Translations under genes and position numbers: made by a program | Shown: positions 1 to 64,000 of the stretch, in pieces | How the letters are laid out: every line of letters begins with the position of its first letter | Numbering within the stretch: the stretch's first letter is position 1 | Notes under the pieces: model-generated | Told to the model about the DNA's origin: nothing | What the model saw: only the letters and a program-made list of their open reading frames with translations | The model's database searches: none | Source of the DNA: Deltaproteobacteria bacterium | Lineage (GTDB): Bacteria > Bdellovibrionota > Bdellovibrionia > Bdellovibrionales > JAMPXM01 | Assembly: GCA_017302795.1 (NCBI GenBank) | Contig: JAFLCB010000001.1 | Coordinates: 372,001-436,000 of the forward strand | Reading direction: 5' to 3' | DNA length: 64,000 bases

Positions 1-566
1 CGCCTCCGGCCGAAGGCGAAGTCGTAGCCGAAGACCCTTCGAAGAGAAAAATTCCGCTGATTTATTTCGAAGATCCCAATCAATTGATGCAGCCACAGAC
101 GGCGTTCGTCATGACGTCTTTGCTGGCGGCCACTGTGACCGATGAAGGCGGAACAGCTGGCAGAGCTCGCTCGCTGGGGCGACCAACTGCAGGAAAAACT
201 GGTACAACCAATGGGTATTTTGATGGTTGGTTTGTCGGCTATACTGCACAGTACGCCACCGGAGTTTGGGTCGGCTTTGACGAAGAGCGATCCATGGGTG
301 CAGGCGAAGTGGGCGGACGCACCGCCCTGCCTATTTGGATCGAATATATGAGGCTCGCGCACGGCGAGGATCAACCTCAACCGTTCGCGGTCCCACCTGG
401 AATCGTTTTCGCGAATATCGATTCACAAACGGGTAAATTGGCGTCTTCTTCTAGTCGATCTGTAGTGAATCAGGCGTTCGTTCGAGGTACTGAACCTCGT
501 GAGCTTAGCGGTGCACCTGCGACGCGAGACGATTCTGATTTCTACAAAGAGGACATGGCCGAATGA
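1..566 (+). CDS. mrcA: Penicillin-binding protein 1A-type transpeptidase, C-terminal part (5' end outside window)
   Basis: This is the C-terminal end of a class A penicillin-binding protein, a periplasmic glycosyltransferase/transpeptidase that crosslinks peptidoglycan. The reading frame is open from base 3, so the start lies upstream of the window. The third transpeptidase motif, KTGTTN, is at 195-212. It is followed by the family-typical sequence WFVGYTAQYATGVWVGFD and then PIWIEYM. Before it, PQTAFVMTSLL and LGRPTAGKTGTTN match the usual PBP1A order. The glycosyltransferase domain is not visible here, so the class A assignment rests on similarity of this segment. The stop overlaps the uvrA start by four bases (ATGA), so the two are probably cotranscribed. 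The tail after the catalytic domain is short and acidic. Confidence 0.85.
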   Translation, partial: PPAEGEVVAEDPSKRKIPLIYFEDPNQLMQPQTAFVMTSLLAATVTDEGGTAGRARSLGRPTAGKTGTTNGYFDGWFVGYTAQYATGVWVGFDEERSMGAGEVGGRTALPIWIEYMRLAHGEDQPQPFAVPPGIVFANIDSQTGKLASSSSRSVVNQAFVRGTEPRELSGAPATRDDSDFYKEDMAE

Positions 567-3500
567 AGTCGATCCACCTGTGGGGGGTCCGTCAGAATAA
601 TCTGAAGAACATCGAAGTGGAAATTCCGCTTGGATCGTTCACTGTTGTTTGTGGGCCAAGCGGTTCTGGAAAATCATCGCTCGCGTTTCAGACACTTTAT
701 GCTGAAGGCCAGCGTCGCTACATCGAATCACTTTCGAGTTATGCGAGGCAGTTTCTGGGAAAGGCGCCAAAGCCAGAACTTGATGGTATTTCAAATATTC
801 CTCCGGCGATCGCGATCGAACAAAAGAACTCAGTCAAAACGTCGCGCTCGACAGTCGGCACGACAACTGAGGTGATTGATTATCTGCGCTTGCTGTTTGA
901 AAAAATCGGCGCGCCCACCTGCCCGACTTATGGCTTCCGAATCACCAACGATGCGCCAACTGAGGCAACGAGAAAAGTCGTGCAGGAGCTTGAAGGTAAA
1001 CGCGGCTACATTCTGGCGCCGGTTACTTTTTCCAAGGGCCGACTTCCCGCTGACGTACTTTTGAAGCTTTTGATTCAAGAGGGCTATCAAAGAATCTTGA
1101 TCCCGCCTGGGGCGACTATGCCGGCGACGGAGCCCAAAGCCGGCAAGGGCGCGCGCGGCACCGGACGCGGATCCAGCAAAGAAGCGATGTCGAAAGGGAA
1201 AAAGACATCGAAAAAGTCCTCCGTCTTGGGCGAGGACGATTCTAGTGATGATTCAGCCACGCCTCCCGCAGAAGGCGAATCGCTTTCGGTTCTGCAAGCC
1301 ACAGCTTCAGTAGGACTACCGAAATGTCGCGAATATGATGCGAGCCCTGAGATCGGAACAGTTTACGAAATTCAGCCGACGGATGCGGAAACAGTTTTAC
1401 CCTTGAGCGATTTCTATATCGTCGTAGATCGCGTCGCCTTTCGGGCCGACGATCAAGGCAGAATCGGCGATTCAATTTCGCAAGCCTACCAGACGGCGAT
1501 GAAGTTTAACATTGGACTTGAAGCGGGCCGGGTCACTGTTCTTACTACCGAGGGAAAGCGTTTATCTTTCAGCGCTGATCGAGCGTGCGCCCAATGTGGG
1601 TTCACGTTTCCGACTCCGAGCGCGGCACTCTTTTCATTTAATTCTCCCATCGGGGCCTGCACGTCGTGCAATGGATTCGGCAATACACTTTCTCTCGATG
1701 AAGCGAAAATTGTCCCAAATCCCGCGCTAAGCCTCAGCGAAGGCGCCCTTCATCCGTTTTCGATGCCTTCAGCTGCCTATGACCGCAAACAGTTGGCCAG
1801 CTACTGTAAGTCCGCCGGCATCAATATGAAGCTCCCCTGGAACCGTCTGTCCCAATCGGCTCGCGAAAAAATCTGGAATGGCGACGGCAAGTTCTATGGA
1901 GTGACCGGACTTTTTGAATATCTCGAAACAAAGAAATATAAAATGCACGTGCGCGTGTTTTTGTCGCGCTACAAATCGCCCCAACCATGCGGCGTCTGTA
2001 AGGGCACTCGGCTGAAGCCTGAAACGCAATTGTTCTTGGTCGGCGGAAAGTCTGTCAGCCAGCTTTCGACGATGACTGTTGGCGAACTTTTCAAATTTGT
2101 TAATTCGATCAGCCTCTCGGCAACTGAAGACGAAATGGCGGGAGAAGTATTTCGACAATTGCGTTCAAGGCTTAAGTTTTTAAATGACGTCGGTGTTGAA
2201 TACCTAACCATGGATCGTCCTACGCGAACGCTTTCCGGAGGCGAGTACCAACGCTTGAATCTTGCAAAACAGTTGGGAATGGGTCTTTCGCAGACTCTTT
2301 ATGTCTTAGACGAACCGACGGTAGGCCTTCATCCGCGCGACAACGATCGTCTGATTGGAATCCTTAAACAACTAAACGATCTTGGAAATACTCTGGTCGT
2401 GGTCGAGCACGATCATGACGTAATCGCGAGTTCAAATCACTTGATTGAAGTTGGCCCCGGGTCTGGCCACTTGGGTGGCAACATTGTCTACAGCGGACCA
2501 ACCAAAGATTTCTATTCAAGCAAAATTTCGCCGACGGCCCCGTATTTGCGACTTGATAGTCCACTAAAGAAAATCGATCTTCGCACTCGTTCAACTTCCA
2601 TTGCCGAGCACCGTTTCGCAATCGAACTTAAAGGCTGCCACGGTAATAATTTGAAAAACGTCGACGCCAAGTTTCCGTTAAATAGACTGGTTACGGTCAC
2701 AGGCGTCAGCGGCTCAGGTAAATCGACACTGGTGTCGCAAACTTTGTATCCGATCGTCGCTCAACATCTGCGAGTCGAATATAGAATTGGCCAGCCCTTT
2801 GACGACATCACCGGCCTTGATCACCTAAAAGGTGTTTTGTTTATCGACCAATCGCCGATCGGCAAAACGGCGCGATCCAGCCCCATTACTTATTTGAAAA
2901 TCTTTGATGCTGTTCGAAACTTAATGTCGGCTTTGCCAGAGTCAAAACTTCGCGGCTATACCCCGGGAACTTTCAGTTTAAACGTCGATGGCGGTCGCTG
3001 CCCAGTTTGCAAAGGTTTAGGGGTTGAAGTCGTCGACATGATGTTCATGGACGACGTCGCACTTGTTTGCGATTCGTGCGACGGGAAAAAATATCGTCGA
3101 GAACTTCTAGAAGTTAAGTACAAAGACAAAAACATTCATGAGATCTTGAACATGACCGTGGATGAAGCAATGGAATTTTTTGTCGCGTATCCGAAGATTC
3201 GAAAACCACTTTCCTTTTTGCGTGAAGTTGGACTTGGCTATGTAAGGCTTGGTCAAAGTGCCGCAACTTTAAGCGGCGGCGAATCGCAGCGACTGAAGAT
3301 CGCGCGAGAATTTATTGGCACGCAGCAAAAGGGAACTCTGTACATCCTAGATGAACCTACAACCGGCCTGCACTTTCGCGAGATCGAAATGTTGATGCGC
3401 GTCCTACACCGCCTGGTAGATTCAGGCGGAAGCGTGATTTTGATCGAACACAATCTTGATGTCATTCGGTCGAGTGACTGGGTGATTGATATGGGGCCGG

Positions 3501-3661
3501 ACGCTGGAAAGGGCGGCGGAGAAATCGTCGCCGCAGGAACACCGATAGAAATTATGGCGAACCCGAAAAGTCTGACCGGTCACTACCTGAAGCGATACTT
3601 AGAAGATGAGTCGCAGTCAAAACCACAAAAGCCAAGCGCGCGCAAAGAGGCCGCAACATGA
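563..3661 (+). CDS. uvrA: UvrA, excinuclease ABC subunit A
   Basis: UvrA is the damage-recognition ATPase of nucleotide excision repair and loads UvrB onto lesions. Two ABC ATPase halves are visible: Walker A GPSGSGKSS near residue 31 and GVSGSGKST near 714, signature LSGGEYQR near 556 and LSGGESQR near 902, and Walker B segments YVLDEPTVGLHPRD and YILDEPTTGLHF. Zinc-binding Cys pairs lie at about residues 341-368 (CAQCG ... CTSCNG) and 811-837 (CPVCKG ... CDSCDG). At 1032 residues it is about 90 longer than the E. coli protein. Much of the excess is a Lys/Ser/Gly-rich, then acidic, insertion at about residues 188-238, in the region that contacts UvrB. It starts on an ATGA overlap with the PBP gene and ends on one with the msbA-like gene. 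Confidence 0.97.
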   Translation: MKSIHLWGVRQNNLKNIEVEIPLGSFTVVCGPSGSGKSSLAFQTLYAEGQRRYIESLSSYARQFLGKAPKPELDGISNIPPAIAIEQKNSVKTSRSTVGTTTEVIDYLRLLFEKIGAPTCPTYGFRITNDAPTEATRKVVQELEGKRGYILAPVTFSKGRLPADVLLKLLIQEGYQRILIPPGATMPATEPKAGKGARGTGRGSSKEAMSKGKKTSKKSSVLGEDDSSDDSATPPAEGESLSVLQATASVGLPKCREYDASPEIGTVYEIQPTDAETVLPLSDFYIVVDRVAFRADDQGRIGDSISQAYQTAMKFNIGLEAGRVTVLTTEGKRLSFSADRACAQCGFTFPTPSAALFSFNSPIGACTSCNGFGNTLSLDEAKIVPNPALSLSEGALHPFSMPSAAYDRKQLASYCKSAGINMKLPWNRLSQSAREKIWNGDGKFYGVTGLFEYLETKKYKMHVRVFLSRYKSPQPCGVCKGTRLKPETQLFLVGGKSVSQLSTMTVGELFKFVNSISLSATEDEMAGEVFRQLRSRLKFLNDVGVEYLTMDRPTRTLSGGEYQRLNLAKQLGMGLSQTLYVLDEPTVGLHPRDNDRLIGILKQLNDLGNTLVVVEHDHDVIASSNHLIEVGPGSGHLGGNIVYSGPTKDFYSSKISPTAPYLRLDSPLKKIDLRTRSTSIAEHRFAIELKGCHGNNLKNVDAKFPLNRLVTVTGVSGSGKSTLVSQTLYPIVAQHLRVEYRIGQPFDDITGLDHLKGVLFIDQSPIGKTARSSPITYLKIFDAVRNLMSALPESKLRGYTPGTFSLNVDGGRCPVCKGLGVEVVDMMFMDDVALVCDSCDGKKYRRELLEVKYKDKNIHEILNMTVDEAMEFFVAYPKIRKPLSFLREVGLGYVRLGQSAATLSGGESQRLKIAREFIGTQQKGTLYILDEPTTGLHFREIEMLMRVLHRLVDSGGSVILIEHNLDVIRSSDWVIDMGPDAGKGGGEIVAAGTPIEIMANPKSLTGHYLKRYLEDESQSKPQKPSARKEAAT

Positions 3662-5463
3662 ATCAAGTGCTGTTGAGTTTAAAGCGGCTTTGGCCCCTTG
3701 TGCGTCCGTACAAGAAAAAACTTGTAGCGGTGTTTTTCTTTGGTTTGATCATCAGTCTTTGCAATGTCGCACAGACAGCTTTGGTGAAAACTCTATTCAG
3801 CGAGGTTTTCGAAAAACGAAGTTCGATTATCCCGGTTTTAGGTTTCGAAATTTCCGCCTGGCACCTGCCCTTCGTGTTTCCTGCGCTATACCTTGTTTGG
3901 GGTGCCGCTCGGTACGTTCACTACATGATTTTAATTATGATCAATGAGCGCGTTATTGCAGACGTGCGAATTAAAACTGTCGACCAGGCACTGCGCTTGA
4001 ATCTTAGTTTTCATTCTAAATTTGAATCTGGCTCTGGAGGCCTCATGAGCCGAATACTTAATGACACTGGGATTCTACACATCGGCCTAGTTTTCTTCGG
4101 CGATGTACTTCGCGAACCAATGATCGCAATCGCGCTTGTCAGCTATATGCTTTTTCTCGACTGGAAACTGACGCTGGCGCTGCTCGCATTCCTTCCGATT
4201 TTCGTCGCAATGACAAAGCAGGTTTCTAGAAGCCTTCGGAAGTACGGCCACATCAATCGGCAAGCGATGGAAGCTGTAACCGCAGATATTAAGGAAAATC
4301 TCGACGGGATTCGGGTGATTCAATCGTTCAACCTTGAAGACACAATGAGTGCTCGTCTAAAAAAGTCGATGGACCATTACATCGAAACTCGACGCAAAAT
4401 TGTTAGCCGGGAAGAAGCGGTAAGCCCGATCAACGAGTTCCTCGCTTCGAATTTGGTTATGGGCCTCGTCCTCTACATGATGACTCTGATTTTAGAGTCA
4501 AAGGCGACAGGCGGCGAATTTCTTGCGTTTCTATTTGCTGCAGGACAGCTGCAGAATCCAATCAAGCGGCTTCAAGAGACTTTTGTTCGGGTCCAACAGA
4601 CCGTGGTCGTCACAGATCGTCTTTTTGGCTTAATCGAGAGTACCGATCGCGTTCCGATCGCTGCGAACCCAAAGCCGTTTCCGATCGAATGGAAATCTAT
4701 CGAGTTCCGAAACGTCCGATTTCGTTACGGCGAAGAGGACGTCTTAAAGGGCGTATCCTTTACGGTGAATCGCGGAGAAGTGATTGCCCTCGTGGGATCA
4801 AGTGGTTCTGGAAAATCGACTTTAGTAAATCTCCTTGAAAGATTTTATGATCCGACTGCTGGCGAAATTCTTGTCGATGGTGTTTCGCTGAAAGAATTTG
4901 ATCTGAAAGACTTGCGATCAAAAATTGCTCTTGTCACACAGGACGTGTTTTTGTTTCGTGACTCTGTTGCGACGAACATCCTCGCAGGCCGTGGCGAGTT
5001 ATCGGACATAGATCGTGTCGGTGACACGGTCCAGGTGAAGCCTCACGCTCTTCAGGCAATTCAAAGCGCTTCAAGACACGCGCATGCCGATCCCTTTATT
5101 CAAAAGCTTCCTGAACAATATCAAACGGGCGTTGGCGAACGCGGTGGCCTACTTTCGGGCGGCGAAAAGCAACGAGTCTCCATTGCGCGCGCCTTTTATA
5201 AAAATGCGCCGATCTTGATTTTAGATGAAGCAACAAGCGCACTCGATTCCGTCAGCGAGTTGGAAGTGCAAAAAGGACTTTCGGAATTGATGAAGGGTCG
5301 CACCGTCTTCGTGATTGCCCACCGTCTTTCGACCGTTCGTGCGGCCAGCAGAATTTTGGTGATGAGTCATGGGGAAGTCATCGAAACAGGTTCACATGAA
5401 GAGCTTGTTGCAAAGGGCGGCGAATATTCTCGCTTTCATGCTCTTCAGATGACTGAACAATAG
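3658..5463 (+). CDS. msbA: MsbA-type lipid A/multidrug ABC exporter (fused permease-ATPase)
   Basis: This is a half-transporter with an N-terminal six-helix domain (about residues 20-310) and a C-terminal ATPase. Visible motifs are Walker A GSSGSGKST near residue 380, Q-loop TQDVFLF, signature LSGGEKQR near 499, Walker B ILILDEATSALDS and H-loop AHRLST. The length (601 residues) fits the MsbA family, inner-membrane homodimers that flip lipid A core or other lipids to the periplasmic leaflet. The exact substrate cannot be read from sequence, and other type-I half-exporters look alike. It overlaps uvrA by ATGA. No T-rich hairpin follows within the next 200 bases. Confidence 0.85.
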   Translation: MNQVLLSLKRLWPLVRPYKKKLVAVFFFGLIISLCNVAQTALVKTLFSEVFEKRSSIIPVLGFEISAWHLPFVFPALYLVWGAARYVHYMILIMINERVIADVRIKTVDQALRLNLSFHSKFESGSGGLMSRILNDTGILHIGLVFFGDVLREPMIAIALVSYMLFLDWKLTLALLAFLPIFVAMTKQVSRSLRKYGHINRQAMEAVTADIKENLDGIRVIQSFNLEDTMSARLKKSMDHYIETRRKIVSREEAVSPINEFLASNLVMGLVLYMMTLILESKATGGEFLAFLFAAGQLQNPIKRLQETFVRVQQTVVVTDRLFGLIESTDRVPIAANPKPFPIEWKSIEFRNVRFRYGEEDVLKGVSFTVNRGEVIALVGSSGSGKSTLVNLLERFYDPTAGEILVDGVSLKEFDLKDLRSKIALVTQDVFLFRDSVATNILAGRGELSDIDRVGDTVQVKPHALQAIQSASRHAHADPFIQKLPEQYQTGVGERGGLLSGGEKQRVSIARAFYKNAPILILDEATSALDSVSELEVQKGLSELMKGRTVFVIAHRLSTVRAASRILVMSHGEVIETGSHEELVAKGGEYSRFHALQMTEQ

Positions 5464-5494
5464 CGCTTCCGCAACAATTGAAATCGGTGCAGGT

Positions 5495-5509
5495 GTCTCA
5501 AACTGAGGC
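5495..5509. promoter_or_regulatory. Palindromic motif, copy 1 (GTCTCA-AAC-TGAGGC)
   Basis: This is one of five near-identical 15-bp imperfect palindromes in the window, all in intergenic gaps. This copy lies 183 bp before the vWA/Ig lipoprotein gene and is identical to the copy at 29781. Its role as an operator or promoter element is inferred only. Confidence 0.45.
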
Positions 5510-5691
5510 GGTATTGGGCGACAATTACGGCTGTGATTTCTTGTCGAAGTATTGAGCGCCTGAACAGTTTGTCGACACCTGAACTTAAATTCTTCAGCTG
5601 GCTAATCATTTAGGCGGAGTACGAATTTCCGACACTTGGTCCGGGGTTTGTAGTGTAATGGAATAGGGGAACTATTGGGGGGGTATTTGGC

Positions 5692-8673
5692 ATGTTGGAA
5701 AATTCAGCCAAAACAGCGTTCAAACATTACAGTCGCAAGCTGGTAAATAACGGCTTTGCGATGACTGCCGTCGCACTGATGGCATTAAGCCTTCCGGTCG
5801 CCTATACAAATTGCTCGGCCAAGTTTGGTTTTGAAGCTAGCGATGACAGCAAGTTAGCCAGTTTAAATTCTTCCGGCGTCATCGTTATTAACAATGGAAA
5901 CGATTTTACCAACTCTGACGCCGTAACACTTTCTATTTCACACGTTTCTGCTGAACAAATGTACGTGACCAATGACCCGACTTGCGAAACAGGTGGCAGT
6001 TGGCAATCCGTTGCCGCTTCTCTTCCCTGGACTCTCGCCAATAAAAACTCGTCCGCAAGTGTTCATGTCAAATTTTCGAATGATGGCGACGGTGGCGTAA
6101 CAAGTGGATGCGTCAGCGATGCGATTGTACATGACGATCTTCCACCAACTCTTTCTGTCACGACTGCACCACCAGCATTTACGAATGCTGGCAGTGTTGC
6201 TGCGGTTTTTGCTTCGCAGGATTCTGGATCGGGAGTCGATCAAGCTATTTGTGAAGTCGGAACAGGAGCAGCGGCCAACGAATGTACGCCGTCCGGCATG
6301 AGCCTCGTCAGCCCTGCTGAGGGTTCGCATTCTTATACTATTGAAGTTCGAGATCGCGCCGGCAACGTGTCGGATCCCAGCATGGTAAGCTTCGTCGTCG
6401 ACCGAACGGCGCCGACCGTGACTCTCAACATGACTCCTTCTCGAATCTCTAACCAAGTTCGAAGTGAATTCCGATTCTCGGGATCTGACGCAGGATCCGG
6501 AGTTGAAAAATTCGAGTGCCGAATGGGCGCTGCGGCGACTTTCGCGAGCCTCCCCTTCGTGGCTTGTCCAGATATCATAGTGGAAAACCTTGCAGCCGGC
6601 GCTATGAAGTTCGAAGTAAAAGCGATCGACCGAGCTGGCAATCCATCGGCTGTCGCTTCGTACGATTGGACGATCGATCTCACCGCTCCGACAGTCATGA
6701 TCACGAAGATGCCGTCGTCCTATTCGAATCAAGTCAATTCCGCGTTTGAATTCAGTGGAACTGACGACGGTGGAGCACTCGCTTCTTACGAGTGCAAACT
6801 GGATGCAGCGACCTATGTGGCGTGTACTTCCCCACACAATGTCACAAACCTTTCCGAGGGATCTCACACTTTCTCGGTTGTTGGGATCGATGTCGCCGGA
6901 AATCGATCGTCACCCGCTTCTTATACTTGGACCGTGGATACAACGCTTCCGACCATCTCGATCGCAACAAAGCCAGACGCCATCACAAATTCCACTTCCG
7001 CTACATTTAGTCTTATAGCCGCAGATGCTGGCGGAATTGATCTCATCGAGTGTCAGCTGAATGACGGCGCTTACGCTCCATGTACCGCAACTTCGACCTA
7101 CAACAACCTCGTCGATGGCGATCGCAGCTTCCGGGCCAGAGCAAAAGACCGTGCAGGAAATACGTCAGCTGTCGCAGCTTATACATGGAAAATCGACACT
7201 TCAAAACCAACGGCTACGATCACGACCGGACCTGACCGATGGATAAAAATTCGGGCCGCAACATTAAGCTTCACGGGTGCCGATGTGAACGTTGCCACTG
7301 GCCTTCCAGCACTTCAGCTGCAATGTAAAATCAACGATGGAACCTTTGCAGCTTGCACAAGCCCCACCGCCTACAGTGGTCTGAACGAGGGGTCCTACTT
7401 GTTCACTCTTCGCGCGGTCGATGCAGCCGGCAACATTTCAAACGAAGCCACGAATATGTGGGGTGTCGACTTAACACCTCCGAGCATTAACTTTGGCCGA
7501 CAGCCACTTTCCATCGTCTACCGAGGAGAGTCCGCGGAAATATTCTATGCTGTGACAGATCCGGGAACCAGTGCTTCGGGCGTGGCCTCAGTCATGTGCG
7601 GATTAAATGATGTATTGGCGACTTGCACAGCAGAAAACACGAAAAAATATAATCTCACCCAGCCCGGCAATTACAAGTTTTCTGTGGTCGCAAAGGACAA
7701 TGCCGGAAACGAATCGAAAAATTCTGTTGAATGGCAGGTCTCCGATAAATTCTACGAACAGCGGCAGTTGATTGACGTGCGCCGACTTACTAAAATTGAC
7801 GTCCTCGTTGTCATTGATAACTCGGGATCGATGAAAACCGAACACGAGAACATGGCAGCGCGTTTTGGAACTTTCTTGGACCAACTCAACGGGCTTGATT
7901 GGCGCGTCGGCATTGTAACAACCGATGCAAAAACCGACGTTGTCAAAGGCGATGGAAAATTGGTTGAGTTTTTAGATAAAAATGGCAATGCCACGTCCAC
8001 CTACATGATCGATTCGCGAATGAACAAGGCAACTGCACAAGAATGGTTTGCAAAGACTATTCAAATGCCCACGAACGGATCGGGAGACGAACAAGGTATT
8101 GCGATGACTTATCGGGCTATTCAACGTGCGCAAAACAATAGCGGAACAGACGCGCGCAACTATGCACTGTTTCGAGCCGACGCGGCACTTGCGGTGCTCG
8201 TTACCACAGATGCGGACGAGACAAACAGAAGTGGTACTCAGAATCAAAATAAGCCGGAGTTTGTCTTGAATTACATCAAGACTGTTTACCCCGGAAAACC
8301 ATTCAGTTATCACTCAATCATCGTTCCGCTGGGTGACTCTGTGTGTGTTAAGCAGAACGGTAACGAAGGATACGGCTACTCTTACGATGCAATGTCGCGC
8401 CTAACGGGTGGATCTACTGGCACAGTCTGCGCAAGCGATTATGGATCGCAACTGACAGCGATTGGCCAAGCGACTCAAGACTTGGTTCGAAGCGTCGCTC
8501 TGGCCTGTGCGCCAGTTGATACCAATGCTGATGGAATGCCCGAGATGCAGATCGTGACTTCAAATGGATCGACTGCACCGGCATTTACGATAACCGGCAT
8601 GCGTATCAACTTCGCTACTCCCCTTCCTTTGGGAAGCACGACCTTGATTTACAACTGCGTGTCGCCACTTTAA
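5692..8673 (+). CDS. Large surface lipoprotein with six Ig-like repeats and a von Willebrand A domain
   Basis: This 993-residue protein is probably surface-exposed. An N-terminal hydrophobic stretch (about residues 22-37) ends in YTNC at Cys41, a non-canonical lipobox. Six repeats of about 85-95 residues follow, starting near 150, 236, 327, 414, 500 and 592. Each opens with a 'D.T.PTVTI' strand and most contain a 'YECKLD...ACTSP' Cys pair and a 'VKAIDRAGN' segment, as in bacterial Ig-like repeats. The C-terminal third (from about residue 700) is a von Willebrand A domain with MIDAS motif DNSGS in DVLVVIDNSGSM, then TTDADE. The fold suggests metal-dependent ligand binding or adhesion; no ligand can be named. 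A G-rich ribosome-binding stretch precedes the ATG and a hairpin terminator follows at 8751, so it is probably monocistronic. Confidence 0.85.
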   Translation: MLENSAKTAFKHYSRKLVNNGFAMTAVALMALSLPVAYTNCSAKFGFEASDDSKLASLNSSGVIVINNGNDFTNSDAVTLSISHVSAEQMYVTNDPTCETGGSWQSVAASLPWTLANKNSSASVHVKFSNDGDGGVTSGCVSDAIVHDDLPPTLSVTTAPPAFTNAGSVAAVFASQDSGSGVDQAICEVGTGAAANECTPSGMSLVSPAEGSHSYTIEVRDRAGNVSDPSMVSFVVDRTAPTVTLNMTPSRISNQVRSEFRFSGSDAGSGVEKFECRMGAAATFASLPFVACPDIIVENLAAGAMKFEVKAIDRAGNPSAVASYDWTIDLTAPTVMITKMPSSYSNQVNSAFEFSGTDDGGALASYECKLDAATYVACTSPHNVTNLSEGSHTFSVVGIDVAGNRSSPASYTWTVDTTLPTISIATKPDAITNSTSATFSLIAADAGGIDLIECQLNDGAYAPCTATSTYNNLVDGDRSFRARAKDRAGNTSAVAAYTWKIDTSKPTATITTGPDRWIKIRAATLSFTGADVNVATGLPALQLQCKINDGTFAACTSPTAYSGLNEGSYLFTLRAVDAAGNISNEATNMWGVDLTPPSINFGRQPLSIVYRGESAEIFYAVTDPGTSASGVASVMCGLNDVLATCTAENTKKYNLTQPGNYKFSVVAKDNAGNESKNSVEWQVSDKFYEQRQLIDVRRLTKIDVLVVIDNSGSMKTEHENMAARFGTFLDQLNGLDWRVGIVTTDAKTDVVKGDGKLVEFLDKNGNATSTYMIDSRMNKATAQEWFAKTIQMPTNGSGDEQGIAMTYRAIQRAQNNSGTDARNYALFRADAALAVLVTTDADETNRSGTQNQNKPEFVLNYIKTVYPGKPFSYHSIIVPLGDSVCVKQNGNEGYGYSYDAMSRLTGGSTGTVCASDYGSQLTAIGQATQDLVRSVALACAPVDTNADGMPEMQIVTSNGSTAPAFTITGMRINFATPLPLGSTTLIYNCVSPL

Positions 8674-8750
8674 GTGAGCTCACGCGGAAAACTGTTTCCA
8701 CAGTGTTCTGATTAGTCATTCAAATTTCACATTCAAGTTAGTAATCCAGA

Positions 8751-8774
8751 AGCCCGGGCACTCCGGGCTTTTTT
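8751..8774 (+). terminator. Rho-independent terminator after the vWA/Ig lipoprotein gene
   Basis: A 7-bp GC-rich stem (AGCCCGG / CCGGGCT) with a five-base loop is followed directly by a run of T. It lies 78 bp after the stop codon of the lipoprotein gene. Confidence 0.9.
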
Positions 8775-8972
8775 GCGTGCGCACAGATCAGCGCTACAGA
8801 TCTTCGCTTTCGTTTCAATCCGAAACGCGCGACTCGCCCAGAGTCCAGTTTCCGTCCCGACTTGTAGCAGTTTTAGTCTCACCCTCAAGGCCGTCCAAAG
8901 TTTTGACGATGAGAGTTTAGACAGTAGTGATCGATTTGTCGACACATCAAGTTTAAAAGGGGAGCGATCATC

Positions 8973-10526
8973 ATGATCAATTGGGATGAATTTGAGCATA
9001 TACACGTCATCCGAAAGCTAAAACAGATTCTGGCTTCGTGGTGGAATGTCGACACGATTTTCACCGACGAGCGTGGATATCTGAAGGGCTTCGACAAAGC
9101 TAAAATGACTTACGCGAATCCCGGTGTTGCGATGCTGATGCAAAAAGACGCGGCCATGGACAACCTTGCAGAAGTTGTCAGCAAGACCTTGGAAGATTTG
9201 CGTCTTTCTGAAAATCGATACTCGCTTCGCCGCTGGGATCTAGCTGGTTTCGACATCGGCATCTTTCCTATTTGGATAGACAACGATCTCGTCGGCGCAG
9301 TAATAGGACTTGGCTTTCTAAAAGACAATTCTCCACAGCGAGCTGCGGAAATCCGCGAACACATGGCCGCTTTCGGCGCTTCGAACGAAGCGATTGAACT
9401 TACGCTAGCAAAAACACGCACTCTTGACGACGACGACCGGTCGAAACTTGTTTCGTTGGTCGAACTGACATCGCAAGAAATCGTGACTCTGCATTTAGAA
9501 ATCACTCAGCGCGAAGATCGAATCCGCGAACTGAACAAAGAACTTGGTAGCCGCTACAAATACGATTCAATGATTGGTAAATCGAAACCAATGCAGTCGC
9601 TTTACTCGCTTTTGGATAAAATCCAAGGCGCCGATTCGACAGTGCTAGTTCAGGGTGACAACGGTACAGGTAAAGAATTGATCGCCAAAGCGATCCACTA
9701 CAATTCTTTGCGCAAAGACAAAGCCTTCATTATCGCGAACTGCGGTGCAATTCCAGAAGGTCTGCTTGAAAGCGAATTGTTCGGGCACATGAAGGGTTCT
9801 TTCACTGGCGCGATCGCGACGAAGAAAGGTCTTTTCGAAGTTGCTGACAAAGGGACGTTCTTCCTAGACGAGATTGGTGAAATGCGGCCGCAGATGCAGG
9901 TTCGTCTGCTGCGTGTTCTGCAGGAAGGAACCTTCACACCGGTTGGCTCGACAGAGCCAAAAAAAGTTGACGTTCGGGTGATCGCGGCTACAAACCGAAA
10001 CCTTCGCGAGATGGTAGAAAAAGGTGAGTTCCGTGAAGATTTATACTATCGATTGAATGTTATCAATATTCGCGTTCCGCCGCTTCGCGAGCGCAAAGAA
10101 GATATTCCTCTTTTGGCAGAACATTTCCTTGGCAAAGAATCTGAAAAAGGTCAGCCGAAAAAAGTTTTGACGAAGCGTGCACTAGAAAAACTTTATGATT
10201 ACCCATGGCCAGGTAACGTTCGCGAATTGCAAAACGAAGTCGAACGAATTGTGGTTTTGTCCGGAACTGAAAACAAACTAACTGCAGACATGCTTTCGCC
10301 AAAGATCTTAGAAGTTGGCGAAAAAGCGAAAGTGCAGGGCGCACGCGTCCACGGAAAATTGAAAGATGCACTTGAAGAGCTCGAACGCGAGATGATCAAA
10401 GAAGGTCTTCGACGAACAGGCTGGAACAAGTCGAAACTTGCAAAAGAGCTAGGAATTAGCCGTGCCGGTTTGATTATGAAAGTTGAAAAATACGGTCTCG
10501 ATAAGCGCCGAATGGCAAAAATTTAG
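8973..10526 (+). CDS. Sigma-54-dependent transcriptional activator with a PocR-like sensory domain
   Basis: This is a bacterial enhancer-binding protein of 517 residues. Residues 1-170 resemble a PocR-type ligand-sensing module (FDIGIFPIWIDNDLVGAVI) rather than a phospho-receiver; no receiver Asp pattern is seen. A short coiled linker (about 170-195) leads into the AAA+ domain, with Walker A GDNGTGKE near 228, the sigma-54 contact loop as GSFTGA (usual GAFTGA) near 275, and Walker B GTFFLDEIGE near 293. A Fis-type helix-turn-helix ends the protein (WNKSKLAKELGISRAGL). An AGGGGAG ribosome-binding site precedes the ATG. The signal sensed and the target promoters are unknown. No TGGCAC-N5-TTGC promoter was evident in the gaps I read. 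Confidence 0.9.
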   Translation: MINWDEFEHIHVIRKLKQILASWWNVDTIFTDERGYLKGFDKAKMTYANPGVAMLMQKDAAMDNLAEVVSKTLEDLRLSENRYSLRRWDLAGFDIGIFPIWIDNDLVGAVIGLGFLKDNSPQRAAEIREHMAAFGASNEAIELTLAKTRTLDDDDRSKLVSLVELTSQEIVTLHLEITQREDRIRELNKELGSRYKYDSMIGKSKPMQSLYSLLDKIQGADSTVLVQGDNGTGKELIAKAIHYNSLRKDKAFIIANCGAIPEGLLESELFGHMKGSFTGAIATKKGLFEVADKGTFFLDEIGEMRPQMQVRLLRVLQEGTFTPVGSTEPKKVDVRVIAATNRNLREMVEKGEFREDLYYRLNVINIRVPPLRERKEDIPLLAEHFLGKESEKGQPKKVLTKRALEKLYDYPWPGNVRELQNEVERIVVLSGTENKLTADMLSPKILEVGEKAKVQGARVHGKLKDALEELEREMIKEGLRRTGWNKSKLAKELGISRAGLIMKVEKYGLDKRRMAKI

Positions 10527-10698
10527 GCCCGGGGAGGCTGGGGTTTTTCTAAAAGAAATTCCCTAGTGAACTGGGATTGATCGTAGGGGCCCAAACCGGG
10601 CCCACCCTGTAATTCAATCAAGTAATTAATAATACTCAGCTTTTTCTGTGCCAAAAGTGGTCCGACTAACGGCCCAGGTCTTGCCTTTATTGCGGCTC

Positions 10699-11847
10699 AT
10701 GAACCGTACGACTTGGAATCCAGAATGGTCTGCAGCAATTGAACGCATCACCACACTTGTGGAAGCGATGTTTGCTTGTCGTGCAAAGTTTCGAACACTT
10801 GATTCGTTTCTCGAACCACTCAACCGAAGCGCTTATCTCGAGCAAGATCTCGTATTTTTAGATTCTACTCTATTTGAAGTACCTGAAATGATTCGCGCCG
10901 TTGTCCCCGGCCAATTCGCGTTTCCGCTTCGCGTGCGTCGTGCAGGTGCTGGCCCAAAAGATGTGACTTTGGTTGGCGTTGCAACAATCGAAGGCCTCGC
11001 GGCAAGCGACGATACCCGCCTAAAACAAATCGCCGAGTTTCTGCACTTGGCTGTCGAATCGAGGCTTGATGCTTTCGAGCGTCTGTTGGATATCGAGCAA
11101 CGAGAGCAGCAACTGCTTCTCGAACAGGAAATGCGGGAAAGTAAGAAAGTGGTGCGACTCTTTCCTCGCGATTTGGGGCCACGTGATTTAGGACTACGCA
11201 AATCCGATCACGATTATTCGCAGGAGACCGTTTCGTCATTCAATTTGCCTGCGTCGGAAGCCTCGCTCGAGATCACAAAACCTTTGTTACTAGTCAATGA
11301 TCATCTTGCAAGAAAGTCCTCCAACCTGATTAAGGTGATGCAAGAAAAAATCGCGATCGAGATTTTCAATAAGTCAGGTCATTGGTTTTTTGTCGGCTTA
11401 AACGACCTCTCAGACGAATCGTTTCGGACAGCTCATTCCTTTCGTGAGCTTGGCCGAATGATAGTTTTCATTTCGAATCTCGCGGAAGTTTCAATTGAAA
11501 AGCAGCTTCGCCTTGCAGAGGTTTTTGCCGCAACAAAAGGCGAATTAGACGCGCCGTCGGTCATTGCCTTTGTCGACGAAGACCCGAAGGCCCTGATCGC
11601 ACGGGGAACAGTACTGCCGCATCTTCTTGACGCGATGGCGATGATCCATGTGCCAGCAGCGCTTGCACTCAGCACTTCGAGCGGCGCACCCATCGCTGGA
11701 CACCGAACATTTGGTGTCCTGCTGCGTGAAATTACAGCGACTCTGCGCGGCCGTCCCGCAAGTCGTGAGGGCTTTGAAGGTGCCTCGATTATTCCCCTCA
11801 ACGGACGCTGGCAACACGACGATAGTCCAAACCCGACGTTCCATTGA
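10699..11847 (+). CDS. Uncharacterised protein, GAF-like N-terminus and possible degenerate AAA+ C-terminus
   Basis: I do not recognise a named family. Residues 1-110 have the look of a GAF fold, ending in a long Glu/Gln-rich helix (FERLLDIEQREQQLLLEQEM). The second half contains LGRMIVFISNLAEVSIEKQL and a 'P.VIAFVDED...LIARG...HLLDAM' pattern. This resembles the Walker B, sensor and arginine-finger order of sigma-54 AAA+ domains but lacks a Walker A loop. It follows the sigma-54 activator gene in the same direction, so a modulatory role is possible but inferred. The start is uncertain: the ATG at 10699 is used, a GTG at 10648 would add 17 residues, and neither has a clear ribosome-binding site. 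Confidence 0.6.
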   Translation: MNRTTWNPEWSAAIERITTLVEAMFACRAKFRTLDSFLEPLNRSAYLEQDLVFLDSTLFEVPEMIRAVVPGQFAFPLRVRRAGAGPKDVTLVGVATIEGLAASDDTRLKQIAEFLHLAVESRLDAFERLLDIEQREQQLLLEQEMRESKKVVRLFPRDLGPRDLGLRKSDHDYSQETVSSFNLPASEASLEITKPLLLVNDHLARKSSNLIKVMQEKIAIEIFNKSGHWFFVGLNDLSDESFRTAHSFRELGRMIVFISNLAEVSIEKQLRLAEVFAATKGELDAPSVIAFVDEDPKALIARGTVLPHLLDAMAMIHVPAALALSTSSGAPIAGHRTFGVLLREITATLRGRPASREGFEGASIIPLNGRWQHDDSPNPTFH

Positions 11848-11851
11848 TTGA

Positions 11852-12964
11852 TTGCTGAATCGGTGGCACGATTCTGAAGTGATCAATACAACTAGCACCA
11901 CCACCGCCGGCAATCCCGTTACTCCTGAACTCAACCACGAAATTCAGTCATTTCTTGGTTCGCTGATGGGAGCGGGAAAATTCGAAATCCATCCCCTAGC
12001 TGGTGATGCTTCTGCTCGGCGGTACTTCCGCGTCATAGCGCACGACGAGTCTTGGGTTTTGATGCTCTGGGACCCGTTCATCGACGACGGTCGCTATCCT
12101 TTTTTAAGTGTCAGGGCTCACTTCGAAAAACATGGCGTCGCGGTACCCAAGGTCATCGGTATGCGTCCCGAAAAGGGTTTGGTTCTTCTTGAGGACCTAG
12201 GCGATCTCACCTTAGAAAGAAAATTCTGGGAAAATCAGAACCAGGCATCAGCGATGCCGTACTATCGACAGACAATCGACGAACTTTTGAAAATGCACTA
12301 CGACGCATCCTTCGATCGGTCATCTCCATGCGTGGCGTTTACTGTTGAATTCGACACCGCCAAGCTTCTTTGGGAAATGAATTATGGACGAGAGCACCTT
12401 CTTGAGGGCCTTTGCCAAGTGAGGCTTTCGGAAGTTGAGAAAAAGGAACTTCAGACTGTTTTCACGACCATTTGTGAAACCTTGCACCGCGAACCGAAGT
12501 TTATTGCTCATCGGGATTTTCATTCTCGCAACGTAATGCTGAAACACGGACGAGTGCGAGTGATCGACTTTCAAGACGCTAGAATGGGCTCGATCCAATA
12601 CGATCTTGTCAGCCTTTTGCGGGATTCTTACGTGGATCTCAATGATGATTCGATTCAAGAACTTCTAAGCTATTATCTCGCCGGCCGCGATGAAAGGTCG
12701 AGACTGAACCCTGGTATACTCCCCTCGATTTCGCGCGATCAGTTTAACCATGTCTTTGAAGTTCAGACGGTCCAACGGTGCTTTAAAGCCTGCGGCAGTT
12801 TTGCGAGTTTCAAAATGCTTCGCAACGACACTAGGTATTTGAAGTACCTTGCGCCAACACTGAAAACTGTACGCCGCAGTCTTGGTTCGTTTCCGCAGTA
12901 CTCAGCATTTTTTAAAATCCTTGAAAGCAATGGCGTCTTTGATCAGTCATTTGACGCAAATTAG
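11852..12964 (+). CDS. amgK: Aminoglycoside-phosphotransferase-fold sugar kinase, AmgK-like
   Basis: This is a probable anomeric kinase that phosphorylates free N-acetylmuramate or N-acetylglucosamine at C1 during peptidoglycan recycling. Visible features are GDASARRYFRV (nucleotide-binding N-lobe), VLLEDLGD, the catalytic loop HRDFHSRNVML and the metal-binding VIDFQDARMG, in the order of the phosphotransferase family. It lies eight bases before a MurU-like nucleotidyltransferase gene, the same pairing as amgK-murU in Pseudomonas; this context supports the assignment more than the fold does. The start is unclear: the TTG at 11852 gives 370 residues, while a GTG at 11879 gives 361 and fits family length better. 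Other small-molecule kinases of this fold remain possible. Confidence 0.75.
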   Translation: MLNRWHDSEVINTTSTTTAGNPVTPELNHEIQSFLGSLMGAGKFEIHPLAGDASARRYFRVIAHDESWVLMLWDPFIDDGRYPFLSVRAHFEKHGVAVPKVIGMRPEKGLVLLEDLGDLTLERKFWENQNQASAMPYYRQTIDELLKMHYDASFDRSSPCVAFTVEFDTAKLLWEMNYGREHLLEGLCQVRLSEVEKKELQTVFTTICETLHREPKFIAHRDFHSRNVMLKHGRVRVIDFQDARMGSIQYDLVSLLRDSYVDLNDDSIQELLSYYLAGRDERSRLNPGILPSISRDQFNHVFEVQTVQRCFKACGSFASFKMLRNDTRYLKYLAPTLKTVRRSLGSFPQYSAFFKILESNGVFDQSFDAN

Positions 12965-12972
12965 GACATTCT

Positions 12973-13992
12973 ATGCAGGCATTTCTACTGGCGGCAGGAT
13001 TGGGTACGCGACTTCGGCCGATCACAGACGTCTATGCTAAACCAGCGGTTCCTTTTTTAAATGTCCCACTTCTCTTTTGGTCACTCGAATTAGTTCAACA
13101 GTTCAAGCCGTCCTCCTACGTGATCAACCTCCATCACCTTCCTCAAACGGTGCAAAAGCTGATGACGTCGCCAGCAGTCGCAGATCTAAAAACCTCTTGG
13201 TCCCTAGAAGCCGAAGCACCGCTAGGAAGCGGCGGAGCTCTGACGTTTGCAGGAAGCCGTGGACTACTGACTGACGAAGAGTTGATCGTTGCAAATGCCG
13301 ATGAAATTATTCTTCCGATTGATAAGATGGCTACCGCAAGGCTTTTAGAAAACCATAGACGGGGCGGAGCCATCGCTACTTTACTGACAATGAAGCATCC
13401 CGATGCGGGAACAAAGTTCGGAGGAGTTTGGCACGACGGTGCGGGATCGGTATTTGGCTTTGGACGCGATCGCGCTCTTTATCCGAAAGCAAAGGGTGCA
13501 CTTCACTATGTTGGACTCATTCTATTGAACAAAAGAGTTCTTAACTACCTACCCAAAACAGGAGAGAGCAATCTTTTGTATGACGGTTTGCTTTCAGCCA
13601 TTCAGGCAGGAGAAAAGGTCACGGCGCACGAAGAGGAATTATTTTGGCAAGAAACCGGCAACGCACATGATTTTCTTGAAGCCACTTCAGCGGCACTTTC
13701 GCTCCTTTCGCCTCTGGTCCACACAGACGCATCGGTCTTAGCGAAAAAAATCGTCTACAAGTATGCGCCCCTGGGAACGAGATACTGGCAGTCTCTATCG
13801 GGCGCGCAAATGTTGATATCCCCGATTGCTGATGGGTCGCTGAAAGAATCAGAAATCTGTGCCCACCTGGAAAAAGAAAAGGCGTTTGCCGTGATCGGTG
13901 CAAACGCCAAGATTAGATTTTCTATTTCAAACAGCGTCGTGCTTCCAAACGGTCTTGTAAATGAACCGTTGGAAGCTGAAATCGCTTACTGA
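12973..13992 (+). CDS. murU: Sugar-1-phosphate nucleotidyltransferase, MurU-like
   Basis: This NTP-transferase-fold enzyme joins a sugar-1-phosphate to UTP or another NTP. The N-terminal signature is complete (AFLLAAGLGTRLRPITD, then AKPAVPFLNVP), with LGSGGAL and a NADE metal site (VANADEIILPID). Next to the AmgK-like gene it is best read as the MurU step, making UDP-MurNAc from MurNAc-1-phosphate. At 339 residues it is about 110 longer than typical MurU. The extra C-terminal part (from about residue 235) has a pattern compatible with a left-handed beta-helix or acyltransferase-like tail, so a mannose- or glucose-1-phosphate transferase is the main alternative. It ends two bases from the convergent gene on the minus strand. 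Confidence 0.7.
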   Translation: MQAFLLAAGLGTRLRPITDVYAKPAVPFLNVPLLFWSLELVQQFKPSSYVINLHHLPQTVQKLMTSPAVADLKTSWSLEAEAPLGSGGALTFAGSRGLLTDEELIVANADEIILPIDKMATARLLENHRRGGAIATLLTMKHPDAGTKFGGVWHDGAGSVFGFGRDRALYPKAKGALHYVGLILLNKRVLNYLPKTGESNLLYDGLLSAIQAGEKVTAHEEELFWQETGNAHDFLEATSAALSLLSPLVHTDASVLAKKIVYKYAPLGTRYWQSLSGAQMLISPIADGSLKESEICAHLEKEKAFAVIGANAKIRFSISNSVVLPNGLVNEPLEAEIAY

Positions 13993-13994
13993 CA

Positions 13995-15023
13995 TCAGTC
14001 TTTCAAGAATTGGTTTTCTTGGTCGCGCGCTTTGTAGCGACGAGTGACCATTTCAAAAATGTCGTCGCCTGAAACGCCGATCGTGTCGCTTCCAAGTTTC
14101 TTCGTTAAGCCAGAAATTTTTGGCTTTGCTCGATTGCGGTTTCGTGGATCGCGCCCCCAAGGATCTATGCCCGCACCGTAACCGCCCTCACCGCCGCCCG
14201 CGCCATCGCTGGCAAGGCCGCGACCGCCGCCGCCACCGCCGGATCCACCTAGCTGCGACATTTGCTTAAATTTCTCAGCTTGTTTTGCGGCAAACTGTTT
14301 TCCCATATTGGCGGCCTGTGCAGCTTCTGCTGCCGTCATTCCCATTGCCAACATATCGGATTCAGAACCGCTACCTGATTTCGATAAATCAAATGTTCGA
14401 CCGTCAGGCGTCGTCATTGATTTTCCATCTGGCGATAGCTTCACGCCTGACTTTTCCAGTTCTGTTCTTAGCCTCGCAACATCGCGTGCGATTGTCTGAG
14501 GCGTTGTTCCCGCAGGCAGCCCTCCGCCCGTGCCAGCAGTTCCGGCGCCGCCAGTGCCAGTCGTTCCATCTGGATTGATCGGGTTACCCCACTGGTCTGT
14601 TCCGCCCGTGCTGCCGCTCGAGTTATCGTAGTAGGGATCGTAGTTGGACATTTGCTTGCCCGCAGCTCCCGACTGACCGGAGGCGCCTCCGAGAAGGCTG
14701 GCGGCGGCACCTGCGAGGCCCACCAGCGGACAAGCCCAGCAGCCGGCGCAATAAGGTTTCATACAAACGCCCATGTACATTCCGGCGGCGGCGATGTTGA
14801 CGGCGGCACCAATTAACTGAGTGTTACTTGTGCTTCGGCCGGATTCCGCCGCATTTCCCCCACCACCAGGGGTGATGTACTGGGGCTGCGAAGACGTCGG
14901 CTGTGCAGATGTCGCCTGCCTTGCCGGCGCGGGAGTGGCCCCGGTGAATGCAAACGCTTGTGTCGCCAAAAACAAAACCGCTACCGGAAGCGCGATCAAA
15001 ATCTGTTTACTCATATTTCTCAT
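13995..15023 (-). CDS. Secreted Gly-rich protein with a C-terminal motif shared with its neighbour (A)
   Basis: No named family is recognised. An N-terminal signal peptide (ILIALPVAVLFLATQAFAF) is followed by a Pro/Ser/Thr stretch, a hydrophobic Gly/Ala segment with four Cys (MYMGVCMKPYCAGCWACPL, about residues 83-102), a Gly/Thr-rich linker, a charged region and a poly-Gly run. The last 30 residues contain DDIFEMVTRRYKARDQENQF. The adjacent upstream gene product ends with the matching SIWEKATRQYQEQIQKQN, so the two proteins share a C-terminal element. AGGAAGAG precedes the ATG at 15023. It lies 13 bases after the neighbour's stop, in one operon. A surface or secretion-related role is inferred from the signal peptide and the TadG-like gene upstream. 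Confidence 0.75.
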   Translation of the reverse strand: MRNMSKQILIALPVAVLFLATQAFAFTGATPAPARQATSAQPTSSQPQYITPGGGGNAAESGRSTSNTQLIGAAVNIAAAGMYMGVCMKPYCAGCWACPLVGLAGAAASLLGGASGQSGAAGKQMSNYDPYYDNSSGSTGGTDQWGNPINPDGTTGTGGAGTAGTGGGLPAGTTPQTIARDVARLRTELEKSGVKLSPDGKSMTTPDGRTFDLSKSGSGSESDMLAMGMTAAEAAQAANMGKQFAAKQAEKFKQMSQLGGSGGGGGGRGLASDGAGGGEGGYGAGIDPWGRDPRNRNRAKPKISGLTKKLGSDTIGVSGDDIFEMVTRRYKARDQENQFLKD

Positions 15024-15036
15024 TTTGCTCTTCCTC

Positions 15037-16647
15037 TCACTTATCCAAGATCACATTTTGCTTTTGAATCTGCTCTTGGTACTGGCGCGTAGCTTTTTCC
15101 CAAATCGAAGGCCCCATGGGACCCGTTATTCCATCGACAGACTTCACGCTCATGCCTGCAATGCCGCGCGTTTTGTATTTTGAGCCCGGCAAAAACTTTC
15201 TCAGATTGAATTTGTCCATGAGTCCGCCAAGCCCGGCTGATCCATTGTTTCGTGCGAGACCGCCACCGCCGCCTCCACCCGAACTGCCAAGACCACCACC
15301 CTGACCGCCCGATGTTCCAGTGATCGCACTGCGAGGATCTCCGAAACCACCAGCGCCGCCGTCGTCGCCACCAAGCGATCCAAGCGCTCCACCGCCCGGA
15401 GGTCCGCCGCCTCCAGGGCTAAAGCCACTGTCGCCGTTTGACGCATTTTGTTTCGACGCAAATGGATCGACAGTGTTGCCGTCTGTTCCTGCGTCGTCGC
15501 CAGTTCCTAAGAAAGGAGTCGCCGAGCTATTTCCAATTCCATTTCCGGGACCGTTGGTTGTCGCTCCGCCACCTGCAACCGCACCGGGATTGAAGCCGGC
15601 GCACATCGGTGATTTTGCGTTCGATTCTCGCGAGCAAAAACAGGTAAGCGACTGGTTGTTCGGATCGCTACAATCGGTTGGATTTGGAAGTGCGATCGGC
15701 GAGAATGTTGGCACTGGTTGATTGGCAAAGGCAGACGCTTCTGCCGCACACTGGTTGTTCTGCACGATGCCGGCGCCATGTTGCATAGCGCCCATCATCA
15801 TCGCCATGACTTGGCCCGAGTACCCGCTACACTGTCCGGCGGCCGCTTTTGATTTTGTTGCCGCCGTCTGACACTTTTCTGCAGCAGTCTCCAGGGCCGC
15901 GGCACCGACGGTTGCAGCCGCTGCTTGGGTACGAAGTTGCGCAGCTGCCGCAGAGAACTGTGCCGCCGAAGCTCCACACCGTTTTGTACATTGTCCGATC
16001 ATGATACCGCAGGCAGCGCCTTTGATCCCGTTGATGGCGGTCATTGCCTTGGAAAGATCGGCCTGCTTTCGACATTGCTCGGCCATGTTTTTTCCAGCAG
16101 ATGTAATTTGCCCCGCAAGTCCAACCATCTGATTCACCATCATCGTGAACATTGCAGCTTCACCGGCGTTCATCCCGCCGGTTCCAGGTGTTAAACATGC
16201 AGTTGAAGTTGTCGATTTCGTTGCTGAACAGTTTGCTGCTTCAGCATCTTCCGGTCCCTGCGGTGGAGCGGGGCTTCCGGTATTTGTATAGGGGCACATT
16301 GCTTCCAATGAATCTGGAGCAGCGCTAACAGCTCCGCCGGCAGCTGCGCCGCCTGCTGCGGCACCTGCTGCACCACCTGCTTGACCACCTTCATCGGCAG
16401 AGGCTGCTTGTTGCAACCCTCCACAGCCGCGGGTGTCACCCGACGCCATACAAGCACCATATCGCTGCGAGTTTGAAAGCGAGGTATTGTTCATATCGGC
16501 AACCGCTTGATTTGGATCTGTGCCTTGATATCGATTTTGCCAGCAAGAGGCCGCAATACAATCGCCTGCTGAATTTGCAAAGGCATCGGCAGAAAACGAA
16601 ATCAATGCTGCGATCGAAAAAAAGACCGCCAAAATTTGTCGAGGCAT
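15037..16647 (-). CDS. Secreted Ala/Gly-rich, Cys-containing protein with the shared C-terminal motif (B)
   Basis: This protein has 536 residues from the ATG at 16647. That start is chosen because GGGAGGG lies seven bases upstream and a signal peptide follows at once (MPRQILAVFF...ADAFA); an earlier ATG at 16680 lacks both. The mature part contains 15-20 scattered Cys, an Ala-rich predicted helical region (about residues 215-290, including MTAINGIKGAACGIMIGQC), Pro/Gly-rich linkers and a poly-Gly run. Its C-terminus, SIWEKATRQYQEQIQKQN, matches that of the next gene. No family is recognised. The 207-bp gap before it, after the TadG-like gene, holds the palindrome at 16822. The Cys content suggests disulfides in the periplasm or outside the cell. 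Confidence 0.75.
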   Translation of the reverse strand: MPRQILAVFFSIAALISFSADAFANSAGDCIAASCWQNRYQGTDPNQAVADMNNTSLSNSQRYGACMASGDTRGCGGLQQAASADEGGQAGGAAGAAAGGAAAGGAVSAAPDSLEAMCPYTNTGSPAPPQGPEDAEAANCSATKSTTSTACLTPGTGGMNAGEAAMFTMMVNQMVGLAGQITSAGKNMAEQCRKQADLSKAMTAINGIKGAACGIMIGQCTKRCGASAAQFSAAAAQLRTQAAAATVGAAALETAAEKCQTAATKSKAAAGQCSGYSGQVMAMMMGAMQHGAGIVQNNQCAAEASAFANQPVPTFSPIALPNPTDCSDPNNQSLTCFCSRESNAKSPMCAGFNPGAVAGGGATTNGPGNGIGNSSATPFLGTGDDAGTDGNTVDPFASKQNASNGDSGFSPGGGGPPGGGALGSLGGDDGGAGGFGDPRSAITGTSGGQGGGLGSSGGGGGGGLARNNGSAGLGGLMDKFNLRKFLPGSKYKTRGIAGMSVKSVDGITGPMGPSIWEKATRQYQEQIQKQNVILDK

Positions 16648-16821
16648 GTGATGCCCTCCCATACAGATATTGTCGGACAAAATCCGTCACTTCTAAATAG
16701 GCAAGTGCCATTTTTCGTAAAAAAAACGGCTATTTAGAACGCTTTTCCCGTCTAACAAAAACACGTGTGTCAGACCGCTAGACAGGTGTCGAAGAAACAG
16801 TGAGTGATTATTTCGAAAGAT

Positions 16822-16836
16822 GTCTCGTAGTGAGAC
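16822..16836. promoter_or_regulatory. Palindromic motif, copy 2 (GTCTCG-TAG-TGAGAC)
   Basis: This is the most symmetrical of the five copies, extendable to ATGTCTC-N5-GAGACAT. It lies 174 bp upstream of the secreted Cys/Gly-rich gene (minus strand) and just past the stop of the TadG-like gene. Confidence 0.45.
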
Positions 16837-16854
16837 ATACGGACATCAGCCGAA

Positions 16855-19113
16855 CTAGAATTGGCTATCGTCACCAGGAGCATTTTTGATCGTTTGCGCT
16901 CCAACTCCGGCGCCGCCAATTTGCCACGGGCCGTTCAAATGATCGCGAGAAATCAAGCGCACCGAATACCCAACTCGACCGCCAACCGTGCATTTGCCAG
17001 GAATCATCACTCCGGGAACTGCTTCTCCGCCATCTTGGCATTTTCCGAAACGATCGGTGGGAAAAGTAAAAGTCGTCACTCGGTGCGGGGCCCAGCCGTT
17101 CAGCAAATGCTTCCAGCTTCGCACCAGCCAAAACAAGACCGGACGCAGAGTCGGATCGACGCCAGAGTCAGTTACATTTGGTGACATCGCTGCTTCGATT
17201 TGCGTTTCTATATCGGAGGCTCGCATATCGGCGACGTCTTCACGCGCACCGAGATCCCCAACTGGTCTTTGCGATCCGCTTCCATAGCGGGCCGGGTTGT
17301 TTCGTGCGGGCGTTACATAGTTTTCATCGGCAGCGGGATCTATCGAATAGTAAGTAAGATCAAAAAGATCCGGTGCGACGGCCGCCATCTCAACTTTGCG
17401 GAAGTGCTGCAGTGGTGCCGGCATTGCGCCAGCCGCGGCCTGCGCGACGGCATCAAAAGCCAGCGAGTCCCCGGAATTTGGAAACTGTCCAAAGTTGTAA
17501 AACCAATTTAATCGAAGCCGTGGGTCTCCTGGTCCACCGGCAGCAACATTCGGCACTATTGTACGAAAATAGTTTCTCGCCGCTGCTTGCGCCCTGCTGG
17601 ATCTCATTCCCAAGCGGTCACCGGGAAAGCGCGAAAAGTTCGGAATCGTGAATGCGGAGTACTGGTAGCCTCCAGCGCTGGGAACAAGTCGCGGCGACGT
17701 CATCGGGTCCGTGCGATCGGCCATTTGCGACGGATGCGGGTTCATGTCCCCAGCACCGGGCGCCGCTGCTGGTGGAACAGGCGAAACAGAGGTTTGTGCC
17801 GCACGATCCCATCTTTTCCCATACCAGGGGCCAATGCGCCCGCCAAACGGCTGCGCAAAGGCGCGCGCCTCCAAAGTCGAGGGCTGGCCGAAAGGAGCAA
17901 ACGGTTTTCGTGAACGGGTCGTCGCTTTGACACCGACATAGGACATGCACCACGGATTTTTTTCGAAGCCTAAAGAAGAATGAAAGTCATCGTTCCGATT
18001 GGACGGTTCTCCCCTCACCATACTACGCAATGTCGCTTGGGGCGGCGGATCCCAGATATTGATGTTTCCACCTGCCTGGGTGCCGATCAAATCGAATTCC
18101 AATTGAAACTTGATTGAGAAGTTACAAGAGGTGCCCGAAATTCCTAGCAGCGCGAAATACATCCCGGGCCCAGTTAGAATTTCTGGAATCGTGTTTTCCC
18201 CTGGGCGCGATCCGCCGTCGCAACCGCCTAAGGTATGGCTGTTAAGAATCTGAACACTGTTTGGATCAAAGCCCGCCCGATTACTTTCCGTCAGATTTTT
18301 TTCGATCGTGAGCAAAACACCTTGGCGAATTGAGTTTCCATCGCGATCTAGTGGATCTGACGAAACCAAATTTTCTGTGAGTTTCTTTATCGCGCGTTTT
18401 TTATACGAGATCGAATATTTGTAGTTCGTCATTATTGCAGCAACAAATGCCCAGCTCAGTGGCGACGCCTCCGCGCAGCTTAACGTATAATTTCCTTGGC
18501 TCATTCGGGCCTGTGCTAACGCAAAGCCATTATACCCTCCGGTTGCCGGAGTAGACGGGACGTTAGGCGCCGCGATCGATGTAGAAACCCAATTGTAGGG
18601 ATGCCAACAATAGTTTTCATTGGGCGGCAAACCTGGGGTGAGCCTCGCAAATTCCCACCAGTAGGGATTTGCCAAACAGGCCACCGGAACTTCTTCCTGT
18701 GGTGCCGCTCCGCCGGACGAATAACGCTTAACTACCTCTCCCGGATCTGTTCCCGGTGCAGAAACGTGAGGCGGCGGCTGCTGAACACCCGATCCACCGT
18801 TTCGACCGATGGTTCCAAGAACCCAATAGCGCCAGGCGAGAAGTTTGTAGTCTTGGCGTATTTGGTAATTGAGATGAGCGATCTCATTTAAAATTTCAGC
18901 CTGCTTTTGTGCGGCGTAATAGGCGCCAAGATCCACAGAGTTCTGCAAGTTGATTTTGTCGTGGACCAAAAGTCCGATGTTGATAACCATCGCGAAAAAC
19001 ACGAACAAAACTTGAAACACCAGAGCAAGGAAAATGGACATCTGGCCAAGTTCATTCGCACCAAATTTATTCGTTAGGCGGCGTTTAGAGTTCGGCTGGC
19101 CACGGTCGGACAT
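16855..19113 (-). CDS. TadG-like membrane-anchored pilus-assembly-type protein
   Basis: The protein has 752 residues with one N-terminal membrane segment, about residues 25-47 (GQMSIFLALVFQVLFVFFAM), followed by INIGLLVHDKINLQNSVDLG and then AYYAAQKQAEILNEI. This N-terminus, with GQxS before the helix and a long following helix, is the hallmark of TadE/TadG-type proteins of Flp/Tad secretion loci. The large periplasmic part is rich in Pro, Gly, Asn and Trp with scattered Cys, and I recognise no domain in it. No tadA, tadB, tadC or rcpA gene lies nearby. The ATG at 19113 is preferred; an in-frame TTG at 19131 is the alternative, and neither has a strong ribosome-binding site. Palindromic motifs lie on both sides of the gene (16822 and 19188). 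Confidence 0.75.
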   Translation of the reverse strand: MSDRGQPNSKRRLTNKFGANELGQMSIFLALVFQVLFVFFAMVINIGLLVHDKINLQNSVDLGAYYAAQKQAEILNEIAHLNYQIRQDYKLLAWRYWVLGTIGRNGGSGVQQPPPHVSAPGTDPGEVVKRYSSGGAAPQEEVPVACLANPYWWEFARLTPGLPPNENYCWHPYNWVSTSIAAPNVPSTPATGGYNGFALAQARMSQGNYTLSCAEASPLSWAFVAAIMTNYKYSISYKKRAIKKLTENLVSSDPLDRDGNSIRQGVLLTIEKNLTESNRAGFDPNSVQILNSHTLGGCDGGSRPGENTIPEILTGPGMYFALLGISGTSCNFSIKFQLEFDLIGTQAGGNINIWDPPPQATLRSMVRGEPSNRNDDFHSSLGFEKNPWCMSYVGVKATTRSRKPFAPFGQPSTLEARAFAQPFGGRIGPWYGKRWDRAAQTSVSPVPPAAAPGAGDMNPHPSQMADRTDPMTSPRLVPSAGGYQYSAFTIPNFSRFPGDRLGMRSSRAQAAARNYFRTIVPNVAAGGPGDPRLRLNWFYNFGQFPNSGDSLAFDAVAQAAAGAMPAPLQHFRKVEMAAVAPDLFDLTYYSIDPAADENYVTPARNNPARYGSGSQRPVGDLGAREDVADMRASDIETQIEAAMSPNVTDSGVDPTLRPVLFWLVRSWKHLLNGWAPHRVTTFTFPTDRFGKCQDGGEAVPGVMIPGKCTVGGRVGYSVRLISRDHLNGPWQIGGAGVGAQTIKNAPGDDSQF

Positions 19114-19187
19114 TACTGCATGGTATCTCAAAAAGAGTCAGCGTAGAAAATGAGATCGCAAAACTAGATCGGAGGGCTAGAACTGTT

Positions 19188-19202
19188 GTCTCAAGATGAG
19201 GC
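19188..19202. promoter_or_regulatory. Palindromic motif, copy 3 (GTCTCA-AGA-TGAGGC)
   Basis: This copy lies between the divergent TadG-like gene (minus, 75 bp away) and the secreted-protein/permease/nagZ operon (plus, 70 bp away), so it could serve either. Confidence 0.45.
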
Positions 19203-19272
19203 GATTGGTACCATTTCTAGAATCAACTGATGTCTCTCCGAAGACTGACGACCCGACGAAAAAGGTGCTCTC

Positions 19273-20271
19273 ATGGCTGAATCAAATCTTCGCAAACGCC
19301 TAGTACAACCGCTTCTTGTCGCTGCGGCGGTTTTTTTGTGTGTTGTTTTAAGCCCTTTGAAATCTGATGGAGCGACATTATTTGAGGGCTGGTCCAAGGT
19401 CTTGCTGTCCGGTCAGCACGTTGGCTACATCGTTCAGCGCTACGAATTTGACGAGAAGAAAAAAGAATTCCGCGCCATTCACTATATGAAAATGAATGCT
19501 GATGCCGGAGGCCTGACGGACAGCTTGGTGGCCCGCGCAGACGCGACCTTTAAGCCGATCAATTATCAATACACTGGACTAAAGGATGGGAAGCCGATCC
19601 TTATCGACGCTGGCTTTAAGGGCGACAAAATGACGGCTGTCGTGACCGAAGGAAAAGAAAAGAAAACCGTCAACGTGACACTTCCAAAAGGTGCGTTTCT
19701 TTCGACGTTCCTTGGCTACGTGATGCTGCAAGGAAAAGAAGGTCTGAAAAAAGGGATCAAGTACGAATACCAAGGTGTCCTTGAAGAAGCGGCGATCGTT
19801 GCAAAAGGTGAAGCGTACATCGCCGATGAAGAAACCGTTTCTGGTATTGCCGCGTTTCGAATTCTCAACACTGTCAGCGGAAGCAAGTACATTAGCCTGG
19901 CCACTCATAAAGCAGAAGTCCTCGGCACCGTTTCACCAAGTGCCGGCGTGCAAACAGTTTTGGTCAGCACAATGGAAGAAGCGGTGGCGGGTCATGGTTT
20001 AAATTCCGCCGCGGTATCGCAGCTTTTCGGCTCTGTACCGAAAGGAAAAGAAAACGAAGTCTCCAGAAGAAGCATTATGCCCCCTGCGGCGAAGGGCACA
20101 ACGCCGACCAGTCCCAGTGTCACTATTCCTGTAACAGCGGCTTCGCCCACAGTACCGGCTGCGACGACATCAACGCCCTCCACGCCCGCGACAAATACTT
20201 CTGCGCCGATTGGCCCACCAGCGACACCGCCCAACGCAACTCCAACACCGCCACCGACTTCTGGGAAATAA
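19273..20271 (+). CDS. Secreted protein of unknown function, first gene of the permease-nagZ operon
   Basis: No family is assigned with confidence. A signal peptide (QPLLVAAAVFLCVVLSPL) is followed by an all-beta-looking domain (about residues 30-245) beginning FEGWSKVLLSGQHVGYIVQR. The pattern resembles periplasmic proteins that bind or sense ligands, such as DUF3108-like proteins, but this is only a visual likeness. The last 60 residues are a Pro/Thr/Ala-rich, low-complexity tail. The stop codon touches the ATG of the ABC permease gene, so translation is probably coupled and the protein may act with that transporter. AAGGTG lies upstream of the ATG. Confidence 0.7.
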   Translation: MAESNLRKRLVQPLLVAAAVFLCVVLSPLKSDGATLFEGWSKVLLSGQHVGYIVQRYEFDEKKKEFRAIHYMKMNADAGGLTDSLVARADATFKPINYQYTGLKDGKPILIDAGFKGDKMTAVVTEGKEKKTVNVTLPKGAFLSTFLGYVMLQGKEGLKKGIKYEYQGVLEEAAIVAKGEAYIADEETVSGIAAFRILNTVSGSKYISLATHKAEVLGTVSPSAGVQTVLVSTMEEAVAGHGLNSAAVSQLFGSVPKGKENEVSRRSIMPPAAKGTTPTSPSVTIPVTAASPTVPAATTSTPSTPATNTSAPIGPPATPPNATPTPPPTSGK

Positions 20272-21192
20272 ATGTTCAATTATGTGCTAAGACGAATTCT
20301 AGTCGCTCTTCCGGTGCTCTTTGGAGTATCTGCGCTTAGCTTTAGTCTTTTACATTTTGTTCCAGGCGACCCGGTCGACATTATGCTAGGCGATCAGGCA
20401 ACAGCCGCTGACAAAGATGTTTTGCGCCGAGAGCTTGGGCTTGATCGACCGTTTAAAGCACAGCTCACCGGATACTTTACGGGACTCGTGCAGCTAGATC
20501 TCGGCAAATCTCTTCACTCTCGTCGTCCCGTCTGGGACGAGATCGCAGAACGGGTTCCGGCGACCTTTGAACTTACGTTGGTCGCGATGTTGATCGCACT
20601 TGGAATCGGTATTCCATTGGGAGTTCTAGCAGCTGTTTACCGTCACGGCGTTTTTGAAAAGTTCGCGATGCTTTACGGATTGATCGGAATGTCGACGCCT
20701 GGGTTTTGGCTAGGACCGATGCTGATTTTGCTATTTGCCATCAAACTAGATTGGCTGCCGGTCAGTGAACGAGGCGGATTTCAGCACGTGATACTGCCCG
20801 CGTTGACGTTAGCATTAAGCTTGTCTGCGATTTTAACTCAAGTTACGCGCGCCTCGATGATCGAAGTGGTGCGCGAAGACTTTGTAAACGTCGCGCGCGC
20901 AAAAGGCTCGGGCCCCATCAGGCTTTGGTTTAAACACGCATTGGCAAATGCGATGATGCCGATCATCACCATAATCGGTCTTCAATTTGGTGCGCTACTA
21001 ACAGGCACCGTGATCGTCGAAACTATTTTTGATTGGCCCGGAGTCGGGACGCTTCTCTTTCAGTCCATTCAGCAAAGAAACTATCCTCTTGTTCAAGGAT
21101 GCGTTTTGTTTATTGCGTTCACTTATGTCGCGGTAAACTTGCTGACCGACTTGGCTTACGCGGCGGCGAATCCAAAAGTGAGGCTTTCGTGA
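20272..21192 (+). CDS. Peptide-type ABC transporter permease, DppB/OppB family
   Basis: This inner-membrane permease has 306 residues, the usual length. It shows the DppB/OppB N-terminus (FNYVLRRILVALPVLFGVSALSF, split here by its first helix), the extracytoplasmic HFVPGDPVDIMLG segment and the EAA-type cytoplasmic loop (RASMIEVVREDFVNVARAKG). Six membrane spans can be traced. It pairs with the next gene as a heterodimer. The substrate is probably a peptide or a muropeptide, given nagZ downstream; that is an inference from context. No substrate-binding protein or ATPase gene of the system is in this window. Confidence 0.92.
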   Translation: MFNYVLRRILVALPVLFGVSALSFSLLHFVPGDPVDIMLGDQATAADKDVLRRELGLDRPFKAQLTGYFTGLVQLDLGKSLHSRRPVWDEIAERVPATFELTLVAMLIALGIGIPLGVLAAVYRHGVFEKFAMLYGLIGMSTPGFWLGPMLILLFAIKLDWLPVSERGGFQHVILPALTLALSLSAILTQVTRASMIEVVREDFVNVARAKGSGPIRLWFKHALANAMMPIITIIGLQFGALLTGTVIVETIFDWPGVGTLLFQSIQQRNYPLVQGCVLFIAFTYVAVNLLTDLAYAAANPKVRLS

Positions 21193-22007
21193 AAGGTCGC
21201 GGAATTGGTTCGATAAAGTTTTATGTCGGACTAGCCTTGATTTTCTCAATGGCCCTTGGCGCTATTTTTGCCTCAGCGATCGCCGGCCATGATCCAACAG
21301 CTATGGATCTCGCCGCGCGATATTCGCCGCCATCGGCTGATCACTTGTTCGGGCGGGACCAGAACGGAGCCGATGTTTTTGCGCAAGTGCTCTACGGTGC
21401 ACAAATAAGTCTGCAAGTTGCCTTCACTGTCGTCTTCATTAGCGCGATCATCGGCCTTCTCGTTGGCAGTCTTGCCGGCTACCTCGGCGGCTGGGTCGAC
21501 CAACTGGTCATGCGTTTTTTAGATATGTTTTACGCTTTCCCAGGATTTCTTCTCGCACTGTCACTAGTAGCGGTTCTGGGGCCATCGATAAGAAATCTCA
21601 TCTTCGCAATGTGTGTCACAGGATGGACGGGCTATGCGCGACTTGTTCGCGGTGAGATACTCCATTTAAAACAGCGGGAATATGTTGTCGGTGCGGTAGC
21701 CGTAGGTGCAAAGCCGCTGCGCCTTCTCGTCCATCATATTTGGCCAAACCTCTTTGGCATTCTCGTCGTGCAAATGACCTTTGGTATGTCGGGCACCATC
21801 ATCACCGAATCGGGGCTTAGTTTTCTCGGACTAGGTGCGCCACCGACAATCCCCACATGGGGATCACTTTTAAACTCTGGTCGAAGAATATTGACGGAGG
21901 CACCACATGTAAGCCTCTTCCCAGGGGTTGCGATTTTGATTTTGGTACTGGGTTTCAATTTGGTCGGCGACTCTCTTCGAGATTGGCTGAATCCACGAAA
22001 GGCTTAG
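21189..22007 (+). CDS. Peptide-type ABC transporter permease, DppC/OppC family
   Basis: This is the second permease of the pair, 272 residues from the GTG at 21189, which overlaps the previous stop as GTGA. The open frame extends further upstream but that part lies inside the dppB-like gene. The DppC-type features are HDPTAMDLAARYSPPSADH followed by LFGRDQNGADVFAQVLYGA, and the EAA-like loop GEILHLKQREYVVGAVAVGA. A transmembrane segment begins near residue 10. The 9-bp gap to nagZ makes one transcript likely. Together the two permeases could import peptidoglycan fragments or prey-derived peptides. Confidence 0.92.
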   Translation: MKGRGIGSIKFYVGLALIFSMALGAIFASAIAGHDPTAMDLAARYSPPSADHLFGRDQNGADVFAQVLYGAQISLQVAFTVVFISAIIGLLVGSLAGYLGGWVDQLVMRFLDMFYAFPGFLLALSLVAVLGPSIRNLIFAMCVTGWTGYARLVRGEILHLKQREYVVGAVAVGAKPLRLLVHHIWPNLFGILVVQMTFGMSGTIITESGLSFLGLGAPPTIPTWGSLLNSGRRILTEAPHVSLFPGVAILILVLGFNLVGDSLRDWLNPRKA

Positions 22008-22016
22008 GGCTTCACA

Positions 22017-23123
22017 ATGCGACAAAAAATCGGCGCCGCGATGATCGTTGGACTTCAAGGCACCACACTGACACCGGACGAAATTAAATTCCTGGTGAAA
22101 GAAAATATCGGCGGCGTGATTTTGTTTAAAAGGAACTTTGAAAGCCCGAATCAGGTTTTTGATCTCACTAGCGAACTGCGCTCGTTAGCAAAGATGAAAT
22201 CCGATAAGACGCCATTTTTGATTTCGGTCGACCAGGAGGGCGGCCGAGTGGCGCGCTTCCGATCGCCATTTACCGAGTGGCCACCAATGGCAAAAGTCGG
22301 AGCGATCGATTCAGCAACCGTCGCGTTTAAAGTTGCGAATACCATCGCTACCGAGCTTGCAGCTGTTGGCATCAACATGGATTTCGCTCCGTCCGTCGAC
22401 GTTTTAACAAACCCATCCAACACCGTGATCGGCGACCGAAGTCTTTCATCGAACGCAGAAAACGTAGCCAAACTTGGCTCAGCGATGGTGCGCGGCTTTA
22501 TAAAAGCCGGTGTGATTCCAGTGGCTAAACATTTCCCAGGCCACGGCAACACTCTGATCGATAGCCACGAAGAACTTCCGATGGAAACCAAAACGTTGGC
22601 GGACCTAGAAGCCTGTGAGTTAGAACCCTTTCGCCGCGTGATTCGCGCGCGATTGGATTTTTTAATGACCTCGCATATATTGTTTAAAAACATCGATCCC
22701 GATTGGCCCGTCTCGCTTTCAAAAATATTTTTAACAGACATTCTTCGAGGAAATCTGCGGTATCGGGGACTCATCATCAGTGATGATCTCGACATGAAAG
22801 CGCTGACGAAACATCATTCGAAAGGCAAGATCGCAGTTCGTGCGCTGCAGGCCGGAACAAATGTTCTTCTTTATTGCAACGAGCCTGACTCACCACCAAC
22901 CGCCATTGATGCTATAGAAAAAGCGGTCGCTGACGGGGCGCTGCCGGAAAAAACAGTTGCTGACAATGCCGCAGCGGTGGTCGGCCTCAAGCGCGACTTG
23001 AAACTCGAAACCTTTGTGCCGAAGTGGGAAGACTCACAGGCGCTGATTGGCGCAGAGGCACACAAAGCCCTCGCCGAAGCGGTTCGCGCTGGCGCAGTGC
23101 CCGCAAGTCTTCTTGAAGGCTAA
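22017..23123 (+). CDS. nagZ: Beta-N-acetylhexosaminidase NagZ (glycoside hydrolase family 3)
   Basis: NagZ removes N-acetylglucosamine from GlcNAc-anhydroMurNAc-peptides in the cytoplasm during peptidoglycan recycling. The family-3 motif KHFPGHGNT lies near residue 171, followed by DSHEELP. The nucleophile motif ISDDLDM is near 254, and FLISVDQEGGRVARF near 65. There is no signal peptide, consistent with a cytoplasmic enzyme. The length (368) is slightly above the 340 of E. coli. It follows the two peptide-type permeases in an apparent operon, which suggests that imported muropeptides are the substrate. The window also holds AmgK- and MurU-like genes that would use the released sugars. Confidence 0.93.
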   Translation: MRQKIGAAMIVGLQGTTLTPDEIKFLVKENIGGVILFKRNFESPNQVFDLTSELRSLAKMKSDKTPFLISVDQEGGRVARFRSPFTEWPPMAKVGAIDSATVAFKVANTIATELAAVGINMDFAPSVDVLTNPSNTVIGDRSLSSNAENVAKLGSAMVRGFIKAGVIPVAKHFPGHGNTLIDSHEELPMETKTLADLEACELEPFRRVIRARLDFLMTSHILFKNIDPDWPVSLSKIFLTDILRGNLRYRGLIISDDLDMKALTKHHSKGKIAVRALQAGTNVLLYCNEPDSPPTAIDAIEKAVADGALPEKTVADNAAAVVGLKRDLKLETFVPKWEDSQALIGAEAHKALAEAVRAGAVPASLLEG

Positions 23124-23187
23124 CCAATTTTACCCGACTTCCGCCCAGTCCATTGGAATTCTCATCCTCTCTGAATAATGCCGATAA

Positions 23188-24318
23188 GTGAAAATGCAGG
23201 CGGGCATATTTCGGTGGCGTTTATTCGCTGCTGCGGTTTTCGTTATGTCGACAGTTTCTTTTTCGCCAATAGCTGCGTTTGGCGCAGGTGGCTTTGCGCC
23301 TGATGAATGCGCTAAGTGGTACTCTCAACTTTTTCGTTTCAACATTTTCTCTCAATCTCAATCTACCAAAAGTGTAAAAATCAAACTCGGGTCTTACGGG
23401 TCCACCTATGACAACGCATTTTTCGTCGCCGAGGAGTTGGTTCTTTCCGGCGCGAAGCCAGAATCTGTTCAAGTTGTTTTTGCTCAAAGGTTTAAAGGCT
23501 ACGATGCCTACGCATTTGTTCTTCACGACGGACAAGTTTTTGACCCAGGACAAATCAAGAATACACCCGGAAAAACAGTGAAGGTAACCGGTAAACCCGT
23601 CGCCGCATATATGAAAGATCATCCTTCTGATGAATCTGCGATCGCTGTTGAAGTGCCTGCAGAAGCGTTTCTAAAGAACTATCGAAGAATGGGCCCAACC
23701 CACTTCAAAAGTGAAAAGTTCGACGAAACTCTTGATGCAAGTTTAGGAGTTTCGCGGAGGCCGCTTTCGGAATACGAAGGATTTCGGCGATCTTCCGAAG
23801 TGGCAGCAAACACTGAAACTCGAAGCCCCAAAGCACCAAACGTTTTCCAGCGAGCGTTCGACCGAATCGTAATTCCGAATACTTCGAAAGTTTCTGTCTG
23901 TAACCTCGGAGCCGGCCATTGCTATGACACTGCCCAACTCGTAGTTGAAGCTTTAGCAAAAAAGGAAGTAAGCCCAGTCTTTGTTCGCGTTCTGTACATC
24001 AGCGATTTTGAAGGTTTTAACGCGCACGCAGTAGTTGTTCATGATGGTTTAGTTTTCGACGCATTGAAAATGTCCAATCGCTACGGCTTGAAGGACATTT
24101 CCGTGAAAGGCATTCCAATCGCAGAGTACTTTCGCAATTCCCCCAGCGCAGCCACCTCGCGAATTGTCGAATTGAGTGGAGCGGAATATCTTCAGCGCTT
24201 TCCGAATAGTGGACCCAGCCCTCTACTTCGAGAGCTCAGTCCTTCGTCTTTATCCGGGGAGCCAACGGAAAACCGTTCAATTCCACTTGATCAATATATT
24301 CGCGGCTTACCGAAGTGA
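23188..24318 (+). CDS. Secreted tandem-repeat protein, transglutaminase-like fold with one intact and one degenerate copy
   Basis: No named family is recognised. A signal peptide (residues 1-32) is followed by two homologous halves, about 42-165 and 215-340. The second half has Cys245 in GHCYDTAQLVVEAL, His280 in GFNAHAVVVHDG and Asp291 in VFDA. This is the Cys (helix start), His (strand), Asp (strand) order of transglutaminase-like cysteine enzymes. In the first half the same positions are Thr73, Tyr108 and Asp119, with identical spacing (35 and 11), so it has lost Cys and His. Enzyme activity is inferred, not shown. The start is a GTG at 23188 or an ATG at 23194; no ribosome-binding site is seen for either. 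It lies 64 bp after nagZ. Confidence 0.75.
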   Translation: MKMQAGIFRWRLFAAAVFVMSTVSFSPIAAFGAGGFAPDECAKWYSQLFRFNIFSQSQSTKSVKIKLGSYGSTYDNAFFVAEELVLSGAKPESVQVVFAQRFKGYDAYAFVLHDGQVFDPGQIKNTPGKTVKVTGKPVAAYMKDHPSDESAIAVEVPAEAFLKNYRRMGPTHFKSEKFDETLDASLGVSRRPLSEYEGFRRSSEVAANTETRSPKAPNVFQRAFDRIVIPNTSKVSVCNLGAGHCYDTAQLVVEALAKKEVSPVFVRVLYISDFEGFNAHAVVVHDGLVFDALKMSNRYGLKDISVKGIPIAEYFRNSPSAATSRIVELSGAEYLQRFPNSGPSPLLRELSPSSLSGEPTENRSIPLDQYIRGLPK

Positions 24319-24345
24319 GCTTGCCTCTCCGGAATTGCAACGGCT

Positions 24346-25358
24346 TTACAATGGTTTTCGAAACCGACACATCTTCGTCCGACCGATAAGTTTCTCGGCC
24401 ATGAGTAGATTATGAGATCTGCACAATATTCGAAGGTTCGTGACATCATTCCTTCCACCCAAAGCCACCGGAATCACGTGATCCATCTGCGTTTGAAACC
24501 GCGATCCGCAACGATGACCCTCGGGCCTAGATATTCACAGGCATCGCCCGCTCGTCGTCTCACAAAGTTGCGAGTCGACGGCGCAATCGACGCGCGTCTA
24601 GCGCCAAACACCACAGTGGTGTTGCTTTGCGGCGAACCTTTGGACAGTTCACCTAAGGGTTCTATCTTCGAATGAGCAGCTACCCCGACTGATGTTTTTC
24701 CATTCGGCGTGTCGCGCGACTCCTTTTCCATCGATCGAGGTTTCACTTCGCGTCGAAGTGGATCGTTTCGGTCGAGATATTCCCTGGCTAATGCAGCGAC
24801 GATCTCGCCCAACGACGCACCGAAATTAGAATGCGATTTTAGCTCACGCACTCGCTCGAGCAGTGCGAGCTGCTCCTCTGTCATGATAATCTGCGTCGAC
24901 GCAATCTGCGAGCCAGAAAGCTGCACCGATTCTGGAAAATTCTCGGCAACTAGGCGCACAGTTTCGCGCAAAGTTTTGTTTTCTGCTTGCGCGATCATGG
25001 TCGACCGAGTCTCTAGCGACACTCTTTCGCCGGTTCGTTTCTCTTCACTGCGAATAACAGATTGAACTTTCGCAAGTGTCACCAAATTCAATCTTCCGTC
25101 TTCAATTTTTTCTGCCGCTTCCGGCACCGCACGAATCGCGCGCGCCGCCATCATCCGTCGATAGGCCGAAGACTCGCTGTAACCGAGATCCTTCACTAAT
25201 CAGTCAAAGACATTGGCATAGCCGAGTTCGGCATAAAGCCTGCGCGATTCGATTTCGCAAATGTATTCGACGATTTGTCGATCGAGCTTTCGCTCGTCGC
25301 CGCGCAAACAACGCACACCGTTTAGCAGTTCGGAATTAGATAAAGACTTTAGGTTCAT
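24346..25358 (-). pseudogene. HNH endonuclease family gene broken by a nonsense codon and a frameshift
   Basis: The reading frame starts at the ATG at 25358 behind a strong ribosome-binding site (GGCGGAGGAT) and runs MNLKSLSNSELLNGVRCLRG to ...LGYANVFD. It meets an in-frame TGA at 25200-25202 and continues at once in the same frame with LVKDLGYSESSAYRRMMAAR. TGG to TGA (Trp) would explain it. Near 24517-24525 the frame shifts by one base. The other frame then gives RCGSRFQTQMDHVIPVALGG and LRILCRSHN, the HNH nuclease core, and stops at 24346-24348. Both lesions lie before the catalytic motif, so the gene cannot make an intact nuclease. As I remember it, this family occurs in many dispersed copies in Bdellovibrio relatives; I cannot check that here. 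Confidence 0.85.
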
Positions 25359-25896
25359 ATATCCTCCGCCGAAAGAAAGATAATCGCTTCTCTTGTTCGA
25401 AGAACTCTACTTCATGTTTTAAAAGACGAAATTTTCGATCACAGATCGCGCGTAAGCAGTGGTGATTTTCGATTCACGCCCGGCCGCGGATTCGTGCGAT
25501 AAACCTAAGCTTCGTTCGATAAAGGGAATTCACGCCGTAGCTAATTGGCGTCTAGCCGAATCCGCAGCATTGACAAAAGCCGATGCCAAGTCCCGTCAAG
25601 CGAAAAAATAAATACCTGGGGTATGCGCCGCACGCCAAGATCCTTAATAAAACACCGAGTAATACCCATGTTGAAATTCAATTAAAGCTCGACGCCAAAG
25701 TTCATTTTCGCGACGGCGCGCTCGATAACCGCCGGTGACAATTCTGAGTCACTCGGTTTGTCAGTTTTTCCTAGCATGCGCCCCCTCCCCTCACATTTCC
25801 GACGCTATCTCTTCGCCTTGGCTTCTCTCTTCCAGCACGAAAACTGCTCCGTTTAACCTGTGATTGCCGAAGAACTGCCAAACGGGAGCCGCCCAT
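25359..25896. other. Gene-poor gap between the HNH pseudogene and the TonB-like gene
   Basis: These 538 bases contain no convincing gene. I see a possible 51-codon frame (25583-25738, listed separately) and a short inverted repeat GTGAC-N8-GTCAC at about 25735-25753. No clear promoter pair was found. The promoters of the divergent HNH gene and the TonB-like gene must lie here. Confidence 0.5.
25583..25738 (+). CDS. Possible small protein (51 residues), doubtful
   Basis: An ATG-initiated frame encodes a basic N-terminus (MPSPVKRKNKYLGY) and then HVEIQLKLDAKVHFRDGAL. The composition is protein-like. There is no ribosome-binding site before the ATG and no recognised family, so this may be chance or a fragment. 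Confidence 0.22.
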   Translation: MPSPVKRKNKYLGYAPHAKILNKTPSNTHVEIQLKLDAKVHFRDGALDNRR

Positions 25897-27273
25897 ATGT
25901 CGAATCGAGATACAAATTCCTCCGATTCCCGATCGTCCAATTCACGCATGTCGGATTCTCGCAAAGCATACACTCGCATGTCCGGTCGCCCGACCGTGCG
26001 CCTAGATTACGAGCGCAGCACGGGACGCCAGCTTGGCTTCATGGGATTTTCAATTGTCGCTCACACTGCTTTTCTTGCGGCACTCGCTTTTTCAACACAA
26101 AGCCTAAAGCCGATTCAAGAAATTGGCGGCGGAGACGGTCTGGAGGCCGGAGCAGGTGGCGGAACCGAGATCTCGATTGTTGAAGTGAACGATGCGGGTG
26201 AACCCCTCGCCGCCACTTCCGTGGACCAAGCGGCAGCTCAATCGACCATGCTCACCGACGAAGCCAGTACAATCACGGCCGCCGATGTACCATCGGTCAC
26301 CGCGCCAGTTATTCCGGAACCAGTCACAAAGCCGATTGTGAAAACAGTTGCCCAACCGGTGGCACAGCCAGCAACAAAACCTGCACCTAAACCGATCGCA
26401 AAAGTGACCGCGAATAAACCATTAGATAAACCAGCCACTCAACCAGTTGAAGCAAAGCCGTTAGTGGCACCCGCACCCGAAACCCAGGCTGAATCAAACG
26501 TGATGACGGAAGAAGTCGCCGAAGCACCGGTCCTCCTGGCAAATCCACCGGAAGACAAACCTGAGGAGACGACCCAGGAAACGGCCGAAGAGCCGACGCC
26601 CGTTTTGGCTGCGGCACCGATCATGGAAGCTGCGCCAGAAGAGAAACCAGAAGCGAAACCAGAATCAGTTGCGGAAAAACAAGCCGAGCCACAACCCGTC
26701 GCACAAGTTGTTGCGCAGCCAGAACCAGTTGCTGAACAACAACCAGAGCCCGAGCCGGCCCCTGCGCCGGTCGCCGTAGCGCAGGCAAATACGCAGACAA
26801 ATTCACAGACAAGTGCGCGAAACGCTGAAGAAGCGGCAAGCGCAACATCGGCGGCTCCGCCGAGTGAGTTCGCATCGGGAATGGGAAACAATCAAAGCGG
26901 CACCGGTTCGACGAACGAATCCAAAGGCACAGGCAGCGGTACTGTCATCTCGGGTCCGATCCGCGACGCGAGCGAACTTAAAGCACTACCTGGAAACCCA
27001 AATCCGGTTTACCCAGCTCGGGATCGCTTTAATCGAAAACAGGGTACGACTTTCGTTCTTGGACGCGTGATGCCCGACGGCCGAATCGGCCAAGTGGTTC
27101 TAGAAAAGTCATCTGGATCACCCAGCATGGACGCCGAGTCGGCGAAAGCTTTCCGAAATTGGCGCTTTCAGCCTGGCCAACAAGGTTGGGTTCGTAAACC
27201 CTTCCAGTTTCGACTGGTCGGAGACGCGAAAGAGGTTCCAGCAGCCTTGGGCAAGCAGCTAAAACGCCAGTGA
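25897..27273 (+). CDS. TonB-family energy transducer-like protein with a long Pro/Ala/Glu-rich spacer
   Basis: The protein has 458 residues from the ATG at 25897, which has GGAG eight bases upstream; an upstream in-frame TTG at 25864 is rejected. One membrane segment lies near residues 48-66 (FMGFSIVAHTAFLAALAF) after a charged cytoplasmic N-terminus. A long Pro/Ala/Glu/Lys-rich spacer follows (about 120-330), typical of proteins that span the periplasm. The C-terminal 80 residues form a TonB-like domain (NPVYPARDRFNRKQGTTFVL, then MDAESAKAFRNWRFQPG). Such proteins pass proton-motive energy to outer-membrane receptors. No exbB, exbD or receptor gene is adjacent. The serine-rich N-terminal tail is unusual. 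Confidence 0.85.
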   Translation: MSNRDTNSSDSRSSNSRMSDSRKAYTRMSGRPTVRLDYERSTGRQLGFMGFSIVAHTAFLAALAFSTQSLKPIQEIGGGDGLEAGAGGGTEISIVEVNDAGEPLAATSVDQAAAQSTMLTDEASTITAADVPSVTAPVIPEPVTKPIVKTVAQPVAQPATKPAPKPIAKVTANKPLDKPATQPVEAKPLVAPAPETQAESNVMTEEVAEAPVLLANPPEDKPEETTQETAEEPTPVLAAAPIMEAAPEEKPEAKPESVAEKQAEPQPVAQVVAQPEPVAEQQPEPEPAPAPVAVAQANTQTNSQTSARNAEEAASATSAAPPSEFASGMGNNQSGTGSTNESKGTGSGTVISGPIRDASELKALPGNPNPVYPARDRFNRKQGTTFVLGRVMPDGRIGQVVLEKSSGSPSMDAESAKAFRNWRFQPGQQGWVRKPFQFRLVGDAKEVPAALGKQLKRQ

Positions 27274-27290
27274 GAACTGGGCATTTTTGC

Positions 27291-27338
27291 AGCCCAATTA
27301 AAAAGCAAAGCGCGAAAATGCCGCCGGCATCTTCGCGC
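27291..27338 (-). terminator. Terminator of the small basic protein gene
   Basis: A 13-position stem with one mismatch (GCGCGAA-x-ATGCC pairing with GGCAT-x-TTCGCGC) and a three-base loop lies at 27310-27338. On the minus strand it is followed by a T-rich run (TTTGCTTTTTAATT). It is about 80 bp past the stop of the gene at 27422. Without a T run on the plus strand it would act only weakly for the TonB-like gene. Confidence 0.8.
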
Positions 27339-27421
27339 TCTTGATCGCGCCAGTGGCGCTCTCTTGTATTAATTTTCGGCTTTGAATTCAGCCACTTAGC
27401 TGAGCAAACAAGCGGGCTAAA

Positions 27422-27550
27422 TTAGTCCTTAAAAAGAACTTTCGCGGACTTGGTCGACCCTTTTGTGCGGCGTGAAGCTTTCGCTTTTTTGCCCTTTTGT
27501 TGACGCTTGTTTGCGCGGATCGTTTCAGTGCGTTTCGTTTTTGACGCCAT
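27422..27550 (-). CDS. Small, very basic protein of 42 residues
   Basis: An ATG at 27550 with GAGG six bases upstream opens a 42-codon frame: MASKTKRTETIRANKRQQ, then GKKAKASRRTKGSTKSAKVL. About 40 percent of residues are Lys or Arg, and there are no Cys, aromatic residues apart from one Phe, or membrane segments. It has its own ribosome-binding site and a strong terminator 80 bp downstream, the mark of a short dedicated transcript. The charge suggests binding to nucleic acid or the ribosome, but I recognise no named family. Confidence 0.75.
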   Translation of the reverse strand: MASKTKRTETIRANKRQQKGKKAKASRRTKGSTKSAKVLFKD

Positions 27551-27581
27551 TTAGTACCTCATTTGGAAGACGCAATGGCTA

Positions 27582-28490
27582 TCAAAGGGGCAGCCACAAG
27601 TCAAACGTGTGCCGGCTTCCGTCGTTCGATCGGATCTCCTTTTCAAAGGAATAGCCAAAACTAAGCCGCGGACCTTTAAAGCCAATTCCCGTGGTCAGCC
27701 AGTTCTCATTTCGGGTCTCCAGCCACGCAGAGCCCACGCGAAACGCAAACTCCTGTCGAAACCAGCTTTCAAACCCTAAATGCACATTGTTTCGGCCGTC
27801 ATCGTTGGACTCCAAGGGCCGCACCAGATCCGCTCGAATGTGAAGTATTTCGTGGGGGACAAAGTGCACGCCAAAGCCAACGGTGGGAATCATTCTCGCT
27901 TCCGGCGCAACACTGTCAGAGGCTCCTGCCAAATCATGTCCCGTCAGCGCGATGCCGAATTTTTCTGTCACGGGATACAGGAAGCCAATTGCGAAATTAT
28001 CTTGTGTCACATCAAAGCCGCCAGCTTGCTCGTGAATAAGCCTTCGGTAAGTTAGCCCCATAGACAGGCTTCTCTCAGGAAGAAAACCGGCCAACGAGAA
28101 TTGAAAGTCGCGCTGATCAGCGCCGATTGCACCATTCCCACCGCGCAATGTTTTTCGCTGCACGAAACTAAAACTGCCTGCCGCGATTTTTTCTTCTCCG
28201 CCGTCGGCCAACATAACGCCAAAATCCGTGTAGCCGTCACCCGAGTCGCGATGTGATTGATGGGACGAAACTGCAAAGTGATACGATTGAACGTGAACGA
28301 GGGTCGCGGGGTTTAACCAACCGGACTCTGCAGCATCAACCGCGGCGCGCCCGGACCCGCCCAGTGCCGATGCGCCTGGTCCGATTCGGTACGGCTGCTC
28401 GGATGAGGCGTATGCCGCGTTTTGCGTTACAACAAAAATGAGCGCCGTCAAAGATAGGCCAAAAACGAAACAGGATTTTTTAAGAATCAT
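27582..28490 (-). CDS. Outer-membrane beta-barrel protein (FadL/PorV-like)
   Basis: This is a predicted outer-membrane barrel of 302 residues. A signal peptide ends at AYAS, followed by YRIGPGASALGGSGRAAVDA and then ESGWLNPATL. That 'GG.G.A..D...NPA' opening is typical of FadL/PorV/UPF0164-type barrels. The rest alternates polar and hydrophobic residues in strand-length segments and ends in a C-terminal strand with aromatic or hydrophobic residues (TFDLWLPL), as expected for Bam-assembled proteins. The transported molecule, if any, cannot be inferred. The gene follows the lipoprotein gene at 28500 with a 9-bp gap, so the two are probably cotranscribed. Confidence 0.75.
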   Translation of the reverse strand: MILKKSCFVFGLSLTALIFVVTQNAAYASSEQPYRIGPGASALGGSGRAAVDAAESGWLNPATLVHVQSYHFAVSSHQSHRDSGDGYTDFGVMLADGGEEKIAAGSFSFVQRKTLRGGNGAIGADQRDFQFSLAGFLPERSLSMGLTYRRLIHEQAGGFDVTQDNFAIGFLYPVTEKFGIALTGHDLAGASDSVAPEARMIPTVGFGVHFVPHEILHIRADLVRPLESNDDGRNNVHLGFESWFRQEFAFRVGSAWLETRNENWLTTGIGFKGPRLSFGYSFEKEIRSNDGSRHTFDLWLPL

Positions 28491-28499
28491 GCCGCCAGA

Positions 28500-29702
28500 C
28501 TACTGGCGGTAGCAGACTGAAGCAAACGAAACACACGCTGGGTCAACGCCCTCGCTGCAAGTTTGCGTTATGTCGTATCGCACTTGGGTCACCCCGGCTC
28601 CATAGCAGGTCGTGATGGACTTTTTCGGAACGATACAGCGATTGGTCATATCCACGTACCAGTCCTCAACACGAATCTGATTGCGAACAATTGAAAGATC
28701 GTTTGTTAGAACTGCTGGATCCGGCGCCATCGCACAAGTCGTCGCACCACTTTTTGAATCTGCGGGCCGCACGATTCTGAAGCGCAGATTATCAGGGCAT
28801 GTCCATGTCGAAAGCCCCGATCGATCGCTGGTGCTAGCAAGATTAAGCTCAGAAACTTCGCGCAAAATCACATTCGGAAAATTTGCATTCGACGGAGTTG
28901 TTCCAACTGTTGGCTGAGCGAATTTCAAATTGTAGCCCCGCCCATACACTTGAGTGTAAGGGTTCGCAGAAGATCCTTCGATCACATCGCGCGGACTGCG
29001 CGCAAGTGTGTCGCCAGTTCCTGGCCCGCCCGTTTGCGACGGCGCCGAATGAGCATACGTCTGGGCAAGAAATGCGTCGTTTCGCAATGCTGTGCGAATA
29101 GAGCCTGCCAACGTCGGATTTTTCGTAAAGTACAAACTGCCCTCTAAGCGGGAACCAAAAACGGTCCCGTTGCGAAGGTACTTGAGGCGCGTCGCTGAAT
29201 CGGTGCGAACCAGAAGATCTGAAAGATCCATCGTACCAAGCGGCTCAAAAACGTTCACGTAATCTTGGCCATGAATCGAACTTCCCGATGATGTGTACAT
29301 CACCTGGAAATTATCGAGCTTGCGAATTGCAAACTGTACTTTGGTTTGCGAGTTCGCGGGACTTGCACCCAAAAGAGTCGCTTGTTTCTCTGGCGGTTTT
29401 TTTCCTTCTTGCTGGCGGAAGCTATCAGTAAGCTTAATTCCACCGGTGCGATAGGCGCCGACACGAAAGGAAAAATAGGCGCCGGCATCAAAAGTACCAA
29501 CCTCGGAAACAGCACATGACATGTAGGTAATTTGATCAATGGTCGAATCATACGCAAAGTCGACCTTGCTCGCTTCTGATTCCAACTGGCTTTCGGAGTC
29601 GACAAGAGGAGGCTGGGAACAGTTTTGAAATCCAATAATCAAAAGTCCGACCGCAAAAATCGCAGCGGCCGGGCGAATAACTCTAGATTTTTTGTCGAAC
29701 AT
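28500..29702 (-). CDS. Lipoprotein of unknown function (FQNCSQ lipobox)
   Basis: The hydrophobic leader (AAAIFAVGLLIIGFQNCSQ) ends in FQNC, an unusual lipobox with Asn before the Cys; the same form occurs in the protein at 5692. The start at 29702 is preferred because GGGGG lies eight bases upstream. An ATG at 29723 would add seven residues and has no such site. The mature part (about 370 residues) is rich in Ser, Thr and Asn with 10 Cys, seven of them in the last third (for example TTCAMAPDP and CVSFASVCYRQ), suggesting disulfides in the periplasm or at the surface. No domain is recognised. Its promoter must lie in the 186-bp gap shared with galU, which holds a palindromic motif. Confidence 0.75.
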   Translation of the reverse strand: MFDKKSRVIRPAAAIFAVGLLIIGFQNCSQPPLVDSESQLESEASKVDFAYDSTIDQITYMSCAVSEVGTFDAGAYFSFRVGAYRTGGIKLTDSFRQQEGKKPPEKQATLLGASPANSQTKVQFAIRKLDNFQVMYTSSGSSIHGQDYVNVFEPLGTMDLSDLLVRTDSATRLKYLRNGTVFGSRLEGSLYFTKNPTLAGSIRTALRNDAFLAQTYAHSAPSQTGGPGTGDTLARSPRDVIEGSSANPYTQVYGRGYNLKFAQPTVGTTPSNANFPNVILREVSELNLASTSDRSGLSTWTCPDNLRFRIVRPADSKSGATTCAMAPDPAVLTNDLSIVRNQIRVEDWYVDMTNRCIVPKKSITTCYGAGVTQVRYDITQTCSEGVDPACVSFASVCYRQ

Positions 29703-29780
29703 AGCACTAGCCCCCAAGCTCATATCGTATCATGAAGAATCGTCCGAATTCGCGACAGACCCTCCAGAAGCCAGCCCTTC

Positions 29781-29795
29781 GTCTCAAACTGAGGC
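29781..29795. promoter_or_regulatory. Palindromic motif, copy 4 (GTCTCA-AAC-TGAGGC)
   Basis: Identical in all 15 bases to the copy at 5495. It lies between the divergent lipoprotein gene (78 bp away) and galU (93 bp away). Confidence 0.45.
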
Positions 29796-29888
29796 GCTGC
29801 GCCAAAAACCTGGGGAAAATACTCTCAAATCCGCAGTTCCGCCAAGGAACTCATGACAGATTTCATTCGCTTTGATTGACTGCTGCTC

Positions 29889-30779
29889 ATGGCAAAAGTT
29901 CGCAAAGCCGTGATCCCGGCCGCTGGTCTGGGGACACGATTTCTTCCAGCCACAAAGACAGTTCCAAAGGAAATGCTACCGATTGTAGATCGGCCGATCC
30001 TGCTTTACGTGGTTGAAGAAGCCGTCCGTGCCGGCATCGAAGACATTGTCATCGTAGCTGGACGCGGAAAAACAGCGATCGAAGACTTTTTCGATGTCAG
30101 CTATGAACTTGAAGACAAGCTCGAGCGCGACGGCAAACACGAATGGCTTACAGGTCTAAAAAAAATTAGAGCAATGGCGAACATCATTTCGATTCGGCAA
30201 AAACAGCCGCTCGGCCTGGGGCACGCTGTTGGCGCTGCGGCACCAGTTATCGGTAGCGAACCGTTCGCAGTTTTACTAGGCGATGAAATCATGGTTTCTC
30301 GGCCAGATCAAAAGACCGTCACGGAACAATTGGTTCATCGTTTTCATTCTTCCGGAATTTCAACGGTGGCCGTGATGGAAGTGCCGCTGGATGAAACTTC
30401 AAAGTACGGAATCGTCGAAGGTGACGTCACCAATGAAGGCGGCCATTCAATTGTAAACGTGAGAAATGTGATTGAAAAACCCGCTCGCGGGCAAACGACT
30501 TCTCGATTTGCTCTGCCGGGAAGGTATGTGTTTGATGCTGAGATCTTTGAACACATTCGAAATACGAAACCTGGAAAGCTCGGCGAAATTCAACTCACCG
30601 ACGCCATGATCGCAGTCGCGAAGTCAAAAGGCCTGCACGCTACCACATTTGAAGCAAGGCGCTTCGATGCGGGCGATAAGTTAGGATATTTGATGGCGAC
30701 TATTGAAATGGGCCTCGAGCATCCCGAGTTGTCGACTTCTTTACGGACCTACCTCAAGGGACTGGTGGCGCGATTATGA
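29889..30779 (+). CDS. galU: UTP-glucose-1-phosphate uridylyltransferase
   Basis: GalU makes UDP-glucose from UTP and glucose-1-phosphate, for lipopolysaccharide and other polysaccharides. Signature sequences are KAVIPAAGLGTRFLPATK, VPKEMLPIVDRP, LLGDEIM and EKPARG with a GRYVF segment. The length (296) is typical. The stop overlaps the ATG of the following secreted-protein gene (ATGA), so it is the first gene of a galU-unknown-priA run. A palindromic motif lies 93 bp upstream. Confidence 0.95.
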   Translation: MAKVRKAVIPAAGLGTRFLPATKTVPKEMLPIVDRPILLYVVEEAVRAGIEDIVIVAGRGKTAIEDFFDVSYELEDKLERDGKHEWLTGLKKIRAMANIISIRQKQPLGLGHAVGAAAPVIGSEPFAVLLGDEIMVSRPDQKTVTEQLVHRFHSSGISTVAVMEVPLDETSKYGIVEGDVTNEGGHSIVNVRNVIEKPARGQTTSRFALPGRYVFDAEIFEHIRNTKPGKLGEIQLTDAMIAVAKSKGLHATTFEARRFDAGDKLGYLMATIEMGLEHPELSTSLRTYLKGLVARL

Positions 30780-31696
30780 AAATGAACTTCGGTCCATTGC
30801 TTGGATTATTTCTTACCGCTTTCTTTTTCGCGGAGGCTGGCTTCGGTTCAATTCCCAGCAGTCGCACAATTGTCACGCGACTAGCTAAAAATTCTGGTCG
30901 CGGCGTGTATGTCGTAGACCAGGAAGTTCGCTTCTCCGGTCCCGAGGGTCTCGTACTTCGAGAGCGGTGGTTAATACAAAATGCCGAATCTATGCGCCTC
31001 ACGGTTCAAGGAGAAAAGTCGGGCGAATTTCGCTATGACGCTCTCTACAGAGACGGTCGGCGCACATCGACCACTCCGGCACTTTTATTTTCTACGGACC
31101 CAGCAAAAATGGAACCCGGCAAAGGCCCCCGCACCCTCAATGTAGGAGCTGATTTTTTCGAACCCTACTTGTATTTCCGAAGTAGCGCGAAATATTTAGA
31201 GTACTTTATTAAATCGAAAATCCTTCCGCCATCTGCTGCCGGCGGTCGCACGCGAATTACAAATATCAACACCTATAAGCCCACACCCGAAGTTGGTGTT
31301 CGCCTGGGAAGAACCGCAGGGACCGTGGCCTGGGTTTTTGGAGAGCCAACGCCAGTCGACGGCAAAACAGCGTTTCCCGGTGCATGGATTGAACAGGACG
31401 CTTTTTTATTGAGGAAGATTCGCCTAGCCTCGCAGGCTGAAATGTCGCTTTCAGAACATGCCGCAGCCGGCGGCGGAATGAAGCTCGCGCGCGAAAGAAC
31501 AATTGTTTGGCGCTCGAACGATCCAAGTGTTGTCGAGCCACGCGCGGCAACAATCAAGGTCATTTCCGTCAAAAACCTTCCCGAAAAATCCTTGGCGCCG
31601 CAATTTCTTCCAACTTCGATTTCTGCTAACGAGTTAAAAACGGCTCGCCTACCAGATACGGCAGTTGCTAGGGAGTTTTACTCGAGGTTCCGGTGA
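30776..31696 (+). CDS. Secreted protein of unknown function between galU and priA
   Basis: The protein has 306 residues with a signal peptide (GPLLGLFLTAFFFAEAGFGS). The mature part is predicted mostly beta, with patches such as LVLRERWLIQNAESMRLTVQ and TPEVGVRLGRTAGTVAWVFG. This faintly resembles LolA/outer-membrane-lipoprotein-sorting folds, but I cannot assign it. It overlaps galU by ATGA and priA by GTGA, so all three are probably cotranslated. Nothing in the sequence ties it to either neighbour's function. Confidence 0.75.
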   Translation: MKMNFGPLLGLFLTAFFFAEAGFGSIPSSRTIVTRLAKNSGRGVYVVDQEVRFSGPEGLVLRERWLIQNAESMRLTVQGEKSGEFRYDALYRDGRRTSTTPALLFSTDPAKMEPGKGPRTLNVGADFFEPYLYFRSSAKYLEYFIKSKILPPSAAGGRTRITNINTYKPTPEVGVRLGRTAGTVAWVFGEPTPVDGKTAFPGAWIEQDAFLLRKIRLASQAEMSLSEHAAAGGGMKLARERTIVWRSNDPSVVEPRAATIKVISVKNLPEKSLAPQFLPTSISANELKTARLPDTAVAREFYSRFR

Positions 31697-33822
31697 GCGC
31701 CATTGGGCCTGCGACTTGGACGGTGGCCATCGACGCACCGCTGGGCCCGCTCCACTACACGGTTCCTGAATCCTTGCTGACGGAAAGTCTTTCGACGGGA
31801 ACCTCCGTCATCGTGCCACTCGGCTCACGAAAAGTGCACGGCGTGTTGATCGATTCACAAACGGCCGTTCCAGAAGGCGTAAAACTGAAGTCCATGCTTG
31901 GAATTGCTGACGAGAGGCCGCCGATCGATTCGGCTCGGCTTGAGTGGCTGAAATGGATCAGCCGGTACTACGCCTATCCGCTTGGATCAACGCTCGAGCA
32001 CATGTTTCCGCCGCTTGCTAAATCAGGTGGTCGAAAAAAAGCTCGCAAAGCCCCGCTGATACAGCTCAGTGAAATTCATGGAACTGATCACTCTGTTTCG
32101 CTCACGCAAAACCAAACAGACGTGGTGAACACGATTGCGGACGAAAAAGGATTTCAGGCGCATTTACTTTTTGGAGTGACGGGATCAGGAAAAACTGAAG
32201 TGTACATGGAGCTCATTGGCCGCACGGTCGATCGCGGCGAGACGGCACTGGTATTGGTGCCGGAGATTTCGCTTACGCCGCAACTGATTGAACGCTTCGC
32301 CAGGCGCTTTGGCGATAAAATAGCCGTCATCCACTCGCATCTCACGCCTCGCGAAAAAACAGATAACTGGTGGGCGGCACAATCCGCTGAAAAACCAGTC
32401 TTGATCGGTGCACGATCAGCGCTCTTTTGTCCGCAACCGAATTTGGGTTTGATTGTGATTGATGAAGAACATGAATCAAGCTTTAAACAGGACGAATCGC
32501 TTCGTTACCATGCTCGCGATACAGCTGTCATGCTGGCGAAGATTTTGAGAATTCCGATCGTTCTTGGATCTGCCACACCAAGCCTCGAAACCTGGCAAAA
32601 TGCGACAACGGGAAAATACAAACTGCATCGGCTGCCATCAAGGATCCACGGCACTCAAATGCCGAAGATCGATGTTATTGACCTTCGAGAAGCGCGCGAT
32701 TCCGATCGACAAGCCGGCGGTAGCGCCCTTCGCAGCGCGAAAGACGACCCTGGAACCGCTCGGCCATTTTGGCTTTCAAAAGAGCTTCAAGCTGCGCTTT
32801 CGGAAACACTTGGGCGAGGCGAACAGGCGGCGCTTTTCCTTAACCGGCGCGGAATCGCTCAAACAGTTATCTGCCCTTCCTGCGGCCATTCATCTGAATG
32901 TCCTAACTGTGAAGTGGCACTGACGCTACACGGCCGATCGAATTTGGTTTGCCACTACTGTGACTATCACGAATCCATGAAAGAAGTTTGCTCTAGCTGT
33001 CACAATGGTGAACCTAAACCACTTGGACTTGGCACTGAACGAATTGAAAACGATCTGCGCCGACTTTTCCCCGATGCGCGGCTGGTGCGCATGGATCGCG
33101 ATGAAATTCAGTCACGCGAAGATTTAGAAGAAGCCATCGCTAAAATTGAAAATCGAGAGGCCGATATCTTGATTGGCACACAGATGATCGCAAAGGGTCT
33201 CGATTTTCCGGGCCTCACCCTCGTGGGCCTTGTGTTGGCAGATGTTGCATTTAACCTTCCCGACTTCCGCGCTTCCGAACGTGCTTTTCAGCTACTCACT
33301 CAGGTTGCGGGCCGAGCCGGCCGCCATCTTCGCAACGGCCGTCAAGGGCATGTCGTTCTACAGACTTACAACCCCGATCATCCCAGTATCCAGTTCACCT
33401 TGGCACATGATTTCGAAGGCTTTGCAGCGCACGACTTACAGTTTCGCGAAGCGCTTGGCTATCCTCCCATAGGGCGCCTTTCCGCGCTAAAATTTGGTGG
33501 GCCGGATTTGGCTGAAACGGCAGAGGCTGCTCGAAGAATTGCCGAGCTCGCTCGGCGAACAATCGACAAAGCGATTGTGGCTGATCCCCGCTCACCTTCG
33601 TCTGGAATTTCGGTGCTTGGACCTGCGCCTGCACCAATGGCGAAACTTCGAAATCTCTATCGGTTCCAAATTCTTATCAAAGGATCGGATGCGAAGGCTC
33701 CCGTTAGCGCTTTGTGCAGGACCTTAAGCGAGCACATCGAAGCTCGAGCCCGAACCAAGTCCCCGATCCTCCCGCCCAAAGTCAGGTTCGCCGTCGACGT
33801 CGACGCGCTTCATTTGCTCTGA
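31693..33822 (+). CDS. priA: Primosomal replication restart helicase PriA
   Basis: PriA recognises stalled or repaired forks and reloads the replicative helicase. The N-terminal DNA-binding part is followed by a superfamily-2 helicase: Walker A GVTGSGKTEVY near residue 161, DEEHESSFKQ (motif II), GSATPSLETW (motif III) and TQMIAKGLDFPG, then QVAGRAGRH (motif VI). Paired Cys for zinc lie at about residues 393-437 (CPSCGHSSECPNC, CHYC, CSSC). It starts with GTG on a GTGA overlap. The length (709) is close to the E. coli protein (732). Confidence 0.95.
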   Translation: MSAIGPATWTVAIDAPLGPLHYTVPESLLTESLSTGTSVIVPLGSRKVHGVLIDSQTAVPEGVKLKSMLGIADERPPIDSARLEWLKWISRYYAYPLGSTLEHMFPPLAKSGGRKKARKAPLIQLSEIHGTDHSVSLTQNQTDVVNTIADEKGFQAHLLFGVTGSGKTEVYMELIGRTVDRGETALVLVPEISLTPQLIERFARRFGDKIAVIHSHLTPREKTDNWWAAQSAEKPVLIGARSALFCPQPNLGLIVIDEEHESSFKQDESLRYHARDTAVMLAKILRIPIVLGSATPSLETWQNATTGKYKLHRLPSRIHGTQMPKIDVIDLREARDSDRQAGGSALRSAKDDPGTARPFWLSKELQAALSETLGRGEQAALFLNRRGIAQTVICPSCGHSSECPNCEVALTLHGRSNLVCHYCDYHESMKEVCSSCHNGEPKPLGLGTERIENDLRRLFPDARLVRMDRDEIQSREDLEEAIAKIENREADILIGTQMIAKGLDFPGLTLVGLVLADVAFNLPDFRASERAFQLLTQVAGRAGRHLRNGRQGHVVLQTYNPDHPSIQFTLAHDFEGFAAHDLQFREALGYPPIGRLSALKFGGPDLAETAEAARRIAELARRTIDKAIVADPRSPSSGISVLGPAPAPMAKLRNLYRFQILIKGSDAKAPVSALCRTLSEHIEARARTKSPILPPKVRFAVDVDALHLL

Positions 33823-33914
33823 TCATTGAACTCGACTGGCTCCTAGGCGGATCAACCCTCTACAATAAGAGCTGTCGATTTCGAATTGCTCCATAGCGCC
33901 GAAAGGAAACCCGC

Positions 33915-35558
33915 GTGCCATTAAATTACGGGTCAGTAATAATTGCCGCGTCCATCGTTGCCGCTGCAGTTTGCACCGCTTTCATCGATGGTTCCGATGC
34001 GTACACCGCCGACCAGGTTTCGGATCGCGAAATCTACCGACAATTTTCCTCGAAGGAAGCGGCAAACAAGGTTTTGGAATTCTTGCGGGCCAAACCGTTT
34101 CCACAAAAACAAAAAGAAAGCCTTCTTAAAAATTCGCGGCCTGAAGACCGCGTGGAACTTAAACGTCTTCTTTCAACCTGGAAGCCGGAACAGTTTCTGC
34201 TGGATACCGAAAACGGGGGACTGACCATTTCAAGCGTGAGCGGTCAAATCTTAATTGAAATCTCGCAGCAAGTAAGCGACGGGCAAATCATAATTAACGA
34301 AAAGCCATTTCAGCGACCACCAAAGGGCTCGATCTTTGGCGCTATAAGAAAACATGCTAGGTCAGACCAAGCCGGCTTCAGAGATTTATTTTTTCCGAAG
34401 GCCAACGCCGTCAGTGCAGATACTGCAGCGGCTCTGCCGACCTATCTCTATGTTGAATTCGCTAGTGCTGGCGAGACCCCGACGGAGTCGCACACGCCGG
34501 AAGACGAGGCGGCCAAGTCGGCTCAGCAGCTTCAAGAAACCCTGATGCCCGATGGCAGCAATGTCCTGATGGCGTACGCGAAACGCTATTTTACTGAAAC
34601 CAAAAGCAATGTCACCTGCAATGCCGCAAGCGCGAGCGGAATCGTAAAGCTAGCAGGCGACCTTCACCGCTTTGAATCGCGGTCAAACGGCGACGTCGTT
34701 ATACTTCCCCCCTTTGAAAAAGGCTCCGCTATTTTGTTAAAGCCCTCGCGAGTTGATTTGGGACAGGCTAGTAAAGTGCTGACTGATTTAATTTCCCAAC
34801 ACCAGCTTGATCCTTCGGTTGAATCAGCGCTTCAAATCGTCGATGGCCCCGTCCGACTTATTTGCCAGCGACTACAGTTAATGAAGCCCAATCCACGAGC
34901 AGCATCGTTGTGCGAAAAGCTGTATCAGCGGAAAGTTTCGATCGAAGGACGATGCAGTCGGGTTGACGGAGAAGATAAAACCAGATGCCTTCGCGGCAGT
35001 GGCGATCGTCTTCCCGACCGACACATGAAAGTGTTCGAACAAGATTTACTTCGTTTTCTCTCGACGGAATCTGCAGAAATCACGGCCGTTGGAAAGTCGG
35101 TCGCATCTTCGCAGATCATTGGTCGTAAAATGTTATTACACCAATGCCTCGATGGCTCGGCTTGCACCAAAACGTATTCTCCTACGGTATTCGAGGTCGT
35201 GCAGCCCTCGGCCGGAGAGGTCCCGACAAGAGTAAAGGATCTTCTTGGCTACCGCCACGCCTCCACTGGCTCGGCCGCACTGGTGAAATACATTTGTGAA
35301 GTGCAAAACGAAACCTGCGCCGTTCTCACCAACACGGACGCCGCTCTTTCACTTCCGAAAAAAGATTTTGAAAATTCGCGGGCTAAAATTTCGCAAGGCA
35401 ATCGTGGGCGCGCGTTCAAAAAGACCGACTTCCTTGATGAAGCTTCGGCCCTGCGTCCCCTCGGCCAGTGCTGCGCAAGCCCCACTTGTCGCACAAAACT
35501 TCAATCAATGACGGGCGGGACAGTTAAATTCTCGGATTCCGAAAGGACAGCAAAGTGA
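33915..35558 (+). CDS. Secreted protein of unknown function, paralogue of the next gene (A)
   Basis: This 547-residue protein starts with GTG behind AAGGA. It has a short signal-like hydrophobic stretch (VIIAASIVAAAVCTAFI) and no recognised domain. It is clearly related to the next gene's product. Shared blocks in order are NSRPEDRVELKRLLSTWK / NARPEDTVAIKSLLARYK, RPPKGSIFGAI / IPPKGSVLNAL, DLFFPKA in both, and a C-terminal LRPLGQCC...CR / LRALAPCC...CR. Several Cys are conserved between the two. They overlap by ATGA-like four bases (GTGA), so they are cotranslated tandem duplicates. The role is unknown; a periplasmic or exported location is inferred from the signal segment. Confidence 0.75.
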   Translation: MPLNYGSVIIAASIVAAAVCTAFIDGSDAYTADQVSDREIYRQFSSKEAANKVLEFLRAKPFPQKQKESLLKNSRPEDRVELKRLLSTWKPEQFLLDTENGGLTISSVSGQILIEISQQVSDGQIIINEKPFQRPPKGSIFGAIRKHARSDQAGFRDLFFPKANAVSADTAAALPTYLYVEFASAGETPTESHTPEDEAAKSAQQLQETLMPDGSNVLMAYAKRYFTETKSNVTCNAASASGIVKLAGDLHRFESRSNGDVVILPPFEKGSAILLKPSRVDLGQASKVLTDLISQHQLDPSVESALQIVDGPVRLICQRLQLMKPNPRAASLCEKLYQRKVSIEGRCSRVDGEDKTRCLRGSGDRLPDRHMKVFEQDLLRFLSTESAEITAVGKSVASSQIIGRKMLLHQCLDGSACTKTYSPTVFEVVQPSAGEVPTRVKDLLGYRHASTGSAALVKYICEVQNETCAVLTNTDAALSLPKKDFENSRAKISQGNRGRAFKKTDFLDEASALRPLGQCCASPTCRTKLQSMTGGTVKFSDSERTAK

Positions 35559-37228
35559 TCGCAAAAAATATTCGTTCAATTTTAAATATTTTAAGCGCTG
35601 TTGGATGCGTTGCCGCGACCCAACCTGCCACGAGCTCTCCCCTTGAACAGTTTAAAAATGCAGCGGTCACCGCTCGTATTGCGACCGAGCTCAATCAGCA
35701 AAACATAAGCGAAGAACTAAAAGCCGCGCTCGTCGAAAACGCTCGGCCAGAAGATACGGTCGCCATCAAATCACTTCTTGCCCGATACAAGCGCGTAAAT
35801 GACCTAAAATTCGATGCCGTCTTCGGTCGGTTAATCGCGACGCGAAACGGCGGTGACACAGTATTCACAGTGGAAATGGATTTCGAAACACCGGGCCGCT
35901 TTGCGATCAATGGACGCGAATGGAAAATTCCACCAAAAGGTTCCGTTTTAAATGCGCTCAATCGAGACGTGTTTCGGGATAATAAAAGTCGTTCAGCTCA
36001 TGTGGATCTATTTTTCCCCAAAGCGTTCGGCGATGAGGCCTCAAACCCTGCAATCAAAATAGCCGCTTATGTATTTGTCTCGGCCCAAAGCAATCCTTTC
36101 GGGTGGGTGGATCGAGACGCCACTAACTATCTCTCTGAAAAAGGTGTCTTTGACGTTCTTCTTCGAGGGGCGGATTTTCCGCAAACGACGACCGTCGAGA
36201 AAATGAAATCCTTACTTGATGCTATGATGATGGCACCCATCAAAGTCCAATGTACCCCAGAGGGGGCAAAAGATTTCGCTTTGGTCGCCGGATCTGAAGT
36301 CGAATTCCTAGCGCAGGACGATTTATCGGTGATCTTAAAGTCCAGGGGAAACGACCAAGCACTTAAGTTCACTCCGTACTCGAACACCCTAGAAGCACGT
36401 GCTGACGAGATTAGAAATGTTCTATCTCAAGTTAAGCCGACGAAAGACGACGAAGACGCAACCAAGCCACAGAGCGCAGCGGCGAAGCTCGGAACTGAGA
36501 ATCTAAAGAAACTTTGTGATCTGCGCGGAATGCCTCCTGCAAGTTCACGAACGAGCGAGTTTTGCCAAAAGGTTAGAACGCTAGAGCAAAGGTTGAATAC
36601 ACCTAATCTTTGGAAGAAGGTCGCCCGGCCCGATCAAGATGAAGTATGGAATTTAAATAATCGCGCCAGACTAGCTGCCAATGCGTATGTGAATGAAACT
36701 GCAAAGTGGCTTGAGGCAAATCGCCCTTCCCTAAAGGAGCGCATAGAAGAGCTTGCCGGGACCATCATAGTAAAAGAACAAACAGGCACCATTTCTGCCT
36801 GCGAAAATCGTGATTGTTCAAAAACGCTTCCGGCCGATCTGGACAGTGTTTACGGCTATCGAATTCCGCCCAGCAACAAGGAAGAATCGGTAAAAGACGC
36901 TCTCGCCTTTCGGCCTCGCTCTTCTCCGCAATCGAAAGCCGTAATTCGATACTCTTGCCCGACGAAGAACGATGCATGTGAACGGGTACAGCTATTTAAC
37001 GGTGACGACCTCAGAGGCGAAGACATTGTCATCGCTCAGGCGTTGGTCGAAGCCGCCAACAAAGACCTCGCTTGGTCAGAAGGGCACGCGAGTGTAAGCC
37101 AGCCGGTCAGCATACTTCGCGCGCTCGCGCCCTGTTGCAAAGACATCAAGTGCCGCGCAACTGTCATCGAATCAGGCGTAAATCTGATTCCGACAAAAGG
37201 AACCAAGCCAAAGGGAGTCGCTCAGTAA
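35555..37228 (+). CDS. Secreted protein of unknown function, paralogue of the previous gene (B)
   Basis: This 557-residue protein starts with GTG at 35555. A signal-like segment (LNILSAVGCVAATQPATSS) is followed by a domain that matches the upstream neighbour in block order, including NARPEDTVAIKSLL, WKIPPKGSVLNAL, HVDLFFPKAFGD and, near the end, ACENRDCSKTL and ILRALAPCCKDIKCR. Overall identity is low, so the duplication is old. The TAATG overlap at 37228 couples it to the zinc-ribbon/CFI-box-like gene. Three genes (33915, 35555, 37228) therefore form one unit of unknown function. Confidence 0.75.
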   Translation: MIAKNIRSILNILSAVGCVAATQPATSSPLEQFKNAAVTARIATELNQQNISEELKAALVENARPEDTVAIKSLLARYKRVNDLKFDAVFGRLIATRNGGDTVFTVEMDFETPGRFAINGREWKIPPKGSVLNALNRDVFRDNKSRSAHVDLFFPKAFGDEASNPAIKIAAYVFVSAQSNPFGWVDRDATNYLSEKGVFDVLLRGADFPQTTTVEKMKSLLDAMMMAPIKVQCTPEGAKDFALVAGSEVEFLAQDDLSVILKSRGNDQALKFTPYSNTLEARADEIRNVLSQVKPTKDDEDATKPQSAAAKLGTENLKKLCDLRGMPPASSRTSEFCQKVRTLEQRLNTPNLWKKVARPDQDEVWNLNNRARLAANAYVNETAKWLEANRPSLKERIEELAGTIIVKEQTGTISACENRDCSKTLPADLDSVYGYRIPPSNKEESVKDALAFRPRSSPQSKAVIRYSCPTKNDACERVQLFNGDDLRGEDIVIAQALVEAANKDLAWSEGHASVSQPVSILRALAPCCKDIKCRATVIESGVNLIPTKGTKPKGVAQ

Positions 37229-38229
37229 TGACCCCTTCCGACGCCGACGCAGAGCCCAGCAAAAAGAAGCCGCCAGCACCTAGTGCCGAGGGTGAAGGGG
37301 CGATCATTTGTCCCTACTGCGGAGACAATGTACCGTCACTTGTTCAGGTCGCAGCAGGAATGAAGATTGCTCTTCAAGAGAATGCTCAGCTGACGGCGAT
37401 CCCAGACAATGTTTGCGGCGGCTGCTATGCGATATTAAGCAAAATGGTTTCTAAGGGTCAGGCCCTTCGCGCGCAGCAGCAAGCCAAAGAACAAAATCGA
37501 CTTCTACTTTGGCGCAATCGTGTCTCGCTGGTGAAGAAGGCGAAAGATCTTCTCATTCAAAAGAACTTTGCCGAGTCCGCCGTTCAATACGAAAAATACC
37601 TGCGGATTCTTGAACTCGTGTACGACAAGAAACAAGGCGAGCTTACGCCAGACCTTTTCTCATCGACATCGCGGCAACAAGAAATGACGGTCGTTGCGTC
37701 AGTGTATTGGGACCTCATGCGTATTTACGATCAGTCTCCTCGATACAAAGAACGGCAAATGGTTGCAGCAAAAAAGTTGGCAGAGTTTGCGAGATTCACA
37801 CCGATTTATCCACACATCATGCGCAAGGCCGAGTCGCTTGCTCGCACCGGAAAAAATTCAGAGGTGTATCGATTCTTCGTCAAGGCTTCGAACAAAAATC
37901 GACCGCGATGCTTCGTCGCCTCCGCTGCCTTCGAGGGCTATGAAGATCCAAGCATCACCGCGCTGCGGCTCTTTCGCGATCGCGTTTTACGAAAGTCACT
38001 CGCCGGCCGCTATTTCACTCGCGTTTACTATCGATGGTCGCCGCCACTGGCGCGCTTCATAGATCGAAGCCCCCCATTTGTACGCGCCGGGCTTAGATTT
38101 TTGCTTAGAAAAGTCGCGAAACTCGCTTTGCGAGCGATTTCTAAGCGATCGGCGCTTGATTCATCCATTTCTCTACGGTCTGATCTAGGCCATGGCTCAA
38201 CTGAAAACACCCAAAGCACAAGAGTTTGA
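37228..38229 (+). CDS. Zinc-ribbon protein with a CFI-box-like C-terminal segment
   Basis: The protein has 333 residues from the ATG at 37228, which overlaps the previous stop; the frame is open further upstream but only inside the previous gene. An N-terminal zinc ribbon is formed by CPYCGD and CGGC (about residues 28-70). The middle (about 85-215) is helical, rich in Lys/Gln, and TPR-like in spacing. Near residue 230 begins CFVASAAFEGYED, then LRLFRDRVL, GRYFTRVYYRWSPPLA and a final hydrophobic stretch. This order closely matches the 'CFI-box' C-terminal segment known from many bacterial proteins of unknown role. The last 38 bases overlap the next gene in another frame. Confidence 0.75.
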   Translation: MTPSDADAEPSKKKPPAPSAEGEGAIICPYCGDNVPSLVQVAAGMKIALQENAQLTAIPDNVCGGCYAILSKMVSKGQALRAQQQAKEQNRLLLWRNRVSLVKKAKDLLIQKNFAESAVQYEKYLRILELVYDKKQGELTPDLFSSTSRQQEMTVVASVYWDLMRIYDQSPRYKERQMVAAKKLAEFARFTPIYPHIMRKAESLARTGKNSEVYRFFVKASNKNRPRCFVASAAFEGYEDPSITALRLFRDRVLRKSLAGRYFTRVYYRWSPPLARFIDRSPPFVRAGLRFLLRKVAKLALRAISKRSALDSSISLRSDLGHGSTENTQSTRV

Positions 38230-39343
38230 TACCCTCGTCATCGGCGCCGGCCTTTCTGGCCTAATTGTCGCCAATGCACTAGAGGCCACTGGCAGAAATG
38301 TCGTCCTTGTCGAGGCCGCGGATCATATCGGTGGAGCAAGCCGAATGGGTTCGACCCAGGCTGGTCCCATCGATCACGGACTTAAGCTAATACCAGATAG
38401 CGCCGCGGCCCATGAAGCGCTCGAATGGCTAGAGACTGTCATTGGTGAAAAAATCGAACGCTCGGTCATCGAGGCGGCGCCGGTAAATTACGACGATGGT
38501 AAATTCAAACCGTACGTGGGTTTTGGCGACACAAACGTCACCACCGCAAGCGAAATTGAAGCGCAAGCAGTCACTCGTCGCCTGCAGATTTCCTCGACCC
38601 CTAAAGATTGGGTGATAAAACTGAGCGAAATATTCTCCGGTACTCTCCTCACTCAATCTCAAGTCACCAAAATGGCAATCGAGGATGGCTTCGTTATCGA
38701 GTCTATTATAAATGGAGCCAAGCGAATCTCTGCTCGTGAAGTTGTTTTCGCATGCGCCCCTAACACCTTGGTTCCTATTTTGCCAGAGGGAGCTCTTGCT
38801 CCGCGAATCCGACAAAAGCTTTTGCGCGGTGATTTTTGGACAAGCGTGAATCTTGATTTAGTTCACCCACACCCAATCACCGACACGCAGTCAGTTCATG
38901 TTTTAAAGGGCGCAAACGAAGAGCCCACGGTAGGTGTCTTCCACGAACCTCGCACGACAGAAGACGGCCGCACCCTTCAGGTTTCTCAGTGGTTTACCTT
39001 GATCCCCCGCGATCAAATCGACGAAGAAGAACTCGTTGCCGGAGCGCTGAAGCAAATTAAACGTCAACTCAAGCGCGCCTATGAATCTGCCCTTGAAGGA
39101 CTAGTCCAAGAAAGAATTTTAGTGTCCTCCGCATCGCACGGGTCGCTATTAGGAGCATTTGACGTTCCAGGGCGATTGCCAAAAATTGAAAATCTTTGGC
39201 TCACCTCTTCGTTTTTTTCGAACGAACGCAATACGTTGGGGACGTTGATTCAAGCGCGAAAAGTAATCGAGGAAATCGGCGAACACTTTAACGACACCGA
39301 CCTCCACAAAGATTCAGAAATTCCGCGCACTGCCGAAGTCTAA
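38192..39343 (+). CDS. FAD-dependent oxidoreductase, amine-oxidase/phytoene-desaturase type
   Basis: The protein has a Rossmann FAD-binding start, TLVIGAGLSGLIVANALEA, then VVLVEAADHIGGASR, the GxGxxG and GG motifs of the NAD(P)-binding amine-oxidase superfamily. The length (383) is shorter than typical amine oxidases. The C-terminus ends with SFFSNERNTLGTLIQARKVI, which fits the FAD-contact helix. Substrate unknown; protoporphyrinogen-oxidase-like or carotenoid-type enzymes are possible. The start overlaps the CFI-box-like gene by 38 bases, and the AhpD-like gene follows after 7 bases. Confidence 0.8.
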   Translation: MAQLKTPKAQEFDTLVIGAGLSGLIVANALEATGRNVVLVEAADHIGGASRMGSTQAGPIDHGLKLIPDSAAAHEALEWLETVIGEKIERSVIEAAPVNYDDGKFKPYVGFGDTNVTTASEIEAQAVTRRLQISSTPKDWVIKLSEIFSGTLLTQSQVTKMAIEDGFVIESIINGAKRISAREVVFACAPNTLVPILPEGALAPRIRQKLLRGDFWTSVNLDLVHPHPITDTQSVHVLKGANEEPTVGVFHEPRTTEDGRTLQVSQWFTLIPRDQIDEEELVAGALKQIKRQLKRAYESALEGLVQERILVSSASHGSLLGAFDVPGRLPKIENLWLTSSFFSNERNTLGTLIQARKVIEEIGEHFNDTDLHKDSEIPRTAEV

Positions 39344-39350
39344 GCGCACC

Positions 39351-39845
39351 GTGACTCGGCCAGAACTTTCCGAAATTCTAAAATTGATTTCGGCCGAACG
39401 CGGAGGCGTCGCCGATATCCACTCTGCCTTCAAAGATTTTCCGCAAGGACTTTGGGCCCACTACCAGTTTTATAGACAGATCATGCTGGACGAGCCATTG
39501 CCGCTCGCACGCACCGAGCGCGAGTACTTGGCCATGGAAGTCAGCCAGGCAAACACTTGTCCCTACTGCATTGCCCACCACACAGAGGCCTACAAAGACG
39601 CTCACGGGAATTCTGGCGTTGAACTCGCTGAAGTAAAAAAAAACGCCCTGCTCGAGGCGGCGAAGACGTTGACGCTGAAGCCTTATGCGGCTGCGAATAT
39701 AGAAGAGAATTTCAAGGGGGCCGGCTTTACGTCAGCCCAGTGGCAGCACGCCGTCATGGTGATTTCTTACTTTAACTTCGCCAACCGCTGTGCCCATGCC
39801 ATGGGCCTTCAGGTTGAAGCGAATTTCGAAGAAACCTGCAAATAA
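39351..39845 (+). CDS. AhpD-like / carboxymuconolactone-decarboxylase-family peroxidase-related protein
   Basis: This small helical protein of 164 residues carries the AhpD core NTCPYCIAHHTEAYK, with redox Cys70 and Cys73 and His76/His77. Proteins of this group reduce peroxides through the CxxC pair or, in related forms, act on lactones. It starts with GTG at 39351, seven bases after the FAD oxidoreductase gene, without a clear ribosome-binding site, so translational coupling is likely. The context suggests a redox pair with the flavoprotein (inference). The hairpin at 39847-39877 follows the stop. Confidence 0.85.
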   Translation: MTRPELSEILKLISAERGGVADIHSAFKDFPQGLWAHYQFYRQIMLDEPLPLARTEREYLAMEVSQANTCPYCIAHHTEAYKDAHGNSGVELAEVKKNALLEAAKTLTLKPYAAANIEENFKGAGFTSAQWQHAVMVISYFNFANRCAHAMGLQVEANFEETCK

Positions 39846-39877
39846 AAGCGAGGCGATTGTTTCCGCAATCGCTCGCT
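39841..39877 (-). terminator. Strong hairpin between convergent genes, terminator for the haloperoxidase-like gene
   Basis: AGCGAGGCGATTG pairs with CAATCGCTCGCT with one bulged base around a six-base loop (39847-39877). On the minus strand the stem is followed by TTTTATT, so it should end transcription of the haloperoxidase-family gene. There is no T run on the plus strand, but the hairpin may still help end the AhpD-like transcript. Confidence 0.82.
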
Positions 39878-39892
39878 GATTCGGTTGCCTGT

Positions 39893-41095
39893 TTAGTTGC
39901 AACGATGCCCATACATTTTTTCGATCAATGCGCAGCCCACTCGTTCGCCGAGTAAAATTCCGTCACGATTGTCGGCTTCTACATGGATCCCGCCGTAGAT
40001 TCGACTTTTTCCGGCTTCAAGTGCTGCCTCTTCGTAGGAAGCGAAAGTTCGAACAACGCCTGGGAGGTCAGGAGAAGTGACTTTCAATCGCTCCCCAGTG
40101 AGCGGCAAAATTGACCCAAGTACGGTCGCTGCTGCGCTGCTGAACGTCGAGTGACCACTAACGTAGCCGGGAAATGGCGGAGTCGTTAACAGTGGCTGCC
40201 AGGTCGTATCAGCAAGATCCTCGTGAATCGCCGTGATTGGACGCCATGTTTGGTGAAGATACTTTACCTGCCAAGCAGCAATTCCAGCATCGCACAAAGC
40301 ATAGGAAAGAGTGCGCATCGCCAAAACTGCTTCGGTGAAATTCACTGGTACTTCTTGAAGACGCTGAAGACCGATTCGAATCCACAATCCAGGTGGCGTC
40401 ACAGTTCCGGCGCCGCCCACCCAAAACTTGGCGATTTCAGTTTGGTCAGCTGTTCGTTCTGTCGAATTCACGCCTCCAAGACGCAGAACCTCATCAAGTT
40501 CCGCAACGAAATCGGTCGAACCTAGCGCTGGTGGAATAAGATCTTTTGTTAGTTCCTCAACCTTCGCTCCAGAGAAGAGACCCATTTTGCCCCAGTTCGG
40601 AAGAGCCGGCTTCGCCATTGCTGGCGGCGTTGGACGCCACAAACCGCGGCCGGGTGCTGTGGGCCATTCGGACCCCATTGGGGCTTCCGCCGCTGCCAAC
40701 GACTGCGAGAAATCATTGTAAATGCGGGTCGCGATTGACTGTGCATCCAACACCGCTTGTTTTTCAGACGCAGATAGTTTGTTCAGATCAAGCCAACCTT
40801 CTGCAACTTGAGTTTGCGACGGTTTGATTTGAGCAAGAACTCGCGAGAAGGCCGCGCCGTAAGACAAATCTGGGTGATTAGAATTCTTTAAGCTTTGATA
40901 GCCTGCTTCGTTTGCCAGTGCCCACATGAAAGCTGCATAGGGCGGAGCAATCTTCTCGAGCTCCGTTATTTTCAAGGAATTCGTGTGCATGGTGACAACG
41001 GTTTGTTTCGTCGCACCAAATACATTTAGTGACGCGAATTGAACAACCGCGACCGCGAACATCGCTGCTCGACGGATAAAGACTGACCCTAACAC
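39893..41095 (-). CDS. Vanadium-dependent haloperoxidase-family (PAP2-superfamily) secreted protein
   Basis: This 400-residue protein has a signal peptide (MFAVAVVQFASLNVFGA). The three vanadate/phosphate-binding motifs are complete and in order: KYLHQTWRP (K-x6-RP), PFPGYVSGHSTF (the PSGH-type motif, here VSGH) and SRIYGGIHVEADNRDG (SR-x5-H-x3-D). These fit vanadium haloperoxidases and the related acid phosphatases. The haloperoxidase-like architecture, with a long N-terminal helical part of about 230 residues, favours the former; activity cannot be told from sequence. The start at 41095 could instead be the internal ATG at residue 12. It is transcribed alone and ends in the hairpin at 39841. 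Confidence 0.82.
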   Translation of the reverse strand: MLGSVFIRRAAMFAVAVVQFASLNVFGATKQTVVTMHTNSLKITELEKIAPPYAAFMWALANEAGYQSLKNSNHPDLSYGAAFSRVLAQIKPSQTQVAEGWLDLNKLSASEKQAVLDAQSIATRIYNDFSQSLAAAEAPMGSEWPTAPGRGLWRPTPPAMAKPALPNWGKMGLFSGAKVEELTKDLIPPALGSTDFVAELDEVLRLGGVNSTERTADQTEIAKFWVGGAGTVTPPGLWIRIGLQRLQEVPVNFTEAVLAMRTLSYALCDAGIAAWQVKYLHQTWRPITAIHEDLADTTWQPLLTTPPFPGYVSGHSTFSSAAATVLGSILPLTGERLKVTSPDLPGVVRTFASYEEAALEAGKSRIYGGIHVEADNRDGILLGERVGCALIEKMYGHRCN

Positions 41096-41220
41096 TTAAA
41101 CCCCCATTGATAAAGAATCAAAAAACTTTGAACTCTTGTACCCGGGGGGTTACAGCACGAAACATGGTCAACCGAGAAACGATTGACCGTCGCGCTAAAA
41201 GACTTAACAACTTTTCCCAG

Positions 41221-41493
41221 TCATTTTGGGGCAGGCTTTTTTGAATCGGCTGCGCTGCGTCCTGTTAAATCAAAAACCTGCACGTCAGAAGCGAGGTCGC
41301 ACCCGGAGCAAGACGAATAAAGTCCTTCTCTTAGGGCTTTGCACGGCTCATCCTGCCGCTCGTCTTCGACCAAAAAGTCTTTACCGTCTTTAGAGAGTTC
41401 CATTTTAGCGAGATGGGTTTCTTGGACGTCGCTCTCTAAAGCTTCATGAACAAAATAGTTGGCGAGCACAAGGCGCAAAAAAGGCGCTGACAA
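41221..41493 (-). CDS. Possible small protein or 3' part of a frameshifted gene
   Basis: This 90-residue frame has protein-like composition (ELSKDGKDFLVEDERQDEPC, then SSCSGCD, VFDLTGRSA) but only a TTG start. Just upstream, an ATG at about 41524-41526 behind AAGAGAG opens a different frame, MILLNKVEFVSAFF, which looks like a leader and soon stops. A one-base shift would join them into one exported protein of about 100 residues. Whether this is a real frameshift, a sequencing error or chance is undecided. No family is recognised. Confidence 0.35.
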   Translation of the reverse strand: MSAPFLRLVLANYFVHEALESDVQETHLAKMELSKDGKDFLVEDERQDEPCKALREGLYSSCSGCDLASDVQVFDLTGRSAADSKKPAPK

Positions 41494-41987
41494 ATTCCAC
41501 TTTATTTAGCAAAATCATTATTTTAACTCTCTTCTGAAAGTCCTGCCGAAAACGATCCAGCTGATTATTTAAGCGGCGGCTGAAACGGACCTCAATCACT
41601 TTGACCTGAAATGCCTAGCGCGAGGAGTCCAGCTCCATCGCTTGACCTAAGTGTCTCGACTCAGCTTGCCACCCCTCCCTGCCCGTGTTAGCCCATTGGC
41701 TCCACGAGCAATCGAGGAAATTCACACGTTCCAGACTCCGCTGGTAATTGCATCAGTTTTTGGCTTCTCAAAAGCCTCGAGCAAAGTGCAACGGGGTTTA
41801 GACTCCAAAGCTGGAACGGAGGCATAACCAGAACCGCGTTCGGAGCGCACGCAACTCAGTTGGTTGACGGAAGTCAGCTGGCCTAACTTGTGACGACAGG
41901 CCCACCCAGCGTCTGTCTGCTAACTCCGAAGGCATAACATAGAAGTCCCACCAATAGGGTTGGCGATTTTCTTCAGGAGGAAGCGCA
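41494..41987. other. Leader region upstream of rpsB
   Basis: No credible gene lies in these 494 bases, apart from the possible leader frame noted for the small minus-strand gene. The region must hold the rpsB operon promoter and an mRNA leader. I could not find a convincing -35/-10 pair or a known S2-leader structure by eye. The rpsB ribosome-binding site AGGAGG is at 41975-41980. Confidence 0.5.
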
Positions 41988-42926
41988 ATGGCGCAAGTTA
42001 CTATGAAAGACATGCTCGACGCGGGCGTGCACTTCGGACACCAGACTCAACGCTGGAATCCAAAAATGAAACCGTATGTCTTCACAGATCGTGGCGGCAT
42101 TCACATTATCGATCTCCACAAGACTGTGGATTTCGCAAAACGCGCTGCTGAATTCGTAAAGCAGACAGCCTCTGAAGGCGGACGTTTGATCTTCGTCGGA
42201 ACGAAGAAACAAGCGGTTGAACCAATCCAAGAAGCCGCTGCTTCTTGTGGTCAGTTCTACGTCACAAAGCGCTGGTTGGGCGGAATGCTCACCAACTTCT
42301 CGACCATCAAAGCGTCGATTGATCGTCTAAAAAAGATCGATCAAATGCGCGAAAAGGGCGAGCTCGAATTCTTCTCGAAGAAAGAGCGCGCTGGAATCGA
42401 AAAAGAATACACAAGACTGCTCGATTATCTCGACGGTATTCGCGACATGAAAGACATGCCAACAGCGATGTTCGTTGTCGACTTGAACATGGAAAACATC
42501 GCGGTTGCAGAAGCTAAGCGCCTTGGCATCAAAGTTATCGGCATCGCTGATACAAACGTTGACCCAGAAGCAGCTGACTTCCCAATTCCAGGCAACGACG
42601 ATGCGATCCGTTCGATCAAACTTTTTGCTGGTTTGATTGCTGATTCGTTCAACGAAGGTGCGAAGGAATATGAAGCAAAACTTCGTCAGTCTGGCAATGC
42701 GCCCGACAAAGACGAAGCTGCGGCGAAGCCAATGCCGAAAGAAGATGCTCCACGTCGTCGTGGCGCCCGTCCAGAGCCAAAAGTTGAAGACAAAAAAGCA
42801 GGTCCTTCGATCGTTAAAGCGTCGAAGACTCGCAAACTCGTTGCTGCTGGTACAGCTGACGATGTTGAAATTCAGCAAGAGCTTGAAGAGGGCGAAAAAC
42901 CAGAAACTGCTGAAACAGAAGAATAA
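41988..42926 (+). CDS. rpsB: Small-subunit ribosomal protein uS2
   Basis: This is ribosomal protein S2. It carries MKDMLDAGVHFGHQTQRWNP, IIDLHKTV, FVGTKKQA, RWLGGMLTNF and GIADTNVDP, all family-typical. The conserved core ends near residue 230. A charged tail of about 80 residues follows (KDEAAAKPMPKEDAPRRRG ... EGEKPETAETEE), making the protein 312 residues against 241 in E. coli. AGGAGG sits seven bases before the ATG. It opens the conserved rpsB-tsf-pyrH-frr run. Confidence 0.97.
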   Translation: MAQVTMKDMLDAGVHFGHQTQRWNPKMKPYVFTDRGGIHIIDLHKTVDFAKRAAEFVKQTASEGGRLIFVGTKKQAVEPIQEAAASCGQFYVTKRWLGGMLTNFSTIKASIDRLKKIDQMREKGELEFFSKKERAGIEKEYTRLLDYLDGIRDMKDMPTAMFVVDLNMENIAVAEAKRLGIKVIGIADTNVDPEAADFPIPGNDDAIRSIKLFAGLIADSFNEGAKEYEAKLRQSGNAPDKDEAAAKPMPKEDAPRRRGARPEPKVEDKKAGPSIVKASKTRKLVAAGTADDVEIQQELEEGEKPETAETEE

Positions 42927-42957
42927 ACTTTCAGTCGCTTAAAACGAGGAAATGAAA

Positions 42958-43608
42958 ATGAGTATCTCAGCATCAATGGTTTCTGAACTGCGCGCGAAAA
43001 CCAGCGCCGGCATGTTGGACTGCAAAAAAGCTCTTGAAGCTACTTCGGGTGACTTCGAAAAAGCAGTTGATTGGCTTCGTCAAAAGGGTCTCTCGGCGGC
43101 AGGCAAAAAAGCAGGTCGTGTCGCTGCTGAAGGCGCGGTTGTTTCTTATATTCACGGCGAAGGACGCGTTGGCGTTCTTCTGGAAGTGAATTCGGAAACT
43201 GACTTCGTTGCTCGCAACGAAGGCTTCAAGGCTTTCACCCGCGACATCGCGATGCACATTGCGGCAACAGCGCCGATTTCTGTGAGTACCGATGAAGTTG
43301 ATCAAACGCTAATCGCCCGCGAGCGAGAAGTTTTGACAGCGAAGGCGCGCGAACAAGGCAAAAAAGAAGAAATGATCCCGAAGATCGTCGATGGCCAAAT
43401 CAAAAAATGGATGTCGGACGTCGCGCTTCTCGAACAGCCTTTTGTCAAAAATCCGGACCTCAAAATTTCGGACTACTTGAAAGAGACAATCGCGAAGATT
43501 GGTGAAAACATCGTCATTCGTCGCTTTGTTCGCTTCGAACTTGGCGAAGGTATCGAGAAGAAAAAAGACGACTTCGCTGCCGAAGTTGCTGCACAGGCAA
43601 AGGTATAA
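42958..43608 (+). CDS. tsf: Elongation factor Ts, short form
   Basis: EF-Ts recycles EF-Tu by releasing GDP. The N-terminal UBA-like part (VSELRAKTSAGMLDCKKAL) and the core LLEVNSETDFVARNEGF are clear. The start is set at the ATG at 42958, not the ATG at 42952, because GAGGA is seven bases before the former and only one before the latter. At 216 residues it lacks one subdomain and the coiled insert of the 283-residue E. coli form, as in the short Thermus-type proteins. It lies 31 bp after rpsB. Confidence 0.96.
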   Translation: MSISASMVSELRAKTSAGMLDCKKALEATSGDFEKAVDWLRQKGLSAAGKKAGRVAAEGAVVSYIHGEGRVGVLLEVNSETDFVARNEGFKAFTRDIAMHIAATAPISVSTDEVDQTLIAREREVLTAKAREQGKKEEMIPKIVDGQIKKWMSDVALLEQPFVKNPDLKISDYLKETIAKIGENIVIRRFVRFELGEGIEKKKDDFAAEVAAQAKV

Positions 43609-44337
<729 letters not shown>

Positions 44338-44381
44338 CTACTCTCACGTCAGCTGATTCAATAACAACGAAGGAGTCTGCA

Positions 44382-44939
44382 ATGGTCGAAAATGCGAAAA
44401 AAGCCGCAAAAGATTCTATGGAAAAGGCCCTCGCTTCACTGGCAAACGAACTCAAAAAAGTTCGCACCGGGCGCGCGCAAATCTCGATGCTCGACAACGT
44501 AAAGGTAAACTACTACGGCAACCTTACGCCCCTCAGTCAGGTTTCTGCGGTTTCGACGCCAGATGCAAAAAGCTTTCTGATCGCACCCTGGGAAGCGCAG
44601 ATGCTTAAAGAAATTGAACAAGCAATCATCAAAAGTGACTTGGGAATGAGTCCGATCAATGACGGGAAAGTCATTCGCTTAAAAGTTCCGGACTTAAACG
44701 AAGAACGCCGTAAAGAGATGGTGAAAAACACCAAAAAAGTCGTCGAAGATGCAAAAGTCGCAGTTCGCATGGCTCGACGAGATGCCAACGAAGCTCTTAA
44801 AAAGGCATTGAAGGACAAAGCGATCAGCGAAGACGACAACAAGCGAGCGGAAACAGAAATTCAAAAAGCCACCGATCAGTACATCGAGAAGGTCGACAAG
44901 ATGTCGGCAGAAAAAGAAAAAGAGATCATGACGATCTAA
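44382..44939 (+). CDS. frr: Ribosome recycling factor
   Basis: RRF splits the post-termination ribosome with EF-G. The 185-residue length and blocks LKKVRTGRAQISMLDNVKV, YYGNLTPLSQVS and RRKEMVKNTKKVVEDAKVAV are diagnostic. AGGAG lies six bases before the ATG. It is followed directly by uppS, with no gap. Confidence 0.97.
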   Translation: MVENAKKAAKDSMEKALASLANELKKVRTGRAQISMLDNVKVNYYGNLTPLSQVSAVSTPDAKSFLIAPWEAQMLKEIEQAIIKSDLGMSPINDGKVIRLKVPDLNEERRKEMVKNTKKVVEDAKVAVRMARRDANEALKKALKDKAISEDDNKRAETEIQKATDQYIEKVDKMSAEKEKEIMTI

Positions 44940-44942
44940 TTG

Positions 44943-45770
44943 GTGAACGTGAGTACTGACGAAGCAAACCTGAAATTTAATTTGCCCAAACACGTTGCGA
45001 TCATCATGGATGGCAACGGCCGCTGGGCCGAGCTCCGAAGGCGCAACCGCACCTTCGGACATTTGCGTGGTGCACGGATTGCGCGTGAAATAATTGAAGC
45101 CGCCTCTCAGCGCGGACTTAAAGAACTTACGCTATACACGTTCAGCTCTGAAAATTGGCTTCGGCCCCTTGAGGAAGTCTCATTTCTAATGGCACTTCTA
45201 TCGCGGCACTTGAAGCGAGAACGTGCAACTTTGATAAAAAACAAAATTCGATTTCAAGCTATTGGTGAACTTGATCGACTTCCCGCTAGCGTAAGGGCCG
45301 AGGTCGACGAAACCGTCCGGGCCACTGCCGAGTGCACAGGTATGAAACTCACCTTCGCGCTTAGTTATGGCGGCCGCCAAGAAATTCTGACTGCGGCAAA
45401 AAATTTGGCTTCCGCAGCCGCAAAAGGCGAGTTTGATCTGTCGAAGATCACAGATGACCAGCTTGCAGAAAAGTTTCAATCTGGTCTTATGACAAAAGGA
45501 ATGACCGACCCTGACCTAGTGATTCGAACCAGCGGGGAAACACGCCTTTCAAACTTTTTTCTGTGGCAGTGTGCTTATTCAGAAATTTATTTCACCCAGA
45601 CCCTTTGGCCCGATTATGGCGAAGAAGAACTAGAGGCAGCCCTGCATTGGTATGGCAGCCGCGAACGGCGCTTTGGCAGGACGTCTGCACAGATTGCGAG
45701 TGGCGCACAGATCCTGGGGGAAGCCGCCTCGCCTACGAATGATCCCAGTCGCGAATTGACGGTGCTATGA
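44943..45770 (+). CDS. uppS: Undecaprenyl diphosphate synthase
   Basis: UppS makes the C55 carrier lipid for peptidoglycan and O-antigen synthesis. The catalytic start IIMDGNGRWAELRRRNRTFG and then HLRGA is present, with YTFSSENWLRP and the C-terminal DLVIRTSGETRLSNFFLWQ and YSEIYFTQTLWPDY. The start is uncertain: TTG at 44940, GTG at 44943 or GTG at 44949 would all serve, and no ribosome-binding site separates them. It abuts frr and overlaps cdsA by ATGA, so translation is coupled. Confidence 0.95.
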   Translation: MNVSTDEANLKFNLPKHVAIIMDGNGRWAELRRRNRTFGHLRGARIAREIIEAASQRGLKELTLYTFSSENWLRPLEEVSFLMALLSRHLKRERATLIKNKIRFQAIGELDRLPASVRAEVDETVRATAECTGMKLTFALSYGGRQEILTAAKNLASAAAKGEFDLSKITDDQLAEKFQSGLMTKGMTDPDLVIRTSGETRLSNFFLWQCAYSEIYFTQTLWPDYGEEELEAALHWYGSRERRFGRTSAQIASGAQILGEAASPTNDPSRELTVL

Positions 45771-46585
45771 AGATCCGGGCGATTTCTGCACTCGTCGCCG
45801 TCCTTGTATTCGTTGCGATCTACTGGTTTTTTCGCACCAACGGACTATTTTTTATCGGGATCGTGGTGATCTTTGCCTCGATTTACGAATATGGCCGCCT
45901 TACTTTTCGGCCGGAACTCGCACCTAGATCGTTACGATGGTCCTTCGTCATTCTTTGCGCATCGTTGTTTTTGACCACTGTCTTTGTCGAAAAGCCCGTG
46001 GCCTCGATCGCCCAGGCTTCTATTTATTTTTTGACGATCGTGCTTTTCAACGTCACTAGTCGACGCGACCTTGGCATTTCGGTTCAACTTCAAGGCGCAG
46101 GCCTGATGGGCTTTCTCTACGTAGGGCTCTTTCCGGCGTTGGCTTTGCGCCTACTTAAGTTTCCCGTTGGAGACGTGTGGTTTTTTGGACTGCTGGCCAT
46201 CGTTTTCGCTGGCGATACAATGGCGTACATCACCGGGCGCTTTTTCGGTCGCCGCAAACTTTTTGAATCCGTTTCTCCCAAGAAAACAGTTGAAGGTGCC
46301 ATTGGAGGCTTGGTGGGCTCTGCCTTGGCCGGAGTCGTCATTGCACAGTTTCTTCCACCCGAAGCCTCGTCATGGATGATGATCGCCGCAGCGACCATCA
46401 CCGGCGCGTTTGCACAGATCGGCGATCTTAATGAATCGCTCTTAAAAAGGGTGGCTGACGTAAAGGACTCCGGCTCAATAATGCCCGGACACGGCGGGAT
46501 GCTTGACCGACTAGATGGTGTCCTATTCGCCGCACCTGTGTACTTTAGCCTCGTCAGTTTTCTTGTCTCTCGTTCAGGAATCTAA
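45767..46585 (+). CDS. cdsA: Phosphatidate cytidylyltransferase
   Basis: CdsA makes CDP-diacylglycerol, the precursor of membrane phospholipids. It is a multi-span membrane protein of 272 residues whose C-terminal signature is complete: SPKKTVEGAIGGL, then GDLNESLLKRVADVKDSGS and MPGHGGMLDRLDG. It starts on an ATGA overlap with uppS. The gene dxr, often found between cdsA and rseP, is absent here; a 131-bp gap with a palindromic motif separates the two. Confidence 0.95.
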   Translation: MKIRAISALVAVLVFVAIYWFFRTNGLFFIGIVVIFASIYEYGRLTFRPELAPRSLRWSFVILCASLFLTTVFVEKPVASIAQASIYFLTIVLFNVTSRRDLGISVQLQGAGLMGFLYVGLFPALALRLLKFPVGDVWFFGLLAIVFAGDTMAYITGRFFGRRKLFESVSPKKTVEGAIGGLVGSALAGVVIAQFLPPEASSWMMIAAATITGAFAQIGDLNESLLKRVADVKDSGSIMPGHGGMLDRLDGVLFAAPVYFSLVSFLVSRSGI

Positions 46586-46643
46586 CGACGTAGGTCCTGC
46601 TCTTCCCTGACATTAGTCAGCGAAAATCGGCAGTGCGTCGGCA

Positions 46644-46658
46644 GTCTCAAATTGAAGC
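46644..46658. promoter_or_regulatory. Palindromic motif, copy 5 (GTCTCA-AAT-TGAAGC)
   Basis: This is the least symmetrical of the five copies, with one base different from the TGAGGC half-site. It lies 58 bp before rseP, in the gap after cdsA. Confidence 0.4.
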
Positions 46659-46716
46659 AATGCTAATTTCCTTAAAACAACTGGAGACAAATACCTAGGA
46701 CGACTATCATAGAGGG

Positions 46717-48408
46717 ATGTCGAGTATTTTTTCTTACGCAGTCCCTATGATCATCCTTCTCGGGCTTTTGATTTTCGTCCACGAGCTCGGGCATTTTTTA
46801 GTGGCGAAGTACTATAAAGTGCGAGTTGAGGTTTTTAGTCTCGGCTTCGGAAAAAAGCTTTTCAGCTTTCGTCGCGGCGAGACTGAATACTGTATTGCAG
46901 CTCTCCCTCTTGGCGGTTACGTCAAAATGTACGGTGACGATCCTTCGGCGGAAGTCAGTGAGGCCGATCGCCGCGGTTCGTTTTTGCACAAGCCTGTCGG
47001 CCAAAGAATAGCGATCATCCTTGCTGGTCCGTTGATGAATTTGCTTTTTGCATTTGTTCTTTACACTGCCATCGCAATGATGGGTGAACGAGCTATCTTC
47101 CCCGGCCTCGGCGACATCGACAGTAAATCGATGGCCGCGACGATTGGATTTCAATCCGGTGACACTGTGCTCGAAGTTACTAAAGCCGACGGCACCACTG
47201 TAAAGCCGCTGACCTGGAACGACTTTGAAAAGCCCATCCAGGATTCTCCGGAACAGAACATCAGTGTCAAAGTTCAACGTGCATCAGGTGAGGTCGCGGT
47301 TTTGGAGGCGACTCCGAAATTTGTTCCGAATCCATTTGTCCTAGGCTGGAAGCGCGAAGTCGGTGGTATCGACGGGCTCACGTTTATGTCTCGCGCTTCC
47401 TCGATCGCTGTCATTTCGTCTGAAACTGCAGCCGCTAAGGCGGGCTTAAGAACTGGCGATACAATTACAAAGATTGGCGAAACTCCTATCCGACGCTGGA
47501 GAGAGCTTCTCTCGTCAGCGGAAACGTTTGCCGATCAGCCAGAATTGAAATTCACGATTCAACGTGGACTTCTTGAAAGCTTTCTTGATGAGGATTTCCA
47601 GCCGCAAACTTTGGAATTCACGCTTGCTGTTCCGGCAGGCGCGAAAGGCAAAGCGGGACTCGAGGCATTGCGAGCGATGGGCTTTGATGATCCGGAGCTT
47701 TATCTCGCTTCAGTGGAAAAAGGCTCACCGGCTGAAAAGGCAGGGCTGAAGCCGGGTGACAAGTTGCAGTCGATTAGCGACACGGTCATGACTAACTTTG
47801 AACAAGTTATTGCAACCATTCGGACCTTTAACGGCGAAAAGCCGTTGAAATTCGATGTGCTTCGCGATCTCAAGCCCGTCACGATTGAAGTTGTTCCGAA
47901 CGTAAAAAAGCGAATGAACAATATGGGCCAAGAGGAATCGCGGTTCGAAGTTGGCATTCGCCCGATGATGATCGACGACGCTCCGCAAACAGTAGAAAAA
48001 GTCGCAGGCGGCGTAATACAAGCGATGGAGCGCGGAGCGATTCGATCTGCCGAGATGTCAGGCGCCGTCGTCATGGGCTTTGTTCGCCTTTTCCAAGGCG
48101 AAGTATCCTCAAAAAACATCGGGGGCTTTTTATCGATCGGCCAAATGGCAAAACGATCGTGGGGCATGGGAATGTCCGAGTTTTTCTTGGCGATGGCCGT
48201 GATTTCCATAAATCTTTTCGTGTTAAACCTTTTGCCCGTGCCTGTGCTTGATGGCGGGCATTTAGTCTTTTACACGATCGAAGCCATTCGCGGAGCTCCG
48301 CTGTCGATGCAAAAAATGGAGATTGCTCAACGGGTCGGCGCGGCCCTGCTGGTAGGACTAATGGTCTTTGCACTCTTCAACGATGTTTCGAGGATATTTT
48401 TCCGCTAA
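46717..48408 (+). CDS. rseP: RseP-type site-2 protease with two PDZ domains
   Basis: This inner-membrane metalloprotease cleaves membrane-anchored anti-sigma factors and cleared signal peptides. The zinc motif HELGH is at residues 22-26 in LLIFVHELGHFLVAKYY, and the second site is LNLLPVPVLDGGHLVF near the C-terminus. Two PDZ-like regions lie between (KAGLRTGDTITKIGETPIR and KAGLKPGDKLQSI). At 563 residues it is over 100 longer than E. coli RseP (450). A palindromic motif lies 58 bp upstream, so it may have its own promoter separate from cdsA. The tsaB ATG follows the stop directly. Confidence 0.93.
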   Translation: MSSIFSYAVPMIILLGLLIFVHELGHFLVAKYYKVRVEVFSLGFGKKLFSFRRGETEYCIAALPLGGYVKMYGDDPSAEVSEADRRGSFLHKPVGQRIAIILAGPLMNLLFAFVLYTAIAMMGERAIFPGLGDIDSKSMAATIGFQSGDTVLEVTKADGTTVKPLTWNDFEKPIQDSPEQNISVKVQRASGEVAVLEATPKFVPNPFVLGWKREVGGIDGLTFMSRASSIAVISSETAAAKAGLRTGDTITKIGETPIRRWRELLSSAETFADQPELKFTIQRGLLESFLDEDFQPQTLEFTLAVPAGAKGKAGLEALRAMGFDDPELYLASVEKGSPAEKAGLKPGDKLQSISDTVMTNFEQVIATIRTFNGEKPLKFDVLRDLKPVTIEVVPNVKKRMNNMGQEESRFEVGIRPMMIDDAPQTVEKVAGGVIQAMERGAIRSAEMSGAVVMGFVRLFQGEVSSKNIGGFLSIGQMAKRSWGMGMSEFFLAMAVISINLFVLNLLPVPVLDGGHLVFYTIEAIRGAPLSMQKMEIAQRVGAALLVGLMVFALFNDVSRIFFR

Positions 48409-49197
48409 ATGAGCGATGAGAACTTCAATATACTTTCGATCGAAACATGTACGGCTGCAGGATCGGTAGCCGTCGTCCGAAGTAGTGACCTCAAGGTACT
48501 GGCATTGAATGAATGGACACGCGGCCGCAGCCACGCGGAAGTCATGACGCCCGCGATGGATGATGCCGTCAAAATGGTCGGTGGTTTCAAGGAAATCCAT
48601 GCCGTCGCAGTTGGCATCGGGCCAGGTAGTTTTACTGGAATCCGGGTTGGTCTGAATGCCGCACGGGCGGCAGCCTGGAATCTCAAGTTGCCTCTCGTTC
48701 CTATTCGAACGACGGATGCGCTCCTTGAAGGAGCGGTTTCAAGCGGTGCGGGCGAACGGTCACCGTGCAGCTTCGGGGCCGTCATCAACGCACAGATGGG
48801 TATGATTTTTGGCGCTATTGCCACAACTGGCGCATCGGCGATCGAAACAGCAAGCACCTCGCCAGCAGCCACAAAAAAGTCGGGTGTCTTGGGATATTCA
48901 TTGCCGGTTGCAATGACACCAAACGATTTCGCAAAACAGTTTCAAAGTAGCAGCGAGAACAATCTGTTTCTGGTTGGCGATGGTGTTGATTTGGTTCGCG
49001 AATCTTTCGCGGCTAAAAACATTCGCTTTCGCCAGCTCGACCGAAGTCTAGATTTTCCGCACGCAGCTACAGTCGGCCGCATGGCTGCACGAAAAATATT
49101 CGGCCAGGCCCCCGAGGCCTTGGTCCGAAACTTCACATGGCAACAGGCCCAGCCTCTTTATATCCGCGGAAGCGGTGCCGAAGAGAAGAAGGGATGA
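48409..49197 (+). CDS. tsaB: tRNA threonylcarbamoyladenosine biosynthesis protein TsaB
   Basis: TsaB is the inactive partner of TsaD in making t6A37 in tRNAs decoding ANN codons. The ASKHA-type N-terminus (ILSIETCTAAGSVAVVR) and AVGIGPGSFTGIRVGLNAAR are diagnostic. The length (262) is a little above E. coli (231). It directly follows rseP and overlaps the next gene by ATGA. tsaD is not in the window. Confidence 0.92.
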   Translation: MSDENFNILSIETCTAAGSVAVVRSSDLKVLALNEWTRGRSHAEVMTPAMDDAVKMVGGFKEIHAVAVGIGPGSFTGIRVGLNAARAAAWNLKLPLVPIRTTDALLEGAVSSGAGERSPCSFGAVINAQMGMIFGAIATTGASAIETASTSPAATKKSGVLGYSLPVAMTPNDFAKQFQSSSENNLFLVGDGVDLVRESFAAKNIRFRQLDRSLDFPHAATVGRMAARKIFGQAPEALVRNFTWQQAQPLYIRGSGAEEKKG

Positions 49198-50162
49198 ATG
49201 AAAATACACCAAGCCCGTTCAAATTGAATCCCAAAGGTCCCGCAGCGGCTCCAACAAATGTTTGGGCTGTTGGTGGCGGCAAAGGCGGAATCGGAAAGAG
49301 CTTCATTAGCTCATCGCTCGCTATTTGTCTGACAAAAATGGGAAAATCAGTCACGCTGATCGATCTCGATCTTGGCAGTGCAAACTTGCATACAGTTTTA
49401 GGTGTAAAAATCCCAGCACAAACTTTATCGGACTTTATTTCAGGTCGCGCGCAATCGATTTCTCAGGTCTCTGCAGCTACTGAAATTCCAGGTCTTAGCT
49501 TTGTCAGTGGATTCAATGACGCTTTAAATATTGCGGACCTCGATAAAGACAGCAAACAGCGACTGATTCACTCTTTCCGACAAATTCAATCTTCCTATGT
49601 CATTTTGGATCTCGGCGCAGGAACGAGTGAAAATACTCTCGACTTCTTTTTGTCCGCAGATCAAAAGGTCGTGGCCGTAACCCCAGAGCCTACTTCGATA
49701 GAAAATGCCTACCGATTTATGAAATCCAGTTTCTATCGCAAGCTTCGACAAACTGAATCTGAACTTGGGATTCAAAGTTTAATTGAAGCTGCCATGGATT
49801 CGCGAAATCAAATTGGTATTCGCAGTCCCGCTGATCTCATTCGATACGTACAACAAATGAACCCCGAAGCGGGGCAGCGCTTTCAAGAGCGGATCGCTGA
49901 CTTCCAGCTGCAGTTACTTCTGAATCAAGTTCGCACACGCCAAGACATCGAGCTCGGACATTCAATGAAAAGTGTTTGTCGAAAATACTTCGGCATTGAT
50001 GCGAATTACCTCGGTTACATTGATCATGATAACGCCGTGTGGCAGTCGCTTCGCAAGAGACGACCCTTGGTCATCGAGTACCCCTACTCGAGCATCGTTG
50101 GACAGTTCCTTGGGATCACAAAGAACCTGTTGAATCCTCAAGCGCTTCGCGCTGTCATATAG
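49194..50162 (+). CDS. MinD/FlhG-type P-loop ATPase
   Basis: The protein has a deviant Walker A, GGGKGGIGKSFISSSLAI, then LIDLDLGSANLHTVLG and VILDLGAGTSENTLDFF, the order of ParA/MinD ATPases. The length (322) and the DLGSANLH sequence fit the FlhG/MinD-like subgroup, whose members place or count large cell structures such as flagella. No flagellar genes are nearby. The start ATG at 49194 overlaps the tsaB stop; the frame is open upstream but only within tsaB. The next gene, a J-domain/HTH fusion, is three bases away, and the pair may act together (inference). Confidence 0.85.
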   Translation: MNENTPSPFKLNPKGPAAAPTNVWAVGGGKGGIGKSFISSSLAICLTKMGKSVTLIDLDLGSANLHTVLGVKIPAQTLSDFISGRAQSISQVSAATEIPGLSFVSGFNDALNIADLDKDSKQRLIHSFRQIQSSYVILDLGAGTSENTLDFFLSADQKVVAVTPEPTSIENAYRFMKSSFYRKLRQTESELGIQSLIEAAMDSRNQIGIRSPADLIRYVQQMNPEAGQRFQERIADFQLQLLLNQVRTRQDIELGHSMKSVCRKYFGIDANYLGYIDHDNAVWQSLRKRRPLVIEYPYSSIVGQFLGITKNLLNPQALRAVI

Positions 50163-50165
50163 ATA

Positions 50166-51128
50166 ATGTTTTCTAAGGATGGAATGAACTATTACGAGGT
50201 GCTTGAGGTGCAACACGATGCTCCTCAGCACGAAATTCACCGCGCCTATCAGCGCGCAAAGGCAACTTACTCCCAAGACAACCCAGCTTTGTATTCGATG
50301 TTTTCCCGCGAAGAAGCGCGCGATCTCATGAAGCTTGTTGAGGAAGCCTACGCGGTTCTCGGAAATCACGGACTGAGGCGCAATTATGATGAGACCGTTT
50401 TAAAAGCAGGCCTTCGATCGATGGCGCCACCCATTTCGCGGGCGCCTCCGCAAGAGCCAATGTATCAAAACCAATCCGAACATGAGGCGCTTCCCGACTT
50501 CGTTGTTCCAGACCCTTCGATTCCTGGATCGTTTGATATCGCGCCAGATTATTCTATGGCACCTCCGCCGATGGCACCCAAACCACATTCAGCACCCGTG
50601 CTAACGGCTGTCCCTTCCACTCCAAAACATAATCCAATACAAATTCCTATACAAAATCCAATACAAAATCCGTACTCGCAACCGCCACCACCGGTTATGG
50701 ATCCTTTGCACTCTTCCGCAACTGGTATTCGCGAATCAATTCTAGTAACGAACTCTGAGTTCACTGTCCGACGTCGAGAAACCAATTCATCGCTACCGTC
50801 GGACACCGGCAAGTGTCCGCTTGGCACTTACAAGATCGACCTTTCAATGGAACAGGAAATTGCGACGCGAACAGAGTTTGACGGTCTCTTCATTCAAAAG
50901 GTGCGGCTTTATAAACAAGTCTCGCTAGAAAAATTAAGCGTTTCGTCTCGGATCGGCAAAACCTACCTGATCGCTCTTGAATCCAACGACTTCAAAAATC
51001 TTCCGGCTACTGTTTTCCTTCGAGGCTTCCTAGTTCAAGTTGCTAAACAACTAGGACTCGATGAAGCCAAGGTTGTCGCCTCCTATATGGGTCTCGCCAA
51101 AGCCGGTCTCCCCAATAAGTATGTCTGA
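50166..51128 (+). CDS. J-domain protein without HPD fused to a RodZ-type helix-turn-helix domain
   Basis: Residues 7-75 form a J-like domain: NYYEVLEVQHDAPQHEIHRA and a later YAVLGNHGLRRNYDE match helices II-IV, but where HPD should stand the sequence reads ATYSQDNPA, so DnaK stimulation is doubtful. A Pro-rich linker (about 85-200) contains a short repeat, PIQIPIQNPIQNPYSQPPP. The C-terminal part (about 238-310) resembles the RodZ/HTH_25 module: LYKQVSLEKLSVSSRIGKTY, then LPATVFLRGFLVQVAKQLGL. No membrane segment is seen. It sits between the MinD/FlhG-like ATPase and rluD, overlapping rluD by eight bases. Confidence 0.8.
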   Translation: MFSKDGMNYYEVLEVQHDAPQHEIHRAYQRAKATYSQDNPALYSMFSREEARDLMKLVEEAYAVLGNHGLRRNYDETVLKAGLRSMAPPISRAPPQEPMYQNQSEHEALPDFVVPDPSIPGSFDIAPDYSMAPPPMAPKPHSAPVLTAVPSTPKHNPIQIPIQNPIQNPYSQPPPPVMDPLHSSATGIRESILVTNSEFTVRRRETNSSLPSDTGKCPLGTYKIDLSMEQEIATRTEFDGLFIQKVRLYKQVSLEKLSVSSRIGKTYLIALESNDFKNLPATVFLRGFLVQVAKQLGLDEAKVVASYMGLAKAGLPNKYV

Positions 51129-52260
51129 AGACGCGAACGATTCTAGCGCTTCGCCCTCGAAACTGCGACCAGGCGAGACGCTTCAAGAGCATTCGCTGAT
51201 GATCTCGGAGTCGCTCTCTGGCCAACGAATCGACAAAGCTTTAGCAACTCTCGCCGCTGTTGGCACCCGCTCGCAGGCGTCGCGCCTTCTGGCTAGAGAA
51301 TTAGTTTTTCTCGGCGCCCTCAAAATTAAGCCCTCACACGTGACCAAGGCTGGCGAAATTTATCGCGTCTGCATACCAACGGTGCCCACCCAAACTCTTG
51401 TTCCCTACGATTTCCCTCTTGAAATTGCGTATGAGGATCAAGATTTGATTGTCGTTAATAAGCCTGCCGGCTTGGTGGTTCATCCCGCGTACGGCCACGC
51501 GCAAGATACGCTCGTCAACGCACTCCTTCACCACACTAAAGATCTCTCACAGGGTTTTGATGAACTTCGGCCGGGACTCGTGCATCGCCTCGACAAAGAC
51601 ACCAGCGGCCTGATCGTGATCGCAAAAAATGAAAAAGCTCAACGCGAAATTGCTCTGCAGTTTCAACGGAAAATTACTCATAGAATTTATCGTGCCTTGG
51701 TTTACGGTCGTATGAGGCCGCCAAAGGGTACAATCACTTCCTATTTAAAACGGCACCCTGAAGACAGAAAGCGATCAGCTTCGGTCGTCGCCTCCGAGCC
51801 TAACGCTAAATTCGCCATCACCCATTACCGCACTCTTGCCGAACACGCCTCTGGCATTCAGCTCCTAGAACTGAAATTAGAGACGGGACGCACGCATCAG
51901 ATTCGCGTCCACATGAAGGAAGCTGGGTCACCAATCGTCGGTGACACCGTCTACGGCGCAGACAGCCGCACCAAAAACCTGAAGTCGGTCCTGCTAAGAA
52001 AAATGATAGCGGAGCTTCCTCGCTTTGCCTTACATGCCTTCGAGCTTGGATTTTATCATCCGAGGTCGGGAGAGTTTTTGAAACTAAAGGCACCGTGGCC
52101 GAGCGACTTGATGCCACTCATCGAGCATTTCGAATTTCCAAAGTTCGAGCAGCAAGTGGCGGTCGAGCGTTTTGCGAAACGCCCAGACGACGAGTATCCT
52201 TGGCCGAAGCTGAGGCCCGAAAAACCTAACGAAACTTCCGAGGAACCCGATGACGAATAA
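51121..52260 (+). CDS. rluD: RluD-family 23S rRNA pseudouridine synthase
   Basis: The start ATG at 51121 overlaps the previous gene (ATGTCTGA); the frame is open earlier only because it lies within that gene. After an N-terminal S4-type RNA-binding region (about residues 30-90) come DLIVVNKPAGLVVHPAYGH and LVHRLDKDTSGLIVIAK, with the catalytic Asp in HRLDKD. LETGRTHQIRVHMKE follows. RluD acts on helix 69 of 23S rRNA in E. coli; related RluC-type specificity cannot be excluded. The C-terminus ends in a charged tail (RPEKPNETSEEPDDE). It overlaps pgeF by 11 bases. Confidence 0.9.
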   Translation: MSEDANDSSASPSKLRPGETLQEHSLMISESLSGQRIDKALATLAAVGTRSQASRLLARELVFLGALKIKPSHVTKAGEIYRVCIPTVPTQTLVPYDFPLEIAYEDQDLIVVNKPAGLVVHPAYGHAQDTLVNALLHHTKDLSQGFDELRPGLVHRLDKDTSGLIVIAKNEKAQREIALQFQRKITHRIYRALVYGRMRPPKGTITSYLKRHPEDRKRSASVVASEPNAKFAITHYRTLAEHASGIQLLELKLETGRTHQIRVHMKEAGSPIVGDTVYGADSRTKNLKSVLLRKMIAELPRFALHAFELGFYHPRSGEFLKLKAPWPSDLMPLIEHFEFPKFEQQVAVERFAKRPDDEYPWPKLRPEKPNETSEEPDDE

Positions 52261-53008
52261 CCTTTGGAACTTCGATCTAGACGCTGTTTGGATTAAATTA
52301 GACGACCTCATTTTAGGTTTTGGCCGAAAAGGGGTCTCGGTCGCAAATTTGGCTGACAAGTTTCAAAAATTTCAGGAAGCCCCGCTGCAATGGGCGAACC
52401 TCAACCAGATCCATTCGAAAGTCGTTGTGCGTTCGGATCTCAATCGACATTGCGGCATCGAGGCTGATGCTCATTATTCATTCGATCGCGGATTGGCGCT
52501 GGTGGTTAAATCCGCCGACTGCCTTCCGGCGCTTATCTATGGCCCGGCCACGGATCGATTTCCCAATGGGGTGATTGCTGCCGTCCACGCTGGCTGGCGA
52601 GGAATCGAAACCGAAATACTTTCGCACACGATTAAAAAACTTAAAGCGGAAGGGGTCGATAGTCGCTCTTTGAAAGCTGTCATCGGTCCGCACATTCGCG
52701 CGGAAAGTTTTGAAGTCGACTTCAAAGTTGGATCCCTACTTCACGCGGCCGCCCAACGCGCTGGTTGTCTAGACAATGAAGTTCTTTTTCCCGTCAACAA
52801 AACTGATGTCGGCAATGAGAAATCTTTCGTGCATCTCGACCGAATCGCTGTCGGACAACTGACGGGCCAAGGGCTTTGCAAAGAGGCGATCGACATTTTG
52901 GAAGAGGATGGCACTGCTCCCGATACCAAAACAAACTTGAAGTGGGCCTCCTATCGTCGTGACGGCGCAAACGCTGGTCGCAACCATAGTTTCATTCTGC
53001 GGCTTTAG
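52250..53008 (+). CDS. pgeF: Peptidoglycan editing factor PgeF (YfiH/laccase-domain family)
   Basis: The YfiH/YlmD family is identified by QIHSKVVV, VKSADCLPALIYGP, AAVHAGWRGIETEI and VIGPHIRAESFEVDF. His and Cys of the metal/catalytic site (in QIHS, ADCLP and HAGW) are all kept. In E. coli the protein limits entry of L-Ser into stem peptides in place of L-Ala; bacterial and animal relatives also act on purine nucleosides. The length (252) is typical. The overlap with rluD is a gene order common in Gram-negatives. Confidence 0.9.
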   Translation: MTNNLWNFDLDAVWIKLDDLILGFGRKGVSVANLADKFQKFQEAPLQWANLNQIHSKVVVRSDLNRHCGIEADAHYSFDRGLALVVKSADCLPALIYGPATDRFPNGVIAAVHAGWRGIETEILSHTIKKLKAEGVDSRSLKAVIGPHIRAESFEVDFKVGSLLHAAAQRAGCLDNEVLFPVNKTDVGNEKSFVHLDRIAVGQLTGQGLCKEAIDILEEDGTAPDTKTNLKWASYRRDGANAGRNHSFILRL

Positions 53009-53026
53009 AATTCTCTGGCGCGGCTT

Positions 53027-53671
53027 TTACTTCAAGTGGGTGATGCGGCCGTCGATCTGCCTCATCGCTTTGGGCGGGTCATGATCCGGCCAGCCGATGA
53101 CAATCCCACATAGAAGTTCGAGTTTCCCGTCTTGATATTCTGGATGCTTTTCGAGCCCAAGAAACTTGTCGACATCTTCTTTGATTTCGAGTGGGGCACC
53201 CATTGTACAGCACCCAAGTCCCTCAGCTACGCAAGCAAGATTCATGTTTTCCACTGCCATATACACGCTTCCAATTGACGTGTGATATCTTTCTTCCGCG
53301 TCGTTGTGCGAGTAACAAAGGATCACGACAGGTGCGTCGCCAAGCGTATAAAAGAATCGCTCTGTGAACTCATAAAGCGAAGGCTTCAGGCGCTTTTCAA
53401 GAATCCCCTTGATACCGATCCAAGATTTCTGGGAAAGCTTGAGATATTCATCCCGCTTTTTTCCCTGCAGTACAAAGAAGCGCCAGTTCTGACGGTTTTT
53501 TCCTGATGGGGCTTGAAGGCCTGCCTCAAGAACTCTTTCTAAAATTACTTCGTCAACTTCGCGCTTTTGAAACTTCCGGATTGATCTTCGCGATTGCAAC
53601 ATGCGGTAGAACTCAGACTGGAATTCGGTTGAAAAAGGCGCATATCGCGGAGGCGGAACCGGCGTCGACAT
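53027..53671 (-). CDS. Nitroreductase-family FMN protein
   Basis: The start is placed at the ATG at 53671, which has AGGGAG eight bases upstream; an earlier in-frame start at 53719 lacks a ribosome-binding site. The FMN-binding nitroreductase pattern is clear: LQSRRSIRKFQKREV, GLQAPSGKNRQNWRFFV, GSVYMAVENMNLACVAEGLG and LLCGIVIGWPDHDPPKA. The substrate is unknown; members reduce nitro groups, quinones or flavins. It is convergent with pgeF, 18 bases apart. Confidence 0.85.
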   Translation of the reverse strand: MSTPVPPPRYAPFSTEFQSEFYRMLQSRRSIRKFQKREVDEVILERVLEAGLQAPSGKNRQNWRFFVLQGKKRDEYLKLSQKSWIGIKGILEKRLKPSLYEFTERFFYTLGDAPVVILCYSHNDAEERYHTSIGSVYMAVENMNLACVAEGLGCCTMGAPLEIKEDVDKFLGLEKHPEYQDGKLELLCGIVIGWPDHDPPKAMRQIDGRITHLK

Positions 53672-53941
53672 TGCGAAATCTCCCTGTAATGAGGTGTCCA
53701 ACTGCTGCGCAGGTGACAAGCTTGCAACTGCCGACAGATTTCGCCCTGTTTGTAAGTAATTTCAAGTAGTTCGAGATTTTCGCCAAGTACGGCCAGCAGA
53801 TGCTGATCAGGTGTCTAAAAGTACAACAGTCGGAGTGAAATCTAAGCGTTTGATATTACTGTCTTTTTTGGTCTCATTAAGGGTCATATCGAATTAAATA
53901 CGGCACTGTTCTTGGATATTTAAAGCAGCAGGGGGCCTAGA

Positions 53942-54490
53942 ATGAAAAATCAAACGCAAGCACTGATCAGCCGACTTGTGCATCCGCAGATGCTGATCCG
54001 CATTTCTCAATCGCTTCTTGCGCTGCTTGCGATTGTCGGATTTGTTGCGGTCGTTCATCCCGACGTTCGGACCAGCGTTCGAGGATCTTTGAGATCTGAT
54101 TTTCGTACCGTTGTTTCAACCGCCAAGGGCGATCTCAGCGGAACCGGTGTAATGTTCACGGTGGCTAAGATTAAAACTCGCGACAATATTTATCTGGAAA
54201 TTTTTGAAACGGTGATCGAGCAAACTCTCGACGGCGAATCCGAAAGCGCCTCGTCTGACTCGGAAGCCGGTTCAGCAGCACCACGCTTAGTTGAACGAAT
54301 TGAGATCCCGGACGCCCGAGACGCGTTTTTCAGCTTTAATGGTCAAGCAACAAACCTCGCCATTGATGACGTCAATGGCGATGGTCGTCCTGAAATTTTA
54401 GTTCCTACTTTCGATCGAAATCTTGTCGGGCGCCTCAACGTGTTTGAGTACAATAACGACACGCGGGAATTCAGCCGAGTCATTCGCTAG
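53942..54490 (+). CDS. Small membrane-anchored protein with a calcium-binding-like repeat
   Basis: This 182-residue protein has one N-terminal hydrophobic segment (about residues 23-43, LLALLAIVGFVAVVHP). Near residue 141 it has DVNGDGRPEI, the loop of FG-GAP/VCBS-type calcium-binding repeats, followed by FEYNNDTREF. Only one such loop is present, so it is not a full beta-propeller. No family is named. AGGGGG precedes the ATG. It is convergent with the DUF885 gene, with a one-base gap. Confidence 0.65.
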   Translation: MKNQTQALISRLVHPQMLIRISQSLLALLAIVGFVAVVHPDVRTSVRGSLRSDFRTVVSTAKGDLSGTGVMFTVAKIKTRDNIYLEIFETVIEQTLDGESESASSDSEAGSAAPRLVERIEIPDARDAFFSFNGQATNLAIDDVNGDGRPEILVPTFDRNLVGRLNVFEYNNDTREFSRVIR

Positions 54491-54491
54491 T

Positions 54492-56306
54492 CTAGTTCGT
54501 GCAAGTAAGTTCTCTCATCTGTTCGGCTAAAATTTCCAAAGGCAAAAGACCGGCGTCTAAAATCGCGTCATGAAAACATCGCTCCCTGAACGAGGCTCCC
54601 ATTCTAGCCATTGCCTCTTTTCGAATTTCCCTAAGCTTCAAATACCCATAGTAATAACTCGGTGCCTGCCCTGGGCTTCGGTACATGTAGCGCTGAAGCT
54701 CGGAGTCTGCCCATGCGGGGGACATGCCCACGTCCTCCGTAATTACTTTCTTTGCTTCTTCTTCCTTGATCAGCCCAAGGTGCAACTCGGGATCTAGAAA
54801 CATCCTCGCGTTACGCATCATCCTGGCCATCAGGAGGCCCATCTTCTCGTCCTGGGTCAGCGATTCTTCCATCAACCATTCTGCGTAAAGCGCCCAGCCT
54901 TCGACGTTGACACTATTGAACGCATAGTTCGCTCGAATAATAGAGACGCCCCGATCAAGAGCTGCGCTGAACTGCAAATCGTGCCCCGGGCGACCCTCGT
55001 GAGCAGTGAGACTTTTTGCCGCCGCGGAAAAAGCAAAATCATCAAAGGATAGTTTGTCTTTTGTTCCAATTGGTACCACGAACTCAGGGCGCTCACCCGT
55101 ATTGCCTATCAGCGGCGGGGTGTTCAGATGAGGCACCGGCTGGATACGGCTTTCTGCTTCTGAGGCGATGCGGATTCGAAGCGGCGTCGCCGGAAGAGTC
55201 ATCAAGTCGCGACGTTTGATTTCGGCCGTAAGCTCTTCATCGGCTTTTACATACCTAGCGCGAATTTTATCAGGATTAGTTTCCACACTCTGCTTTTTGA
55301 AGTGCGCGAGTACTGCCTTTGGTGAAGAATCCTTCAACCCATCTCGCTTACCGATCTCTGCTGCGAGCGCGCGATACTCGACAAGAGATGTTTGGAATTC
55401 TGCACGCGCCGCTTTCTGGATTTCTTCGGGCGAAGACCTGTGACCGATGCGATAAAGGGCTAGCGCATACATCTCGATTGGCAACTTGTGGTCTGTGCGC
55501 GCCAACGGTCGTAACGAGGTCTTTACCCAATTGTCGTAGGTCCGGACTTGAATCTTGAATTTCTCAAAATCCTGTCTCCAATCTTTGAATCCCGTTTGCT
55601 TCTCTGCGTCCTCCAGAAGCCCGCGAACCCCGTCGACGATTTTTTCCGAATTTTTTAGGTAGTTATCAACTTCCGCACGCAACGGAAAAAATTTCCGCCC
55701 CCCACTTGGCCCGGTCTTACTTGAAAACCGCTTAATTTTTTCTTCTGCGCGCTGTTTTGCAAACTCAGCACGTGGCAGCGCCTTCAGGCCATTTTCTTCA
55801 AAGCCATAAACGTATTTTTTAAAACGATCAAATGCCGCGCGCTTTCGTTCGGGCGGGCTCTGATCGTTGATCAGCGAACGAAGAGAATAGAAGGTCGCTT
55901 CAGAGACCTCCTCAAACGGGATCGCTCCGTATTTTTTCTCCAATTCAAAACCGCGTAATGAAGACTCGACATTGTCCGAAAGGACTCGGAGGTCGATCAA
56001 CACATTGGGATCTTTTTCGAGTGCGACTTTGCTTTTCAGCTTTGCTTGCCACAACTGAAGCATCGCTTCGATGCGCACACGAAGGCGTCCATCAGTGACT
56101 GCCGCTCGGGAATCGTACTCGCGATACCCTAGATCCGAACCTCGCTCGGGAAGAAGCTCGGCCCAGGAACGCGAATACTCCTCAGCCAATCTGTTACTTT
56201 CCTGAATCCAAGCGTTCTTTACTGGTTCAATTTTCTGATTCCCCGCACATCCAAAACAGACAGCCATCGCCAGCGAGCCGACGAAGGCTCTTTTTCGAAG
56301 AGCCAT
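54492..56306 (-). CDS. DUF885-family lipoprotein, putative zinc hydrolase
   Basis: The protein has 604 residues. A lipobox-like start (AMAVCFGCAGN) suggests attachment to a membrane in the periplasm. The domain contains LTAHEGRPGHDLQFS near residue 430, a HExxxxH-type metal site, and YYYGYLKLREIRKEAMARMG near the C-terminus, both typical of the DUF885 family. Members are thought to be peptidases or hydrolases, but this is not established. It is the last gene of the minus-strand run that begins with the astC-like gene, 31 bp after mltG. No T-rich hairpin was seen after it. Confidence 0.85.
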   Translation of the reverse strand: MALRKRAFVGSLAMAVCFGCAGNQKIEPVKNAWIQESNRLAEEYSRSWAELLPERGSDLGYREYDSRAAVTDGRLRVRIEAMLQLWQAKLKSKVALEKDPNVLIDLRVLSDNVESSLRGFELEKKYGAIPFEEVSEATFYSLRSLINDQSPPERKRAAFDRFKKYVYGFEENGLKALPRAEFAKQRAEEKIKRFSSKTGPSGGRKFFPLRAEVDNYLKNSEKIVDGVRGLLEDAEKQTGFKDWRQDFEKFKIQVRTYDNWVKTSLRPLARTDHKLPIEMYALALYRIGHRSSPEEIQKAARAEFQTSLVEYRALAAEIGKRDGLKDSSPKAVLAHFKKQSVETNPDKIRARYVKADEELTAEIKRRDLMTLPATPLRIRIASEAESRIQPVPHLNTPPLIGNTGERPEFVVPIGTKDKLSFDDFAFSAAAKSLTAHEGRPGHDLQFSAALDRGVSIIRANYAFNSVNVEGWALYAEWLMEESLTQDEKMGLLMARMMRNARMFLDPELHLGLIKEEEAKKVITEDVGMSPAWADSELQRYMYRSPGQAPSYYYGYLKLREIRKEAMARMGASFRERCFHDAILDAGLLPLEILAEQMRELTCTN

Positions 56307-56337
56307 TGAACTTCCTCCGCATCCTAAGGTTGAGAAA

Positions 56338-57408
56338 CTATTGAGATCGCTTATTCAGGTCTCGCCAAGATTTGCCTTCGCGGGCTTTTTTGTTCAACTG
56401 ATAATCACCCACAGCATTTTTATGCTGTCGATAGTCTTTTGAAAAAACATGCGTTCCATCGTTGCGAGAAACAAAAAATAAAAACTCGGACCGCGCCGGC
56501 CGAACGGCGGCAGCGAGCGCCTCCCACCCTGCGTTGGCGATCGGACCTGGTGGCAGACCAGGAATGACGTAAGTGTTATAGGGCGTCGGCGTAACGAGGT
56601 CTTGCCTAGAAATGTTCCGATTCCAAGTGCCCGTCCTAGTCCAAACACCATAGATGACAGTTGGATCTGTTTGCAGGCGCATGCCCTTTCGAATGCGATT
56701 GTGAAAAACCGAACTAATCAGCGGGCGCTCTTCGGGTGCGCCGGTTTCTTTTTCGATGATACTCGCAAGAACGACGATTTGATGTTTAGTCAGCGGCGTC
56801 GCTTCAGAATTCGCCGACGGAATTTGCGCCATTTTTTCGTTAAATTTTGCGACCATCTGCCGAACGAGTCCTCGAACCCCAGACGCGCGCGTGACATAGT
56901 AAGTTTCGGGATACAAATATCCTTCAAGCGTCGGCAAATCTTGCCCAAGCGTGCTTTTAATAAAGGCTCGGTCTTGGGTCACGCGAAGAAACTCTTCTTT
57001 TGTTCCAATTCCCAATCGATCCACAATCGAAGCTATTTCAAAACGATTTAATCCTTCGGAAACCGTCACAACATATTCAATACTTCGACCGCTGGCGAGT
57101 ATCCGCAGAATCTCACTCGGCGGCATATTTCTGCGCAGAGCATACTCACCGGTCCGCACTTTACTGCCCAGTGCTTTGAATCGTACATAAACACGAAATT
57201 TCTTTGAATCCGTGATCAATCGTTCTTTTTCTAGCTCAATCGCAATTTCGCGAAGTGTTTGGCCTTTTTCCACGTTGAAAACAACAAGTGTAGAATCTTG
57301 GCTAGCGGGTGTGCGGACAAAGCGAAGCGCCTGCCAGGCACCGACAGAGCCTAGCGCCAGTACTAGCAAAAACATCGCAGCTGAAATTCGCGTAACAGCA
57401 CTATTCAA
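56338..57408 (-). CDS. mltG: Endolytic transglycosylase MltG
   Basis: MltG cuts nascent glycan strands at the inner membrane. One N-terminal membrane helix (MFLLVLALGSVGAWQALRF) precedes a LysM-like region and the YceG domain: VEKGQTLREIA, TLEGYLYPETYYV, VVLASIIEKETGAPEERPL (with the catalytic Glu) and RLQTDPTVIYG, then TPYNTYVIPGLPPGPIANAG. The length is 356, near the E. coli protein (340). It is 13 bp after astD, an unusual partner for a cell-wall gene; the operon may be a chance fusion or reflect growth-linked control. Confidence 0.95.
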   Translation of the reverse strand: MNSAVTRISAAMFLLVLALGSVGAWQALRFVRTPASQDSTLVVFNVEKGQTLREIAIELEKERLITDSKKFRVYVRFKALGSKVRTGEYALRRNMPPSEILRILASGRSIEYVVTVSEGLNRFEIASIVDRLGIGTKEEFLRVTQDRAFIKSTLGQDLPTLEGYLYPETYYVTRASGVRGLVRQMVAKFNEKMAQIPSANSEATPLTKHQIVVLASIIEKETGAPEERPLISSVFHNRIRKGMRLQTDPTVIYGVWTRTGTWNRNISRQDLVTPTPYNTYVIPGLPPGPIANAGWEALAAAVRPARSEFLFFVSRNDGTHVFSKDYRQHKNAVGDYQLNKKAREGKSWRDLNKRSQ

Positions 57409-57421
57409 ACTTCAACCTCAC

Positions 57422-58930
57422 TCATTTCAACGGATCAAAACTAAGCCCCGGGGGCGCCGCTTTGGGATCAAACGGTGTTGAGTCTTCATGGCTAGCAACG
57501 GGTACCGTGCAATAGGAAACCGCAAAATCTGCCGCCGGTCGATCGTTTCCGGATTTACCCATTCCTCCGAAAGGAAGCTTTGAGCTTGCGCCATTTGTTG
57601 TACGGTTCCAGTTAACAATTCCAGAGCGCGCGCGGAACAGTGTTTCCTCATAGAGCGTCCGATTTTTAGTAAAGATCGAAGTCACTAAGCCGAAACCTGT
57701 GCTGGAGTTAATTTTCAACGCTTCGTCAAAATCCTGAGTGCGATAGATCGCCACGTTAGGCCCGAATATCTCTGACTTTTGATAAACCGATTCCTCTCGA
57801 TAACGATCAACGATGCAGATCGACGGTGTGACATAGTAACCCTTGCGACTAACGTCGAGGGCTTTCCCTCGCATCAATCGTTCGGCGCCTTCGCGACTGG
57901 CTATTTCCTGAAAGCGCACATACTTTTCGACAGCGGGCGCATTGATGAGCGGACCCATGAACGGGTTTTCACTCCAATGTCCGATGGTCAGTTTTTTGGC
58001 TGTCTCATAAAATTTATCGATAAATTTATCAGCGATCGAATCGTGAATAATTATTCGACTGGTGCAAGAACAGCGCTGCCCTGTCGACATAAACGCGCCA
58101 ATCGTCGTCTCGTAAATCGCCTTATTTAAATCCGCATCATCCCAAATGATGGTCGCATTTTTGCCGCCCATCTCGAGGGCCAAAAGTTTCCAGTATTGCT
58201 CGACCGTTTTTTGCTTGATCTTAAGACCCGTCTCATATGACCCGGTGAACAAAACTCCATCAACATTCTCGTCCGCAACAAGCCTCTTTCCGGTCTCGCC
58301 CTCGCCGTGAACAAGATTGAAAACGCCTTTCGGAAACTCGGCTTTTTCAAACATCTGCGCCATAAGCTGACCAACCATCGGCGTCAGCTCTGATGGCTTG
58401 AAGACAACCGTGTTTCCAGTCGCAAGCGCCGGTACAATGTGCCCATTGGGCAAATGCCCTGGAAAATTGAACGGTCCCAGGACGGCCATCACTCCACGGG
58501 GCATATGCGTGATCAACCCGTCAACTCCGGGAAGAGCGTTCGAGATCCGCTCTTGCTTCACCAGTCGCATAGAATGATCGAGAGTCACGTCGATCTTTGC
58601 GATCATGGCTTTGGCTTCGCTCGCCGAATCCCACTTTGGTTTTCCAGTTTCTCGAGCAATCATTTCGGTCAGCTGGTCCGCGTGAGCCGTATAAACATCT
58701 TTTAATTTTTTCAGAAGCGAAAATCTTGCTTCCTGCGGAAGACGCGCCCACGACGGAAAGGCATCGCGCGCGGCTTTCGTCGCACGTCCGATATGTTCAT
58801 GCCGATATTCGACGTTCGACAAAACATCTGTGAGATCACCAGGAGAAACGGATTTGAACTCGCCATCTGAACGATCTGGCTTCGTGAATCGACCATCGAT
58901 GTAATCGCCTAAAAATTCAATTGGGCCCAC
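57422..58930 (-). CDS. astD: N-succinylglutamate 5-semialdehyde dehydrogenase
   Basis: AstD oxidises N-succinylglutamate semialdehyde to N-succinylglutamate. The 502-residue aldehyde dehydrogenase has GDYIDGRFTKP at the start, GPFNFPGHLPNGHIVPALAT, LEMGGKNATIIWDDAD and the catalytic GQRCSCTSR; 'FPGHLPNGHIVPAL' is typical of the AstD subgroup. It follows astA by nine bases and precedes mltG by 13. Confidence 0.92.
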   Translation of the reverse strand: MGPIEFLGDYIDGRFTKPDRSDGEFKSVSPGDLTDVLSNVEYRHEHIGRATKAARDAFPSWARLPQEARFSLLKKLKDVYTAHADQLTEMIARETGKPKWDSASEAKAMIAKIDVTLDHSMRLVKQERISNALPGVDGLITHMPRGVMAVLGPFNFPGHLPNGHIVPALATGNTVVFKPSELTPMVGQLMAQMFEKAEFPKGVFNLVHGEGETGKRLVADENVDGVLFTGSYETGLKIKQKTVEQYWKLLALEMGGKNATIIWDDADLNKAIYETTIGAFMSTGQRCSCTSRIIIHDSIADKFIDKFYETAKKLTIGHWSENPFMGPLINAPAVEKYVRFQEIASREGAERLMRGKALDVSRKGYYVTPSICIVDRYREESVYQKSEIFGPNVAIYRTQDFDEALKINSSTGFGLVTSIFTKNRTLYEETLFRARSGIVNWNRTTNGASSKLPFGGMGKSGNDRPAADFAVSYCTVPVASHEDSTPFDPKAAPPGLSFDPLK

Positions 58931-58939
58931 GCTGTCTCC

Positions 58940-60025
58940 TCACAAAACGTTGGAAATAAACACGGCATCACCTTCACTCACATCCAAAGACTTCATCGCA
59001 GCAGCGGGAAGCGCCACACTTGCGCTGTCGCCGTCCTCCCGCGTGTCGATTGCCGACCATACAGCGCGAAACTGTCCGTCTTGGTGCAATCCCACAAGCG
59101 CACCACCAGTGTAATGGCCTCTTTCGCCTTGGTTTGTAACTGTCGCTTGCTTAGTTTTTGCAACCACCGAGATCTTTTCAAGGTCCGCACCGTAGTGCGG
59201 TCCACCATCAAAAGGGTCGACCTCGTGTAGGTACTCAAAACCAATCGACTCCAACAAATGTTGCGCAGCTCGGGTTTCCTGGCCAACACGGCCCAAATCA
59301 ACTCGCGCCCGAGAGTCTAGTAGCGCCAAGTAAATATCTTCTTCAGGAAACAAGCTCGAAATAAATTCTTTGTTGCGCTGACTTATGAGATCGGCTTCTT
59401 GGTAGGGGAGCCCCGTGAAACGCCGACCAAGCGCTTCCCAAAACTCGCTGCGCCCGCCATCTCCCAACGGCGGCGTCAGCTCACAAAGCACTCGGCTTTC
59501 AAATTCGCTTCGGAACATGCCCATGTATAAAAAGCGAACAAGACTGATTTGTTTCCCTAGTTTTTCTGGTCGGCGACGATACGATTTATCAATTAACAGG
59601 CCGCCGATTTCTGTCGGACCATTCATGTCTTCTTTCAGCTGCAATACTTGATGAATAAAGCCGATTCCCAAGTCCTCACTGAAGCGGTTTCTCTTCACGA
59701 TCTTAAAATAGTAGTGGGGAACATCTTCTGTGCCATGTTTTGCCAAAATGAGCGAGCTACCGACGACGGTTTCGGTCTCAAGATCTTCACAGACGAAGAG
59801 ATACTCAGCCTCTTCTTTGCGAAGCTCGCCACCAAATGAAGCCATTGATCGCTCTATTTTTTCAGTCAAAATTTTTCGGTCGGCTGGAAGGTTTAAAAGC
59901 GAAAACTGTCCCGCGAGATCCGTTATGTCTTTCAGATCATCGAGGCGCGCACTTCGTAAGACGAACTTTGCTCCCGATGCCGCCATCGCCGGCTGACTCA
60001 AACTTTGGCGATTGATTTTATTCAT
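58940..60025 (-). CDS. astA: Arginine/ornithine N-succinyltransferase
   Basis: AstA transfers succinate from succinyl-CoA to the alpha-amino group of arginine; the Pseudomonas AruF/AruG form also takes ornithine. The start is the ATG at 60025, overlapping the M20 gene stop (ATGA); the longer frame lies within that gene. Residues 18-140 match the AstA acyltransferase core (FVLRSARLDDLKDITDLAG, and LGIGFIHQVLQLK further on), and the C-terminus (FRAVWSAIDTREDGDSASVA) fits. The length (361) is close to E. coli AstA (344). Confidence 0.9.
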   Translation of the reverse strand: MNKINRQSLSQPAMAASGAKFVLRSARLDDLKDITDLAGQFSLLNLPADRKILTEKIERSMASFGGELRKEEAEYLFVCEDLETETVVGSSLILAKHGTEDVPHYYFKIVKRNRFSEDLGIGFIHQVLQLKEDMNGPTEIGGLLIDKSYRRRPEKLGKQISLVRFLYMGMFRSEFESRVLCELTPPLGDGGRSEFWEALGRRFTGLPYQEADLISQRNKEFISSLFPEEDIYLALLDSRARVDLGRVGQETRAAQHLLESIGFEYLHEVDPFDGGPHYGADLEKISVVAKTKQATVTNQGERGHYTGGALVGLHQDGQFRAVWSAIDTREDGDSASVALPAAAMKSLDVSEGDAVFISNVL

Positions 60026-61437
60026 ACACACATCCGCTCTATGACCCGGCGATAGAACTCCGTCGCCAAAGTCAACTCTGAGATTTTCACACACTCGTTC
60101 GGAGTGTGTGAATTGCCGACACCCTGCCCCGGGCCCCAGACAAGACAGTCTAGACCAAACTTAGCAAAAACGTTGGCTTCGTTGGCCACAGCCTGTGTTG
60201 CGCGCGGCGCATTAATTCCCATCTCCGACAAAACTCTTTCGCAAGAACGAACAAATTCAGAATCGCCAGACACACGAAACGGCGCTTTATAGTCGCCGAT
60301 CCTGAATACGGCGCCCTCTTGCGAGCAAGCATCCCGAAGAAGCTGCATCCAAGATTCATATTCAGCTTGCGATACCGTCGGAGGCAATCGCACGCAACCG
60401 GAAAGCTTCACATGATCCTCGTAAGTTCTAATCATGCCGATATTCAAAGTTGGCTCCGCCGGCACGAACTCGATATCGGGAAACTTTCTGAACTGGTCCT
60501 GCACAAGTTTAACGGCGGCACGAATTCGAATTAACTTCTGCGCCATCAGGTGTTTGGATTCCTCGGTGGTCAGGCCCGATACAGAATCAATCTCCAACAC
60601 CGATTGCGAGGCAACCGTATTGAAATTAACGCCGCCCTCAACTTCGATCAGTGCGATCCCGGAGGGAAGACGCTCAAGTGCATCTAGCATTTTTTCAATG
60701 GCACTTTCACCGTGCTGTGGCGCCGACGAGTGCGCTGCCCGACCAGAGAATAACCGACTTTGCGACAGGGCACTTTCACCCATCGCATGCTCGTGGCGAA
60801 ACTTCAGTTCGGCATGCGAAAAAGGAATTTCGATTTCAACTGACGCAAAGCCCTTTCCCGCAACAACCGGCCGTAGACCGGTTGGCTCGCCGATCAAAAC
60901 GGCCTTCGGGCGAACCTTTTTTTTCCGGATCAACCGGACAGCACCTGGCATGCCCAGTTCTTCTCCGTATGTTCCAACCAATACCGGAGGCAAGCGCCAT
61001 ACTTTTGAATTCCGGCTTGCAGCCGCACAAGCATCGCGGAGCGCGTAAAGCTTGCATAGAAAATCTAACTTTACGTCGGCGGTTCCCAAGCCATAAATGA
61101 TGTCGCCATCCACCGAAGGGTAAATACTTGCGCCAAAAGGATTGGAATCTGTTTTTTCCCAAAGGGCGTAGGCGCCGGGATCAGGAGTGTCTAAATGTGT
61201 TTCCAACAAAAATTCGCCCTCGTAGGACTTGGGCATTAGCGCGGAGCCGGGTCGAATAATAATATTCGCCTGATCAAGGCCGTTCCAAGACTCGCGCTGA
61301 AGCTCGACATCGAGACCCATTTTTCTTGCCAGATCGGCGGCGAACTCTGCCACTGCCGACGTTCCCGCCGATGGACTGCTATCGATCCCGATAAATTTTC
61401 GGCACGTATCTACAAATTCCATCAAGGTTCCCAGCAA
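60022..61437 (-). CDS. M20-family metallohydrolase, putative succinylglutamate/succinyl-amino-acid desuccinylase
   Basis: The protein has a zinc-dependent M20 fold of 471 residues. Metal-site motifs are LLETHLDTPDP (first His), GLGTADVKLDFLCKLY (bridging Asp), GTYGEELGMPGA (catalytic Glu pair), IGEPTGLRPVVAGKG and, near the end, HTPNECVKISEL. The family includes acetylornithine deacetylase and succinyl-diaminopimelate desuccinylase. In an operon with astA and astD, it is best read as taking the place of AstE and releasing glutamate and succinate; that is inference. It could instead deacylate acetylornithine. Confidence 0.85.
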   Translation of the reverse strand: MLGTLMEFVDTCRKFIGIDSSPSAGTSAVAEFAADLARKMGLDVELQRESWNGLDQANIIIRPGSALMPKSYEGEFLLETHLDTPDPGAYALWEKTDSNPFGASIYPSVDGDIIYGLGTADVKLDFLCKLYALRDACAAASRNSKVWRLPPVLVGTYGEELGMPGAVRLIRKKKVRPKAVLIGEPTGLRPVVAGKGFASVEIEIPFSHAELKFRHEHAMGESALSQSRLFSGRAAHSSAPQHGESAIEKMLDALERLPSGIALIEVEGGVNFNTVASQSVLEIDSVSGLTTEESKHLMAQKLIRIRAAVKLVQDQFRKFPDIEFVPAEPTLNIGMIRTYEDHVKLSGCVRLPPTVSQAEYESWMQLLRDACSQEGAVFRIGDYKAPFRVSGDSEFVRSCERVLSEMGINAPRATQAVANEANVFAKFGLDCLVWGPGQGVGNSHTPNECVKISELTLATEFYRRVIERMCV

Positions 61438-61450
61438 TTCCCGCGACCAA

Positions 61451-62839
61451 CTAGGCCATCATTTCATGAATGGATTTTTCTAGTATCTGTCCTGCTAACA
61501 GAATGTCCGCTTCAGTCATCACTGTCGGCAAAAGAAATCGAAGGCGATAAGGATCACGTCCACATGAAAACGCGATCATCCCGTTTCTGAAAAGAACCTG
61601 AAGCAGCTTGTTGACCTTGTCCTTCGATCCATCAAGCGGAGTCACGGCAACCATGAGACCCATGCCGCCCGCTTCGATGAGCTGGCCTTTGCAGGTTGTT
61701 TCATTCAAGCGATTCAGCATTCCAACGAAGGATCGATGCAGTTTTTGAATTTTGCCATCGGCGCCAAGGTAGCCCTCCTTCGTCAAAATTTCCAAAGAAG
61801 CTATTCCTGCAGCGAGCGATGCCGAGGCGCCAGAAAAAGTTCCGGCAATTAAACCAGGCTTGGGGTTGTACTCCTCTGTGAAAAGCGTCGCGCCCGTTTG
61901 AAGAGTTTTTGCTACCGTGCAGAGATCAATATACTGTCCCAGGCCGAGTGTTTCGAACGCAAATAGTTCTCCGGTGCGCATGAAGGTTTGCACTTCATCA
62001 GCCCAAATCGCGATGTGTTGCTCTTTGCAAAACTCAAGAATCGGCACAAAAAATTCGCGAGGTGCAGTTCGATAACCACCCTCACCGAGCATCGGCTCAA
62101 AGACAAATGTCGCAACTTGCTTTGGATTTGCAGCAACGATCTCTTTGAATTTTCGCAACACCTCTTCGCTGCTTCGAGGGTTTGTATTGTCGTACCAAGG
62201 AATTCGCAAAACTTCGTTGTACTCCGGCAAACCTTCTTTATACGCCGGATTATCGGTGAGTTCCGCCATCATGGTCGAACGACCAGCGAACGCGTTCTTC
62301 ATCCCGATCACCAGCTTTGCCGGCGTATTTTTTTGCCGTGCAAGCTTCAGCGCATTTTCATTTGCCATGGTTCCGCAGGTAGAAAACCAAACATGGCGCA
62401 AGCGACTGTTTTTGGCCGCTAAGTCCACCATCAGCTTCGCCAGCTTAACGTACTCGTGATTTGGCTCGAGATTGCCCTGCATCACTACATCCGACAACGC
62501 TCCCCGCACGGCAGCCTCACGGATTTTCTTGTGACCATGACCGAAAAGATGAACACCGATACCGTTGATGAGATCCATCTTTACAGATCCATCTTCGACC
62601 TCGACAAAAGTCCCGCTTCCCGCCCCGGTGCCGACGAACTGATAGTTTAAAGCGCGACCGCGATGTTTGCCGATTTCGTCAAACACTCGCTTTCCATGAT
62701 CCATGGCCTCGGCCTTCGGCTCCGAAACGGTGGAAAGAGTCTTCTCCTCGTCGGCAACCGCCTGTACGAGTTCTGAAATCATTTTTTGAATCTTAGGTGA
62801 ACTTAAAATGCGATGACCTGCGAGCTTAGAATTTTCCAC
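61451..62839 (-). CDS. Class III (PLP) aminotransferase, putative succinylornithine transaminase (astC-like)
   Basis: This is a PLP-dependent aminotransferase of fold type I, 462 residues. Seen are VWFSTCGTMANENALKLARQ, AIWADEVQTFMRTGELFAFE and the PLP lysine in CTVAKTLQTGATLF, then GTFSGASASLAAGIASLEIL. The family covers acetylornithine, succinylornithine and lysine/ornithine aminotransferases. Standing first in a run with the M20 enzyme, astA and astD, it most likely carries out the AstC step. Residues 1-70 form an N-terminal extension longer than in E. coli AstC (406). The promoter must lie in the 127-bp divergent gap before 62967. Confidence 0.85.
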   Translation of the reverse strand: MENSKLAGHRILSSPKIQKMISELVQAVADEEKTLSTVSEPKAEAMDHGKRVFDEIGKHRGRALNYQFVGTGAGSGTFVEVEDGSVKMDLINGIGVHLFGHGHKKIREAAVRGALSDVVMQGNLEPNHEYVKLAKLMVDLAAKNSRLRHVWFSTCGTMANENALKLARQKNTPAKLVIGMKNAFAGRSTMMAELTDNPAYKEGLPEYNEVLRIPWYDNTNPRSSEEVLRKFKEIVAANPKQVATFVFEPMLGEGGYRTAPREFFVPILEFCKEQHIAIWADEVQTFMRTGELFAFETLGLGQYIDLCTVAKTLQTGATLFTEEYNPKPGLIAGTFSGASASLAAGIASLEILTKEGYLGADGKIQKLHRSFVGMLNRLNETTCKGQLIEAGGMGLMVAVTPLDGSKDKVNKLLQVLFRNGMIAFSCGRDPYRLRFLLPTVMTEADILLAGQILEKSIHEMMA

Positions 62840-62966
62840 GAATTGCTACTCCTATGACTTCGAGCACCCAGACTACTCCCGCGACTTCGCTCCCGCAACC
62901 AGACCCTTGTGAACCCAGCCCACGAAACCATTGCCCACTGGCGAAGGTTCTTTAAACTGTCGGAGT

Positions 62967-63866
62967 ATGACGTTTGATGTTTTTCACTCTTTCGGCAAAC
63001 TTCGCTACATTGTGCGCAAGTCGCTTCACCTTGCTGCGTCAATCTGTCTCCTCCTATCAATGACTTCAGGGGCGGTCCCGGCCCAAGCAAACGAAAGCGA
63101 TGCTGAAGCGTTCGCTCGCGCCGTGCAGAGCTTAAAGGCGGGAGAAACGGAAGAGGCCAAGGGCAATTTTCTTTCCCTCGAACGCACTATGCCAGGAAAT
63201 CCAGCCATTCTGTTAAATCTTGGACTGATTGCCATGAAAGAACGCCGCACCGGAGCAGCTCTCGGCCTTTGGCGCAAGGGTCTTACTGAAAATCCTACGA
63301 ACAATGAATTGAGCAATGCTGTTCAATGGGGTCGCACGCGTTTACAAAAACCGGACGTCGCGCATGATTTTGACCCCTGGGAGTCCTATCGATCCGCGAT
63401 TTTATTACGCCTATCGCCCGTCGCCGTGGTGGTAGCATCCGCTGCCTTTTTGCTCTTCTGCGGTTCCCTTTGGCTTCGATGGTGGGGACGCAGGCGGCGC
63501 GCCTACGAAGAAGAAACGGCGCTTCCAGCGGCACCGCTAGCAGCGATTTTCATAACGATTTTTTTCGTCTTTCTGGCCACAGTTTCGATCACTCTTTTTC
63601 TCGACCGTCTCGACATTCGTGCCACGGTTTTAAAATCAAAGGTCGCTGTGCTTTCTGCGCCAGATCTTGAGGCCACCATTCTATTTGAAATTTTCGAAGG
63701 GCTTGAGGTCTTAGTCCGCGATGTGCGCTTGGTCGGAAGCCATAAATGGCGGCGAATTACCTTTCCGGGCGGACTCACCGGATGGGTCCGCGAAGAGGAC
63801 GTATTCTCAACTGTCGACCCTAGCGAGCGAGCGTTTGAAAAATCCACGGAAAAGGTGAGCCCGTGA
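62967..63866 (+). CDS. TPR/SH3b membrane protein, BatE-like
   Basis: This 299-residue protein has an N-terminal signal-like helix, a tetratricopeptide region (about residues 46-120, NPAILLNLGLIAMKERRTGA), two membrane helices (about 145-168 and 190-213) and a C-terminal SH3-like domain (VAVLSAPDLEATILFEIFEG, GLTGWVREEDVFS). This layout is that of BatE-type proteins encoded with MoxR/BatA-D genes, which are not in the window. The start is uncertain: the ATG at 62967 has GGAG only one base away, and a GTG at 63012 gives a cleaner signal peptide. It overlaps the next gene by GTGA. Confidence 0.7.
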   Translation: MTFDVFHSFGKLRYIVRKSLHLAASICLLLSMTSGAVPAQANESDAEAFARAVQSLKAGETEEAKGNFLSLERTMPGNPAILLNLGLIAMKERRTGAALGLWRKGLTENPTNNELSNAVQWGRTRLQKPDVAHDFDPWESYRSAILLRLSPVAVVVASAAFLLFCGSLWLRWWGRRRRAYEEETALPAAPLAAIFITIFFVFLATVSITLFLDRLDIRATVLKSKVAVLSAPDLEATILFEIFEGLEVLVRDVRLVGSHKWRRITFPGGLTGWVREEDVFSTVDPSERAFEKSTEKVSP

Positions 63867-64000
63867 ACTATATTTGGGACAATATTTTTCGCAAGACGAA
63901 CGACCAAAATGTGTTTTCGATTCTGCGCGAGAGCTACTTATTTCGCGACCTTTCAGATTCGGAAGTCCGCTTCGTCGAGCGGTGCGTTCACGTTCGACAC
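63863..64000 (+). CDS. Start of a cyclic-nucleotide-binding-like protein (cut by window edge)
   Basis: The GTG at 63863 overlaps the previous stop as GTGA, and the frame stays open to the window edge (46 codons). The last part reads VFSILRESYLFRDLSDSEVR and then FVERCVHVRH. This fits the opening helices of a Crp/cyclic-nucleotide-binding domain, where 'LF.DLSD.EL' is common. The rest is outside, so any effector domain is unknown. Confidence 0.6.
   Translation, partial: MNYIWDNIFRKTNDQNVFSILRESYLFRDLSDSEVRFVERCVHVRH

Follow-up and report, generated by a model that had tools for sequence, protein, structure and literature searches.

Why does this Bdellovibrionales genome encode a TadG-type protein beside two glycine-rich exported proteins with matching C-terminal ends, and what might the three do together? 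The locus lies on the reverse strand of the 64,000-nucleotide stretch of DNA analyzed here (hereafter, the window). It begins with a TadG-like protein of 752 aa (16855..19113), which combines an N-terminal Tad transmembrane/pilin-like helix with a large exported domain. Next come protein B, of 536 aa (15037..16647), with a Sec-type signal sequence, a Cys-containing helical core, a Gly-rich linker, and a C-terminal tail, and protein A, of 342 aa (13995..15023), which is likewise Gly-rich with a Sec-type signal sequence and the same tail as B. Both signal sequences were judged by eye. A preliminary description of this DNA had the coordinates and frames of the three genes right and differs slightly from ours in the start codons; position 16647 (MPRQIL...) is the most likely start of B, and 19113 and 15023 are likely starts for the TadG-like gene and A, respectively. 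The TadG-like gene and B are 207 nt apart, while only 13 nt separate B from A (8 nt between the orthologues in Bdellovibrio bacteriovorus HD100), and B and A are, hence, probably carried on one transcript. Protein A contains 17.5% Gly and 4 Cys, and protein B contains 17.0% Gly, 17.2% Ala, and 18 Cys. In both, poly-Gly stretches of 6-7 residues precede the tail. The window genome (G000) is 4.23 Mb in size, and its named near relatives are metagenome-assembled Bdellovibrionales.

The TadG assignment is well supported, as is the tail family described below. The protein scores 29.1 bits against the Pfam Tad model (PF13400; cut-off, 22.3), and in 10 of 10 genomes this model found exactly one match, at the TadG-like gene and each time above the cut-off. 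The Tad pilus protein CpaB is present in 96 of the 98 relatives that we compared, and the window genome carries a tad locus on another contig (C5), with a Flp1-like pilin, RcpC/CpaB, a secretin, a ParA-T2SSE ATPase, and T2SSF. Given one PF13400 protein and a tad locus elsewhere, the window locus supplies the only TadG-type protein of the genome. This modifies the preliminary description, in which no other tad genes were present, a statement that is correct for the window and wrong genome-wide. Its suggestion of a small surface-appendage locus agrees with the presence of a TadG-type gene, but not as a stand-alone appendage, given the Tad pilus locus elsewhere in the genome. No TadE or TadF gene adjoins the TadG-like gene among the nearby window ORFs. 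Two more ORFs at the tad locus on contig C5 look TadE/TadF-like by eye and have no Pfam match.

Relative to TadG of Tad/Flp pili, the window protein retains a Tad domain above the cut-off and is present in single copy in a genome with a Tad pilus, but it is encoded far from the tad locus and has a conserved C-terminal region, 'GGRxGYSVKxxS...LGG...LNPPP'. The canonical prepilin Glu at +5 is missing across 29 aligned proteins, in which an invariant Gly precedes a run of hydrophobic residues. The AF2 model of the TadG-like protein (pLDDT, 83.6; pTM, 0.88) comprises a 79-residue N-terminal helix (H4-82), a 58-residue second helix (H175-232), and a beta-rich part. Foldseek returned no PDB match for it at an E value of <=0.001, and the best hit of a second structural search (Z, 4.8; 108 residues aligned; rmsd, 3.8 A) was to chains that look unrelated.

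Whether the tails of A and B share ancestry cannot be read from the window pair alone, for which BLASTP aligned 80 aa (A 263-342 and B 458-535) at 27.5% identity with a nonsignificant E value of 4.4. At the family level, hhalign compared 62 B-type with 45 A-type tails and returned a probability of 94.3, an E value of 1.1e-7, and a score of 40.9, against 13.9 for the best of 200 column shuffles and 9.3 for the reversed profile. Further, an HMM of the B tails matched 39 of the 45 A proteins at E(Z=1)<1e-3, compared with 0 of 225 shuffled sequences. Judged from these profiles, the tails of the two proteins share ancestry across the relatives. The preliminary description had proposed a C-terminal motif common to A and B; the tails it quoted are exactly in place, and the family profiles give the resemblance the significance that the pair lacks. 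The module is longer than was seen then, at ~50 aa near the stop codon. Profile comparison places it in approximately the last 60 codons of B (FNLRKFLPGSKYKTRGIAGMSVKSVDGITGPMGPSIWEKATRQYQEQIQKQNVILDK; 15037..15225, reverse strand) and the last 50 of A (KPKISGLTKKLGSDTIGVSGDDIFEMVTRRYKARDQENQFLKD; 13995..14150, reverse strand). Its consensus, 'F(D/N)LxxFLPGg ... RGLAG ... GITGp.g.(S/N)I(W/F)eKvs.rYq', consists, in order, of an F(D/N)LxxFLPGg segment, RGLAG, a GITGp-type turn, and an (S/N)I(W/F)xxvxxRY helix, and the tails of A and B both show the features that define membership (C-terminal position, ~50 aa, and an (S/N)I(W/F)xxvxxRY end). Some A proteins (L016, L017, and L046) retain the first segment as well, in support of a common origin for the entire module.

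The B model (pLDDT, 63.6) has a helical core (~132-308), a disordered Gly-rich linker (~355-475), and a short tail helix (515-528). Against the PDB it gave no match at an E value of <=0.001, the best being to helical proteins at 0.33, and the tail and TadG alignments, used as profiles against PDB sequences, gave no match. In Pfam, A has no match of any kind and B has none above the cut-off; over 29 B-family proteins, there were two isolated matches, Hpt and GTP-eEF1A_C, in one member each.

We used tail profiles to follow the module because single-sequence searches, which found A in 77 and B in 40 of the 98 relatives, underestimate the spread of both. All genome searches were made within the phylum, in the 98 relatives and in 289 phylum genomes (107 in the class and 182 outside it). 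Profile A1, built from 30 rows that include both window tails, found tail proteins in 91 of the 98 relatives, each of these carrying 1 to 11, and exactly two in the window genome, namely, A and B. The TadG-like protein was found in 97 of the 98. The tail, whose absence from every other protein would have counted against the preliminary description, is carried by many other exported proteins. Among the phylum genomes, profile A1 matched 102/107 in the class and 17/182 outside it. The outside matches are mostly weak, and those that we inspected look genuine ('LNFRGPA.GGKKGSIFQMISNRY' in L164-L169). Profile A4, made from 11 divergent outside-class tails, showed the reverse distribution (109/182 outside, 10/107 inside). 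Together, the two distributions indicate a tail module that is phylum-wide and has diverged into two forms. The TadG-like protein occurs in 271 of the 289 genomes (105/107 in the class, 166/182 outside). Outside the class, the tail occurred in 103 of the 166 genomes with a TadG-like protein versus 6 of the 16 without (Fisher P = 0.065), a weak association that implies no strict dependence of one on the other.

Gene order was compared at 76 loci. These derive from 86 loci in the 98 relatives, 10 of which were dropped for having <4.5 kb downstream, and most of the 12 relatives left out have a partial TadG match, none at all, or a TadG gene next to the end of its contig. On the same strand downstream of the TadG-like gene, 49 of the 76 loci have at least one tail gene and 35 have at least two. 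The pair is adjacent but convergent at two more (G019 and G029), a tail ORF lies only upstream at one (G041), and 24 have no tail gene near the TadG-like gene. The three genes thus stand together in many relatives, whereas their failure to do so had been named in advance as grounds for abandoning the idea of a joint locus. The cassette of G012 contains two B genes, and that of G028 contains three tail genes. Outside the class, a TadG-B-A cassette with divergent tails occurs in family f14 (L158).

Such adjacency could simply reflect a conserved chromosomal neighborhood, with B and A being ordinary Gly-rich adhesive or matrix proteins. The flanks are indeed conserved in several relatives (the divergent gene at 19273, permeases, a nucleotidyltransferase, and an APH-type kinase), and synteny alone is, for that reason, modest evidence. 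The inverted loci and the f14 set are better evidence, as the adjacency survives inversion in the former and the cassette recurs outside the class in the latter. Moreover, conservation of the tail extends far past the neighborhood, and we consider this explanation improbable.

PEP-CTERM, GlyGly-CTERM, and the type IX CTD are short, conserved C-terminal modules that follow a flexible linker and are carried by exported proteins with little else in common. The tail of A and B is like these in its position behind a linker on unlike exported proteins, but differs in having no hydrophobic membrane segment by eye, no identified processing enzyme, and no match to a curated family: NCBIfam gave none for A, and for B it gave one unrelated enzyme model with an E value of 0.53, set against that model's cut-off of 496 bits. 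Alternatively, the tail could be a general signal for export or for sorting to the outer surface, read by some envelope machine, with diverse surface effectors as its clients and the link to TadG being secondary. The number of tail proteins that some genomes carry and the position of the tail, at the C terminus after a disordered linker, would suit such a signal, as would the weak outside-class association with TadG and the existence of tail clusters with no TadG nearby, such as the three B-type genes beside flagellar genes at 488-492 kb in HD100. Within the class, however, the tail pair is mostly beside TadG, and the window genome places its only two tail proteins here, which are few for a general signal. 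In light of this and of the missing family match, we view a general sorting signal as rather unlikely, though it is the strongest competitor to a TadG-centered function.

The promoter of B bears on when these proteins might act. Upstream of B, a FliA-like promoter region (16648..16717, reverse strand; TTAGAAGTGACGGATTTTGTCCGACA, at -49 from the B start) was recognized from its pattern and from the published Pbd0149 motif; Pbd0149 is reported to have a FliA motif and to be robustly active in the attack phase in the accessible portion of PMC12622784. A strict FliA pattern lies upstream of 13 of 32 B genes, compared with 86 of 20,000 random windows. A FliA-like -10 element is found within 70 bp upstream of 23/25 primary B genes and 6/7 paralogues, against 194/1481 control ORF starts, and with a -35 element added under a loosened pattern, the counts are 19/25, 4/7, and 64/1481, respectively; since the pattern was loosened post hoc, after the sequences had been seen, and related sequences are not independent, the Fisher P value of 2e-20 is too small. 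No strict pattern was found upstream of the TadG-like gene in the window, L108, or L109, nor upstream of the flp pilin gene in L154 or L156. FliA-like promoters would also be expected if the tail proteins served the flagellum or its sheath as members of the flagellar regulon, and tail paralogues do adjoin flgF/flgG-type genes in L111, L113, and L116. Yet, Bdellovibrio FliA also drives the TAD operon (PMC5430801, in the part available) and many attack-phase genes (PMC12622784, likewise), and the cassette protein is TadG-type rather than flagellar. A flagellar role, therefore, strikes us as very improbable.

Published phenotypes become relevant once the HD100 counterparts are identified. In genome G038, taken to be HD100, a 101-codon ORF at 96873-97178 places c.127 at 97052, and c.127 of Bd0108 was published at 97050 (PMC11323537, as far as accessible). 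The HD100 orthologue of B has GGT as its codon 256, in agreement with the Bd0149 G256V variant in the same source, and position 256 is not Gly in the TadG-like or A orthologues when the first starts are used. The codon and the coordinates together identify B as Bd0149, and its neighbors, the TadG-like protein and A, would then be Bd0148 and Bd0150. According to the available part of PMC6561027, a transposon insertion in Bd0150 leaves cells that neither attach to, kill, nor round prey, and an insertion in Bd0470, encoding TadC, causes the same loss of attachment, killing, and rounding. The gene following Bd0150 is on the opposite strand, making a polar effect of that insertion unlikely. The bd0149 G256V change was found in biofilm-forming host-independent strains, and its authors credit it jointly with bd2152 (PMC11323537, same portion). 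Deletion of flp1, flp2, and flp4, in contrast, is described in the accessible text of PMC5430801 as abolishing predation while attachment is retained, a result at odds with an attachment role for the Tad pilus and with the tadC insertion phenotype (PMC6561027). Among the literature entries listed for Bd0147-Bd0151, Bdellovibrio TadG, minor pilins, and C-terminal sorting signals, none gives a description of the tail or the cassette.

The nearest described parallel is the Kil system of Myxococcus xanthus, whose tips, composed of KilL/M/N, are built on the TadG-like KilN and for which a tip was predicted in Bdellovibrio bacteriovorus, in the part of PMC12075869 available; that paper may already list Bd0148 among the tip components. 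Another account lists no TadG in the Kil set (PMC8460266, as accessible). The window locus resembles the Kil tips in occurring in a predator and in having a large TadG-like minor pilin whose gene lies apart from much of the pilus machinery (PMC12075869, same portion), and the modeled fold, with its long N-terminal helix, second long helix, and beta-rich exported domain, can be likened to KilN4 from the verbal description of the latter. It differs in having no adjacent KilL (TadE)- or KilM (TadF)-type genes and in having two Gly-rich, tail-bearing exported proteins, which do not appear in the accessible account of the Kil tips (PMC12075869).

Of the explanations weighed, we favor, at about an even chance of being right, a detached tip cassette of a Kil-like, type IVb Tad pilus, in which tails dock proteins that act in prey attachment. 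The TadG-like protein, with no other TadG-type minor pilin in the genome, would probably supply the domain exposed at the pilus tip. Proteins B and A would be its Sec-exported partners, expressed from the FliA (attack-phase) promoter, each built from an N-terminal region (the Cys-rich helical core in B), a long Gly-rich tether, and the conserved tail ending in a short helix. Through that tail, both would most likely dock on one shared partner, which could be the TadG-type tip or a different component at the invasive pole, and the resulting complex could then serve attachment to prey as predation begins. Counting against this proposal are the retained attachment of the flp deletions, the 24 loci with no tail gene near the TadG-like gene, the HD100 tail clusters beside flagellar genes, the weak outside-class association of tail and TadG-like protein, the missing FliA pattern upstream of the TadG-like gene, and the missing Glu at +5. 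The tip position, docking by the tail, and the docking partner are the parts of this proposal that we infer, and the suggestion in the preliminary description that the tail is an assembly or export tag is compatible with what the sequences reveal. PilY1-type tip adhesins of type IVa pili are exported non-pilin proteins that have been assigned to the pilus tip and to attachment. A and B are similar to these as exported non-pilin proteins proposed for a pilus tip and for attachment, but show no Pfam or NCBIfam similarity to them and would belong to a different class of pilus.

If a tip cassette is the correct reading, three uncharacterized genes, bd0148-bd0150, one of which a published screen found necessary for attachment (PMC6561027, in the part available), become linked to the Tad pilus through its single-copy TadG. 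The tail also offers a means of drawing up, for every genome of the phylum, a list of candidate prey-contact proteins, and because it is short and open to deletion or exchange, it makes docking directly testable in a laboratory strain. More tentatively, and with a clearly lower probability than the cassette itself, the tail might be a phylum-wide docking module that loads variable, Gly-tethered exported proteins onto the single TadG-type tip of a Kil-like Tad pilus, allowing predators to exchange their prey-contact proteins on one conserved tip.

At one end of the cassette, a gene pair for an APH-type kinase and a nucleotidyltransferase (window 11852-13992), which we take to be AmgK/MurU-like, also adjoins the cassette in several relatives. 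At the other end, and divergent from the TadG-like gene, lies a gene for an exported protein of no recognised family (window 19273-20271), whose place beside the TadG-like gene is conserved in Bdellovibrio bacteriovorus HD100 and other relatives.

Relatives also carry additional genes for proteins with the shared C-terminal tail. The gene for the Cys-rich protein B is tandemly duplicated in one genome, G012 (locus L094, 6235-9200), and locus L097 holds a row of three tail proteins, one of them longer than 730 aa. Away from the cassette, Cys-rich B-type paralogues occur in tandem clusters of two or three at L116 (6113-10573), L113 (8661-11958) and L111 (8406-11450), with nearly identical tails among the clustered paralogues and FliA-like promoters upstream of several; these clusters are flanked by a small peroxidase-like gene on one side and by lysC/flagellar genes on the other.

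In the separate tad locus of the window genome (L156), a single 756-aa ORF (10268-12538) combines a ParA/MinD-type, TadZ-like domain with a TadA-like T2SSE ATPase, and the tad ATPase genes are followed by a DUF6531 and RHS repeat protein (13473-15173). Locus L154 contains ORFs resembling both, of 739 aa and, after its tad ATPase genes, 550 aa, respectively.

Follow-up and report, generated by a model that had tools for sequence, protein, structure and literature searches.

The open reading frame at 23188-24318 (+) of the window, the 64,000-nucleotide stretch of DNA that was analysed, encodes a predicted exported protein with two domains whose closest known family is clearly NTAQ1, protein N-terminal glutamine amidohydrolase (PF09764), as judged by profile searches and AlphaFold2 models. 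In human cells NTAQ1 removes the amide of N-terminal glutamine, the first step in the glutamine branch of the eukaryotic N-degron pathway. With moderate confidence we favor a reading of the tandem protein in which the C-terminal domain is a Cys-His-Asp amidohydrolase or deamidase and the N-terminal domain is its non-catalytic partner.

The features of the gene are as follows.

23188..24318, + strand: whole gene, tandem NTAQ1-like domains, predicted exported 376-aa protein (ORF, half-to-half alignment)
23188..23283, + strand: signal-peptide-like N-terminus, residues about 1-32 (sequence inspection; AlphaFold2 helix 2-22)
23287..23790, + strand: N-terminal NTAQ1-like domain with T73 and Y108 in place of Cys and His, Asp119 and Tyr141 kept (alignment, AlphaFold2 model, structural match, conservation)
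23404..23406, + strand: Thr73 (ACC), nucleophile position (half-to-half alignment, codon reading)
23509..23511, + strand: Tyr108 (TAC), catalytic His position (half-to-half alignment, codon reading)
23542..23544, + strand: Asp119 (GAC), retained (half-to-half alignment, codon reading)
23833..24318, + strand: C-terminal NTAQ1-like domain, complete Cys-His-Asp (alignment, AlphaFold2 model, Foldseek/VIA, conservation)
23920..23922, + strand: Cys245 (TGC), equivalent to NTAQ1 Cys28 (profile alignment)
24025..24027, + strand: His280 (CAC), equivalent to NTAQ1 His81 (profile alignment)
24058..24060, + strand: Asp291 (GAC), equivalent to NTAQ1 Asp97 (profile alignment)
24127..24129, + strand: Tyr314 (TAC), equivalent to NTAQ1 Tyr111 (profile alignment, conservation)

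Two halves of one exported protein

The reading frame is open throughout its 376 codons and begins with GTG, with an ATG two codons further on. By inspection, the N-terminus resembles a signal peptide that ends near residue 32 and has no lipobox. From this start the tandem protein is predicted to be exported, either periplasmic or secreted, which bears out the secreted protein of the original prediction.

The same prediction had proposed two repeats, and the halves do align, with a score of 177 (Z about 30); 2000 shuffles gave 29 ± 5. Identity between them is only about 29%. The duplication is considered old because the halves align strongly yet no DNA-level direct repeat is left between them. 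Cys245, His280 and Asp291 stand in the C-terminal copy and Thr73, Tyr108 and Asp119 in the N-terminal copy, at the same spacing of 35 and 11 residues, so that one complete set and one degenerate copy are seen, as had been described. The codons for H280 (CAC) and Y108 (TAC) differ by one base, again as first read. The original prediction did not mention a tyrosine common to both halves, Tyr314 in the C copy and Tyr141 in the N copy, or Cys238 and Asn76. Asn76, nearly invariant across the family, is kept in the N copy; its counterpart in the C copy is Thr248.

NTAQ1 as the closest known family

The window sequence alone found no family in Pfam, NCBIfam or the PDB. A profile of 31 domains, comprising the window domains and their relatives, matched human NTAQ1 over residues 19-180 with an E value of 2.5e-10; NTAQ1 was already the top match with a five-row profile (E 0.036). 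The window domains give no PF09764 match (gathering cut-off 27 bits). Individual matches to PF09764 were obtained for 8/31 family members, the best at 1.6e-5, all below the cut-off and none above about 24 bits among those listed with bits, and a separate PF09764 search of the phylum hit two members of the same family. Weak DUF3637 and DUF553 matches were discarded.

The catalytic triad of NTAQ1 is Cys28/His81/Asp97, with Tyr111 hydrogen bonded to Asp97 and Asp79 in contact with the substrate N-terminus (PMC4214742). The profile alignment pairs Cys245, His280, Asp291 and Tyr314 with Cys28, His81, Asp97 and Tyr111. The C domain therefore carries the catalytic Cys-His-Asp of NTAQ1, which the N domain lacks (T73, Y108). 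The counterpart of Asp79 is not conserved, being N278 in the window C domain and Y, N, S or A in most of the family.

AlphaFold2 modelled the C domain confidently (pLDDT mostly 82-95) and the N domain, when modelled alone, with a pLDDT of 79.8 and a pTM of 0.77. The full-length model had a pTM of 0.44 with a poorly predicted linker, and the domain arrangement that it suggested was set aside for these reasons. In Foldseek, NTAQ1 was the top-ranked match of both the full-length model and the separate N-domain model. Against NTAQ1 structure 4w79, VIA gave a Z score of 11.4 for the C domain (130 aligned residues, 3.6 A; next kind of structure 6.5) and 12.0 for the N domain (133 aligned residues, 3.1 A; next kind 7.1), the latter fit in part reflecting active relatives because the alignment used for modelling contained them. 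NTAQ1 thus leads the next kind by 4-5 Z units in both domain models, and the match spans the whole domain. Sequence comparison and structure prediction both give the two halves an NTAQ1 fold.

The predicted fold matches NTAQ1, and C245, H280 and D291 align with its catalytic residues, in keeping with the original prediction. The term transglutaminase-like had been applied to both repeats. It holds for the broad papain/transglutaminase-like fold class and is too unspecific for the family. The statement that no family name fits was wrong at the superfamily level, where NTAQ1 is clearly closest; the group of mostly single-copy relatives itself has no name in family databases. With NTAQ1 (PF09764; PDB 4w79, 3c9q) the window protein shares the whole-domain fold, Cys-His-Asp, the supporting Tyr and a C-terminal strand and helix. 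It differs from NTAQ1 in being bacterial, predicted to be exported and in tandem with a degenerate copy, and in having a shorter Cys-to-His loop, no Asp79 and a Pfam score below the cut-off.

An alternative that we consider unlikely would make the C-terminal domain a cysteine protease or transglutaminase of the periplasm, similar to LapG and the bacterial transglutaminase-like cysteine proteinases (BTLCP; 4fgp, 4u65), rather than a deamidase. These proteins share the periplasmic location, the superfamily with its papain/transglutaminase-like core and the Cys-His-Asp order, and LapG appeared among the structural matches and weakly by profile. Its Z scores were only about 5-6 with partial coverage, however, whereas NTAQ1 ranks about 4-5 Z units higher for both domains and its match extends over the entire domain, the C-terminal strand-helix part included. 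With the enlarged profile, which matched NTAQ1 at 2.5e-10, LapG chains were absent from the hits up to E 1. Protein-glutaminase (PF18626, Gln_deamidase_2; 3a56, 2zk9) is a glutamine deamidase that bacteria secrete; it has a Cys-His-Asp core and a structural Z of 5-6, but the similarity is lower than to NTAQ1 and coverage is partial. One distant family member matched PF18626 at 2.1e-5, and a PF18626 search with the window domains gave no match.

Relatives, conservation and proposed activity

Single-domain secreted relatives, L002 and L003, were found in two genomes of the window's genus. Profile A1, built from the genus relatives, brought in two more genes, a relative from the same order (G116) and a second one in genome G002. 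The enlarged profile A3 had matches in 51/369 genomes of the phylum, about one in seven. A scan of named genomes placed members in Bacteriovoracaceae, Bdellovibrionaceae, Oligoflexia, one 'Proteobacteria' and one Candidatus Eremiobacterota record. An identical protein is encoded by L054, of a Bdellovibrionaceae bacterium, and by L039, of a genome in the window's own family, which assigns the window to Bdellovibrionota. Searches of genome contigs, viral contigs and plasmids with the window protein returned no relatives, and no plasmid carried a family relative. A match in genome G017 (L004) was rejected as a chance hit to a pyrroline-5-carboxylate-reductase-like protein.

Nearly all relatives are single-domain and predicted to be secreted; no second tandem protein was seen among the members read, and the tandem form was found in the window's genome only. 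The exceptions are fusions. L049 766-1914 (+) joins an HExGH-type metalloprotease-like region to an NTAQ1-like domain, and L035 64-2163 (+), an ORF of 700 residues, carries an NTAQ1-like domain close to the C-terminal end. In G002 the second NTAQ1-like gene, L009 1465-1914 (+), is cut by the contig end, its likely remainder being L086 on another contig. A literature search that covered few subscription journals found nothing on this secreted NTAQ1-like group.

Among 62 aligned domains, Cys was present in 57/60, His in 60/61 and Asp in 62/62, so that homologues keep Cys and His as the original prediction implied. The position of Tyr314 is Tyr in 59/62 and Phe in 3/62. Such near-invariance of Cys, His, Asp and Tyr points to selection for catalysis in the family. 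The window N domain is the only one of the 62 in which both Cys and His are missing. Two single-domain proteins, L044 1510-2097 (+) and L097 642-1259 (-), have Ala for the catalytic Cys and keep His and Asp, and are further candidate pseudoenzymes.

Cys238 lies 7 residues before Cys245, and a structural disulfide between them in an oxidising periplasm would mean that Cys245 is not the nucleophile. L002 and L003, the nearest relatives, have both cysteines, and the N domain has lost both. Most of the family, L012, L009 and L022 among them, nevertheless lacks Cys238, whereas Cys245 is nearly invariant and, placed where a helix begins, lines up with NTAQ1 Cys28, which makes the disulfide highly improbable.

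The window C domain departs from the family at Thr248, where 58/60 have Asn, and at Leu293, where a second Asp stands in 47/62. The Cys-to-His spacing is 35-39 in L002, L003, L022, L034 and both window domains, 44-69 elsewhere in the family and 53 in NTAQ1; the short spacing of the window's subgroup implies that the loop with the usual Arg is absent. In the tree the two window domains form a group of mixed support (96/44) next to L002 and L034, which fits a duplication within the window's lineage without proving it.

These departures raise the alternative that both domains are non-catalytic, forming a binding module descended from an enzyme with the C-domain triad as a remnant. The family Asn, the second Asp and the loop are gone from the C domain, Cys is replaced in L044 and L097, and the window genome's single-domain gene is broken. 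On the other hand, C245, H280, D291 and Y314 are all retained in a protein whose halves are so divergent, and L002 and L003 keep the triad at the same short spacing. We regard this alternative as improbable and favor catalysis by the C domain.

By sequence and prediction, the C half keeps Cys-His-Asp and the Asp-supporting Tyr, and the N half keeps the fold, Asp and Tyr without Cys and His. The exported two-domain protein would have arisen when an NTAQ1-like domain was duplicated in tandem long ago. His280 and Asp291 would activate Cys245, making the C domain a thiol amidohydrolase, and Cys245 would attack a carboxamide, most likely that of a glutamine side chain in a peptide or protein. Release of ammonia and hydrolysis of the thioester would complete a deamidase reaction. 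Specificity for N-terminal Gln should not be assumed because of Thr248, the lost second Asp, the lost loop and the missing Asp79. The N domain might, with less assurance, be a non-catalytic partner that binds substrate or stabilises the protein; the roles first proposed for the dead copy, to regulate the protein internally or to bind substrate, are possible.

The phylum Bdellovibrionota includes bacterial predators, and secreted, unnamed NTAQ1 relatives in such a phylum raise the question of a role outside a cell. Quite speculatively, a secreted bacterial NTAQ1 branch, widespread in Bdellovibrionota, might deamidate Gln on extracellular, periplasmic or prey peptides, with one tandem copy in the window's lineage turned into a pseudoenzyme that controls or guides the active one. 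The tandem pair is a natural comparison of active enzyme and pseudoenzyme within one chain.

Genomic neighbourhood

The tandem gene sits between nagZ and a TonB-like gene, with nagZ/permease neighbours that are conserved across the genus. As genome G002 has the same nagZ-TonB-like order with only about 200 bases between the two genes, the tandem gene is an insertion at this place. A conserved-operon reading was dropped for this reason; the surrounding genes are a poor guide to function.

Apart from the tandem protein, no intact family member was found in the window's genome. A broken single-domain remnant (L010) lies at G000:C3 about 12774-13063 on the - strand, lacks the His/Asp-bearing stretch and has internal stops. 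A CBS-domain gene adjoins this remnant and likewise the intact copy in G002. Downstream of the tandem gene lies the ORF at 24474-25196 (-) of the window, which we take to be HNH-like by resemblance (Pfam gives no match). Its family has about 14 matches in this genome, and an ORF of this kind lies within about 1 kb of the tandem gene and of the broken remnant alike.
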